Shown here: positions 1-44,218 of the stretch, in pieces
Layout of the letters: each line of letters starts with the position of its first letter
Position numbering within the stretch: position 1 is the first letter of the stretch
Assembly: GCA_913060555.1 (NCBI GenBank)
Contig: CAJXRS010000007.1
Span: 1-44,218, forward strand
Reading direction: 5' to 3'
Length of the DNA stretch: 44,218 nt
Source of the DNA: an uncultured Gammaproteobacteria bacterium
GTDB taxonomy: Bacteria > Pseudomonadota > Gammaproteobacteria > Pseudomonadales > Porticoccaceae
Position numbers and translations under genes: made by a program
Notes under the pieces: generated by a model
What the model was told of the DNA's origin: nothing
What the model saw: only the letters and a program-made list of their open reading frames with translations
Database searches by the model: none

Positions 1-1072
1 CGACGATCCGCTCTGCGCTGACCGTGCGGACCACCGCGGGTTCCAGCCCGCCGATTTTCCTCGTCCCCGCCAGGCGCCGCAGCCATTGTTCGGGATCGGG
101 AAAATGGGTTTCCGGACCGCGATACCCCTGGCGCAAGTCATAGGCGACCAGGCCGTCGGCGACGGCGCGGTCAGCGGCCCGCTGCAGTTCGCTGTCCAGG
201 GTCAGGATCACCCGCAGGCCATCGGAATAGGCGTCGCCGTCGTACCAGGAGAGGATTTCGCGGCGCGCCATCTCTGCCGCATAGGTGGCGGGTATCTCGA
301 TCCGCGTCTGATACAGCTCGGCCGAAACCGGGGCGGCGAGCGCGGCCCGATAGCTGTCCAGATCGATGTATCCGAGCCGGTACATGCGCCCCAGGATCCA
401 GTCGCGGCGGGCCCGGGCGCGCTCGGGGCTGTTGGCGGGGTTGTAGGCCGAGGGAGCCTTGGGAAGACCGGCGATCATCGCCAGCTCCGGCAACTCCAAT
501 TCCGCCAGTGGCCGACCATAGTAGGTCTCGGCGGCGGCGGCGATGCCGTAGGCGCGATTGCCGAGAAAGATCTTGTTGCAGTACAGCGTCAGGATGGTGT
601 TCTTGTCGATTTCGTCCTCGATCCGCAAGGCCAGCAGGATCTCGTTGAATTTGCGGACGAACGTCTGTTCGCGCGTGAGGAAGAAGTTGCGCGCCAGCTG
701 CATGGTGATGGTGCTGCCGCCGGACTGGATGGAGCCGGTCCGGGCCAGCTCGAAGGCGGCTCGGAACAAGCCATTGAAGTCGATGCCGATGTGACCGTAG
801 AAGTGGTCATCTTCCGCCGCCAGCAGCGCCTCGATGAACTGCGGCGGAATCTGCTCGAAGCTGATGGGGTTCCGACGTTGCTCGCCAAACTCGCCAACCA
901 GCTTCAAGTCTTGTGAATAAAGTCTCATCGGCGTTTGAAATTCCACTGTCTTCAAGGCTTCCACTGAGGGCAGCTTGGGGCTAAGGTACAAGTACAGCGC
1001 GGCCGCCACGGCGAGAAATCCGCCGGCCATGAGGCAAAGCAGGTGAGCGAAGATGCGCAACAGTTTGGTCAA
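1..1072 (-). CDS. mrcA: Penicillin-binding protein 1A, N-terminal part (runs off window)
   Basis: Bifunctional class A PBP: periplasmic glycan polymerisation plus transpeptidation during wall growth. Reading the minus strand from a TTG at 1072 gives MTKLLRIFAHLL, an N-terminal membrane anchor ending YLYLSPKLPSVEALK, then the glycosyltransferase 51 motifs EDDHFYGHIGID, GGSTITMQLARN, and the KFNEILLALRIE and ILTLYCNKIFLG blocks. The ORF track omits it because no stop lies inside the window; about 357 codons are present and the transpeptidase domain lies beyond base 1. The TTG start is inferred: the first ATG, at 1030, would remove half of the membrane helix, and only a weak GAG ribosome site precedes the TTG. 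Divergent transcription from pilM is the usual pseudomonad-type arrangement. The family call is secure; the exact start is less so. Confidence 0.93.
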   Translation of the reverse strand, partial: MTKLLRIFAHLLCLMAGGFLAVAAALYLYLSPKLPSVEALKTVEFQTPMRLYSQDLKLVGEFGEQRRNPISFEQIPPQFIEALLAAEDDHFYGHIGIDFNGLFRAAFELARTGSIQSGGSTITMQLARNFFLTREQTFVRKFNEILLALRIEDEIDKNTILTLYCNKIFLGNRAYGIAAAAETYYGRPLAELELPELAMIAGLPKAPSAYNPANSPERARARRDWILGRMYRLGYIDLDSYRAALAAPVSAELYQTRIEIPATYAAEMARREILSWYDGDAYSDGLRVILTLDSELQRAADRAVADGLVAYDLRQGYRGPETHFPDPEQWLRRLAGTRKIGGLEPAVVRTVSAERIV

Positions 1073-1087
1073 TGGGGTTCTCGATGA

Positions 1088-2263
<1,176 letters not shown>

Positions 2264-2270
2264 CAGTAAC

Positions 2271-2834
2271 ATGGCCAATATCAATTTATTGCCTTGGCGC
2301 GAGGACTTGCGTCGGGAGAAAAAACGCGAGTTTCTCGCCTACCTGGTGATTACCCTGCTGGCCGGTCTGGTGGCAGTGGTGTTCTGGGTCTACCTGGTGA
2401 ACCAGCGCATCGATACCCAGCAGGCGCGCAATGCACTGCTCACCCGGGAAATCGCCGCGCTGGAAGAGAAGGTCAAGGAAATCACTGCGCTCAAGCAGCG
2501 CCGTGAACAGGTGCTGTCGCGGATGCGCGTCATCCAGGATCTGCAAGTCAATCGCCCGGACGTGGTGCGGGTGTTCGACGAATTGGTTCGGGTGCTCCCC
2601 GAAGGCGTCTATCTGGAAAACCTGTCGCGACGCGGCGACAACATCAATGTGGTGGGCTACGCCGAGTCCAACAACCGCATTTCCTCGCTGATGCGTGCCA
2701 TCGATGCGTCATACAAGTTTCTGGATCCGAACCTGACCAAGGTAGTGGCCGACCGCAGGCTTGGCGAGCAGGGCAATCGTTTCGATCTGCGCATCAAGGT
2801 TGTCAAGGCAAACGCAACGGGACAGGCGGGTTGA
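2271..2834 (+). CDS. pilN: Type IV pilus inner-membrane protein PilN
   Basis: Bitopic membrane protein that heterodimerises with PilO in the pilus alignment complex. The N terminus MANINLLPWRED holds the conserved INLLPWR tail that docks into PilM. One transmembrane segment follows at about residues 25-43 (YLVITLLAGLVAVVFWVYLV), then a coiled coil (roughly 45-90) and a ferredoxin-like periplasmic domain. At 187 aa it matches the family. The start lies 7 bp after the pilM stop. A perfect small hairpin begins at its stop codon (separate entry). Confidence 0.96.
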   Translation: MANINLLPWREDLRREKKREFLAYLVITLLAGLVAVVFWVYLVNQRIDTQQARNALLTREIAALEEKVKEITALKQRREQVLSRMRVIQDLQVNRPDVVRVFDELVRVLPEGVYLENLSRRGDNINVVGYAESNNRISSLMRAIDASYKFLDPNLTKVVADRRLGEQGNRFDLRIKVVKANATGQAG

Positions 2835-2850
2835 TGCCGTTACGGCATCA
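2832..2850 (+). promoter_or_regulatory. Intercistronic hairpin at the pilN stop codon
   Basis: TGATGCCG-TTA-CGGCATCA is a perfect 8-bp inverted repeat with a 3-nt loop. Its first three bases are the pilN TGA stop. It ends 18 bp before the pilO ATG and just upstream of the pilO ribosome binding site (GAGAGGGCGAGG). No T-run follows, so a role in mRNA stability or translational tuning is more likely than termination; that is inference. Confidence 0.6.
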
Positions 2851-2868
2851 CACTGAGAGGGCGAGGCC

Positions 2869-3474
2869 ATGGCGTTAAGCGGCATCATCGACGAGGTCAG
2901 AACCTTTGACCGGGCGGATTACGAGTTCGACAACATCGGTGTCTGGCCGCGATTGGTCAAGGCGCTGGTGTTGGTGCTGGTTTTTTCCTTGCTGCTCGGT
3001 CTGGGTTACTACGTCAAGGTCAAGGATCTGTATGCCGAGTTTGACCGCGCACTGGCCAGCGAGCAGAAGCTCAAGAAGGACTACGAAGATCGCGCGTTCG
3101 AGGTTGACAATCTCGAGGTCTACCGACTGCAGATGGAGCAGATCGAGGAATCCTTCCAGGGCCTGCTGGCGCAACTGCCCGCCGATACCGAGGTCCCCGG
3201 GCTGCTCGAGGATATCACCGAGCTGGGGCTGGGCAGCAGCCTGACGATCAACAGCATTACGCTGCAGCCCGAGCGGGCCGCCGAGTTCTATGTCGAGCTG
3301 CCGATCAATATCGTCGTCACCGGTGGTTACCACGATTTCGGCGTCTTCGTCAGCGGTATCGCGGGATTGCCGCGTATCGTCACCCTGCACGATCACACCA
3401 TCGAACAGGCGGGGGGAAATATGCTCCGGCTGTCGATCAACGCCAAGACCTATCGCTACAAGGGAGATCTCTAG
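2869..3474 (+). CDS. pilO: Type IV pilus inner-membrane protein PilO
   Basis: Partner of PilN in the periplasmic alignment complex, which also contacts PilP. It has a short cytoplasmic N terminus, one transmembrane helix at about residues 30-48 (VKALVLVLVFSLLLGLGYYV), a coiled coil (about 52-100, rich in E/K/L) and a ferredoxin-like C-terminal domain with the family-typical segments TINSITLQPE and VTGGYHDFGVFVSGIAGLPR. At 201 aa it has the family length. A good GAGAGGGCGAGG ribosome site precedes the ATG. The stop codon overlaps a GTG of a downstream small ORF. Confidence 0.96.
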   Translation: MALSGIIDEVRTFDRADYEFDNIGVWPRLVKALVLVLVFSLLLGLGYYVKVKDLYAEFDRALASEQKLKKDYEDRAFEVDNLEVYRLQMEQIEESFQGLLAQLPADTEVPGLLEDITELGLGSSLTINSITLQPERAAEFYVELPINIVVTGGYHDFGVFVSGIAGLPRIVTLHDHTIEQAGGNMLRLSINAKTYRYKGDL

Positions 3475-3575
3475 TGCGCTTTCAAGGTCATGTTGCCGTA
3501 TTCAGACCGTTTGAGCGCGCCAAGCACAAGGCACTCGAGCGCGGCATGGTGGGTGCTATGGCAAGCGAGTATTAA
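3474..3575 (+). CDS. Candidate 33-codon small ORF between pilO and pilP
   Basis: Too short for the ORF track. A GTG overlaps the pilO stop by one base (TAGTG), and AGGGAG sits 7 nt upstream. The frame runs 33 codons to TAA at 3573-3575, three bases before the pilP ATG, so it almost exactly fills the pilO-pilP gap. The product would be basic with an arginine/lysine-rich middle (RPFERAKHKALERG) and no obvious membrane segment. In pseudomonads pilO and pilP are adjacent without such an insertion. It could be a real microprotein, or a coupling ORF that delivers ribosomes to pilP, whose own ribosome binding site is poor. I do not recognise a family. Confidence 0.4.
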   Translation: MRFQGHVAVFRPFERAKHKALERGMVGAMASEY

Positions 3576-3578
3576 GTC

Positions 3579-4112
3579 ATGACGGCCAAGCGCGCAGGTA
3601 CGGGGCTTCTGCTGCTGGCGGCGTTACTGACCGGTTGCAGCGGTGATCGGGAATTCCGCGATCTGCAGGATTTCATGGCCAAGGCCCGGGCCCAACCGGG
3701 TGGCAAGATCGAACCGATTCCCAGTTTCCCCCCCTACGAGGGCTTCAAGTACAGCGCCATGGCGCTGCGCAGTCCCTTTGACGTTCCCGCCACCGTCACT
3801 GCGGAGCGCGTCGCCGGCACGCCCGCCTCCGCTCCCGACGGCAGCCGTCCCCGGGAAGTGTTGGAGAACTACAATTTCGCGGCCCTCAACATGGTCGGGG
3901 TGCTGGATCGGGACGGCAGGCGCTGGAGCCTGATCGACGATGGCGCAGGCCAGATACACAGAATCACGGTGGGCAATTACATGGGCAAGAACCACGGTCG
4001 GGTCGTCAGGGTCACCGAAAACCGAATCGATGTGATCGAAATCATTCCGGATGGGGAAGGCGGCTGGGTGGAGCGGCCGCGCACCCTTTCTCTCAAGGAG
4101 AAGCGCCAATGA
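3579..4112 (+). CDS. pilP: Type IV pilus pilot-type lipoprotein PilP
   Basis: Inner-membrane lipoprotein that bridges PilNO to the N0 domain of the PilQ secretin. The signal peptide is MTAKRAGTGLLLLAALLTGC, with lipobox LTGC and lipidated Cys20. A disordered linker follows, with the typical segment EPIPSFPPYEGFKYSAMALR, then a beta-sandwich C-terminal domain containing LNMVGVLDRDGRRWSLI and IHRITVGNYMGKNHGRV. At 177 aa it has the family length. Its stop overlaps the pilQ start (ATGA, 4109-4112). It is separated from pilO by the small ORF at 3474-3575. Confidence 0.96.
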   Translation: MTAKRAGTGLLLLAALLTGCSGDREFRDLQDFMAKARAQPGGKIEPIPSFPPYEGFKYSAMALRSPFDVPATVTAERVAGTPASAPDGSRPREVLENYNFAALNMVGVLDRDGRRWSLIDDGAGQIHRITVGNYMGKNHGRVVRVTENRIDVIEIIPDGEGGWVERPRTLSLKEKRQ

Positions 4113-6277
4113 GAAGCATGTCACGATCCAATGCCGCGCCAGGCCGGTCCCGCACCGTCTCGGTTCGGCTGCTCGGCTGGCTGCTGGCATTCTGGCTGAT
4201 GGCGCCGGGCCTGGCGCGAGCGGACGCCACAGTCTTGGGTGACATCGCCTTCGCCTCTCTGCCGGGCGGCAGCTTCGAGGTCAAGCTGAGCTTTTCCGGA
4301 AATCCGCAGACCCCCAATGGCTATGTGATCGAATCGCCGCCGCGCATGGTGTTCGATTTCCCGGACACCGAGAGCGCGCTGTCCCAGCAAAAGTACACCC
4401 TGTCCTTTGATCTCGCGAAGAGCGCGGTGGTCGTTTCTTCCCAGGGCCGCACCCGGCTGATCATCAATCTCAATGGAGCTGCCAACTACGACCTGTCGGC
4501 GCGGGGCAGCGAAGTCGCGATCGTGGTGGGCGGTGGTCGGGGAAATGTCGCGACGCGGGAGCAATATGCCGGTGCCGGCAAGAGTGCGCCCCAGACAGCA
4601 GGCGGCCAGGGGCTCACCGCGGTGGACTTCCAGCGAGGCGAAAGCGGCGAGGGCCTGATCACCGTCGGTCTCGGCAGTCGCGATGTCGCGGTCGATATTT
4701 CGCAGATCGGCAAGAACGTGGTGGCGATGTTCTATCGCACCCGGCTGCCGGAGCCACTGGACCGCAAACTGGATGTCCTGGATTTCGCCACGCCGGTCAA
4801 GTCCATCGATACGGTGGCGGACGGTTCTGCCGTCAAGATGGTGATCGAGACCGTGGGCGAATACGATTACCTGGCCTATCAGGCCGAATCCAACTATGTG
4901 ATCAGCGTCAAGCCGCTCACCCGCGAGCAGGAGGAAGAGCGGCGCAAGGAGTTCCAGTATACGGGGGAGAAGCTGTCGCTGAACTTTCAGGACATCGAGG
5001 TCCGCGCCCTGTTGCAGCTGATTGCCGACTTTACCGACTTCAACCTCGTGGCCAGCGACGCGGTGACCGGCAGCATCACCCTACGGCTGAAGAATGTGCC
5101 CTGGGATCAGGCGCTCGACATCATTCTCAAGGCCAAGGGGCTCGACAAACGCGTCGAGGGCAATGTGTTGATGGTGGCGCCGGCGGCGGAAATCGCCGAG
5201 CGCGAGCGCCTGCAGGTGGAGGCCAACAAGCAGTTGCAGGAGCTGGCGCCGCTGCGGACCGAGTATATCCGCATACGCTACGCCGACGCCGGCAAGCTCT
5301 TCGACCTTTTCGACAATCGCAGAGGGAACGGCGGGCGCAGCGATACCTCCACTGGCTCTATCCTCTCGCCCCGGGGCGCCGTCATCGTGGACGAGCGGAC
5401 CAATACCATCATTCTCACCGATACCGGGGAGAAGATCGCCGAGTTCCGGCGCATAGTCCAGCAGATCGATATCCCGGTACGGCAGGTCGAGATCGAGGCG
5501 CGCATCGTGATCGCCAATACCGACTTCCGCAAGCAAATAGGCGTGCGTTGGGGGGTGGCCGCGGTGCGGACGCACGGCGACAGCCTGGTCGACATCATTG
5601 GTACCCGGGAGGGGTTGGACAGTGATCCCGGGAATCCTGGTGAGTTCTTCCTCGGTGGCGGAACCCTGGATATGAGCGAGTCGCTGGCCGTGGATCTGGG
5701 GGTCGCAGACCCTTCCGGCAGCATCGCGATTGGCCTGATGCGCAACAATACCTTCCTCGACCTGGAGTTGAGCGCGCTCCAGAACGATGGCTACGGGGAG
5801 ATCATCTCGCAGCCCAAGGTGTTGACCAGCGACAAGAAAAAGGCACTGATCGAGTCCGGAACCGAGATCCCCTTTCTGGAGGCCAGCTCTGCGGGCAACA
5901 CCAATATCCAGTTCGAGGACGCCACCCTGAAGCTCGAAGTGACGCCCTTGATCACCCCGGACAACCGGATCGTCATGGAGCTGATCGTGCAGCAGGACTC
6001 GCTCGGTCAGTTCGTGCCCTCTGGCATCGGCGGCCTGGTGCCGACCATCGACACCACCAATATCGAGACCGAGGCACTGGTGGGTGATGGCCAGACTCTG
6101 GTGCTGGGCGGTATCTTCGAGGTGGAATCCCTGGAGTCCATCGAAAAGGTGCCGGTGCTGGGCGATATCCCGGGCATAGGCAAATTGTTCCGCAACAAGT
6201 CGACCGATCAGACCAAGCGGGAAATCCTGATTTTCATCACCCCGAGGATATTGAACGATCCGTTACTCGATCAATGA
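4109..6277 (+). CDS. pilQ: Type IV pilus secretin PilQ
   Basis: Outer-membrane secretin pore through which the pilus fibre exits. A signal peptide ends at about ARA-DA (residues 37-39). Two AMIN peptidoglycan-binding domains follow (about 40-140 and 165-270), then the secretin N0/STN domain (about 290-355: FQYTGEKLSLNFQDIEVRAL), an N1 domain (about 385-470) and the secretin core, with VEIEARIVIANTDFRKQIG and the C-terminal LVLGGIFEVESLE and KREILIFITPRIL. At 722 aa it is normal length. It overlaps pilP by 4 bp and aroK by 4 bp, so the pil and aromatic genes form one coupled operon. Confidence 0.97.
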   Translation: MRSMSRSNAAPGRSRTVSVRLLGWLLAFWLMAPGLARADATVLGDIAFASLPGGSFEVKLSFSGNPQTPNGYVIESPPRMVFDFPDTESALSQQKYTLSFDLAKSAVVVSSQGRTRLIINLNGAANYDLSARGSEVAIVVGGGRGNVATREQYAGAGKSAPQTAGGQGLTAVDFQRGESGEGLITVGLGSRDVAVDISQIGKNVVAMFYRTRLPEPLDRKLDVLDFATPVKSIDTVADGSAVKMVIETVGEYDYLAYQAESNYVISVKPLTREQEEERRKEFQYTGEKLSLNFQDIEVRALLQLIADFTDFNLVASDAVTGSITLRLKNVPWDQALDIILKAKGLDKRVEGNVLMVAPAAEIAERERLQVEANKQLQELAPLRTEYIRIRYADAGKLFDLFDNRRGNGGRSDTSTGSILSPRGAVIVDERTNTIILTDTGEKIAEFRRIVQQIDIPVRQVEIEARIVIANTDFRKQIGVRWGVAAVRTHGDSLVDIIGTREGLDSDPGNPGEFFLGGGTLDMSESLAVDLGVADPSGSIAIGLMRNNTFLDLELSALQNDGYGEIISQPKVLTSDKKKALIESGTEIPFLEASSAGNTNIQFEDATLKLEVTPLITPDNRIVMELIVQQDSLGQFVPSGIGGLVPTIDTTNIETEALVGDGQTLVLGGIFEVESLESIEKVPVLGDIPGIGKLFRNKSTDQTKREILIFITPRILNDPLLDQ

Positions 6278-6798
6278 TCCCGCCGGAAACCCTGTATCTT
6301 GTCGGCCCCATGGGGGCCGGCAAGACCACCATAGGCCGCCACCTGGCCAAATTCCTGCAACGCGAATTTGTTGATCTGGACGCGGAGATCGAGGTGCGCT
6401 GTGGCGCGGATATCCCCTGGATTTTCGACGTCGAGGGCGAGCAGGGCTTTCGCGATAGGGAGAGTGCGCTGTTGCAGGAGGTGGCCGGCCGGCAGGGTCT
6501 GGTGGTCGCCACCGGCGGCGGTATCGTGCTGCGCGCAGAGAACCGGCTGTTGCTCAAGGAGCATGGCCTGGCGATCTATCTGTCGGTCACGCCCAGGGAG
6601 CTGTACGAGCGCACCCGCAACGACCTCCACCGCCCGCTGTTGCAGGTGCCCAACAGGCGCGCGGTGATCGACCGCCTGGTGGCGGAGCGGGACCCCCTGT
6701 ACCGGGAGGTCGCTACCCTGACCTACAGTGGTGGCCGCCGCGGCGCCCGGGGTGCTGCCGAGGAGATCCTCCGCGCCATCCAAGCCCGCCACGGCTGA
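6274..6798 (+). CDS. aroK: Shikimate kinase
   Basis: Phosphorylates shikimate to shikimate 3-phosphate in the chorismate pathway. Walker [10 protein letters not shown] lies at residues 11-19, the Mg/shikimate-binding FVDLDAEIE follows, then FRDRES and the GGG loop ATGGGIVL, with lid residues near RNDLHRPLL. At 174 aa it is full length. Its start overlaps the pilQ stop (ATGA). The pilQ-aroK-aroB order is conserved in many Gammaproteobacteria. Confidence 0.97.
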
Positions 6799-6878
6799 GG
6801 CGGCCCGGATACCCCGGATCGGGCCGGCATCACGTACAATGCTGCGCATCCTTTTCCCCTTGGTTCCGCCCTCTGGCA

Positions 6879-7973
6879 ATGCGACAGGTCGATGTCGAAC
6901 TCGGTGCGCGCAGTTACCCGATACTGATCGGGGAGGGTCTGCTGTCCCGCGCCGGGTGCCTTGCCCCCTATGTCGCCGGCGAACGGGTGTTGATCGTCAG
7001 CAACGATCGGGTGGCGCCTTTGTACCTGGAGCAGGCGCTGACCGCCTTCGCGGGCAAAGCGACCGCGAGCCTGGTGCTGCCCGACGGCGAAAGCCACAAA
7101 AACCTCGACACCTTGAGCAGGATATTCGATGCCCTGATCCAGGGGCGCTACGATCGCGGCACGACCCTGGCTGCCCTGGGTGGCGGCGTGATCGGCGACC
7201 TGACCGGCTTTGCCGCGGCCGCCTACCAACGTGGCATCGACTTCGTCCAGCTGCCGACCACGCTGTTGGCCCAGGTGGATTCCTCGGTTGGCGGCAAGAC
7301 CGGCGTCAATCACCCCGGGGGCAAAAATCTGATCGGCGCCTTTCATCAGCCCCGTTGCGTGCTGGCCGATACCCGCACACTGGCGACCCTGCCGGAACGC
7401 GAGCTGCGTGCCGGACTGGCCGAGGTGATCAAGTACGGGCTGATTGCCGACGGTGACTTCTTCGCCTGGCTGGAAACCAATATGCCGGCGTTGCGCAGCC
7501 GATCTCCGGAGGTCCTGGAGGCGGCGATCGAGCGTTGCTGCCAGCTGAAGGCGAGCATCGTGGCCGCCGACGAGCGCGAGCAGGGGATGCGGGCACTGCT
7601 CAATTTCGGCCATACCTTCGGCCATGCCATAGAAGCCGCGCAGCATTATCGGGGTTGGTTGCACGGCGAGGCGGTCGGTGCCGGCATGGCCATGGCGGCG
7701 CGACTGTCGCTGCGCATGGGCCGCCTGGCGGAGGTCGATTACCGACGCATTCTGGGCATGCTGGCGGCTGCCGGTCTGCCGCAGGGCGCCCCCGTCGAGG
7801 TGGCGGCCGCCGAGCTGCGGCAGCGCATGGCGTCAGACAAGAAGGTCGAGCGTGGGCAGGTTCGCCTGGTGCTGCTCAACCGTATCGGTGACGCCGAGGT
7901 CACCCTGGATTACCCACAGGGTAAGCTTGACGAAGTGTTGCGCGTAGATCGGGTGGCGACGCTGCCGGCATAG
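6879..7973 (+). CDS. aroB: 3-dehydroquinate synthase
   Basis: Converts DAHP to 3-dehydroquinate, the second chorismate-pathway step, and needs NAD+ and Zn or Co. It has the NAD-binding [30 protein letters not shown], and the metal ligand segments [21 protein letters not shown] and HGEAVGAGM. At 364 aa it is normal. The start [15 protein letters not shown] is the family start, although the ribosome site is poor. The 80-bp gap after aroK has a TACAAT (6835-6840) that could give an internal promoter. Confidence 0.97.
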
Positions 7974-8120
7974 CGCAGGTCTCGGAATGGACCCCTGGCG
8001 CGCGGGGTGCCGGACGCGCGGGGGCTGGACCCGAGCTGCGGGTTCGCGTTGCGTGGCAGCGGGGAAACATCGGCTTCGCGGGACGGCGTGGGGCGAACGG
8101 TCAGCGACGGGGGAGAACAG

Positions 8121-9200
8121 GTGACGACACCATTGCAGAACGACCGCCTGCTGCGGGCGCTGGCCCGCCAACCGGTGGACATGACGCCCGTCTGGCTGAT
8201 GCGTCAGGCCGGCCGCTACCTGCCCGAGTATCGTCGCGTGCGAGCTGCGGCGGGCGATTTCATGAGCCTGTGCCGGGATCCCCAGCGAGCCTGCGAGGTA
8301 ACCCTGCAGCCGCTACGCCGCTTTGCCCTGGATGCCGCCATCCTGTTCTCCGATATCCTCACCATTCCGGATGCCCTGGGTTTGGGGCTGTACTTCGAGG
8401 AAGGCGAAGGCCCCAAATTTCGCCACCCTCTCCGGGATGCTGCGGCTATCGAGCGCTTGGGCGTTGTGGATACCGCCCGGGACTTGCCCTATGTGCTGGA
8501 TGCGGTGCGCCTGATCCGCCGGGAGTTGAACGGCCAGGTGCCGCTGATCGGGTTTTCCGGCAGTCCCTGGACACTGGCCACCTACATGATCGAAGGGGGC
8601 AGCAGTCGCGATTTCGTTCGGGCCAAGGCGCTGCTCTATGGGCAGCCGGAGGTGCTCCATCTGCTGCTCGATAAGCTGGCCGCTTCGGTGATCGACTATC
8701 TGAACGCCCAGATCGCCGCCGGCGCCCAGGTGGTGCAGATTTTCGATACCTGGGGAGGCGCGCTCAGCGCCTCGGCCTACCGGCGCTTTTCGCTGGACTA
8801 CATGACGCGCATCGTCGCCGCGCTGAGGCCTGCCGCCGATGGCTGCCGGGTTCCGGTAATCCTGTTCACCAAGGGTGGCACGCCCTGGCTGGAGGAAATG
8901 GCGGCCTCGGGGTGCGACGCGCTCGGGCTGGACTGGTGCGCCGATCCCGGCGATGCCCGGGCCAGGGTCGGGGGCCGCGTCGCCCTGCAGGGCAACCTGG
9001 ATCCGGCGATATTGCGTGCGCCTGAAGCAGTTGTCCGCCAGCAGGTGGGCGCAGTGCTCGATGCCTTTGGCCCGGGTCCGGGCCATGTTTTCAATCTCGG
9101 TCACGGAATCAGTCCCGATATCGAGCCGGCTCGAGTGGCGGCGCTGGTTGACGCGGTTCACACAATGTCCGCCAACAAAAGGCAACATATCGACAAATAA
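8121..9200 (+). CDS. hemE: Uroporphyrinogen decarboxylase
   Basis: Removes four acetate carboxyls from uroporphyrinogen III to give coproporphyrinogen III in haem synthesis. The ORF-track start at 8007 adds 38 residues without family similarity. The GTG at 8121, after a strong GGGGAG site, gives [20 protein letters not shown], which aligns with E. coli HemE. Signatures are [16 protein letters not shown] (substrate arginines), [17 protein letters not shown], the active-site IFDTWGG segment and [13 protein letters not shown] at the C terminus. It is 359 aa from this start. It follows aroB by 147 bp. Confidence 0.96.
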
Positions 9201-9260
9201 GGCGCGTTTGTCGGCAAAAACTACCGATAAGCAGCGTCCGGTTGCAAAAAGGCGCGTTTG
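9199..9260 (+). repeat. 12-bp direct repeat pair upstream of the HD-GYP gene
   Basis: AAGGCGCGTTTG occurs at 9199-9210, overlapping the hemE stop, and again at 9249-9260, 50 bp later, within a candidate promoter spacer. Two identical half-sites could be a regulator-binding pair, or a small duplication. Confidence 0.5.
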
Positions 9261-9269
9261 GCCTATGCT
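9242..9269 (+). promoter_or_regulatory. Candidate promoter of the HD-GYP gene
   Basis: TTGCAA (9242-9247) and TATGCT (9264-9269) are 16 bp apart, each matching 4 of 6 consensus bases. The second copy of the AAGGCGCGTTTG repeat lies in the spacer. Confidence 0.4.
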
Positions 9270-9353
9270 CCAGTAGTCGCGGGAATGTCGGGCTGCCCGG
9301 TGGCTGCCCAGGCGTTTGCATGCAGCAGGGCAGCGAGGCCGAAAGGATTTGTC

Positions 9354-10748
9354 ATGGCTATCAAACAGGTCAAAGTCAGCGTCAATGATCTGACTATCGG
9401 CATGTACGTGTCCCAGCTCGATTGCGCCTGGACCCACACGCCTTTCCTGCTGCAAGGCTTTCAGATCCGCACCACCGAAGACATCGACACAGTTCGGCAT
9501 TACTGTGATTATGTCTTCATCGACACCACCAAGGGGAAGCGCCCCCTGGACGCGCAACCGCCTCCTGTTGCCGGCTTGTCCGGAGGCACACCCCGCAATC
9601 GCCAGAGGTCCCTGCAGGCGCTGGGACAGCGGCGCCTGGAGGCCAACGAGCCCAGCCCCCTGGTGGTCCGCAAGGGTATCTACACGACCACGGTATCCCT
9701 GCGCGCGGAAATGCGCCATGCCCAGGCGTTGCTCCGAACGCTGCAGGCGCAACTGGTGCAGGCCGCCAAACAGATTGCCAAAGGCCGGCTCGCCGACTAC
9801 GATCAGCTCAAGCACAGCGTCGACGGCATGGTGGAAAGCATCCTGCGCTGCCCCGACGCCTTCACCTGGCTCATCCGCCTGCGCCAGCACGATCAGAACG
9901 TCCACGGCCACAGCCTCAGGTCGGCACTCTGGGCGGTTCAGTTCGCCCGTTTCGTGGGTATGGACAAGCGGGAGATCGCCACCCTGTGCATGGGCACGCT
10001 GCTCAAGGACATCGGCAAGATTCGGGTGCCCGCGCAGATATTGCGCAAGCGCAACCGCGCTCCGGAAGAAGAGGCCGAGTACCAAAAGTTCGTCATGCAT
10101 GGGGTGGACATGCTGCGCCAAACCCGCGACGTCGAACCCCGGGTCATTTCGGTGGTGCGCTACCACTGCGAGCGCATGAAGGGTTCCGGATTTCCCGAGG
10201 GCCTGATGGGCAGCAAGATCCCGCTGCTGGCCAGGATCGCGGGTATCGCCACGGTATTCGACGCGATCAGCAATCCACTCGAAGCGGAACAACCGGTGGC
10301 GCCGTCCAAGGCGGTCAGCCTGCTCTATGACATGCGTGCCACCGAGTTCCAGGAGGATCTGGTGGTACAGTTCATTCAGTCCATCGGACTCTATCCCGCG
10401 GGAACCCTGGTGGAGCTGACCACTGGAGACATCGGTATCGTGGTCGAACAGCATCCCAAGTCCAGATTGACGCCCCAGGTCGCTGTGCTGGACCAGAACG
10501 GCGGCGATCTGAACCGGAATTTTCTGTTGATCGACCTCAAGGAGCAGGACGCGGCGCGTGAACTGCTGGTGGCCGGCGGGCGGGATGGCGGCCTGGGCAC
10601 CGAGCGCATCGCCATTGCGCGCGATCTCGAGCCCACTGGTTACGATATCGATGTGAAGGCCATCTCGACCCTCTTCATGCAGGCCGAGGCGGAGCGCAAG
10701 GCGAGCTTTTTCGAGCAGTTGCGCGACCGTTTCCGCGGCAACTCCTGA
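9354..10748 (+). CDS. HD-GYP-like protein with DUF3391 and a degenerate active site
   Basis: HD-GYP proteins normally hydrolyse cyclic di-GMP. The ORF-track start is 32 codons early; the family start is MAIKQVKVSVNDLTIGMYVS, after AAAGGA. Residues 1-130 are a DUF3391-type domain (LLQGFQIRT, YVFIDTTKG); residues about 165-350 are the HD-GYP fold. The canonical LLHDIGKI is LLKDIGKI here (Lys218 in place of the metal-binding His), HHERWDGSGYP is YHCERMKGSGFP (Cys, Lys276 and Phe substitutions), and ADVFDA is ATVFDA. Other framework residues remain (IRVPAQILRK, SKIPLLARIAGI). The protein is therefore probably a c-di-GMP receptor or scaffold, or a weak enzyme; this is inference. It is 464 aa and lies after hemE. 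Confidence 0.88.
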   Translation: MAIKQVKVSVNDLTIGMYVSQLDCAWTHTPFLLQGFQIRTTEDIDTVRHYCDYVFIDTTKGKRPLDAQPPPVAGLSGGTPRNRQRSLQALGQRRLEANEPSPLVVRKGIYTTTVSLRAEMRHAQALLRTLQAQLVQAAKQIAKGRLADYDQLKHSVDGMVESILRCPDAFTWLIRLRQHDQNVHGHSLRSALWAVQFARFVGMDKREIATLCMGTLLKDIGKIRVPAQILRKRNRAPEEEAEYQKFVMHGVDMLRQTRDVEPRVISVVRYHCERMKGSGFPEGLMGSKIPLLARIAGIATVFDAISNPLEAEQPVAPSKAVSLLYDMRATEFQEDLVVQFIQSIGLYPAGTLVELTTGDIGIVVEQHPKSRLTPQVAVLDQNGGDLNRNFLLIDLKEQDAARELLVAGGRDGGLGTERIAIARDLEPTGYDIDVKAISTLFMQAEAERKASFFEQLRDRFRGNS

Positions 10749-10785
10749 TCGAGACGCATCGCTCGATCCGGCACTGCAATCAGGA
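10743..10785. terminator. Hairpin between convergent HD-GYP gene and psd
   Basis: Nested inverted repeats lie in the 43-bp convergent gap: GATCGAG/CTCGATC (7 bp, 10747-10753 with 10762-10768) and, outside it, TCCTGA/TCAGGA. Only a weak T-run follows (TTCTT), so termination in either direction is plausible but not strong. Confidence 0.4.
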
Positions 10786-10791
10786 TTCTTG

Positions 10792-11637
10792 CTACGCTGT
10801 TCCGAGTGCTTGCCCGGTGCGAATCTGCGCTCCGGCAGTAGCGGTCAAGACCATCCCCGGCGGGGTGAGGACGATCACCGTGGAACCGAAGCGAAAACGG
10901 CCCAGTTCAGCGCCGCGGTCAAAGGCGAGCGCCAAATCCTCGGCGTCGAATTGGCGTCGGTGTTGCAGCCCCGGCCGGTAGTATCCCTGCCAGCGGGTCT
11001 CGATGCCTGCGACCAGCAGCGCACCCACCATCACCACGGCAATTTCTCCCCAGTCGGTGGCAAACCAGCACACCAAGCGTTCATTACCGGCGTAGAGTCC
11101 GGGCAGGGCGGCATCGGTCCGCGGGTTGACCGAGAACAGCCGGCCCGGCAGATAGTTGGCGGCGAGCAAGCGACCCGCCAGCGGCAGGTGGACGCGGTGG
11201 TAATCGCGCGGAGACAGATAGATGGTGGCGAAACTGCCGCCCCTGAGCGCTGCCAGTCGGGATCCGGTTTCGCCCAGCAATGCCGGCAACGGCAATGCGT
11301 GCCCCTTGGCCTGCAGCGCACAGTCGTCGCGGAGTATGCCGGCGGCGCTGAGCGTGCCGTCGGCCGGCGAGACCAGGGTCCGTTCATTGCCGGCCAGGGG
11401 GCGTGCGCCTTCCCGCAGCGCGCGGGTGAAGAACTCGTTGAATGAGTCGTAACGCCGCCAGTCGGACTCCGCAGCTTCGCCGAGATCGATACTGTAACGG
11501 TGAATCGCGGCGCGGATCAGCAGGTTTCGCGCCCAGGGCCGACGACAGTCGGCCACCTGCCCGGCGAGACGGCTGAGCAGATGCTGGGGCAACAGTCGTT
11601 GCAGCGCGATATACAGGGGATCGGGCAGTGGGATCAT
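10792..11637 (-). CDS. psd: Phosphatidylserine decarboxylase
   Basis: Pyruvoyl-dependent inner-membrane enzyme that makes phosphatidylethanolamine. Features are SFNEFFTRAL, the catalytic Asp in VSPADGTLS, the His in SPRDYHRVHLP, and the self-cleavage site near the C terminus as RFRFGSTVIVL. The usual motif is LGST; here it is FGST, which keeps the Gly-Ser pair needed to form the pyruvoyl group. At 281 aa it matches the type I family. It sits 50 bp after rsgA on the same strand, a common gammaproteobacterial pairing. Confidence 0.96.
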   Translation of the reverse strand: MIPLPDPLYIALQRLLPQHLLSRLAGQVADCRRPWARNLLIRAAIHRYSIDLGEAAESDWRRYDSFNEFFTRALREGARPLAGNERTLVSPADGTLSAAGILRDDCALQAKGHALPLPALLGETGSRLAALRGGSFATIYLSPRDYHRVHLPLAGRLLAANYLPGRLFSVNPRTDAALPGLYAGNERLVCWFATDWGEIAVVMVGALLVAGIETRWQGYYRPGLQHRRQFDAEDLALAFDRGAELGRFRFGSTVIVLTPPGMVLTATAGAQIRTGQALGTA

Positions 11638-11687
11638 TGGTGGTCTCGGCAGTGCGTGCGGATGACGGCAAGCGCGTGGCGTCTCCC

Positions 11688-12659
11688 TCAGTGCGCAGTC
11701 CGTTCCGGCCGCCGCAGCTGATGGAAGCTCTCCAGGCGCTGAGGGTCGATCTCGCCGCGCCGTGCCGCCTCGATCAGGGCGCAGCCGGCATCGACCCGGT
11801 GCCCGCAGTTACGGAACCGGCATCGGGAGGCGAGTGGCAACAGCTCGACAAAGCCGCGCAGCAGGTGGTCGTCGTCCGCGCACGCGACGTCGAATTCGCG
11901 AATCCCCGGTGCATCGATCACGGCACCGCCAGGCAGGGCGTAGAAGCGAGCGACCGTGGTGGTATGGCGCCCCTTGACGGCGGCTTGCGACAATTCGCCC
12001 ACGGCGGCGCCGGCGTCCGGGAACAGACGATTGAGGAGCGAGGATTTGCCCACGCCCGACTGGCCGCAGAAGATGCTCAGGCTGCCCGCCAGGTGCGCTC
12101 GCAGGTCGTCGATCCCGAGGCCGGTGTGTGCCGAGACCCGGAGCAGGGGATAGCCGATACGGGCGCGGGATTCACCGATTTCCTCGGCGAGCTCGCTGCC
12201 CGGCAGGTCGCATTTGTTGATTACCAGTAACGCTTGGATGCGCTCGATTTCGGCGGCGGCGAGGAAGCGGTCGACCAGCGCGGCATGGGGTTCAGGGCGG
12301 GGGGCGATGACAATCGCGATGCGGTCGATATTGGCGGCGATTACCCGCACCCGGCTGTTTTCGCGGCGCCTCAGCAGGCTGCGCCGTGGCGCCAGTGCGG
12401 TCACCACGCCCTGGTTCTGCTCCGCCTGCCAGAGTACCCGGTCGCCGACCACGGGCTCCAGATTCGCGCGCAGGTGGCAACGTCTCGCCGGACCGTCCAG
12501 GTGGCCGGCATCGACGATCTCGACGTCCTTGCCGAAGCGCGCGGTCACCACGCCCTCGCGCAGCTCGGAATCTGCAGCTTCCTGGCTCTGCGCCAGGGCT
12601 TGCGCGTGCCCGGTCCCTATGCGTCGCTGTTGGCGGAGTGACAACCGGCGTTTGCCCAT
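11688..12659 (-). CDS. rsgA: Ribosome small-subunit biogenesis GTPase RsgA
   Basis: Circularly permuted GTPase that checks late 30S maturation. An N-terminal OB fold is followed by G4 VINKCDLPG, G5 VSAHTGLG, then G1 GQSGVGKSSLLN, the switch segment GRHTTTVARF and G3 DAPGIREF. This permuted order is the family hallmark. The C-terminal zinc-binding CRFRNCGHRVDAGC is present. At 323 aa it is normal length, with a basic N terminus (MGKRRLSLRQQRRI). It is transcribed away from orn and upstream of psd. Confidence 0.97.
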   Translation of the reverse strand: MGKRRLSLRQQRRIGTGHAQALAQSQEAADSELREGVVTARFGKDVEIVDAGHLDGPARRCHLRANLEPVVGDRVLWQAEQNQGVVTALAPRRSLLRRRENSRVRVIAANIDRIAIVIAPRPEPHAALVDRFLAAAEIERIQALLVINKCDLPGSELAEEIGESRARIGYPLLRVSAHTGLGIDDLRAHLAGSLSIFCGQSGVGKSSLLNRLFPDAGAAVGELSQAAVKGRHTTTVARFYALPGGAVIDAPGIREFDVACADDDHLLRGFVELLPLASRCRFRNCGHRVDAGCALIEAARRGEIDPQRLESFHQLRRPERTAH

Positions 12660-12676
12660 TCAGATTTGGCCCTGTG

Positions 12677-12706
12677 TTGACGGGCGCTTAGCATATAGGA
12701 TATCGC
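12677..12706 (+). promoter_or_regulatory. Candidate orn promoter
   Basis: TTGACG (12677-12682) is a 5/6 match for a -35 box; TATCGC (12701-12706) at 18 bp is a weak -10. It lies in the 101-bp divergent rsgA/orn gap. Confidence 0.35.
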
Positions 12707-12760
12707 GCATGTCCCCCATTGGTTCCGCCCGCTGCGCGGTGTCCCGTTGACGGAGTCGGC

Positions 12761-13312
12761 ATGGCAACTATCGCCCACGAGGATCTCAACCTGATCTGGA
12801 TCGATCTGGAAATGACCGGATTGGATACGGTCAACGACACCATCATCGAGATCGCCACCCTGGTTACCGATGCCGAACTCAGCGTGTTGGCCGAGGGCCC
12901 CAGTATCGCCATTTATCAGCCGGATTCCGTGCTGGCGCAGATGGATGAATGGAACACCCGTCAGCACGCCAGGTCCGGGTTGGTGGAACGGGTGCGCGCC
13001 AGTCGCCATCGCGCCCGGGATGCGGAGCTCGAGACCCTGGAGTTCCTGCGCGGCTGGGTGACCGGTGGTGTATCTCCCATGTGCGGCAACTCGATCTGTC
13101 AGGATCGCCGCTTTCTCGCTCGGGAAATGCCGGAGCTGGAGGCGTACTTCCACTACCGCAACCTGGATGTGAGCACGCTCAAGGAGTTGGCGCGGCGCTG
13201 GCGGCCGGAGCTGCTGCCGGGCCTGCAGAAGCAGGCGCGTCACCTGGCCATGGAGGATATCCGCGATTCGGTGGAGGAACTGCGCTACTATCGCGAGCGC
13301 CTGATCCGTTGA
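12761..13312 (+). CDS. orn: Oligoribonuclease
   Basis: DEDDh 3'-5' exoribonuclease that degrades di- and short oligoribonucleotides, including pGpG from c-di-GMP turnover. The ORF track begins 14 codons early; the family start is [20 protein letters not shown]. Catalytic residues are visible in IDLEMTGLD (D, E), [10 protein letters not shown] (D) and ARHLAMEDI (H, D). Most homologues have NSIGQDRRF; the Cys here is a small deviation beside the active site. At 183 aa it is normal. Confidence 0.96.
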
Positions 13313-13506
13313 TCCAGCAGCTGTTTTTTGCAAGGCTCAGGGAGGAGGATCGCCGGCAAGGCGGGCAGCGCGCGGCGCCGCAGATGACCTGACAGAGCAG
13401 CCCGTCGACGCTCTGCCAGCCTTTGTGACCGCCCGCAGCCCACCTCCCCCTGCGGGCCTCATGTGCCGCTGCGACGCCAGGGGGGCCAGACCTGAGGAGA
13501 ATAATA
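13313..13506. other. Intergenic region after orn with T-run and two hairpins
   Basis: Just after orn, CAGCAGCTG is followed by TTTTTT (about 13322-13327), a weak intrinsic terminator. Further on are two perfect inverted repeats: CAGAGC/GCTCTG (about 13393-13415) and GCCCGCAG/CTGCGGGC (13431-13438 with 13450-13457). No ORF or recognised RNA was seen. The CoA ligase ribosome site (GAGGAG) is at the end of the region. Confidence 0.35.
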
Positions 13507-15165
13507 ATGAAACCAGACTCGATGCTTACCCCGGAGCGTATTCGTGACATGCGCGCTGCCGGCTGGTGGCAGGACCGGTACCTGTTCGAACATTTCGAAG
13601 CGGCGGTGACCGCGGTTCCCGATCGCACCGCGGTGGTGGATCATCGGACAGAGAGCGGGATCCGCCACGCGCTGAGCTACCGCGAACTCGACGCAAGGGT
13701 GAGCCGGATCGCCGCCGGCTTGGCTGCGGTGGGCGTGGGTTGTGGCGAAGTGGTGTCCTTTCAGTTGCCCAACTGGTGGGAATTCGTCGCCATCCATCTG
13801 GCGTGCCTCAAGCTCGGTGCCATCAGCAACCCGCTGATGCCAATCTTCCGGGAGCGCGAGCTGGAGTTCATGGTGGATTTTGCGGAGTCCCGGGTGTTGA
13901 TCGTGCCCGGCCGCTTCCGCGGCTTTGATCACGAGGCCATGGTCGAGGGGATGCGCGCCAGGTTGCCCCGCCTCGAACACCTGTTCGTGGTCGGGGGCAG
14001 CGGAGCCAATGCCTTCGAGACTGCGCTGTTGGGCGCCGAAGTGGCAGCGCCGGCGGAATCCCGGGGAGCGGCGCGTCCCGATCCGTCCGAAGTCATGCTG
14101 CTCATGTACACCTCGGGTACCACAGGCACGCCCAAGGGTGTCATGCACTGCTCCTACACCCTGGATTACAACATCGCGCGAGTCATCGAGCGTTGCGCAC
14201 TGACCGCCGAGGACGTCATCTTCATGGGATCGCCGCTGGCCCACCTCACCGGCTTTCTGTACGGCATGTGGATGCCCCTGGTACTGCAGACCGCCATGGT
14301 CCTGCAGGATGTCTGGCAGCCCGAAACCGCCTGGCGTTTGATCGGCGAGGAGCGCACCTCCTTCGCCATGGGAGCCACGCCGTTTCTGGCCGACCTGACC
14401 CATTCCGAGGCGGCGCCGCGGTACAACTCCGACCGCTTCCGGCTGTTCGTCTGCGGGGGCGCGCCCATTCCCCGGGTGCTGGCGGAGAACGCCGCCCGAC
14501 AGCTGGAAATCTCGCTGATGGCGGTGTGGGGCATGACCGAGTGCGGGGCCGTCACCATGACCGGACTGGACGATCCGCCCGAGAAAGTCTTCGGTACCGA
14601 TGGGATCATCGTGTCCGGCAGCGAGGTGCGGGTGGTCGACCAGGAAGGCCGGCCGCTGCCGGCCGGGGAAGAGGGGCGCCTGCAACAGCGGGGGCCGGCG
14701 ACCTTCATCGGCTACCTCAAACGCCCCGAGGCCTACGACGTCGACGCCGAGGGCTTCTTCGAGACGGGCGACCTGGCGCGTATGGATGCCGATGGCTATA
14801 TCCGCATTACCGGCAGATCCAAGGACATCATCATTCGCGGCGGGGAGAACATCCCGGTGATCGAGGTCGAGAACCTGCTCTACAAACATCCGGCAGTCGC
14901 CGATTGCGCGGTAGTGGCCATGCCCGATGAGCGGCTCGGAGAGCTGGGCTGCTGCTTTGTGACGCTGAATCCCGGCGCCGAGCTGAGCTTCGCGGAAATG
15001 ATCGATTTTCTCCGCCAGCAGGGCATCGCCAGGAATTACCTGCCGGAGCGCCTCGAAGTGGTCGAGGCCATGCCGCGCACCGCCAGCGGCAAGATCCAGA
15101 AATTCGAACTGCGCGAAATCGCCAAGCAGTTCCGTCGTCCACAAGTGCTGAAAGGAGCCTCATGA
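13507..15165 (+). CDS. Acyl-CoA ligase, AliA-like (cyclohexanecarboxylate-CoA ligase family)
   Basis: ANL-superfamily enzyme that activates a carboxylic acid with ATP and CoA through an acyl-AMP. The AMP-binding P-loop is MYTSGTTGTPKGV; other motifs are WGMTECG, FFETGDLARMDADGYI, GRSKDIIIRGGENI and PRTASGKIQKFELRE, which holds the catalytic Lys. From memory, the N terminus (ELDARVSRIAAGL, LPNWWEF, FRERELEFM) resembles R. palustris AliA and related alicyclic or medium-chain ligases more than long-chain FadD. It is 552 aa, and its stop overlaps the start of an acyl-CoA dehydrogenase (ATGA), so substrate activation and dehydrogenation are coupled. The exact substrate is inferred. Confidence 0.87.
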   Translation: MKPDSMLTPERIRDMRAAGWWQDRYLFEHFEAAVTAVPDRTAVVDHRTESGIRHALSYRELDARVSRIAAGLAAVGVGCGEVVSFQLPNWWEFVAIHLACLKLGAISNPLMPIFRERELEFMVDFAESRVLIVPGRFRGFDHEAMVEGMRARLPRLEHLFVVGGSGANAFETALLGAEVAAPAESRGAARPDPSEVMLLMYTSGTTGTPKGVMHCSYTLDYNIARVIERCALTAEDVIFMGSPLAHLTGFLYGMWMPLVLQTAMVLQDVWQPETAWRLIGEERTSFAMGATPFLADLTHSEAAPRYNSDRFRLFVCGGAPIPRVLAENAARQLEISLMAVWGMTECGAVTMTGLDDPPEKVFGTDGIIVSGSEVRVVDQEGRPLPAGEEGRLQQRGPATFIGYLKRPEAYDVDAEGFFETGDLARMDADGYIRITGRSKDIIIRGGENIPVIEVENLLYKHPAVADCAVVAMPDERLGELGCCFVTLNPGAELSFAEMIDFLRQQGIARNYLPERLEVVEAMPRTASGKIQKFELREIAKQFRRPQVLKGAS

Positions 15166-16322
15166 GCCTGCCCTGGTTGACCGAAGACGAAAGATTCATT
15201 CAGGAGACCGCCCAGCGTTTCGCCCGTGAGCGCCTCGCCGAGGGTTACCTGGCGCGCAGCAAGGAAGAGTGCATCGACCGCGGACTGATGCGCGAACTCG
15301 GTCAGCTGGGGCTGATCGCGCCAACCCTGGATGAGCGCTACGGCGGCATCGGTTCCTCCAGCGTGGTCGCCGGACTCATCTGCGAGGCGCTGGCCTACGC
15401 CGACATCAATGTCAGCTATGTGCCCATGATCGCTCCGCTGGTCGGTGGCGTCATCCAGCAGCACGGCAGCGAGGCGATGAAGGACGAGGTGCTGCCGCAG
15501 CTCGCCGGTGGCGAAATCATGATCCAGCTCGGGCTCACCGAGCCCCGCGGCGGTTCGGATGCCGCCAACCTCGCCCTGCGCGCGACCCCCAGGGGCGATT
15601 GTTTCGTCCTCAACGGGGAAAAGACGTCCATCACCTACGGCGCCCAGGCGGAGATGATGTTGCTGTTCGCGCGCACCGATGCGGATACTCCGGGCGCGCG
15701 CGGGGTCACGGCATTTCTGGTGCCGCTCGATCTCCCCGGGGTGACCTGCACCAGGTTCGAGGATGTCGGCAGCCGGCCCGTGGGGCGTGGCTCGGTGTTC
15801 TTCGATGATGTCGAGTTGCCCGGCACGGCAATGGTGGGCAATCTGGGAGAGGGATTCACCAAGGTGATGCAGGGGTTCGATCTGAGCCGCTTCCTGATCG
15901 CCCTGCAGTGCGTCTCGGCGGCCCAGGCCTCGGTCGACGAAACCTGGCAATACGTCCAGCAGCGCGAGGCCTTCGGGCGGCCGCTGGCCAAGTTTCAGGG
16001 CACCACTTTTCCGCTCGCGGAGCATGACAGCAGGCTCGCCGCGGTGCGCGCCCTGTGTTACCAGGGTCTGGCGGCGCGCGATCGCGGGCTGCCCCACACC
16101 AAGGAGGCGGCGATGGTGAAGTGGATGGGTCCGAAATGGGGCACCGACATCATCCAGAGCTGCCTGGTGCTGCACGGCCACTACGGCTGGGGTATGGAGC
16201 TTCCGCACCTGCAGCGCATGATCGACGTCATGGGACTGCAGATCGGCGACGGCACCGCCCATATCATGAAGACCATCATTGCCCGCGAGACCATCGGCCC
16301 GATCGGCGTGGCGTACAAATAG
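15162..16322 (+). CDS. Acyl-CoA dehydrogenase, AliB-like, with Asp at the usual catalytic Glu position
   Basis: FAD-dependent alpha,beta-dehydrogenation of an acyl-CoA. Family motifs include IQLGLTEPRGGSDAANL (FAD/substrate loop), FVLNGEKTSITYGAQA, FDLSRFLIALQCV, EAFGRPLAKFQG and the C-terminal GDGTAHIMKTIIARE. In classical short- and medium-chain enzymes the last motif reads YEGTxQI, with Glu as catalytic base; here the equivalent is Asp363. As I recall, Asp at this position is reported for cyclohexanecarboxyl-CoA and cyclohexenecarboxyl-CoA dehydrogenases, which agrees with the AliA-like partner upstream. It is 386 aa, coupled by a 4-bp overlap. Isobutyryl or other branched substrates remain possible. 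Confidence 0.87.
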   Translation: MSLPWLTEDERFIQETAQRFARERLAEGYLARSKEECIDRGLMRELGQLGLIAPTLDERYGGIGSSSVVAGLICEALAYADINVSYVPMIAPLVGGVIQQHGSEAMKDEVLPQLAGGEIMIQLGLTEPRGGSDAANLALRATPRGDCFVLNGEKTSITYGAQAEMMLLFARTDADTPGARGVTAFLVPLDLPGVTCTRFEDVGSRPVGRGSVFFDDVELPGTAMVGNLGEGFTKVMQGFDLSRFLIALQCVSAAQASVDETWQYVQQREAFGRPLAKFQGTTFPLAEHDSRLAAVRALCYQGLAARDRGLPHTKEAAMVKWMGPKWGTDIIQSCLVLHGHYGWGMELPHLQRMIDVMGLQIGDGTAHIMKTIIARETIGPIGVAYK

Positions 16323-16404
16323 CGGCGGCAAGGTGCTTCTTTTCCGGGGTACACTGGGGCGATTTCGTCGGCGGATCCCGAGCCGCGCATCAGGGAGTCT
16401 TTCG

Positions 16405-17259
16405 ATGTTCAGGAAATTCCGCGACCAACCCTGGTACCTGTTCCGCTATATGCTGGTCTGGACCCTGGTGCTCGGTGCCTTGTCGGCGCTGTTATGGTCG
16501 CCGCCGCCCAGCACGGCTGCCGGCTGGCTGCTCGCGTTGACCATTGCCCTGGTCATCAGCACCAGGTTCGACGCCATGCTGGCGGCGTTGATTCCCGCCC
16601 TGGCGCTCAGCCCGGAGCCGGGGACGACTCTGTTGTGGCTGGTTCTGCTGCTGCCGGTCACCTGGTCTTTGGGCGTCGTGCTGGCGGTGTTCATTCACAA
16701 TGCCAGTCACGATCAATTCCGGCCCCGTTGGCTGAATCCCGTGGTCGGCGAGCTGGCGGGTTGGTGTCTGCGCGTCAATCTGCTGGGTTGGAAAATGGTG
16801 CACTACTACCACCACAGATATGCTGACGACCCCGAGCGCGACCCCCACCCTCCCGGAACCATGAGATTTTGGCCCTATGCCAATTCCATGCAGGACGCTC
16901 ATTATCTCCATGCCCGTCATCAGGAGTTGCACGGCATGTCGTCCTGGTTCTACCTCCTGGTCGGAGTGGTGGCATTCACCGGCTTTGCGTTGATGCCGCT
17001 CAGCTGGTACCTGCTGTTGGGACCGACCTGGTTTGCCGCAGTGTGGATGCCGATTCTGCTGTCCGGCTGGTGGCTGTACGTGGTCATCAACTACTACACC
17101 CATCCGCCGGGGGTCGATGGTCGCAACCATGCGGTCGATCTCTGTGCGCGCCCCTGGCACCGACTGGTCAATCGGGTCGGCTTCGGGGTGTTGTACCATG
17201 CCGCGCACCACCGCAATGCGCGCTTGTTCAACCCGAGGCCGGCGAGCTCGGCCGGATAG
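16405..17259 (+). CDS. Membrane di-iron fatty acid desaturase / carotenoid ketolase-like protein
   Basis: Integral membrane oxygenase of the histidine-box superfamily. The ORF-track start is 42 codons early; MFRKFRDQPWYLF follows CAGGGAG. Hydrophobic segments lie at about residues 15-30, 38-60, 72-98, 190-212 and 216-240. Histidine boxes are HNASHDQF (about 101), HYYHHRYADD (about 134), HARHQELHG and the C-terminal YHAAHHRNARLFN. The spacing fits desaturases, hydroxylases and CrtW-type ketolases; I cannot tell which. No carotenoid or lipid synthesis genes adjoin it. It is 284 aa. Confidence 0.78.
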   Translation: MFRKFRDQPWYLFRYMLVWTLVLGALSALLWSPPPSTAAGWLLALTIALVISTRFDAMLAALIPALALSPEPGTTLLWLVLLLPVTWSLGVVLAVFIHNASHDQFRPRWLNPVVGELAGWCLRVNLLGWKMVHYYHHRYADDPERDPHPPGTMRFWPYANSMQDAHYLHARHQELHGMSSWFYLLVGVVAFTGFALMPLSWYLLLGPTWFAAVWMPILLSGWWLYVVINYYTHPPGVDGRNHAVDLCARPWHRLVNRVGFGVLYHAAHHRNARLFNPRPASSAG

Positions 17260-17357
17260 GGGAGTAACCGGCTTTTCACCACCGGGGCTATGCGATAATT
17301 CAGCGCACTTTGCGCGGACGTTTCCCCCGGGATTCCACTCAATACAGGAGGCTCTAT

Positions 17358-17840
17358 ATGCCCATCCAAGTTGGCGATACCATGCCCGAAGGGCGCTTCA
17401 ATATCATGAAAGCGGACGGCCCGGGTTCGATCAGTACCCAGGAACTGTTCGACGGCAAGAAAGTGGTGCTGTTTTCGGTGCCCGGCGCCTTCACCCCCAC
17501 CTGCTCTCGGGATCACCTGCCCGGGTTCATCGAAAAGGCGGACGAGATCAAGGCCAAGGGCGTGAACACCGTCGCCTGCATGGCGGTCAACGATGCCTTC
17601 GTCATGGATGCCTGGGGTAAACAGGCCGGTGCCGAGGGCAAGGTGTTGACGCTCGCCGACGGCAATGGCGACTATACCAAGGCACTGGACCTGGTCATGG
17701 ACGGTACCGGGTTCGGCCTGGGCATGCGCGGCCGGCGCTTTGCGTTGATCGTCAATGACGGCAAGGTCGAGGAGGCCTTCATCGAGGAAGGCGGGCAGTT
17801 CAAGGTCAGTTCCGCGGACAACGTCCTCGCCCATCTGTAA
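17358..17840 (+). CDS. Peroxiredoxin, Prx5-type
   Basis: Thiol peroxidase that reduces hydrogen peroxide and alkyl hydroperoxides. The peroxidatic Cys49 lies in PGAFTPTCSRDHLPGF, the Prx5/AhpE-like motif. The only other cysteine is Cys74 (TVACMAVND), so the enzyme is probably 1-Cys or glutaredoxin/thioredoxin-assisted. The ORF track starts 16 codons early; CAGGAGG precedes this ATG. A GATAAT box at 17294-17299 could be its -10. It is 160 aa. Confidence 0.93.
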   Translation: MPIQVGDTMPEGRFNIMKADGPGSISTQELFDGKKVVLFSVPGAFTPTCSRDHLPGFIEKADEIKAKGVNTVACMAVNDAFVMDAWGKQAGAEGKVLTLADGNGDYTKALDLVMDGTGFGLGMRGRRFALIVNDGKVEEAFIEEGGQFKVSSADNVLAHL

Positions 17841-17869
17841 GCGCCGGCCGCCGATCCGGTCGGTGTCCG

Positions 17870-18565
17870 TCAATCCGGTTGTGCGATGAACAGCACGGAG
17901 GCGGGCCGTGCGGCGCCGGGCGCGGCAGGTTCGCGCAGTTCCCGGAGCCGCCACTGGTGGCGGGACAGCAGGCGCACCCAGGATCCGAGCGTGCGGAAGT
18001 ACCAGGGCGGCGGGTCGGCTACCGCGTCGCTGAAGGCTGCCCAGGAATCCTCGCGCCAGCCATCGGCATAGGGACTGTCCGACGCCGCCAGGGGGTGCAG
18101 GGTCTGGATCAGGAGCCTCCCGCCGGGCCGCAAGAACTGCGGCAAGGCCGCCAGCAGGTGCTCGACCGGGTCGTGGCCGAGCAGGGCGAAGTTGCTTACC
18201 GCGAGATCAAAGACGCCCAGATCCGCAGGCAGGTCGGCGTAATCCGCGACCCGGAAATCACCGCCGCCGGCCCTGCGGGCTGCGTCCACCAGGGATGCCG
18301 AGGCGTCGATACCCGTGACCGCGATTCCCTTGGGGGCCAGGGAGCGGGCCAGCCAACCCTCACCGCAGCCGAGGTCGAGCAGGCGCGCCGGACGCTGTTC
18401 GAGAATGGCATCGATCAGGGCCTTATCCGTGACCGCGGCGCGGCTGGCGATGCGCCGGCCCCGGACCGCGGCGGCCCAGGCGGCGCCGTGGCGGTGCCAG
18501 CCGGCGGTGATACGCGTCTCGGCGCGGTCGTCAGTGGGCACGGCTTGTGCTCTCGGGTGGTTCAC
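17870..18565 (-). CDS. Class I SAM-dependent methyltransferase
   Basis: SAM-binding motif I is LLDLGCGEGWLARSL, motif II VTGIDASASLV, and post-motif segments are FDLAVSNFALLGH and LRPGGRLLIQTLHPL, the pattern of small-molecule methyltransferases. The substrate is unknown. The annotated GTG start at 18565 overlaps the 3' end of metR by 35 bp; a second GTG at 18541, after GAGAG, may be the true start and would shorten the overlap. It is 231 aa from the longer start, probably cotranscribed with metR. Confidence 0.82.
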   Translation of the reverse strand: MNHPRAQAVPTDDRAETRITAGWHRHGAAWAAAVRGRRIASRAAVTDKALIDAILEQRPARLLDLGCGEGWLARSLAPKGIAVTGIDASASLVDAARRAGGGDFRVADYADLPADLGVFDLAVSNFALLGHDPVEHLLAALPQFLRPGGRLLIQTLHPLAASDSPYADGWREDSWAAFSDAVADPPPWYFRTLGSWVRLLSRHQWRLRELREPAAPGAARPASVLFIAQPD

Positions 18566-19454
18566 CGGCGTGATATTCGCCGGCGAGGCGAATGAAATCC
18601 CCCAGGTAGCCCAGGGTCTGTTCGGCGGTGCGCACCGCAGCGAACAGCGAACGGTGCAAGCCGTCGCTGCCCAGAGGCAGTGTGCACAGGCCGCGGGGGT
18701 GGGGAGTATGGCGCATCACCCAGTCGGGAAGCGCCGCCACGCCCTGCGCGTTGGCCACCAGCAAGAGGATCACGGCGGTCAGCTCTGCCTGGCGCACAGC
18801 CGCCGGCTCGACGCCGGCAGGTTGCAGAAAATAACGGAATACATCCATTCTCGCGCGCTGTACCGGGTAGGTGATCAATGTCTGGTCGGCCAGGTCGCTG
18901 GGCAGGATGTGCCCGCGCTTTGCCAGCGGGTGGCCGGTGGGCAATACCAGTCGGCTCTCATAGGCGAACAGGGGCAGGAATGCCAGCTCCGGGGCGGTGA
19001 CCGGATCCGAGGTGATGACCAGGTCGATATCTCCCTGGTGCAGCGCCGGCAGTGAATCGAAGGCCAGCCCCAGGCGGATATCCACGTCGACCGCCGGCCA
19101 CAGTGTCTTGAACCTTTCCAGCACGGGCATCAACCACTCGAAACAGGCGTGGCACTCGATCGCCAGGTGCAGGCGGCCGGCATCGCCGGTGGCGATCCGC
19201 GCCAGATCCCGTTCGGCCTGCTCGAATCTGGGCAGGGTGTCGCGCGCCAGCACCAGCAATCTGTGCCCGGCGGCGGTCAGTCGCATGGGTTTGGTATGGC
19301 GGTGGAACAGGGCTACGCCGTAGTAGTCCTCGAGCAATTTGACCTGATGGGAGAGCGCCGAAGGTGTCAGATGGAGCTGCTCGGCGGCCCGCGCCAGGCT
19401 GCCGCCATCGGCCATCGCGAGCAGGCCGCGCAGGTGCTTGCGGTCGATCATCAT
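18531..19454 (-). CDS. metR: LysR-type regulator MetR
   Basis: Activator of methionine genes that uses homocysteine as co-effector. An N-terminal winged helix-turn-helix (GGSLARAAEQLHLTPSALSHQVKLLED, about residues 17-43) is followed by the effector domain. MetR-like features are FHRHTKPMRLTAAG, IECHACFEWLMPVLERF and ADQTLITYPVQRARMDVF. At 307 aa it matches. It is divergent from metE with a 94-bp gap, the classic metR/metE arrangement. Two tandem Met codons begin the ORF; starting at the second (19451) would free an operator-like palindrome. Confidence 0.95.
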   Translation of the reverse strand: MMIDRKHLRGLLAMADGGSLARAAEQLHLTPSALSHQVKLLEDYYGVALFHRHTKPMRLTAAGHRLLVLARDTLPRFEQAERDLARIATGDAGRLHLAIECHACFEWLMPVLERFKTLWPAVDVDIRLGLAFDSLPALHQGDIDLVITSDPVTAPELAFLPLFAYESRLVLPTGHPLAKRGHILPSDLADQTLITYPVQRARMDVFRYFLQPAGVEPAAVRQAELTAVILLLVANAQGVAALPDWVMRHTPHPRGLCTLPLGSDGLHRSLFAAVRTAEQTLGYLGDFIRLAGEYHAGEPPESTSRAH

Positions 19455-19467
19455 GAATATAATTTCA
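19454..19467. promoter_or_regulatory. MetR-type operator-like palindrome in the metR/metE gap
   Basis: TGAA-TATAAT-TTCA resembles the MetR consensus TGAA-N5-TTCA but has a 6-bp spacer. It touches the metR start codon and lies about 82 bp upstream of the metE ATG. The rest of the gap is AT-rich (TTGATTTGAGATTTTATTG) and includes TAGAAT at 19513-19518 as a possible metE -10. Confidence 0.5.
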
Positions 19468-19548
19468 TTTTAAGGGTATTGATTTGAGATTTTATTGAAA
19501 ATCCAGGGGGAATAGAATCACTGCCCTACCTCACAGCGAGTTTCGGTC

Positions 19549-21849
19549 ATGGCGGTTTCCACCCTCACACACAACCTGGGCTTCCCCCGGATCGGCGGTC
19601 AACGTGAGCTGAAATGGGCTCTGGAGTCCTATTGGCGGGGGGATATCGATCGCTCCGAACTGGAGCACCGGGGGCGCCAGCTGCGCGCCCACCACTGGCG
19701 GCTGCAGGCCGAGGCCGGTCTGGATCTGATCCCGGTCGGGGATTTTTCCTGGTACGACCAGGTGCTGGATGTAACCGCCATGCTGGGCGCGATTCCGCAG
19801 CGCTTCGGCTGGCCCGGCGGGACCGTGGATCTCGATCTGTACTTCCAGCTGGCACGAGGCCAGGCGGCCGGCAGGCAGTCTGTAGCCGCCTGCGCCATGA
19901 CCAAGTGGTTCGATACCAATTACCACTATCTGGTCCCGGAGCTGGAGCCGGGCCAGCGACTGCGCCTGTCCAGTACCAGGCTGCTCGACGAGACGGCGGA
20001 GGCGCTGGCGCTGGGCTTGGCGGTGAAACCCGTACTCGTGGGGCCGCTCACCTGGTTGTGGTTGGCCAGGGCCGCCGAGGACGACGGCGAGGCACGGCTG
20101 GCGTTGCTGCCGGCGGTGGTCGAGATCTATGGCCAACTGCTCGGGCGATTGGCGGCCTTGGGGGTCCGCTGGGTGCAGCTCGACGAGCCGGCGCTGGTCA
20201 CGGATCTGCCCGCCCCCTGGTTGGACGCCCTGACCGCCGCCTACCGGAGGCTGTCGGCGAGCGGCCCCGATATCCTGCTGGCGACCTATTTCGGTCGCCT
20301 GGGCGATCACCTCGATCGCGTCTGCGCTTTACCCGTCGCCGGTGTCCACCTCGACGGGATTCGCGGCGAAGAAGCGCTGGAGGCCGCGGCGGCGCGGTTG
20401 CCGGCGGGCAGGGTGCTGTCCGCCGGAGTCATCGATGGCCGCAATGTCTGGCGCACGGATCTGGACCGCACCCTGGACCTTGTCCGGCGACTGCGCGCCC
20501 GCTGTCGCGGCGATCTGTGGCTGGCGCCTTCGTGCTCCCTGCTCCATGTGCCGGTGGACCTGAATCTCGATGACCGGGTTCCCGACCAGGTCAGGCCCTG
20601 GCTCGCCTTTGCCACGCAGAAGCTCGAGGAGCTCGCGATCCTGAAGGCCGCGCTGGCCGAGGAGGACGGCGGCGCCTCGGTGCGCGAGGCGCTGGCGGCC
20701 TCCCGCGCCGCCCTGGCCGAGCGCCGGGTATCTCCGCGGGTACACCGGCCGGAAGTGGCGGCGCGGGTCGCCGCGCTGACCCCGGAGGACGAGCGCCGCG
20801 CCCTCGGCGGCAGTGCGCGCGCCGCGTTGCAGCGCGCGCGGTTCGGTCTGCCCAGGTTCCCGACCACCACGATCGGCTCCTTTCCGCAAACGCCGGAGGT
20901 CCGCCGGACGCGCCGTCGTTGGCGCGCTGGTGAGTTGACCGACGCCGAGTACCGGGAGTTTCTGCGCGCCGAGATTGCCGCCGCGATCCGCGAGCAGGAG
21001 GCGCTGGGGCTGGACGTGCTGGTGCATGGCGAAGCCGAGCGCAATGACATGGTGGAGTATTTCGGCGAGCAGCTCGAAGGCTTCGTGTTTTCCGGCAACG
21101 GCTGGGTGCAGTCCTACGGCTCCCGCTGTGTCAAACCGCCGATCATCGTCGGCGATGTGGCCCGTCCCAGGCCCATGACGGTCGACTGGATCCGCTATGC
21201 CCAGTCGCTGACCGACCGGCCGGTGAAGGGCATGCTGACCGGGCCGGTGACATTGCTCAACTGGTCTTTCGTGCGCGACGACCAGCCGCGCGCACTCACC
21301 TGCCTGCAGCTCGCCCTGGCGATCCGCGACGAGGTGCGGGATCTGGAGGCCGCAGGTACCGGCATCATCCAGATCGATGAGGCCGCCCTGCGCGAGGGGC
21401 TGCCGTTGCGCCGAGCCGAACAGGCCGATTACCTGGACTGGGCGGTGCGCGCGTTCCGGCTCGCTGCCGCGGGCGTCGCGGACGATACCCAGATCCATAC
21501 CCACATGTGTTACTCGGACTTCAACGACATCATCGCCGCGGTGGCGGACATGGACGCCGATGTCACCACCATCGAGAGCGCCCGTTCCGACGGCCGCCTG
21601 CTCGATGCCTTTCGGGCCTTCGACTTCCCGAGAGCGCTCGGTCCCGGGGTCTACGATATCCATTCGCCGAACCTTCCGGAACCGGCCGAATTGCTGGATC
21701 GACTGCGCCAAGCGAGGCGGCGGATTCCCGCGGAGCGGCTCTGGGTCAATCCGGACTGCGGGCTGAAGACCCGGACCTGGGACGAAGTGCGGCCGGCACT
21801 GGCGGCCATGGTCGCGGCCGCACGGGCGTTGCGCGCGGCAGCCGACTGA
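19549..21849 (+). CDS. metE: Cobalamin-independent methionine synthase
   Basis: Transfers methyl from methyl-tetrahydropteroyltri-glutamate to homocysteine. The N-terminal barrel begins [15 protein letters not shown]. The catalytic half contains [28 protein letters not shown] and [11 protein letters not shown]. The zinc ligands are visible: His and Cys in [10 protein letters not shown], Glu in [11 protein letters not shown] and Cys in [11 protein letters not shown]. At 766 aa it is full length. It is probably activated by the divergent metR. No riboswitch is seen in the short upstream gap. Confidence 0.97.
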
Positions 21850-21877
21850 CGCTGGCCGCCCCGTCGGTCCCCTTGTC

Positions 21878-21906
21878 TTGAGGCGGCAGCAGAATCGGGC
21901 TACAGT
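21878..21906 (+). promoter_or_regulatory. Candidate promoter of the carboxyltransferase gene
   Basis: TTGAGG (21878-21883) and TACAGT (21901-21906) are separated by 17 bp, giving a gene-specific start after metE. Confidence 0.45.
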
Positions 21907-21966
21907 CCGGCGCCCCTGCGCCGCAGTTGTCTCTTGTGCGCGCGCAGCTTGAATTGAGAGGCCGGT

Positions 21967-23514
21967 ATGAGCGACGGCAAGACCCTGTCCCAGGCATTGG
22001 AGCCCTTCGCCGAGCGCAAGCGGGCGCTGGAGCAGATCGACTACTCGCGGCGCCATGCCAAAGGCCTGCTGTCGGCACGTGAACGAGTGGATCTGTTGTT
22101 CGACCCGGGCACCTTTCTGGAGATCGCGCCCCTGGCACGGGAAAGCGACCTGGCCCAGCAGACCAAGCCGGGGGAGACGCCCCGCGACGGCATCGTGGTC
22201 GGCTATGGCAAGGTCGACGGCCGCCGGGTGGCGGTCGCCGCCTATGACATGGCCTTTCGCGGCGGCTCCATGGGCAAGGTCTGCGAGTGGAAGTTCACCC
22301 GGCTCAAGCGCATGGTGCAGGAGCAGGGCGTCCCCCTGGTGGTCCTGACCGAGGGCACCGGCGCGCGCCTGGAGGAGGAGGTCAGCTCCCAGGGCGCCTA
22401 CGACAATCCGCAGTTTGCCAACCTGGTTGCGCTGAGCGGCTATGTGCCCATCGTGGTCGCGGTGATGGGGTTGTGCGTGGGCGGCCACGCCAACCTGACC
22501 GCGATCGGGGATTTCGTCCCCATGACCCAGGGCGCATGCATGATGATCGCCGGGCCCCAGCTGTTGCGCACCAAGATGGGCATAGACACCAGTCTGGAAG
22601 AGCTGGGCAGCGCCAAGAAACACGTCGAGCGCTCCGGGATGGCGGACCTGATGGTCGCGGACGACCGCGATTGCATCGAGCGGATCAAGGAGTTTCTGTC
22701 CTACGTTCCCGAAAACTGCAACCAGGCGCCGCCGCGCCGCCCGACCCGGGACCGCCCCGACCGGCGCTGTGACGAACTGCTCGAGCTGGTGCCGGCGGAC
22801 CTGCGCTACGCCTATGACGTCCGCAAGGTGGTACGCAGCATCGTCGATGACGGCCGCTGTTTCGAGCTCAAGCCCAGATTCGCGCCCAATGCCGTCACCG
22901 CATTGGCGCATATGGACGGCCGCGCGGTGGGCATCATCGCCAACCAGCCCAATCACATCTCCGGGACCCTGGACGTCAAGGCCTGCCAGAAGATCTGCCG
23001 GTTCATCAACTTCTGCGATGCCTTCGGCTTCGCGCTGATCTTTCTGCAGGACATCCCGGGGTTCTATCCCGGACCCCAGTCCGAAGAGGACGGCATCATC
23101 CGCTGGTCCACCCGGATGCTCTACGAGATCGAGCATGCCACGGTGCCGCGCTTTACAGTGATGCTGCGCAAGGCCTACGGGTTGGCCCACTACGGCATGA
23201 ACAGCCTGGGCATGCGGCCGGACCTGCTGGTCGCCTGGCCGCTGGCGTCGTTCAGTGCCATCTCTCCGGACGATGCCGTCGAGGTGCTGTTCGGCAAGCA
23301 GCTCGCGCAGCAGGAAGATGGCGAACGCCGCAAGCAAGAGTTGATCGAAGAGTTTCGCGCCAAGATCGGCATTCTGCCCGCCGCCGAAGCGGCCCTGGTC
23401 GACGATGTGATCGACCCGGCCGACACCAGGCGGGTGCTGATTCAGGCGCTCGACCTCGCACGCGAGCGCCGTCCGGGTCATCCGTTCAAGCGGCGCGGCA
23501 TCACCCCGATCTGA
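21967..23514 (+). CDS. Acyl-CoA carboxylase carboxyltransferase (beta) subunit, orphan
   Basis: Crotonase-fold carboxyltransferase that moves CO2 from biotin to an acyl-CoA, as in propionyl- or methylcrotonyl-CoA carboxylases. Motifs are AKGLLSARERVDLLFDPGTF, FRGGSMGKVCEWKFTR (first oxyanion region), VMGLCVGGHANLTAIGDF, VGIIANQPNHISGTLDVKA and FLQDIPGFYPGPQSEEDGII. The second oxyanion segment reads RKAYGLAHYGMNS rather than the usual RKAYGGAY, suggesting a divergent subfamily. It is 515 aa. No biotin carboxylase or biotin carrier gene is nearby. The stop lies only 7 bp from the convergent slipin stop. Confidence 0.85.
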   Translation: MSDGKTLSQALEPFAERKRALEQIDYSRRHAKGLLSARERVDLLFDPGTFLEIAPLARESDLAQQTKPGETPRDGIVVGYGKVDGRRVAVAAYDMAFRGGSMGKVCEWKFTRLKRMVQEQGVPLVVLTEGTGARLEEEVSSQGAYDNPQFANLVALSGYVPIVVAVMGLCVGGHANLTAIGDFVPMTQGACMMIAGPQLLRTKMGIDTSLEELGSAKKHVERSGMADLMVADDRDCIERIKEFLSYVPENCNQAPPRRPTRDRPDRRCDELLELVPADLRYAYDVRKVVRSIVDDGRCFELKPRFAPNAVTALAHMDGRAVGIIANQPNHISGTLDVKACQKICRFINFCDAFGFALIFLQDIPGFYPGPQSEEDGIIRWSTRMLYEIEHATVPRFTVMLRKAYGLAHYGMNSLGMRPDLLVAWPLASFSAISPDDAVEVLFGKQLAQQEDGERRKQELIEEFRAKIGILPAAEAALVDDVIDPADTRRVLIQALDLARERRPGHPFKRRGITPI

Positions 23515-23521
23515 ATGTCGG

Positions 23522-24292
23522 TCAGCTATCGCCGGTCGGCTTTTCCCGTTGCCCGGCGGTCAGTTGCTCGATCAGCTCCATGGGCAGCGGAAAGACGATG
23601 GTATTGGTCTTTTCACCGGCGATGCCGGTCAGGGTCTGCAGGTAGCGCAGCTGGATGGCCTGGGGCTGCTGAGCCAGGATGCGGGCCGCTGCGAGCAGCT
23701 TTTCCGACGCCTGCAGCTCGCCTTCGGCATGGATCACCTTGGCTCGTCGGGTGCGTTCTTCCTCGGCCTGCCGGGCGATGGCGCGGATCATGGTCTCGTT
23801 CAGGTCGACGTGCTTGATCTCGACGTTGCTGACCTTGATGCCCCAGGCGTCCGTCTGGGTGTCGAGGATATTCTGGATGTCGACGTTCAGCCGATCGCGC
23901 TGCGACAGCATCTCGTCGAGCTCGTGCTGACCCAGCACCGATCGCAGCGTGGTCTGCGCCAGCTGGCTGGTGGCGTCCAGATAGTCCTCCACCTGGATGA
24001 TGGCGCGCTCCGGGTCCATGACCCGGAAATAGACCACCGCGTTGACCTCGACCGAAACATTGTCGCGGGAGATTACGTCCTGGCTGGGCACGTCCATGAC
24101 CAGGATGCGCAGGTCCACCCGGACCATTTGCTGGATGCCCGGGATGATGATGATGAATCCGGGTCCCTTCACCTTCCAGAAGCGCCCCAAAGTGAATACC
24201 ACGCCGCGCTCGTATTCGCGGAGAATCTTGATCGCGCTGGCGAGAAAGACCACCAGCAGCAGCAAGAGGGTATAGAGCGGATATTGCATCAT
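23522..24292 (-). CDS. Slipin (stomatin-like SPFH/band 7 protein)
   Basis: Membrane scaffold of detergent-resistant microdomains. An N-terminal hydrophobic hairpin ([20 protein letters not shown]) precedes the SPFH domain, with [54 protein letters not shown] and [18 protein letters not shown] coiled-coil C-terminal region includes [20 protein letters not shown]. At 256 aa it is typical. It overlaps nfeD by 4 bp, the conserved slipin/NfeD partnership in which the NfeD protease is thought to cleave the stomatin. Confidence 0.95.
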
Positions 24293-25674
24293 GGGGATGT
24301 CTCCGTGGTGTCGGTCCCTTCGGGTTCCAGGTCCAGGGTCAGGCCGTCGACCGCGGTGATCCTGGCATAGTCGCCGCGTTTCAACGGTGTCCGGCAGCGA
24401 CCGCGCCAGGATTCGCTGTGGACGAACACCCGGCCCTGGCCGTTTTCGAAATCGTCGAGTACGCGGGCGCTGGCTCCGAGCATTTGGTCGACGCCCGAGA
24501 CCACGGCGCGGCGCCGGGATGACAGCGCCATGCTCAGAATCGCGGCCAGGGCGAGGGCGGAGGCGACGGCCGTGGTGGCGATCACCGAGAGATAGATACG
24601 GAAACTGGGCAGCTCGGTGTCCATCAGGATGATGGAACCGATCACGAAGGCGATTACCCCGCCGATACCCAGCATGCCGAAACTGGGCTGAAAGGCCTCG
24701 GCGATCATGAAGCCGATGCCGAGCAGAATCAGGCCAATGCCGGCGTAGTTCACGGGCAACATCTGGAAGGCGTAGAGCGCGAGCAGCAGGCAGATGGCCC
24801 CCACGATGCCGGGGATCAGCCCGCCCGGATTGTAGAACTCCAGCAGCAGGCCATAGATGCCCGCCAGCATCAGGAGATAGGCGATATTGGGATTGGTCAG
24901 CACGCCCAGCAGCCGGGAGCGCCAGTCCGGCAGCAGTTCGGTGACCTGGAGCCCCGCGGTATGCAGGGTCATCTCGCGGCCGTTCACTGTTACCACCCGG
25001 CCGTCCATGCGCTCGAGGAGATCCTCGATATCCGTGGCGATCAGGTCGATGACATTGTTTTCCAGCGCTTCGCTGGCTTGCAGGCTGACGGCTTCCCGTA
25101 CCGCCTGCTCCGCCCAGTCGGCGTTGCGCTCATGCAGTTCCGCGAGGCCGCGGATATAGGCGGCGGCATCATTGATCGCCTTGCGCTCCATGGCGCTCTT
25201 GCCGTCCTCGGTGCCGGAATCCGAGGTTTTGTCCGCCTGGCTATCCGGTTCATCCTGCCCGGGTGACAGCCCGCCGATCGCCACCGGGGTCGCGGCGCCG
25301 AGATTGGTGCCCGGCGCCATCGCGGCGACATGGCTGGCGTAGAGGATATAGGTGCCGGCACTGGCAGCGCGGGCGCCGGTGGGCGCGACATAGGTGGCGA
25401 TGGGAATGGGCGATGCAGTGATACGGCGAATCATGGCGCGCATCGCGGTATCCAGGCCGCCAGGGGTGTCCATGCGCAGAATGATCACCCGGGGCGCGAG
25501 CTCTCGCGCTTTCTCCAGAGACCGCTCCAGATAGTCGTCCGTTGCCGGCCCTATGGCTCCTTCAATGGACAGCAGGACGGCGCCATCGCCTTCCTCGGGC
25601 GAAGGTTCGCCGATGACTGCGGCGGCGAGCGCCGACAGGATCAGCAAGAACAGGAGACGGCTGCTGGTGGCCAT
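24289..25674 (-). CDS. Long-form NfeD, ClpP-class membrane serine protease
   Basis: Partner of slipin. A signal peptide (about residues 1-22) precedes a ClpP/SppA-like protease domain with [16 protein letters not shown], the nucleophile Ser105 in [12 protein letters not shown] and the likely catalytic Lys165 in [10 protein letters not shown], matching the Ser-Lys dyad known for archaeal 1510-N. A polar insert (about 137-160, D/S/E-rich) separates them. Four or five membrane helices (about 255-385) follow, then the NfeD OB-fold domain ending LDLEPEG. It is 461 aa. Confidence 0.94.
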
Positions 25675-25700
25675 GAAACTCCGGACCTTGGACTACGTCC

Positions 25701-25729
25701 GTTCTACCAGTGTCACGGGGTTACGGCAA
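25701..25729 (-). promoter_or_regulatory. Candidate promoter of the nfeD-slipin operon
   Basis: On the minus strand, TTGCCG and TAGAAC are 17 bp apart (plus-strand CGGCAA 25724-25729 and GTTCTA 25701-25706). The -10 is about 27 bp before the nfeD ATG. It separates nfeD from the upstream cytochrome gene. Confidence 0.5.
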
Positions 25730-25759
25730 GTTACCGGCAGCGGCTTGTGGGGTTTGACG

Positions 25760-25895
25760 GCCTACTGAAAAGCCTTGGCGAGGGGGCGAATGCAAGGCAG
25801 AAATGGCCCAACAGGCGGAGTTCACTGGTGGTAAATGAGCACTTTGCGGTCATTTTCAACGCGCCAGACGCAACGCAGGTGGTTTTTCAGCGATC
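25760..25895. repeat. Imperfectly palindromic repeat-like element (MITE/REP-type)
   Basis: This noncoding stretch of about 135 bp has ends CTGAAAA (25765-25771) and TTTTCAG (25884-25890) in inverted orientation. Inner partly matching arms are AAATGGCC (left) and the complement of GGTCATTTT (right), and the centre is GTTCACTGGTGGTAAATGAG. From memory, the layout resembles dispersed small palindromic elements found between genes in many Gammaproteobacteria. Only one copy is in this window, so repetition could not be tested. Confidence 0.45.
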
Positions 25896-25935
25896 TGTTG
25901 ACGTCGCGGTGGGCCGACGGCTGCCGCGATAATGG

Positions 25936-25961
25936 TCGGGGCCGCGCAAGTGCGGCCCCGA
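25936..25961 (-). terminator. Hairpin after the cytochrome c5 gene
   Basis: TCGGGGCCGC and GCGGCCCCGA form a perfect 10-bp stem with a 6-nt loop, 29 bp past the cytochrome stop. The minus-strand tail (CCATTATC) is only weakly T-rich. Confidence 0.6.
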
Positions 25962-25989
25962 CACGGACACGGGTATAGGCCCAGGGGTA

Positions 25990-26412
25990 TTACCGACTGT
26001 TTTCCACCATATAGTCGACCGTATCCTTGAGCTCCGCATCGGAGCAATCCATGCACAGGCCCTTGGGCGGCATGCCCAGAAAGCCGTTGATGGCACTGGC
26101 GTAGAGGGTGTCCATGCCCTTGTCGATGCGAGGTTTCCAGGCCTCGACGTCGCCGAGCTTGGGTGCCCCGGCCACCCCGCTGGCATGGCACGTCGAACAC
26201 TTGGCCTGGTAGATTTCCTCGGCGGAACGCGCGCCGCCGCTCGACGCCTGGGCGGTAGCTCCCTGGGCGACGACCTCACCGGGAGGTGTAATTCGCTCGG
26301 CGATTTGCGCTTCGACTTCCGGTGGTGTGGGCTGTGTGTCTTCTTTCGCCCCGCAGGCACCGAATGTGACGCTCATCATTACCAGAGCTGTCACCCCGAG
26401 GACTCTCTTCAT
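25990..26412 (-). CDS. Cytochrome c5-like c-type cytochrome
   Basis: Periplasmic monohaem electron carrier. A signal peptide (MKRVLGVTALVMMSVTFGAC) may be a lipoprotein signal (FGAC, Cys20). A flexible Pro/Gln/Ala-rich linker follows, then the haem motif CSTCH, the axial Met in NGFLGMPPKG and the cytochrome c5 signature CMDCSDAEL, whose two cysteines form a disulfide in that family. It is 140 aa. On the minus strand a perfect TATAAT lies about 48 bp upstream (plus 26460-26465), with no good -35. GGAGAT gives the ribosome site. Confidence 0.93.
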   Translation of the reverse strand: MKRVLGVTALVMMSVTFGACGAKEDTQPTPPEVEAQIAERITPPGEVVAQGATAQASSGGARSAEEIYQAKCSTCHASGVAGAPKLGDVEAWKPRIDKGMDTLYASAINGFLGMPPKGLCMDCSDAELKDTVDYMVENSR

Positions 26413-26441
26413 CAGCCAGATCTCCTTTGCTGCAGGATAAA

Positions 26442-26465
26442 GCGCGATCGCGCGGCGACATTATA
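26442..26465 (-). promoter_or_regulatory. Cytochrome c5 promoter -10 and adjoining palindrome
   Basis: A perfect TATAAT on the minus strand (plus 26460-26465) is followed downstream by the 12-bp palindrome GCGCGATCGCGC (26442-26453), which would lie in the leader near the start site. No clear -35 is seen, so an activator may be needed. Confidence 0.5.
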
Positions 26466-26566
26466 GACCGCGAGCCGCCCAGGGACATGACGCGGCGCAA
26501 CAAGGCGCAACAAAAGGCGGGATTCTGCTACCATGCGCGCCGTTTCCGGGGCCCGCTGCGGTTTCA

Positions 26567-26640
26567 CGCGGCCGGAACCCGGCGCCAGGGACGGGTTAGA
26601 ATCGTACCGTCAAGTTTATACGCACCCGTAGCTCAGCTGG
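26567..26640 (+). repeat. 74-bp direct repeat, copy 1 (tRNA-Arg upstream region and 5' end)
   Basis: Matches 26704-26777 at 73 of 74 positions; the only difference is T or C in GTACCGYCAAG. The unit holds GGCCGGAACCCGGCGCC, the TTAGAAT promoter-like box and the first 19 nt of the tRNA-Arg gene. The match ends sharply after CAGCTGG. The copies are offset by 137 bp. Confidence 0.95.
26622..26640 (+). pseudogene. Truncated tRNA-Arg 5' fragment
   Basis: GCACCCGTAGCTCAGCTGG is identical to nt 1-19 of the intact tRNA-Arg(CCG) 137 bp downstream (acceptor 5' strand and D arm start). The sequence then departs into unrelated GTGCTGCCGGGCGG, so no tRNA can form. The upstream promoter-like sequence is still present and could drive a short transcript. 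Confidence 0.9.
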
Positions 26641-26645
26641 GTGCT

Positions 26646-26683
26646 GCCGGGCGGGGTGAGGCGAGCACGGCTCGCCGCCCGGC
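26646..26683 (+). repeat. Strong hairpin between the tRNA fragment and the intact tRNA
   Basis: GCCGGGCG (26646-26653) pairs with CGCCCGGC (26676-26683), and inside this GCGAGC pairs with GCTCGC around an ACG loop. The left arm carries a short GGGTGAG bulge. It lies where the truncated tRNA sequence stops matching and could terminate transcription from copy 1, though no T-run follows. Confidence 0.6.
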
Positions 26684-26703
26684 ACACGCCGCGCCATGGA
26701 GGG

Positions 26704-26835
<132 letters not shown>

Positions 26836-26911
26836 GCTTCGCTGCCGCCACCGTTCGGATTGCCGGCCCGGAATCACAGATTCCGGTCGCTTCGGGCTGG
26901 CCAGGCGGTGC

Positions 26912-27176
26912 AGTGGGCCACGCGGCTAATTAGGTAACACTCAGAGCCACTGTGCTGGTGCGAATCAAGGCGCGTTTCGCAGGGAATGGTTGTTCCCTTG
27001 CCAAGAAACGCAACGCCGAGTCGCGCCAGCACAGTGGCTCCCGGAGGGCCGCCGCGCAAGCGCCGTGGGCTGCGTTCCGCTCGCTTGAATTGGCAAAGCC
27101 AGTCCTGCACTCGCGCGCCTTGCCCACAACGCTTGTGCGACGGCTGAGCGTTACCTCATTAGCCGCGTGGCCCACT
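26912..27176. mobile_element. 265-bp noncoding element with 33-bp terminal inverted repeats (MITE-like)
   Basis: The left terminus (26912-26944, beginning AGTGGGCCACGCGGCTAAT) and right terminus (27144-27176) are inverted repeats matching at 31 of 33 positions. Immediately inside the left terminus is a long hairpin (26945-27039): AGCCACTGTGCTGGTGCGA pairs with TCGCGCCAGCACAGTGGCT (18 of 19, the odd pair a G-T), then GGCG/CGCC, CGTTTC/GAAACG and AGGGAA/TTCCCT. The right part has GTGGGC/GCCCAC and CACAA/TTGTG. ORF-track entries here are palindrome shadows. No target-site duplication is obvious. It lies between the two copies of the tRNA-Arg 3' end. Confidence 0.8.
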
Positions 27177-27210
27177 AGCCTCCGTCCCCTGGGGCCGGAC
27201 CGCCCTTCGC

Positions 27211-27240
27211 CCTCTCGGGTGCGCCAGCTTCGCCGCCGCC
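27211..27240 (+). pseudogene. tRNA-Arg 3'-end remnant / right direct-repeat copy
   Basis: CCTCTCGGGTGCGCCAGCTT and ten further bases repeat tRNA-Arg(CCG) nt 62-77 plus 14 bp of downstream flank (29/30). No other tRNA sequence precedes it. It could be an attR-like scar or the tail of a lost tandem tRNA gene. Confidence 0.85.
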
Positions 27241-27259
27241 CGACTGGGTGACTTGGCGC

Positions 27260-27988
27260 TCAGAGCGCGAGCGACCGCAGCTCCGGACTTCCGCTGTCTT
27301 CCAGGCGTGCATACCAGCCCTGCTCGGTGGTCCAGTCGCCCAGCACGATGCGCTCGCACTCGCGGTCGTCGATCCGGTAGACGTGGCGGCCGGGGCGGTG
27401 GGTGTGGCCGTGGATCATCAGTTCGGCCTGCGAGGTGCGAAAAGCCTCCGCCACTGCCTGCTCGTTGACGTCCATGATGTATTCGGGCTTGTTGCTGTTG
27501 TGACGGGTGCTGGCTTCCCGCCAGCGCTGCGCGATGCGGCGCCGCGCAGCGAGGGGCAGCCGCCGCAGCAGGGCCAGCACCCAGGGGTTGCGGATGCGGC
27601 GGCGAAATCGCTGATAGGCGGCATCGTCTGTGCACAGTGTATCGCCATGGAGGAGCAGGAGACGCCGTCCGGCGATCGACACCGACTCCTGGTCCCCCAG
27701 CAGGCGTGCTCCGGTGCTGCGCGCGAAGCGCTGTCCAACGCTGAAATCGCGGTTGCCGGCGAGAAAGTGCAGGCGGATGCCCCGTGCGCTGGCGGTGGCG
27801 AGCGCGCCGGTCACCGATTGCGCCAGTGGGCTGTCGTCGTCATCGCCGATCCAGGCTTCGAACAGATCGCCGAGGATGTACAGCGCCGGGGTTTCCGCAC
27901 CGCGCAGAAATTCCAGAAAGGCTTCGGTGACCGCGGGGCGCTCCGGGGCCAGGTGCAGGTCGGAGACGAACAGGGCCGCCGCTGGCAC
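27260..27988 (-). CDS. lpxH: UDP-2,3-diacylglucosamine diphosphatase
   Basis: Calcineurin-like metallophosphoesterase that makes lipid X in lipid A synthesis. Metal motifs are FVSDLHLAPERP, ILGDLFEAWIGDDD, FLAGNRDFSVG, LLLHGDTLCTDD and MIHGHTHRPGRH. At 242 aa it matches LpxH. It lies 6 bp after ppiB on the minus strand, a common gammaproteobacterial pair. Its 3' end is about 20 bp from the tRNA 3'-end remnant. Confidence 0.96.
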   Translation of the reverse strand: MPAAALFVSDLHLAPERPAVTEAFLEFLRGAETPALYILGDLFEAWIGDDDDSPLAQSVTGALATASARGIRLHFLAGNRDFSVGQRFARSTGARLLGDQESVSIAGRRLLLLHGDTLCTDDAAYQRFRRRIRNPWVLALLRRLPLAARRRIAQRWREASTRHNSNKPEYIMDVNEQAVAEAFRTSQAELMIHGHTHRPGRHVYRIDDRECERIVLGDWTTEQGWYARLEDSGSPELRSLAL

Positions 27989-27994
27989 CGGGGT

Positions 27995-28504
27995 TCAGCG
28001 CTCCCGGTAGGCTTCCGAAACGGTGACCTGTTCGATCTCGACCGGGGAGAGCGGCACGTTTTGATGAAGACCGGAATTGCCGGTGGGCACGGCCTTGATC
28101 TGCTCCACCACGTCCATGCCGCTGACCACGCGGCCGAACACCGCATAGCCCCAGCCGCGCGGATTCTTGCCGCTGTGGTTGAGGAAGTCGTTGTCCGCCA
28201 CATTGATGAAGAATTGCGAGGACGCCGAGTGGGGATCGTTGGTGCGCGCCATGGCCAGGGTGCCGGCGTCGTTTTTGAGGCCGTTGTCGGCCTCGTTCTC
28301 GATCGGTGCGCGGGTCTCCTTCTGGCGCATCTCGGCATCCATCCCGCCGCCCTGGATCATGAAACCGTCGATCACGCGGTGGAATACGGTGCCGGCGTAG
28401 AAGCCTTCGCGGCAGTACTGCAGGAAATTCGCTGCGCTTGCGGGTGCGCGCTCGAAATCGAGTTCGATGTCGATGGCGCCGTAATTGGTGTGCAGAGTGA
28501 TCAT
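27995..28504 (-). CDS. ppiB: Peptidyl-prolyl cis-trans isomerase B (cyclophilin)
   Basis: Cytoplasmic cyclophilin; there is no signal peptide. The ORF-track start is about 97 codons early. The family start is [21 protein letters not shown]. Signatures are [35 protein letters not shown] (catalytic and binding residues) and [17 protein letters not shown]. It is 169 aa. It is upstream of lpxH and divergent from glnS. Confidence 0.96.
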
Positions 28505-28620
28505 GGGGCGGTTTCTGGCTCGCGGAGGGGTTGCATGATAAAGCCTGATGGTGGTCATGGGAATCGCCGCTCCGCGCCACCCCGTTTCGCGGCCACGTTT
28601 CGCCGCCCCCGGGCGGGGGC

Positions 28621-28626
28621 TATAAT
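28621..28626 (+). promoter_or_regulatory. glnS promoter -10 box
   Basis: A perfect TATAAT preceded by GGGGGC, 50 bp upstream of the glnS start. A weak GTTTCG lies 18 bp upstream as a possible -35. Confidence 0.5.
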
Positions 28627-28676
28627 CTGCGGCCTTTTTCCCGCTTTCCGTCCGATCGGTCAGCGCCCGAACCCGC

Positions 28677-30365
28677 ATGGCAAGGTCCGCGATGGATTCC
28701 GAAAAACCGCGCAATTTCATCCAGCAGATCATCGAGCGGGATCTCTCCGCCGGTGTCGTCACGCAGATCGTGACCCGATTTCCGCCGGAGCCCAACGGCT
28801 ATCTGCATATTGGTCACGCCAAGTCCATCTGCCTCAATTTTGGCCTTGCCGAGCAGTATGGCGGCGCCTGCCATCTGCGCTTCGACGACACCAACCCCGA
28901 AGCCGAGAGCGAAGAGTTCGTCAATGCGATCATTGAGGACGTGCGCTGGCTGGGGTTTGCCTGGCACGGGCCGGTGCGTTACGCCTCGGACTATTTCGAG
29001 CAATTGCATGCCTGGGCGCTGCATTTGATCGAGGCGGGCAAGGCCTATGTCTGCGAGCTCACTGCGGAGCAGATCCGCGACTATCGCGGCACGCTCACTG
29101 AGCCCGGCCGGCCCAGTCCCTACCGCGACCGGCCGGTGGCGGAGAGCCTGGCCCTGTTCGAAGCCATGCGCGCCGGTGAGGTGGAAGAGGGCTGCATGGC
29201 GTTGCGCGCCCGGATCGATATGGCCTCGCCCAATATCAATCTGCGCGACCCCGTGCTCTACCGGGTCAAGCGGGTCGCCCACCACCGCAGCGGCACGCGC
29301 TGGAACATCTACCCATCCTATGACTACGCCCATGGCCAGGAAGATGCCATCGAGGGTGTCACCCACTCCATCTGTACCCTGGAGTTCGAGGATCACCGGC
29401 CGCTGTACGACTGGTTGATCGACAATTTGCCGGTGCCCAGCCGGCCGCGCCAATACGAATTCGGCCGTCTCAACCTCAACTACACCGTCACCAGCAAGCG
29501 TAAGCTCCGGCAACTGGTTGCCGAGGGCGATGTCGACGGCTGGGACGATCCGCGCCTGCCGACCCTCGCCGGCCTGCGCCGGCGGGGAGTCTCGCCCGCG
29601 GCGATCCGCGCCTTCTGTGACAGCCTCGCGGTCGCCAAGACCGACGGCGTCGTCGACATGGCCCAGTTCGAGCATTTCATCCGCGCGGATCTCAATGAAT
29701 CCGCACCGCGCGCCCTCTGCGTGCTGCGACCGCTGCGACTGCGCTTGACCAACTGGCCGGCGGCCGAGATCCAGACGCTGCGCCTGCCCAACCATCCACA
29801 GCGCCCGCAGCTGGGCGAGCGCGAGCTGGCCTTCGGCGCGGCCCTGTACATCGACCGCGACGATTTCAGCACCGATACCTCCCTGTCACGGAAGCGTTTC
29901 AAGCGCCTGGTGCTGGGCGACTGGGTGCGCCTGCGCGGCGCCTATGTGATCCGCGCCGAAGACGTGGTTCGCGATGCCGCCGGCGAGGTGGTCGAGGTGC
30001 TGGCACGCATCGAGCCGGATACCCTGGGCGCCGATCCGCCGGCCGGCATCCGCCCCCGCGGGGTCATTCACTGGGTCGATGCGGGCACCGCGGTCGATTG
30101 TGAGGTGCGGCTCTACGACCGGTTGTTTGCGGAGCCCGATCCGGAGGCCGCGGGCGATTTCCGGCAGGCGCTCAACCCGGAGTCGCTCCAGGTACGGCAA
30201 GGCTGCAAGGCGGAGTCCACCCTCGCCGGCGCCGTACCCGGCGCCGCCCTGCAGTTCGAGCGCGAGGGATACTTCTGCCGTGATCCCCGCGCCGGCGAAC
30301 GTCTGGTCTTCAATCGCACCATCGCCTTGCGGGACACCTGGGCGCGGCAGGGTGGCGAGGGCTGA
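28677..30365 (+). CDS. glnS: Glutaminyl-tRNA synthetase
   Basis: Class I synthetase that charges tRNA-Gln. The ATP-binding [15 protein letters not shown] has the HIGH box at residues 44-47; other motifs are [31 protein letters not shown] and the KMSKS-equivalent YTVTSKRKL (E. coli has VMSKR, so Thr replaces Met). Two anticodon-binding beta-barrels follow. At 562 aa it is normal. Met6 (28692) is an alternative start. It is followed 4 bp later by cysS. Confidence 0.97.
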
Positions 30366-30369
30366 GGAT

Positions 30370-31770
30370 ATGGAGCTGATCATTTACAACACCCTGGCCC
30401 GGCGCAAGGAGCCCTTTCGGCCCATCGAGCCCGGCCGGATCCGCATGTATGTCTGCGGTATCACCGTCTATGACCTGTGCCACGTCGGTCATGCCCGGGT
30501 GCTGGTCTGTTTCGATGCCATCGTCCGCTATCTGCGCAGCCGTGGCTGGGATGTCACCTATGTCCGCAACATCACAGACATCGACGACAAGATTCTCAAT
30601 CGCGCCGCCGACAATAACGAGCCCTTCACCGCACTGACCGAACGCATGATCGAGGCCATGCATCGGGACGAGCGCGCCCTGGGGGTGCTGCCGCCGGATA
30701 TCGAGCCACGCGCCACTGCACACATCGGGGACATCCTCGACATGGTGGAAACCCTGGTCGACAACCACTATGCCTACGCGGCCGCCAATGGTGACGTCTA
30801 CTACCGGGTCAAGCGTTTTCCCGAGTATGGCAAGCTCAGCGGCAAGGATCCCGAGGCGCTGCTCGCCGGTGCCCGCGTCGATCCCGACGAGGCCAAGGAG
30901 GATCCCCGCGACTTCGCACTGTGGAAGGCCGCAGCTGCCGATGACGTGGGCTGGGATTCGCCCTGGGGTCGCGGCCGCCCCGGCTGGCATATCGAGTGTT
31001 CGGCGATGTCCACCTGTCATCTGGGCGATACCTTCGACGTTCACGGCGGCGGTCCGGATTTGCCCTTCCCGCACCACGAGAACGAAATCGCCCAGAGCGA
31101 GGCGGCGACCGGCAAGCCCTATGTGCACTACTGGATGCACGCCGGACCGGTGCGGGTCGACGACGAGAAGATGTCCAAGTCGCTGGGCAACTTCTTCACG
31201 ATTCGGGAAGTGCTGGAAAGCTACCATCCGGAAGTGGTGCGCTACTTCCTGCTTTCCAGCCACTACCGCAGCCCCATCAACTATTCCGAGGACAATCTGC
31301 GCGAGGCCAAGGCGGCCCTGGATGGCCTCTACTTCGCGCTACGCGGGCGCACCGCAGGCGCGCTGCCGCCGGCGGCAGCGCAGTTGTGGGAAACCGCCGC
31401 CGGCAGTCGTTTCGCGGCCGCCATGGATGACGACTTCAATACCCGCGAGGCGATCGCGGTCCTGCAGGAGCTGGCGGGGCGGATCAACCAGTGCGCGCGC
31501 GAGGGCGGCGAAACCGCCTCACTGGTCGCCGAACTGTTGGGGTTGGGGGCAGTTCTGGGGTTGGCGCAGCAGGATCCGGAGACCTATTTCCAGGGCTCGG
31601 GCGCCGCGGATGACCACGACGCCGACACCGTCGAGCGTTTGATCGCCGAGCGCAACCAGGCCCGCGCCGCGCGGGATTTCGCCCGTGCCGACGCGATTCG
31701 CGACCAACTCAAGGCCGCGGGCATCGTGCTCGAGGATGTACGCGGGGAGACGCGCTGGCGCCGCGAGTGA
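30370..31770 (+). CDS. cysS: Cysteinyl-tRNA synthetase
   Basis: Class I synthetase that charges tRNA-Cys. The ORF-track start lies 132 codons upstream, inside glnS; the family start is [16 protein letters not shown]. Zinc ligands include Cys29 ([10 protein letters not shown]), Cys in WHIECSAMS and His in [11 protein letters not shown]. The HIGH-type motif is HVGHAR (38-43), and [12 protein letters not shown] is the KMSKS loop. A C-terminal [15 protein letters not shown] helix region is present. It is 466 aa, coupled to glnS. Confidence 0.97.
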
Positions 31771-31833
31771 CGCTGCGCCCGGTGCATCGTCCAGCCATGG
31801 ACTGGAGCACGGCATCGGGCCGTCGCGCTTGTA

Positions 31834-31845
31834 GTGGCCCACTAG
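31834..31845 (+). repeat. 12-bp match to the end of the 265-bp element
   Basis: GTGGCCCACTAG is identical to 27167-27178, the outer end of the right terminal inverted repeat plus two bases. It lies 85 bp beyond the 3' end of tRNA-Arg(ACG). The core is near-palindromic, so chance is possible. Confidence 0.4.
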
Positions 31846-31929
31846 AGCCGGGTCATCGACCGGGGTTGGCCGCCTGTTGCCGTGGCGGGTCCCTGAAGAC
31901 CAGGGAATCGAAAGCCAGGGAAGAAAAGA

Positions 31930-32006
31930 TGGCGCACCCGGAGAGATTCGAACTCCCGACCACCTGGTTCGTAGCCAGGTACTCTATCCAACTGAGCTAC
32001 GGGTGC
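31930..32006 (-). tRNA. tRNA-Arg (anticodon ACG)
   Basis: Minus strand, 77 nt with encoded CCA. Acceptor GCACCCG pairs with CGGGTGC; D arm GCTCAGTTGGATAGAGT; anticodon stem CCTGG/CCAGG around CTACGAA gives ACG (read as ICG after deamination); T arm GGGAG-TTCGAAT-CTCTC. It is very similar to E. coli argV-type tRNA. Its promoter is the entry at 32017-32045. Confidence 0.98.
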
Positions 32007-32016
32007 GAGGGCGGCT

Positions 32017-32045
32017 ACTATAGGCAAGCGCCTGCCACCGGTCAA
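32017..32045 (-). promoter_or_regulatory. tRNA-Arg(ACG) promoter
   Basis: On the minus strand, TTGACC (plus 32040-32045) and TATAGT (plus 32017-32022) are exactly 17 bp apart. Each matches 5 of 6 consensus bases. The -10 ends 10 bp before the mature tRNA 5' base, a normal tRNA leader length. Confidence 0.8.
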
Positions 32046-32046
32046 G

Positions 32047-32082
32047 AAAAAGGCGCCCGACCCGGGATCGTCCGGGCCGGGC
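32047..32082 (-). terminator. Intrinsic terminator of the acyl-CoA synthetase gene
   Basis: On the minus strand, an 11-bp stem (GCCCGGCCCGG with CCGGGTCGGGC, one G-T pair) and a 6-nt loop are followed by GCC and TTTTT. It begins 8 bp after the gene's stop and ends next to the -35 box of the tRNA promoter, insulating the tRNA gene from read-through. Confidence 0.78.
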
Positions 32083-32089
32083 AGATGCC

Positions 32090-33637
32090 TCAGCTGACCT
32101 GGCGTTCCAGCGCCGACCAGTAGGGGGCGCGCAGCTCCCGGCGCAGGATCTTGCCGGACGGATTGCGCGGCAGGGCGTCGACGAAGTCGATCGACTTGGG
32201 CACCTTGAAGCCGGCGATGCGTGAACGCGCGAAGGCGATGATATCGGCCTCGGTCGCCTTGGCGCCGGCAGTCAATACCACCACCGCCTTGATCGCCTCA
32301 CCCCACTTGGCGTCGGGGACCCCGATCACAGCGGCGTCGGCGACCTCGGGATGGCTGTGCAGGGCGTTTTCGACTTCCGCGGGATAGACGTTCTCCCCCC
32401 CGGTGATGATCATGTCCTTGACCCGATCCTTGATGTACAGATAGCCCGCTTCATCGACGCAGGCGGCATCGCCGGTGTGGTACCAACCGTCGATCACGGT
32501 CTCGGCGGTGGCCTCGGGCTTCTGCCAGTAGGATTTCATGGTCCAGGCGCAATGCAGCAGGATCTCGCCCACTTCTCCAGTGGGGACTTCGTTACCGGCG
32601 GCATCGACGATTCTGACCTGCGCGCCCGCCACCGGCTTGCCGCAGGAGCGCAGGCGGTTGCGTTCCGGCGCATGGTCCTCCGGCGGCAGCTTGCTCACCA
32701 GGCCGTAATTTTCGGTGGCGCCATAGAGCTGCATGAAATCACAGCCGAACACCTCGACCGCCTCGCTGAGTACCGCTTCCGAGATCGGCGAGGCGCCGTA
32801 GTAGATGCGTTGCAGCCTGCTGTAATCGCGCGCCCGCACCCTGGGTTCCTGCAACAGCATCTGGATCATCGCCGGTACGAACAGTGCGTTGGTGATGCCC
32901 TCGCGCTCCAGGGTGTCCAGCACCTGGGTGGGATGGAACTCGGGGAACAGGTGGAATCCCGCGCCGCGCAGCAGCGGCAATACCGTGAGGTTGATGCCGC
33001 CGACGTGGAACAGCGGCATCACGTTGATGAACACCGCCTCCGGATCGACCGCCAGGATGTCGTCGTTGACGAAGGCATCGAAGACCGCGCTGTAGCCGGC
33101 GTTGGTCAGCTCTACGCCCTTGGGCAGGCCGGTGGTGCCACTGGTGTAGAGCAGCAGGATGTCGTCGTCGCCACGTAGCTCTACCTGAGGGCGGCGCGGG
33201 GCTTGCGCGTCGCGCCAGGCGTGGTAATCGGGCCAGCGCTCGTGGCCGCCGTCGAGGGCGATGATATGCCGCACGGATTTCAGGTTGGGTTCGATCGCTT
33301 CCACCATGGCGTAGAAGTCCCGGCCGACGAACAGCACCTCATTGCCCGTGTAGTTCAGCAGTTGCTCGATTTCCGGGGCCGCCAGCCGCCAGTTGAGCCC
33401 CGCGGTGACCAGTCCGGAAGCTGCGGCGCCGAAAAAAATCTCGAAAAATTCCGGCGAATTCCTGGCCAGATGGGCCACCCGCTGCTGGTGCGAGATACCC
33501 ATTTCCAGTAACCCCCTGCCAACCTGCCAGGCGCGTTCGGCGAGTGTCGAGAAACTGATGGATTCGCCGTCAAACACGATCGCGGTGCGGTCGCCCTGAC
33601 GCTGTTGCAATTGTTCCAGACGGTCGGCAAAAAACAT
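32090..33637 (-). CDS. Acyl-CoA synthetase (fatty-acid/carboxylate CoA ligase, ANL family)
   Basis: Activates a carboxylic acid as a CoA thioester. The ORF-track start is about 32 codons early; the likely start is MFFADRLEQLQQRQGDRTAI. P-loop LLYTSGTTGLPKGVEL, then YGATENYG, GWYHTGDAACVDEAGYLYI, DRVKDMIITGGENVYPAEVE and LPRNPSGKILRRELR with the catalytic Lys. Substrate is unknown; the pattern fits medium- or long-chain, or aryl, acid ligases. It is 515 aa, monocistronic, with its own terminator. Confidence 0.9.
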   Translation of the reverse strand: MFFADRLEQLQQRQGDRTAIVFDGESISFSTLAERAWQVGRGLLEMGISHQQRVAHLARNSPEFFEIFFGAAASGLVTAGLNWRLAAPEIEQLLNYTGNEVLFVGRDFYAMVEAIEPNLKSVRHIIALDGGHERWPDYHAWRDAQAPRRPQVELRGDDDILLLYTSGTTGLPKGVELTNAGYSAVFDAFVNDDILAVDPEAVFINVMPLFHVGGINLTVLPLLRGAGFHLFPEFHPTQVLDTLEREGITNALFVPAMIQMLLQEPRVRARDYSRLQRIYYGASPISEAVLSEAVEVFGCDFMQLYGATENYGLVSKLPPEDHAPERNRLRSCGKPVAGAQVRIVDAAGNEVPTGEVGEILLHCAWTMKSYWQKPEATAETVIDGWYHTGDAACVDEAGYLYIKDRVKDMIITGGENVYPAEVENALHSHPEVADAAVIGVPDAKWGEAIKAVVVLTAGAKATEADIIAFARSRIAGFKVPKSIDFVDALPRNPSGKILRRELRAPYWSALERQVS

Positions 33638-33729
33638 CGATAAAGGCCCCTGTGGCGATAGGAATTGCACTGCTGGCCTTGTCGGTCCCAGCGTGCGGCG
33701 CGCTACCTTAGCGTCGGATCGGGAAGGGA

Positions 33730-34704
33730 TCAAGCGCCGGCCAGGGCGATGGCACGCCGCGGAGCCGGGTGTCCCTCGCAGGTCCGCGCCGGGTTCAGGG
33801 GGTCGAGGAAATCGGCGAGCGACTCGAAGTGCATCCAGGGCGTGCGCCGCTGCTCGGCGGTGGTGGTGGGGGTGATATCGACCACCCGAGGCGCTGCGAA
33901 GCCGGCTTTGCGCAGCCAGGAGACCAGACTGTCGGGATCCGGCAGGAACCAGACGTTGGGCATTCTGGCGTAGCGACCTTCCGGTACCAGCACCTGTCCG
34001 GCCCCGCCTTCCATGACCAGGGTTTCCAGCACCAGCTGGCCGCCCGGGCGCAGCAGCTCACGGAGCTCGCGCAGGTGGTCGAAGGGGGAGCGGCGGTGGT
34101 AGAAGACCCCCATCGAAAATACCGTATCGAAAGCCGCCAACCCCGACGGCAGTTGTTCGACGCCCAGGGGCAGCACATCTGCCGGCAAGGCTCCGGCGTA
34201 GCGCCGCATCGCTTCGAACTGCATCACGAAGCGCGGCGATGGGTCTATGCCGATCACCCGCCGCGCACCCGCACCCAGCATGCGCAGGCAGTAGTAACCG
34301 TTGCCGCAGCCGACATCGAGCACCAGGCGGCCGTCGAGATCGTCGATGTGGGGCGCCAGGCGCTGCCACTTCCAGTCCGAGCGCCATTCGCTGTCGAGGT
34401 GCAGGCCGAACAGCTCGAAAGGCCCCTTGCGCCAGGGATGCAGTGCCATCAGGGCGCCGCGCAGCGCTTCGCGCTCGGCGTCGGTGGCGTCTTCGGCGCT
34501 GCCGATACGCACCCCGGCGCCAAAGTCGAGGGTCGCCGGCCGCAATGCCGGCAGGCGCTCCAGGGCCTCTTGCCAGGCGGGTAGGTCGCCCCAGCGCGCG
34601 GGGCTCAGGCCGGCCGCGATCTGGGTCGGCAGCTGTTGTGCCCAGCCGCGCAGCCGCGGGATGCGTGCCAATGCGTCCAGCAGCGGCTTGTAGTCCGGGG
34701 TCAT
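33730..34704 (-). CDS. cmoB: tRNA U34 carboxymethyltransferase CmoB
   Basis: Uses carboxy-SAM, made by CmoA, to form 5-carboxymethoxyuridine at wobble position 34. The ORF track merges it with upstream sequence in the same frame (start 35238). The real start is the ATG overlapping the cmoA stop (MTPDYKPLLDALARIPRL). Motifs are WRKGPFELFGLHLDSEWRSD, LDVGCGNGYYCLRML (SAM site), FSMGVFYHRRSPFDHL and VMEGGAGQVLVP. At 324 aa it matches the family. Confidence 0.96.
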   Translation of the reverse strand: MTPDYKPLLDALARIPRLRGWAQQLPTQIAAGLSPARWGDLPAWQEALERLPALRPATLDFGAGVRIGSAEDATDAEREALRGALMALHPWRKGPFELFGLHLDSEWRSDWKWQRLAPHIDDLDGRLVLDVGCGNGYYCLRMLGAGARRVIGIDPSPRFVMQFEAMRRYAGALPADVLPLGVEQLPSGLAAFDTVFSMGVFYHRRSPFDHLRELRELLRPGGQLVLETLVMEGGAGQVLVPEGRYARMPNVWFLPDPDSLVSWLRKAGFAAPRVVDITPTTTAEQRRTPWMHFESLADFLDPLNPARTCEGHPAPRRAIALAGA

Positions 34705-35429
34705 GCGAAGGCGAGCAGGGAGGCGAAATTGAAGCACTGGAACCAGACGTCGGCGGCGGAAAAGCCCGCGTCGCGCAGCCGTGTCCTGTGGGTGTCCAGG
34801 GTTTCCGGGATCAGCACGGTTTCCAGGGCGCTGCGCTTCTGGGCGATCTCCAGTTCGCTGTAACCGTTGGCGCGCTTGAAGGAGTGGTGGAGCTCGGTCA
34901 TCAGCTGGTCGAGCGCGGCGTCGGCAAAGGCGATTTTCTCCGACAGCACCAGCACTCCGCCGGGTACCAGGCCGGCGCGGATCCGCCGGATCAACGCCCC
35001 GCGCTCGGCCGGGGGCACGAACTGCAGCGTGAAATTGAGCACCACCAGTGAAGCCTTGTCGATTGCCAGCGAGCGGATGTCCGCACAGTGCAACTCGATC
35101 GGCGCCGAGCTCCGGTCGGCGGCCAGCATTTCCCGGCAGCGGTCGATCATGGCGGGGGCGTTGTCCGCCGCGACAATGGTGCAGTCGCGACCCCCCAGAC
35201 CGCTGCGCAGCGCCAGGGTGGAGGCACCCAGGGAACAACCCAGGTCGTAGCAGCGGGTGCCGGGCTGCGCATAGCGCTCGGCCAGGGTGGCGGTCATGGC
35301 CACGATGGTCTCGTAGCCCGGCACCGAGCGGCGGATCATGTCCGGGAAAACCGCGGCAACCCGCTGGTCAAAGCGAAAGCCGGCGATTTCCGCCAGTGGC
35401 TGCGCAAACAGCCGGTCGCTGGCGCTCAT
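34701..35429 (-). CDS. cmoA: Carboxy-SAM synthase CmoA
   Basis: Converts SAM and prephenate to carboxy-SAM for CmoB. The second Met (MSASDRLFAQPLAEIAGFRF) is the family start, preceded by GAGAG. Motifs are FDQRVAAVFPDMIRRSVPGY, CYDLGCSLGASTLALR (SAM site), VVLNFTLQFVPP and LSEKIAFADA. It is 242 aa. Its stop overlaps the cmoB start (ATGA), and it lies 23 bp after the PreP-like gene. Confidence 0.96.
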   Translation of the reverse strand: MSASDRLFAQPLAEIAGFRFDQRVAAVFPDMIRRSVPGYETIVAMTATLAERYAQPGTRCYDLGCSLGASTLALRSGLGGRDCTIVAADNAPAMIDRCREMLAADRSSAPIELHCADIRSLAIDKASLVVLNFTLQFVPPAERGALIRRIRAGLVPGGVLVLSEKIAFADAALDQLMTELHHSFKRANGYSELEIAQKRSALETVLIPETLDTHRTRLRDAGFSAADVWFQCFNFASLLAFA

Positions 35430-35452
35430 GGACTCTCGGGATCGCCGGCCGT

Positions 35453-38374
35453 TCACAGTGCCATTGTGGTGAGCTCGAGCGCTGCAAGTCGGGAAGCCCG
35501 GTCCGGCGCCGTGATCACCGAGGTGCTCGCCCGCTCCGGCAGCAGATAGCTCGCCGCCACCCGGCGCAGATCTTCCAGGGTCACTTCCAGCACGCGGCTG
35601 CGGAAGCGCTCACGACGTGCGCGATCGCGGCCGTGAAGCTCGGCGTGAAAGGTCTGCCTGGCTTCGCCGGCGGGTGAGCCCGGCTTGTCGATTTTGGCGA
35701 TGACGCCGAGGATGGCTTCTTCAACGCGCTGTGGGGTGTGGCTCGCCGAGGCCAGCCAGCCGAGGGCGTGGTCGAAATCGGCCAGCGTCTCCTCCAGGCG
35801 GGGATCCCGGTAGGAGAAAAAGCGGAATGCGGCGATGCCGTTGTCCTGGCCGGCGCCGCCGCCATAGGCGCCGCCTTGCTCGCGGATCGCGGTGTGCAGA
35901 AAACCATTGCGCAGGAAGCCCCCGAGGACATTGAGCGGGGCCGCGTCCGGGTGATCCATGGCCACCGTGGGATAGGCGCGGGCGCAGAAGTTGACCTGGG
36001 TGCTGGTGGTCCACAGCTGGTTGCTGGGTTCGCACAGCGCCGGGCGCGCGAATGCGGTGAAGGCGCCGCTTGCGGGCGGTGACAGCGCCTCCAGGAAGCG
36101 ACTGCCAAAGTCAGTCAGCCGTTCGGGTTCGGCAACCAGCAGGCACTGCCGCGGTGCGGCCAGCACCAAGTGATGGATTTCCTGCAGCTGGTCGGCCAGG
36201 GCGCTGAGCCTGCCGGCATCCTCCAGGCTGGCGTCGAGTTGTTTGAGGTTGCGGATGCCCTCGAGTCCGCCCCAGCGATGGTGCAGCAGGGCGCCGTTGC
36301 TGAAGCGCGCCGCCGCCGCGGCCATCGCCAGGGCGTGGCCGTTGCCGGTGACGCTGTGTTCCATGTGCGCGCGCAGCTGCGCGATCAGGTCGCGCAGGCG
36401 ATCCAGCTCGTCGAAGCGCACCTGATTGAGGGTGGCATCGAGCAGCCGCGACAGTTCCCGCTGGTTGACACCGAGCCCCTTGCTGGACACCACCAGGTAG
36501 CCGCGCAGCGCCTGGACGTCGTCCGGCGCGCCGCGCACGCTGGCGTGGACGTTGACGCCGCCGCTCACCGCCGCCTGCCAGCGCTGGGTGGCGAGGTAAT
36601 CCTGCTGCCCGATGCCCAGGTCGGGCAGGCAGCTGGCGTAGAGAGCCAGCAGATCGGCCTGGGCTTCGCTCAGCTGCGGCAGGTCGAGCACCAATTGCTG
36701 ATAGACCAGGCCGTTGGTGCCGGCGCCATAGCTGGTCAGCGGCAGCGGGGTTTCGATGCGTCCGCTGGGCGCCACATAGGCCATCTCCGGTGGCACATCG
36801 GCCAGTTCCACCTTGGGCAGGATGCCGTCGTCGTCGTCCTGGGCCTGGGCCTGGCGTTCGGCCAGAGCTTGGGCGCGGGCCACGATCTCCTGGCGCTGGG
36901 ACGGGTCCAGGGCGGCGCGAAGCTCGTCGAGCTGGCGCCGCTCCGCGGCTTCGCGGCGTGCGGGAATCTCGGGGTCCGGACACAGGTCCAGGCGTACCCG
37001 ATGCGGGTTGTCGAGCAGCAGGGTCCGCGCCAGGTTCTTGATGTAGTCCGGGTCGCGAATGCGCTCGCGCAGCTCGGCCAGCACCGGGTCCAGGTCCAGC
37101 AGCGCCGCCGGGTCGCCGCGGTGGCTGGCGCTGGCCAGTGCGGAGAGAATCAGTTGCAGGCCATAGGGGTAGCCGTCGCCGCCGATTTCGCGCTGCTTGA
37201 GCTCGAGCTGGTGGAGGGCTGCTTCCACTTCATCGGCGGGTACGCCGCGTTCGGCGACTTCGCGCAGGGTGTCCAGCACCAGGGCTTCCACCGCCGCGGT
37301 GTTTTCGGGCTCGGACCCTTCCAGGCCGCAGACGAACAGCACTTCGAGGTGGGAGTCGTCCAGCCCGCACATGGGGGACGGCGCTGTGCCCAGATCGCTG
37401 GTCTCCAGCGCCTGGAGCAGGGGAGAGGCGCTGTTGTCGAGCAGCACGGAATTGAGCAGGTGGGCTTCCAGGTTGGCCATCAGATCCGTGGTCTTGCCGA
37501 GCAGCCAGCCCAGTACCACATGGGTGCGTGCTTTGGTATCGGGCTCGTCGACCGCGTAGGCCTCCTGGACGCGCAGTGGCGCCAGGTAGCGCTTCTCGGG
37601 AGCGACGGCGATGGTTTCCTCGAGGCGCTCGAAGCGGTTGAGCACCTGATTCTCGAACTTGTGCTGGTGCTCGTGGGCGGCAATATCCCCGTAGGTCATG
37701 AAGATGGCATTGCTGGGGTGATAGTGGCTGCGGTAGAACTCCAGCAGCTGTTGGTAACTGAGGTCCGGGATGCACTCCGGATCGCCACCGCTGTTGTAGT
37801 GGTAGGTGCTGGTGGGATAGAGGTACTTGCAGAGCGTGTGCCAGAGAATCGAATTGATCGAACTCATGTCGCCCTTCATTTCGTTGTACACCACGCCCTT
37901 GAAGGTCAGCGGCGAGTCGGGGTCATCCGGTTTGGCGAATTCGAGGCGGTGGCCCTCCTGGGCGAAGTCCAGCGGGTCGAGCCGCGAGAAGAACACGGCA
38001 TCCAGATAGACGTCCAAAAGGTTGTCGAAATCCTTGCGGTTCTGGCTCGCGAAGGGATAGGCCGTCCAGTCCGAGCTGGTGAAGGCGTTCATGAAGGTGT
38101 TCAGCGAACGCCGGATCATCATGAAGAAGGGGTCCCGGACCTGATACTTCTCGCTGCCGCACAGCGCGGTGTGCTCGAGGATATGGGCGACCCCGGTGGA
38201 ATCCCTGGGCACCGTGCGCAGCGCCACGAGAAACACGTTCTCCGCGTTGTCGCTGTGCAGATGGATGTGTTCGGCGCCGGTCTTGAGGTGGCGGTAGCGC
38301 TGGACCTCGACCTTGAGCGAGGACACTGCTCTGCTACCAATGTGAGTGAAGGCGGGGTGGGCCCTGGCGGTCAT
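35453..38374 (-). CDS. M16C zinc metalloprotease, presequence-protease (PreP) family
   Basis: Large clam-shell peptidase of the PreP/Cym1/falcilysin group, which degrades short unstructured peptides; in bacteria its role is poorly defined. The ORF track joins it to unrelated upstream sequence (start 39826); the family start is MTARAHPAFTHIGSR. The inverted zinc motif HILEH is at residues 64-68, with the distal ligand region YNEMKGDMSS. Other conserved segments are RDPFFMMIRRSLNTFMNAFT and the second half's NGLVYQQLVLDLP. No signal peptide is seen, so it is probably cytoplasmic. It is 973 aa, full length. Confidence 0.92.
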   Translation of the reverse strand: MTARAHPAFTHIGSRAVSSLKVEVQRYRHLKTGAEHIHLHSDNAENVFLVALRTVPRDSTGVAHILEHTALCGSEKYQVRDPFFMMIRRSLNTFMNAFTSSDWTAYPFASQNRKDFDNLLDVYLDAVFFSRLDPLDFAQEGHRLEFAKPDDPDSPLTFKGVVYNEMKGDMSSINSILWHTLCKYLYPTSTYHYNSGGDPECIPDLSYQQLLEFYRSHYHPSNAIFMTYGDIAAHEHQHKFENQVLNRFERLEETIAVAPEKRYLAPLRVQEAYAVDEPDTKARTHVVLGWLLGKTTDLMANLEAHLLNSVLLDNSASPLLQALETSDLGTAPSPMCGLDDSHLEVLFVCGLEGSEPENTAAVEALVLDTLREVAERGVPADEVEAALHQLELKQREIGGDGYPYGLQLILSALASASHRGDPAALLDLDPVLAELRERIRDPDYIKNLARTLLLDNPHRVRLDLCPDPEIPARREAAERRQLDELRAALDPSQRQEIVARAQALAERQAQAQDDDDGILPKVELADVPPEMAYVAPSGRIETPLPLTSYGAGTNGLVYQQLVLDLPQLSEAQADLLALYASCLPDLGIGQQDYLATQRWQAAVSGGVNVHASVRGAPDDVQALRGYLVVSSKGLGVNQRELSRLLDATLNQVRFDELDRLRDLIAQLRAHMEHSVTGNGHALAMAAAAARFSNGALLHHRWGGLEGIRNLKQLDASLEDAGRLSALADQLQEIHHLVLAAPRQCLLVAEPERLTDFGSRFLEALSPPASGAFTAFARPALCEPSNQLWTTSTQVNFCARAYPTVAMDHPDAAPLNVLGGFLRNGFLHTAIREQGGAYGGGAGQDNGIAAFRFFSYRDPRLEETLADFDHALGWLASASHTPQRVEEAILGVIAKIDKPGSPAGEARQTFHAELHGRDRARRERFRSRVLEVTLEDLRRVAASYLLPERASTSVITAPDRASRLAALELTTMAL

Positions 38375-38463
38375 ATGGCGAAACCTCGGCGAAAACTGCG
38401 CTGAGCAGCATTCTACCAGCCCTGCGGGCGAGCCCGGTGTGCGCCGCGCTCGCGGCGCCGGGA

Positions 38464-39414
38464 TCAGGGGATATCGTTGATGTCGCCGGGCGGTCCGACG
38501 TGGTGCGGATGCGTCTCGTGGGGAGGCTGTACCGGCTCGCCCTGCAGTGGCACCGCGCGATAGAGGAAATCCGTCACCGCGTTGGCGAACACATCGTTGC
38601 GGTCGCCGGCGACCATGTGTCCGGCATCGGTGATATTCATGTACTCGGCGTGCGGACACAGGGCCAGAAAAGACCGGGCGCCTTCCTCGCTGAGCACGTC
38701 CGAGAGCCCGCCGCGCACCAGTTGCACCGGCAGCTTCAGGGCACGCGCGCACTCCTCGAGGCGCAGCATGCGCTGTTCCATGTCGCGCTTGGCCTGCATG
38801 AAGCGCGGATCCCAGTGCCAGCGATACTTGCCGTTGGGTGCCAGGCGGAGATTCTTGCCCAATCCCTGGAGGTCCCTGGGCGGCGTGCGGTGCGGCTGGT
38901 AGCTGGCGATGGCTTCGGCCACCTCTTCGAGGGAATCGAAGCCCTCGGGCTTGAGCGACATGAAGTTGATGATCTTGTCGACACCGGCGCGTTCGATCCG
39001 GGGCGCGATATCGACCAGCACCAGGGCGGTCGCGTCGACCTGGTCCTCGCCGATGGCGACCAGGCTGGTGCCGCCGCCCATGGAGGCGCCGACCAGCACC
39101 GGGCGCCGGCCACCCAAGGCGTCGATCACATGCAGGAGATCCTCGACCATGATGTCCTGGCCATAGATGCCGGTCTCGGACCAGTCGGAATCGCCGTGGC
39201 CGCGGGCGTCGAAGGCGACCGCATGATAACCGGCCGCGCCCAGGGCTTCTCCGGCGCCCTTCCAGGCGTGTCGGGTCTGACCGCCGCCGTGCTGCAGCAG
39301 CACCAGGGGGCCGTTGGCGTCGCCCCAGGAATCGCCGGCGATCATCACCCCGCCGGCGCCCGGCCAGCGGTGCATGGGTTCGGGGGTTCCCGGAAGTCGC
39401 TGTCCTGCACTCAT
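38464..39414 (-). CDS. Alpha/beta hydrolase
   Basis: Serine hydrolase of unknown substrate. The ORF-track start is 149 codons early; the likely start is MSAGQRLPGTPEPMHRWPG. The oxyanion region is LLQHGGGQTRHAW, the nucleophile elbow is VGASMGGGTS, and the catalytic His is near the C terminus (ITDAGHMVAGDRNDVF). A cap region lies at about residues 140-210. It is 316 aa. It is upstream of the PreP-like gene with an 89-bp gap. The family includes esterases and C-C hydrolases. Confidence 0.85.
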   Translation of the reverse strand: MSAGQRLPGTPEPMHRWPGAGGVMIAGDSWGDANGPLVLLQHGGGQTRHAWKGAGEALGAAGYHAVAFDARGHGDSDWSETGIYGQDIMVEDLLHVIDALGGRRPVLVGASMGGGTSLVAIGEDQVDATALVLVDIAPRIERAGVDKIINFMSLKPEGFDSLEEVAEAIASYQPHRTPPRDLQGLGKNLRLAPNGKYRWHWDPRFMQAKRDMEQRMLRLEECARALKLPVQLVRGGLSDVLSEEGARSFLALCPHAEYMNITDAGHMVAGDRNDVFANAVTDFLYRAVPLQGEPVQPPHETHPHHVGPPGDINDIP

Positions 39415-39515
39415 GATGATTCCTGTAAGCCAGTGGAAAAAACGAGGTGCATTGTGACTGTGCCTCCGAACCGTGGTCAAACCGCGGCGGACCGGGTGCT
39501 CCGCGCATTTTGTCT

Positions 39516-39544
39516 TTGAGCGTCGCGCGGGTTCTGGATACACT
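39516..39544 (+). promoter_or_regulatory. Candidate promoter of the PA2779/PA2778-like pair
   Basis: TTGAGC (39516-39521) and TACACT (39539-39544) are 17 bp apart, 45 bp before the first ATG. Confidence 0.5.
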
Positions 39545-39588
39545 CGCGGCGTCTGCGGCGTTCGCCGCGTCACCCGAGGATAGCGCAA

Positions 39589-39972
39589 ATGAAGTTCCGT
39601 AGACTCTCTGGATTGTTGACCAGCCTGACGCTGGTGTTGAGCCTGACCCTGGCCACTGCGGTGCAGCCCGCTGCGGCAGCCATGATGGGCACCGCCGAAC
39701 TTGCGCCGGATGCGCGCAGCGAGCAGCTGGAGCGCGTCGATCGTTTCCTGGCCCGGGAGCAGGTGCGCGATCTGCTGCTCGCCCAGGGGGTCGCTCAGGA
39801 GGATGCCCGCGCCCGGGTGGCGGCATTGTCCGACAACGAGCTTGCGATGATCTCCAGACACCTCGATGAACTGCCGGCTGGCGCCGGTGGCCTGGCCCTG
39901 ATCGGCGCCGTGTTCGTGATCCTGGTGATACTCGAAATCGTCGGCGTCACCAACGTCTTCAAGGGGCTTTGA
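39589..39972 (+). CDS. PA2779-family small exported membrane protein
   Basis: 127 aa of unknown function. A signal peptide (MKFRRLSGLLTSLTLVLSL..., probable cleavage at about residues 30-31) is followed by a helical middle region (40-95) and a C-terminal hydrophobic helix (about 102-121, ending VGVTNVFKGL). Just before that helix is LPAGAGG (Gly100-Gly101), preceded by LSDNELAMI (80-88). This resembles the LSxxELxxI...GG pattern of double-glycine leader peptides, although with a longer gap. The stop overlaps the start of a C39-like peptidase (TTGA). Whether it is a substrate is inference. Confidence 0.82.
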   Translation: MKFRRLSGLLTSLTLVLSLTLATAVQPAAAAMMGTAELAPDARSEQLERVDRFLAREQVRDLLLAQGVAQEDARARVAALSDNELAMISRHLDELPAGAGGLALIGAVFVILVILEIVGVTNVFKGL

Positions 39973-39981
39973 GCCCCCTTT
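39961..39981 (+). promoter_or_regulatory. Hairpin at the overlap of the two genes
   Basis: AAGGGGCT-TTG-AGCCCCCTT forms a stem with one unpaired C around the overlapping TTG start and TGA stop. It could hide the peptidase start until ribosomes finish the first gene. Confidence 0.45.
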
Positions 39982-40949
39982 GCCGGGTTTTGGCGGTTGC
40001 CGGGGCCCTGCTGCTCACTGCCTGCAGCAGGGCCCCGGTATTGCCACCGGCCGCCGGCGCCGAGCAGGTCGAACTCGACGCCGTTCCCTTCTTTCCCCAG
40101 CGCGACTATCAGTGCGGGCCCGCGGCACTGGCCACGGTGTTCGGCCATTTGGGCCGTGCGGCCGACCCCGACGCCCTGGTCGACGAGGTGTATCTGCCCG
40201 GCAAGAAGGGCAGCCTGCAGGTCGAACTGAAGGCTGCAGCGCGCAGGCGGGGTCTGGTGCCCTACCCGCTGCCGCCGGATCTGGAGGTGTTGCTTGCGAC
40301 CCTGCGCTCGGGGCATCCCGTGCTGGTCCTGCAGAACCTGGGCATCCGGCGCTGGCCGCAGTGGCATTTCGCGGTGGTGGTCGGGTTCGATGCCGCCGCC
40401 GATACCTTCCTGCTGCGCTCCGGAACCACCAGGCGCCAGGTTCTCGCGGCACGGAAATTCCTCGCCACCTGGGAGCGGGCCGATCGTTGGGGTCTGGTGG
40501 TGCTGTCCCCGGGAACGCTGCCGCCCCGCGCCGAGCGCGATCGCTATCTGCGCGCGGTCACCGACATGGAGGGCATAGCGCCGCCGGCGGCCCTGATCGC
40601 CGCCTTCGACGTCGCCGCCGAGCGCTGGCCCGACAGCCCCTGGGCGCGGGCGGGGCTCGGCAACGCCTACTATGCCGCCGGTAATCGGGCGGCGGCGGAG
40701 GCCCAGTTTGCGGCGCTGTTGCGGCGTCAACCGGAATCGGTGCTCGCCCGCAACAATCTCGCCCAACTCCTTGGCGAGCGCGGCTGCCGGGCGGCCGCGC
40801 TGGCGCTGCTCAATGAAGGATTGGCGAGCCATCCTATCGATGACCGCGAGCGCGCCCAGCTGCAGGTGACCCGCGACGAAGTTGCCGCCATGCCCGTCAG
40901 TGCGGGGAATTGCCCGCCGCCGGCGGCGCGGGCAAAGTCTCCTCATTGA
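39969..40949 (+). CDS. PA2778-family C39-like cysteine peptidase lipoprotein with TPR domain
   Basis: A lipoprotein signal (VAGALLLTAC, Cys19) is followed by a papain-like C39-type domain with catalytic Cys49 in RDYQCGPAALATVFGHL, His in RRWPQWHFAVVVGFD and an Asp in the segment that follows. A tetratricopeptide-like C-terminal half (about 205-300) includes WARAGLGNAYYAAGNRAAAE and VLARNNLAQLLGERG. It starts at a TTG overlapping the previous stop, so it is translationally coupled. It is 326 aa. It probably acts in the periplasm at a membrane; the substrate is unknown. Confidence 0.84.
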   Translation: MSPLCRVLAVAGALLLTACSRAPVLPPAAGAEQVELDAVPFFPQRDYQCGPAALATVFGHLGRAADPDALVDEVYLPGKKGSLQVELKAAARRRGLVPYPLPPDLEVLLATLRSGHPVLVLQNLGIRRWPQWHFAVVVGFDAAADTFLLRSGTTRRQVLAARKFLATWERADRWGLVVLSPGTLPPRAERDRYLRAVTDMEGIAPPAALIAAFDVAAERWPDSPWARAGLGNAYYAAGNRAAAEAQFAALLRRQPESVLARNNLAQLLGERGCRAAALALLNEGLASHPIDDRERAQLQVTRDEVAAMPVSAGNCPPPAARAKSPH

Positions 40950-41009
40950 CCCGACACCGGTTGCGCATCGCCGCCCGCCCGCCGATTTCTCTCCTGCAAG
41001 GAACCCGCC

Positions 41010-42239
41010 ATGACCATCGCGCCCCCACTGCTGCACGACCTCCAGGTCCTGGAAATCGCCACCTTCGTATTCGGCCCCGGCTGTAGCGCCATTCTTGCCG
41101 ATTTCGGTGCCAGCGTGATCAAGATCGAGTCGCCTGGGCTCGGTGACCCCCTGCGCCATGCACACAGGTCGCCGCCCTTCATGCGCTCCGAATTCGATTA
41201 CGCCTTTCAGCAGGACAACCGCAACAAGCGCAGCCTCGCACTGGACTTGAAAAACCCCGAAGGGCGGGAGGTGCTGCTCAAGTTGGTCCGCCAGAGCGAC
41301 GTGCTGATCACCAACTTTCCGCCCGCGGTGCTGGCGCGCCTGCGGATTCGCCACGAGGATCTCGCCGCCGAGAACCAGCGGTTGATCTATGCTCAGGTCA
41401 GCGGCTACGGCGAGCGCGGCGAGGACGCCAATACACCCGGTTTTGATGGTAACGCCTATTGGGCGCGCACCGGGTTGATGGATGCGGTGCGCACCGCCAG
41501 CGGCGAGCCGGCGATGCCTTCCCCGGCGATGGGCGATCACCCGAGCGCCATGACTCTGTATGCGGCGGTCATGACCGCACTCTATCGGCGCCAGCTCACC
41601 GGCCAGGGCAGCAAGGTGAGCAGCAATCTGATGGCCAATGGCGTCTGGGCTGCGTCCAGCCCCCTGTCCGGAATTCTCGCCGGCACCAAGCCCTACCGGC
41701 GCCTCGATCCAGCGCGGCCCGGCAGTGCTTTGGTGAACTATTATCGCACCGGTGATGACCGCTGGATTTCCCTGATCGTGATCCAGGAAGCCAAACACTG
41801 GCACAGCTTCCTGCAGGCCATCGAGCGGCCCGATCTCGATGAGGACCCGCGGTTCGCGGAGTTGCCGGATCGCTTCAGGCACGCCCGGGAGTTGAGCGTC
41901 ATCCTCGCGGAGGTCTTCCGCACTCGTTCCTGCGACGAATGGCGCCAGCGTCTGCGGGACAAGGGCATCACCTTCAGCGCAGTGGCCACCTTCGAGGAGG
42001 TGATCGACGATCCCCAGGCCCAGGCCAACGATCTGTTCATCGATGTCGAAGGTCACCAACATGGCCGCCGCAAGGCGGTGAACAGCCCGTTCTGGATCGA
42101 CAACTGCCCCAAGGTGGCGGCGCGTCTCGGCTCGCCGTTGGGTGCCGACGGTGTCGCGATCCTGCGCCAACTGGGTTACCCCGAGGAGCGCATTACCGAG
42201 CTGGTCAGCAGCGCCGTGGTAGCCCTACCGAAGGGGTGA
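41010..42239 (+). CDS. CaiB/BaiF family (class III) CoA-transferase
   Basis: Transfers CoA between carboxylic acids through an aspartyl-CoA anhydride. N-terminal motifs are LQVLEIATFVFGPGCSAILA, FGASVIKIESPGLGDPLR and NRNKRSLALDLKNPEGR. The catalytic Asp is probably in PAMGDHPSAMTLYAAVMTAL. The swap region includes GQGSKVSSNLMANGVWA. The substrate cannot be assigned; relatives act on carnitine, bile acids, formyl/oxalyl groups and succinyl donors. At 409 aa it is normal. AAGGA precedes the ATG. Confidence 0.9.
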   Translation: MTIAPPLLHDLQVLEIATFVFGPGCSAILADFGASVIKIESPGLGDPLRHAHRSPPFMRSEFDYAFQQDNRNKRSLALDLKNPEGREVLLKLVRQSDVLITNFPPAVLARLRIRHEDLAAENQRLIYAQVSGYGERGEDANTPGFDGNAYWARTGLMDAVRTASGEPAMPSPAMGDHPSAMTLYAAVMTALYRRQLTGQGSKVSSNLMANGVWAASSPLSGILAGTKPYRRLDPARPGSALVNYYRTGDDRWISLIVIQEAKHWHSFLQAIERPDLDEDPRFAELPDRFRHARELSVILAEVFRTRSCDEWRQRLRDKGITFSAVATFEEVIDDPQAQANDLFIDVEGHQHGRRKAVNSPFWIDNCPKVAARLGSPLGADGVAILRQLGYPEERITELVSSAVVALPKG

Positions 42240-42251
42240 GGGGAGGCGGGA

Positions 42252-42286
42252 ATCGATGGCGCTCAACCGAGTTCGTCGCCATCGAT
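42252..42286. terminator. Inverted repeat between convergent genes
   Basis: ATCGATGGCG (42252-42261) and CGCCATCGAT (42277-42286) form a perfect 10-bp stem with a 15-nt loop between the CoA-transferase and the M3 peptidase stops. No T-run is present, so termination is only plausible. Confidence 0.45.
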
Positions 42287-44160
42287 CACCTCGCCGCCAA
42301 CTCCGGGTGCTCGGCGAGCAAGGCTTCCGCGCGATCCATCAGCCGGTTGCAGCGACGGATCACGGCGCGATAGACCTCGGCGTCGGCCATGTCGATGCCG
42401 GCTTCCAGCAATATCTGGTACGGCGGCCTGGCACCGCCGGCCTCGAGGATGCCCAGGTAGGCCGTGCGCTCCGCTTCGCCGCCGTCGAGGACCTGCTCCA
42501 TCAACCGGTAGGCGGCGGCCAGCGAGGTCGCGTACTGGTAGACGTAGAACTCGGTGTAGAAGTGGGGCACATAGGCCCATTCGACGGCGTAGGCATCGTC
42601 GACCTTGAGCACGTCCTGGGCGTCACCCAGATAGCGCCTGAGGATATCGCCGTAGAGGCGGTTGAGCTTGTCGGCAGAGAGCGCGCCGCCGCGCTCGATT
42701 TCGCGGTGCGCGGCCAGCTCGAACTCGGCGAACTGGGTCTGGCGGAAGAAGGTGCCGCGCAGGCCCTGTAGCTCCTGGAACAGATAGAAGAGTTCTTCCC
42801 TGGGACTCTCCGCCGTGGCGCGCAGGTGGTTGTAGAGCAGCACCTCGTTGGCCGTCGAGGCGATCTCGGCCAGAAAAGTGGGGTAGGCGGCCTTGGCGAA
42901 GGGTTGCGCCCGGTTGGCCAACAGCGAATGCATGGCGTGTCCCCACTCGTGGACGAAGGTGCTCAGGGATTCGAAGTCGTCGTTGTGGTTGAGCAACAGG
43001 TAGGGGTGGACGTCGTAGGCGGCGCCCATCATGTAGGCGCCGGCGCGCTTGCCCTCCGCCGGGCGCACGTGCATCCAGGGCTGGCGCAGCGCCTGGTCGA
43101 GGCGAGCGCCATAGTCGGGCCCCAGCGGCTGCACCGCGGCGCGCAGCAGGGCCGCGGACTGGGCGATGTTGTAGCGCCGCGTGGTGGTGACCGCGGGCGG
43201 GTAGATGTCGTAATAGTGCAGCTCGGGCACGCCGAGCATGCGGCCGTGGAGGCGCAGGTAGCGGTGCAGGGTGGGCAGGTTGGCGTTCACCTCGCGGACC
43301 AGGGTTTCGTATACCGCGGGCGGGATGGCATCGCCGTGCAGCGCCTGGGCGAGGTTGGACTCGAAGCCGCGCGCCCGGGCCTGGAAGCCGGCCGCCTTGA
43401 TGCTGCCCGCCAGGGTGGTGGCCAGGGTCTCGGCGTAACCCGCGTAGGTGCCGAAGAAGGCGTCGAACACGGCCTTGCGGTCGGCCCGGGTGTCGGCCGC
43501 GCGGTGCAGGGTATAGAGCGCCGGGTTGAGGTTGACGGTTTCGCCGTTGGACAGGGTCAGCGTGGGCCAGGGCATCTCGGCGCTGGTGAGCACCTGATAG
43601 GCAGTGCCGACCGCGCTCAGCGGATCGGCAGCGGCGGCGAGCAGTTGCTCCTCGCGCGGCGACAGAATATGGGCACCCTTGCGCAGGGTCTCGCGAATGA
43701 AGAAGTCGTAATCGGCGAGCGCCGGGGTTGCGGCGAGCCAGGGTTCGAGCACCTCGGCGCCCAGCGCCACCAGTTCCGGCTGCACATGGCTGGTCACCTC
43801 ACCGTATCTGGTGTAGAGGCTCTGGGCGCGTGAGAAGCGCTCGTTGGCGGCGCTGTTGCGCAGGTCGGTATCGCGATCGAGATAGGCGTAGCTGAACAGG
43901 CGCAAGAGGTCGCGATAGGTGTCGTTCACGCGCTCCAGGCAGGCCGCGAGCTGCTCGGGCCCGGTGCCCAGCTGACCGCGGCAATCGTCCAGGGCGTCGA
44001 TGCGCCGGGCGATCGCCGAGAAGGCCGTCTCCCAGGCGGTGACGTCCGGATAGAGATCGCCGAGATCCCAGACCTCGCTGGGCGGCTGGTTGGCCGTGGC
44101 GGAGCCGCCGGCGAGCGACAGCGACAGAAAAAGCAGAAAACCGGTGGTCTTGCTGGGCAT
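42286..44160 (-). CDS. Exported M3 metallopeptidase (oligoendopeptidase F family)
   Basis: Zinc oligopeptidase. The ORF-track start is 12 codons early; MPSKTTGFLLFLSLSLAGG follows GGAGAG and gives a signal peptide ending near SATA. The HExxH motif is HEWGH at residues 404-408 (TFVHEWGHAMHSLLAN), with the third ligand Glu in TFLAEIASTANEVLLY. A C-terminal HFYTEFYVYQYATSLAAA segment is typical of PepF. Most PepF proteins are cytoplasmic, so the signal peptide puts this one among the exported types. It is 624 aa. Confidence 0.93.
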   Translation of the reverse strand: MPSKTTGFLLFLSLSLAGGSATANQPPSEVWDLGDLYPDVTAWETAFSAIARRIDALDDCRGQLGTGPEQLAACLERVNDTYRDLLRLFSYAYLDRDTDLRNSAANERFSRAQSLYTRYGEVTSHVQPELVALGAEVLEPWLAATPALADYDFFIRETLRKGAHILSPREEQLLAAAADPLSAVGTAYQVLTSAEMPWPTLTLSNGETVNLNPALYTLHRAADTRADRKAVFDAFFGTYAGYAETLATTLAGSIKAAGFQARARGFESNLAQALHGDAIPPAVYETLVREVNANLPTLHRYLRLHGRMLGVPELHYYDIYPPAVTTTRRYNIAQSAALLRAAVQPLGPDYGARLDQALRQPWMHVRPAEGKRAGAYMMGAAYDVHPYLLLNHNDDFESLSTFVHEWGHAMHSLLANRAQPFAKAAYPTFLAEIASTANEVLLYNHLRATAESPREELFYLFQELQGLRGTFFRQTQFAEFELAAHREIERGGALSADKLNRLYGDILRRYLGDAQDVLKVDDAYAVEWAYVPHFYTEFYVYQYATSLAAAYRLMEQVLDGGEAERTAYLGILEAGGARPPYQILLEAGIDMADAEVYRAVIRRCNRLMDRAEALLAEHPELAAR

Positions 44161-44218
44161 GGCTTCAGTCTCTCCGGGTAACGGGGGCGGCGGCATTGGC
44201 CGGGGTGGTGGCGGTGAC

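Follow-up and report, generated by a model that had tools for sequence, protein, structure and literature searches.

The PA2779/PA2778 gene pair: a small exported protein and a C39-like lipoprotein peptidase as a candidate substrate and protease

Two adjacent genes in a 44,218-nucleotide stretch of a contig of an uncultured gammaproteobacterium (the window, meaning the whole stretch of DNA analysed) raise the question of whether a peptidase and its own substrate are encoded side by side, and at which bond the substrate would be cut. A first-pass annotation had described a small exported protein with LSDNELAMI (residues 80–88) and LPAGAGG (residues 95–101) directly before its only C-terminal hydrophobic helix, next to a C39-like lipoprotein peptidase, and had proposed cleavage after the double glycine. 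The two proteins and these segments are all found in the sequence (Table 1). The bond proposed here is a different one.

The gene pair and its linkage

The 127-aa protein scores 104.7 bits (3.4e-30) against NCBIfam NF033919 (PA2779_fam), and the 326-aa protein scores 314.3 bits (5.7e-94) against NF033920 (C39_PA2778_fam). Both pass the curated cut-offs, 40 and 150 bits, respectively. The peptidase carries the lipobox LTAC19, a Peptidase_C39_2 match (2.3e-8) and TPRs; C39-like and TPR domains are its only domain content, and no ABC transporter is fused to it. The window pair shares gene order and architecture with the two NCBIfam families (the first is also DUF6627), which are names without an assigned function, as the annotation had said. 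A full-text literature search found no paper assigning a function to PA2779 or PA2778; a transposon insertion in the PA2779–PA2780 intergenic region acts through PA2780/BswR (PMC3985676). The annotation had also called the two genes translationally coupled. The ORFs overlap by 4 bp in the window, but this is atypical: homologous pairs are separated by a median of 49 bp. The TTG start of the 326-aa ORF is the choice of the ORF finder.

Table 1. Positions of the PA2779 and PA2778 genes and of their protein features in the window
Feature	Position	Strand	Remarks
Small exported protein, PA2779 family	39589..39972	+	127 aa; NF033919 104.7 bits; Pfam DUF6627
Putative Sec-type signal peptide, residues 1–31 of PA2779 protein	39589..39681	+	By eye; end approximate
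Helical domain, residues ~44–94 of PA2779 protein	39718..39870	+	G67, R76, LSxxE (S81, E84)
LSDNELAMI, residues 80–88 of PA2779 protein	39826..39852	+	Conserved; amphipathic helix with S/T-x-x-E cap
P96-A97-G98 extended linker of PA2779 protein	39874..39882	+	94/97/98% conserved; proposed recognition or cleavage site
G100-G101 of PA2779 protein	39886..39891	+	Double glycine of the first-pass annotation; Gly101 not conserved
C-terminal hydrophobic helix, residues 102–118 of PA2779 protein	39892..39942	+	From sequence; helix in homologue models
Short conserved tail GVTNVFKGL of PA2779 protein	39943..39969	+	Two Cys around tail in about a fifth of homologues, never one
PA2778-family C39-like cysteine peptidase lipoprotein, C-terminal TPRs	39969..40949	+	326 aa; NF033920 314 bits
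Lipobox Cys19 (LTAC-S) of PA2778 protein	40023..40025	+	Cys in 266/290 homologues
C39-like domain, residues 38–180 of PA2778 protein	40080..40508	+	Peptidase_C39_2 match; 3erv structural match for homologous model
Predicted nucleophile Cys49 of PA2778 protein	40113..40115	+	290/290 PA2779-linked homologues
Predicted catalytic His133 of PA2778 protein	40365..40367	+	290/290 PA2779-linked homologues
TPR region, residues ~210–290 of PA2778 protein	40596..40838	+	Domain match; structural match

The pair occurs widely among Gammaproteobacteria and Betaproteobacteria, Pseudomonas included. In a 299-genome phylum sample, PA2778 was detected above the cut-off in all 36 PA2779-bearing genomes (Fisher p about 1e-45), so that the pairing goes far beyond chance. 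PA2779 was present in 121 of 392 genomes of an order sample and in 89 of 369 genomes of a class sample; the samples overlap in part. According to the 313 distinct PA2779 proteins collected from the genome samples and 80 named-organism loci, a PA2778 gene lies adjacent on the same strand in 301 cases. Among the other 12, one (L096) meets a contig end, and two are in loci with PA2778 on the opposite strand. When 12 genomes were picked for unlinked or extra PA2779 copies, PA2778 was found somewhere in 11 of them; the sole exception, G1009, is a draft assembly in some 200 contigs. The partnership of PA2779 and PA2778 is near certain.

PA2779 copies often outnumber PA2778 copies, the extra ones being in tandem or unlinked to the single PA2778 gene, and several of them belong to a short type whose sequence stops just past the hydrophobic helix. 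Such an excess would be expected if one enzyme served several substrates. Five unlinked short-type paralogues (L334, L335, L346, L350 and L352) consist of Pro-Ala-Gly, the hydrophobic helix and the end of the protein, and a linked pair is present elsewhere in the genome. Another unlinked PA2779 gene (L161:2610-3422) lies beside small envelope lipoprotein and stress-type genes, as judged by eye, which may indicate an envelope-stress context.

In the window, the upstream neighbours on the opposite strand encode a PreP-like M16 peptidase and an alpha/beta hydrolase, and the downstream neighbours a CoA-transferase and an M3 peptidase. All of these are unrelated to the pair, and no fap-like genes are among them. 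No conserved third gene stood out among the neighbours of 162 loci, where crude ORF calling leaves spurious clusters. These contexts bear on the idea that the C-terminal hydrophobic peptide is released into the periplasm as a bacteriocin-like product or a signal. Such a product would suit a C39-like enzyme and a hydrophobic peptide that carries a covarying pair of Cys in roughly one homologue in five. However, no immunity or ABC-exporter gene is linked to the pair, a plasmid search for PA2779 gave no match, and the gene is present in one or few chromosomal copies with broad conservation rather than diversification. Thus, we regard a bacteriocin or signal function as very unlikely.

The Pro-Ala-Gly linker, the double glycine and the tail

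Conservation was calculated with weighting from 225 distinct PA2779 homologues, and the percentages for the Pro-Ala-Gly residues were taken from a 290-row paired set. G67 and R76 are conserved at 100%, and conservation is also strong at S/T81 and E84. The upstream LS/EL residues are thus conserved as the annotation supposed; they read equally well, however, as a helix N-cap box (S/T-x-x-E). Between the amphipathic and hydrophobic helices, P96, A97 and G98 are conserved at 94, 97 and 98%, respectively. The double glycine behaves differently. The Gly101 column is occupied by V/I/A/L, and Gly101 is essentially unique to the window protein, which is otherwise a typical family member. The Gly100 column is Gly in 59% of the homologues. 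Only 85 of 225 homologues have a GG at any point within their last 48 residues, and the GG state switches 30 times on the PA2778 tree. The first-pass annotation had itself named non-conservation of GG among homologues as evidence against its proposal.

In the case of typical C39 leaders, the pattern is L(-12)xxxE(-8)L(-7)xxxxG(-2)G(-1), and it is not found in PA2779. LSxxEL stands 18 residues ahead of Gly98, compared with about 11 in C39 leaders, and the spacing from LSxxEL to the glycine is wrong in every homologue. A canonical double-glycine leader is rejected on the poor conservation of GG together with this spacing. In favour of cleavage of PA2779 by PA2778 at Gly-Gly, in the manner of a C39 leader peptidase, LSxxEL and GG do precede the helix in the window protein, but with Gly101 essentially confined to that one protein we find it hardly credible.

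When Gly98 is taken as P1, P2 is Ala in 97%, P4 is hydrophobic in 90% and P7 is hydrophobic in 100% of the sequences. The C39 domains of LahT and PCAT1 require hydrophobic residues at -4 and -7 (PMC6363468; PMC6959990). The small residue at P2 and the hydrophobic residues at P4 and P7 match these substrate rules, and the match is counted for a cut at Gly98; it is compatible with the cut rather than proof of it, because amphipathic helices generally show such spacing. PA2778 also resembles PCAT1 and LahT in its Cys-His dyad, and PA2779 resembles their substrates in a helix followed by small residues. The differences are on both sides. PA2778 is an exported lipoprotein with no ABC transporter, and the canonical Asp was not found. 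In PA2779, the candidate site precedes a C-terminal helix, the motif is PAG and not GG, and the next hydrophobic position upstream of P7 is -11, not -12.

The tail of PA2779 was examined for cysteine residues. Among the last 40 residues of 313 homologues, no Cys is present in 243 and exactly two are present in 70. In the 225-protein set, all 69 Cys pairs are spaced by ten, and a single Cys occurs in none. At least three changes of the tail Cys state are forced on the tree. It is a reasonable inference that the all-or-none pair forms a disulfide, and hence that the tail is non-cytoplasmic. Such a tail would be at odds with a simple transmembrane anchor having its tail inside.

The sortase signal LPxTG and the GlyGly-CTERM signal of rhombosortase are short small-residue motifs placed just before a C-terminal hydrophobic helix, and they are served by a cysteine or membrane protease. 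PA2779 resembles them in its small-residue motif directly before the hydrophobic helix. In contrast to them, the signal is on one family only, most members have no basic end, and a C39-like lipoprotein is the enzyme. Searched over 30 genomes, a tail profile (A3) detected PA2779 proteins only, the other four matches being weak (E > 0.01). Therefore, the tail belongs to a private pair, and a general sortase-like sorting signal is ruled out over these 30 genomes.

The catalytic dyad and the predicted association

Cys49, His133 and Gly81 are each present in 290 of 290 PA2779-linked PA2778 proteins and Gln44 in 287 of them, although the sequences are very diverse. With the predicted Cys-His dyad invariant, the peptidase looks active wherever PA2779 adjoins it. 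The canonical Asp of C39 peptidases is absent from the expected place, where Ser/Thr151 stands, and Asp141 is common in the homologues. Either Ser/Thr151 or Asp141 may stand in for the triad Asp. A sequence search of the C39 domain against the PDB gave nothing useful, and a profile search was swamped by TPR matches.

AlphaFold2 was applied to two natural in-frame pairs, L185 (peptidase 47% identical) and L238 (Pseudomonas sp. MYb185), with the intervening stop read as glycine; this is a modelling device, and no read-through is claimed. The models of L185 and L238 have mean pLDDT values of 87 and 90, and pTM values of 0.81 and 0.85, respectively. With the small protein unplaced, the pTM formula would give ceilings near 0.73 and 0.75. 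As the observed values exceed these ceilings, the small protein is placed against the peptidase with some confidence, and association of PA2779 with PA2778 is likely. Both models show the Pro-Ala-Gly linker in an extended conformation, with a helix on either side. The fused model matches 3erv, a C39-like peptidase, and TPR proteins.

Mean-field coupling was calculated for 290 PA2779/PA2778 pairs. The top couplings link residues 80–100 of the small protein with the Cys49, Gly81–Ala89 and 120–134 segments of PA2778, and the pairs near these active-site segments include 97–84, 92–83, 100–46 and 81–120. The mature N-terminus of PA2779 couples with the TPR region (for instance 32–247, 35–201 and 47–281). 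In the control, 8 of 144 column shifts gave values as high, and the within-clade shuffle is too coarse to remove phylogeny, one cluster holding 222 of the 290 rows. With these controls, the coupling between the Pro-Ala-Gly region and the active-site columns is only suggestive, and we do not take it as proof of docking.

Short relatives of PA2778 were compared in the genus of genome G286, which is probably Pseudomonas according to its neighbour genes and placement. Full-length PA2778 is present in 18 of 150 genomes, and PA2779 is present in all 18. The short relative occurs alone in 126 of 150 genomes; PA2779 is missing from 125 of these and present in one (G1134). In all 56 short relatives read, Cys49 is lost (Ser or Gly), and His133 is kept in only two. 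The TPR region is missing from 55 of the 56, and L460 is scored as having one. The short relatives (L406–L417, L421–L460 and L180–L183) form one clade. Thus, the dyad loss is one event, or at most two, and counts statistically as a single one. Since the intact and short forms occur together in two genomes (G1040 and G1105), the short one may have arisen as a paralogue. Loss of catalysis after the partner had gone is consistent with the pattern; a partner acting as activator would produce it as well.

The short relatives are widespread and are probably kept for another role. One of them (L180) still has the thrS/infC neighbours seen at intact pairs, and three others (L181–L183) lie beside folD and, by eye, a D-Ala-D-Ala endopeptidase-like gene. 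As these are not fap genes, identity of the short relatives with FapD was set aside. FapD of the Pseudomonas Fap amyloid system is a periplasmic C39 peptidase whose active-site Cys is required (PMC5557850). PA2778 is likened to FapD by description, not by sequence, as an exported C39-like cysteine peptidase that would act in the periplasm. FapD is encoded in a six-gene amyloid operon and has no clear target, whereas PA2778 is a lipoprotein with TPRs, paired with one helical hydrophobic protein.

Proposed processing at the Pro-Ala-Gly linker

The co-occurrence, the invariant Cys-His dyad, the dyad loss in the partnerless relative and the predicted docking indicate a dedicated enzyme–partner pair, and on this point the proposal of a peptidase–partner pair in the envelope, with a candidate site lying between a putative docking helix and the terminal hydrophobic one, is supported. 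What the enzyme does to the partner is a separate matter. PA2779 may stay uncut and be held in the membrane as a partner by which the peptidase is anchored, oriented or activated; the peptidase would then act on another envelope protein. Strict co-occurrence, docking and joint loss are predicted equally by such an arrangement. Some PA2779 homologues keep the site and yet have unusual tails, and a PA2779-family gene is among the candidate strong constitutive promoters of P. stutzeri (PMC10155442); strong expression would suit a structural role. The residue following the lipidated Cys of PA2778 suggests outer-membrane sorting; from the outer membrane, a site next to the membrane-spanning helix of a protein in the inner membrane would be difficult to reach, and this counts against cleavage. 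On the other hand, PA2779 and PA2778 differ in copy number, with additional PA2779 genes unlinked to the pair, and no further conserved gene accompanies the two. Outside the helices, conservation is highest in an extended linker of small residues, which is typical of a scissile site. We therefore consider an uncut PA2779 rather unlikely.

We favour, by a modest degree of belief, a dedicated envelope peptidase and substrate in which PA2779 is cut at or next to Gly98; cleavage at this point is itself judged somewhat likelier to occur than not. The small protein would be exported by Sec, and its mature part would comprise the helical domain, the extended Pro-Ala-Gly linker and the C-terminal hydrophobic helix. 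The lipoprotein peptidase, with its predicted Cys49/His133 dyad and TPRs, would bind the helical domain through putative TPR and cleft surfaces. A cut after Gly98 would leave the soluble domain on one side and the hydrophobic helix with the tail on the other, and would free the domain or the hydrophobic peptide.

A fuller proposal is that a C39-like peptidase has been redeployed as the dedicated processor of a C-terminally anchored envelope protein, cutting Pro-Ala-Gly beside the hydrophobic helix and releasing the helical domain and a hydrophobic peptide with a possible disulfide tail on the periplasmic side. We advance it tentatively, with doubts that outweigh our belief in it. If true, this processing pathway would follow a recognition rule of its own and differ from those of leader peptidases, sortases and rhombosortases. 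If the cleavage is confirmed, C39-type processing would reach beyond the removal of leaders in the cytoplasm and include a site in the periplasm next to a C-terminal membrane helix. A dedicated peptidase and one named conserved bond turn two hypothetical genes into a testable pathway.

At another locus (L184:2631-4660), a C39-like lipoprotein with an N-terminal TPR and intact Cys and His lies beside a 291-aa exported helical protein. The latter has hydrophobic segments and no Pfam match, and the two are possibly a distant analogue of the pair.
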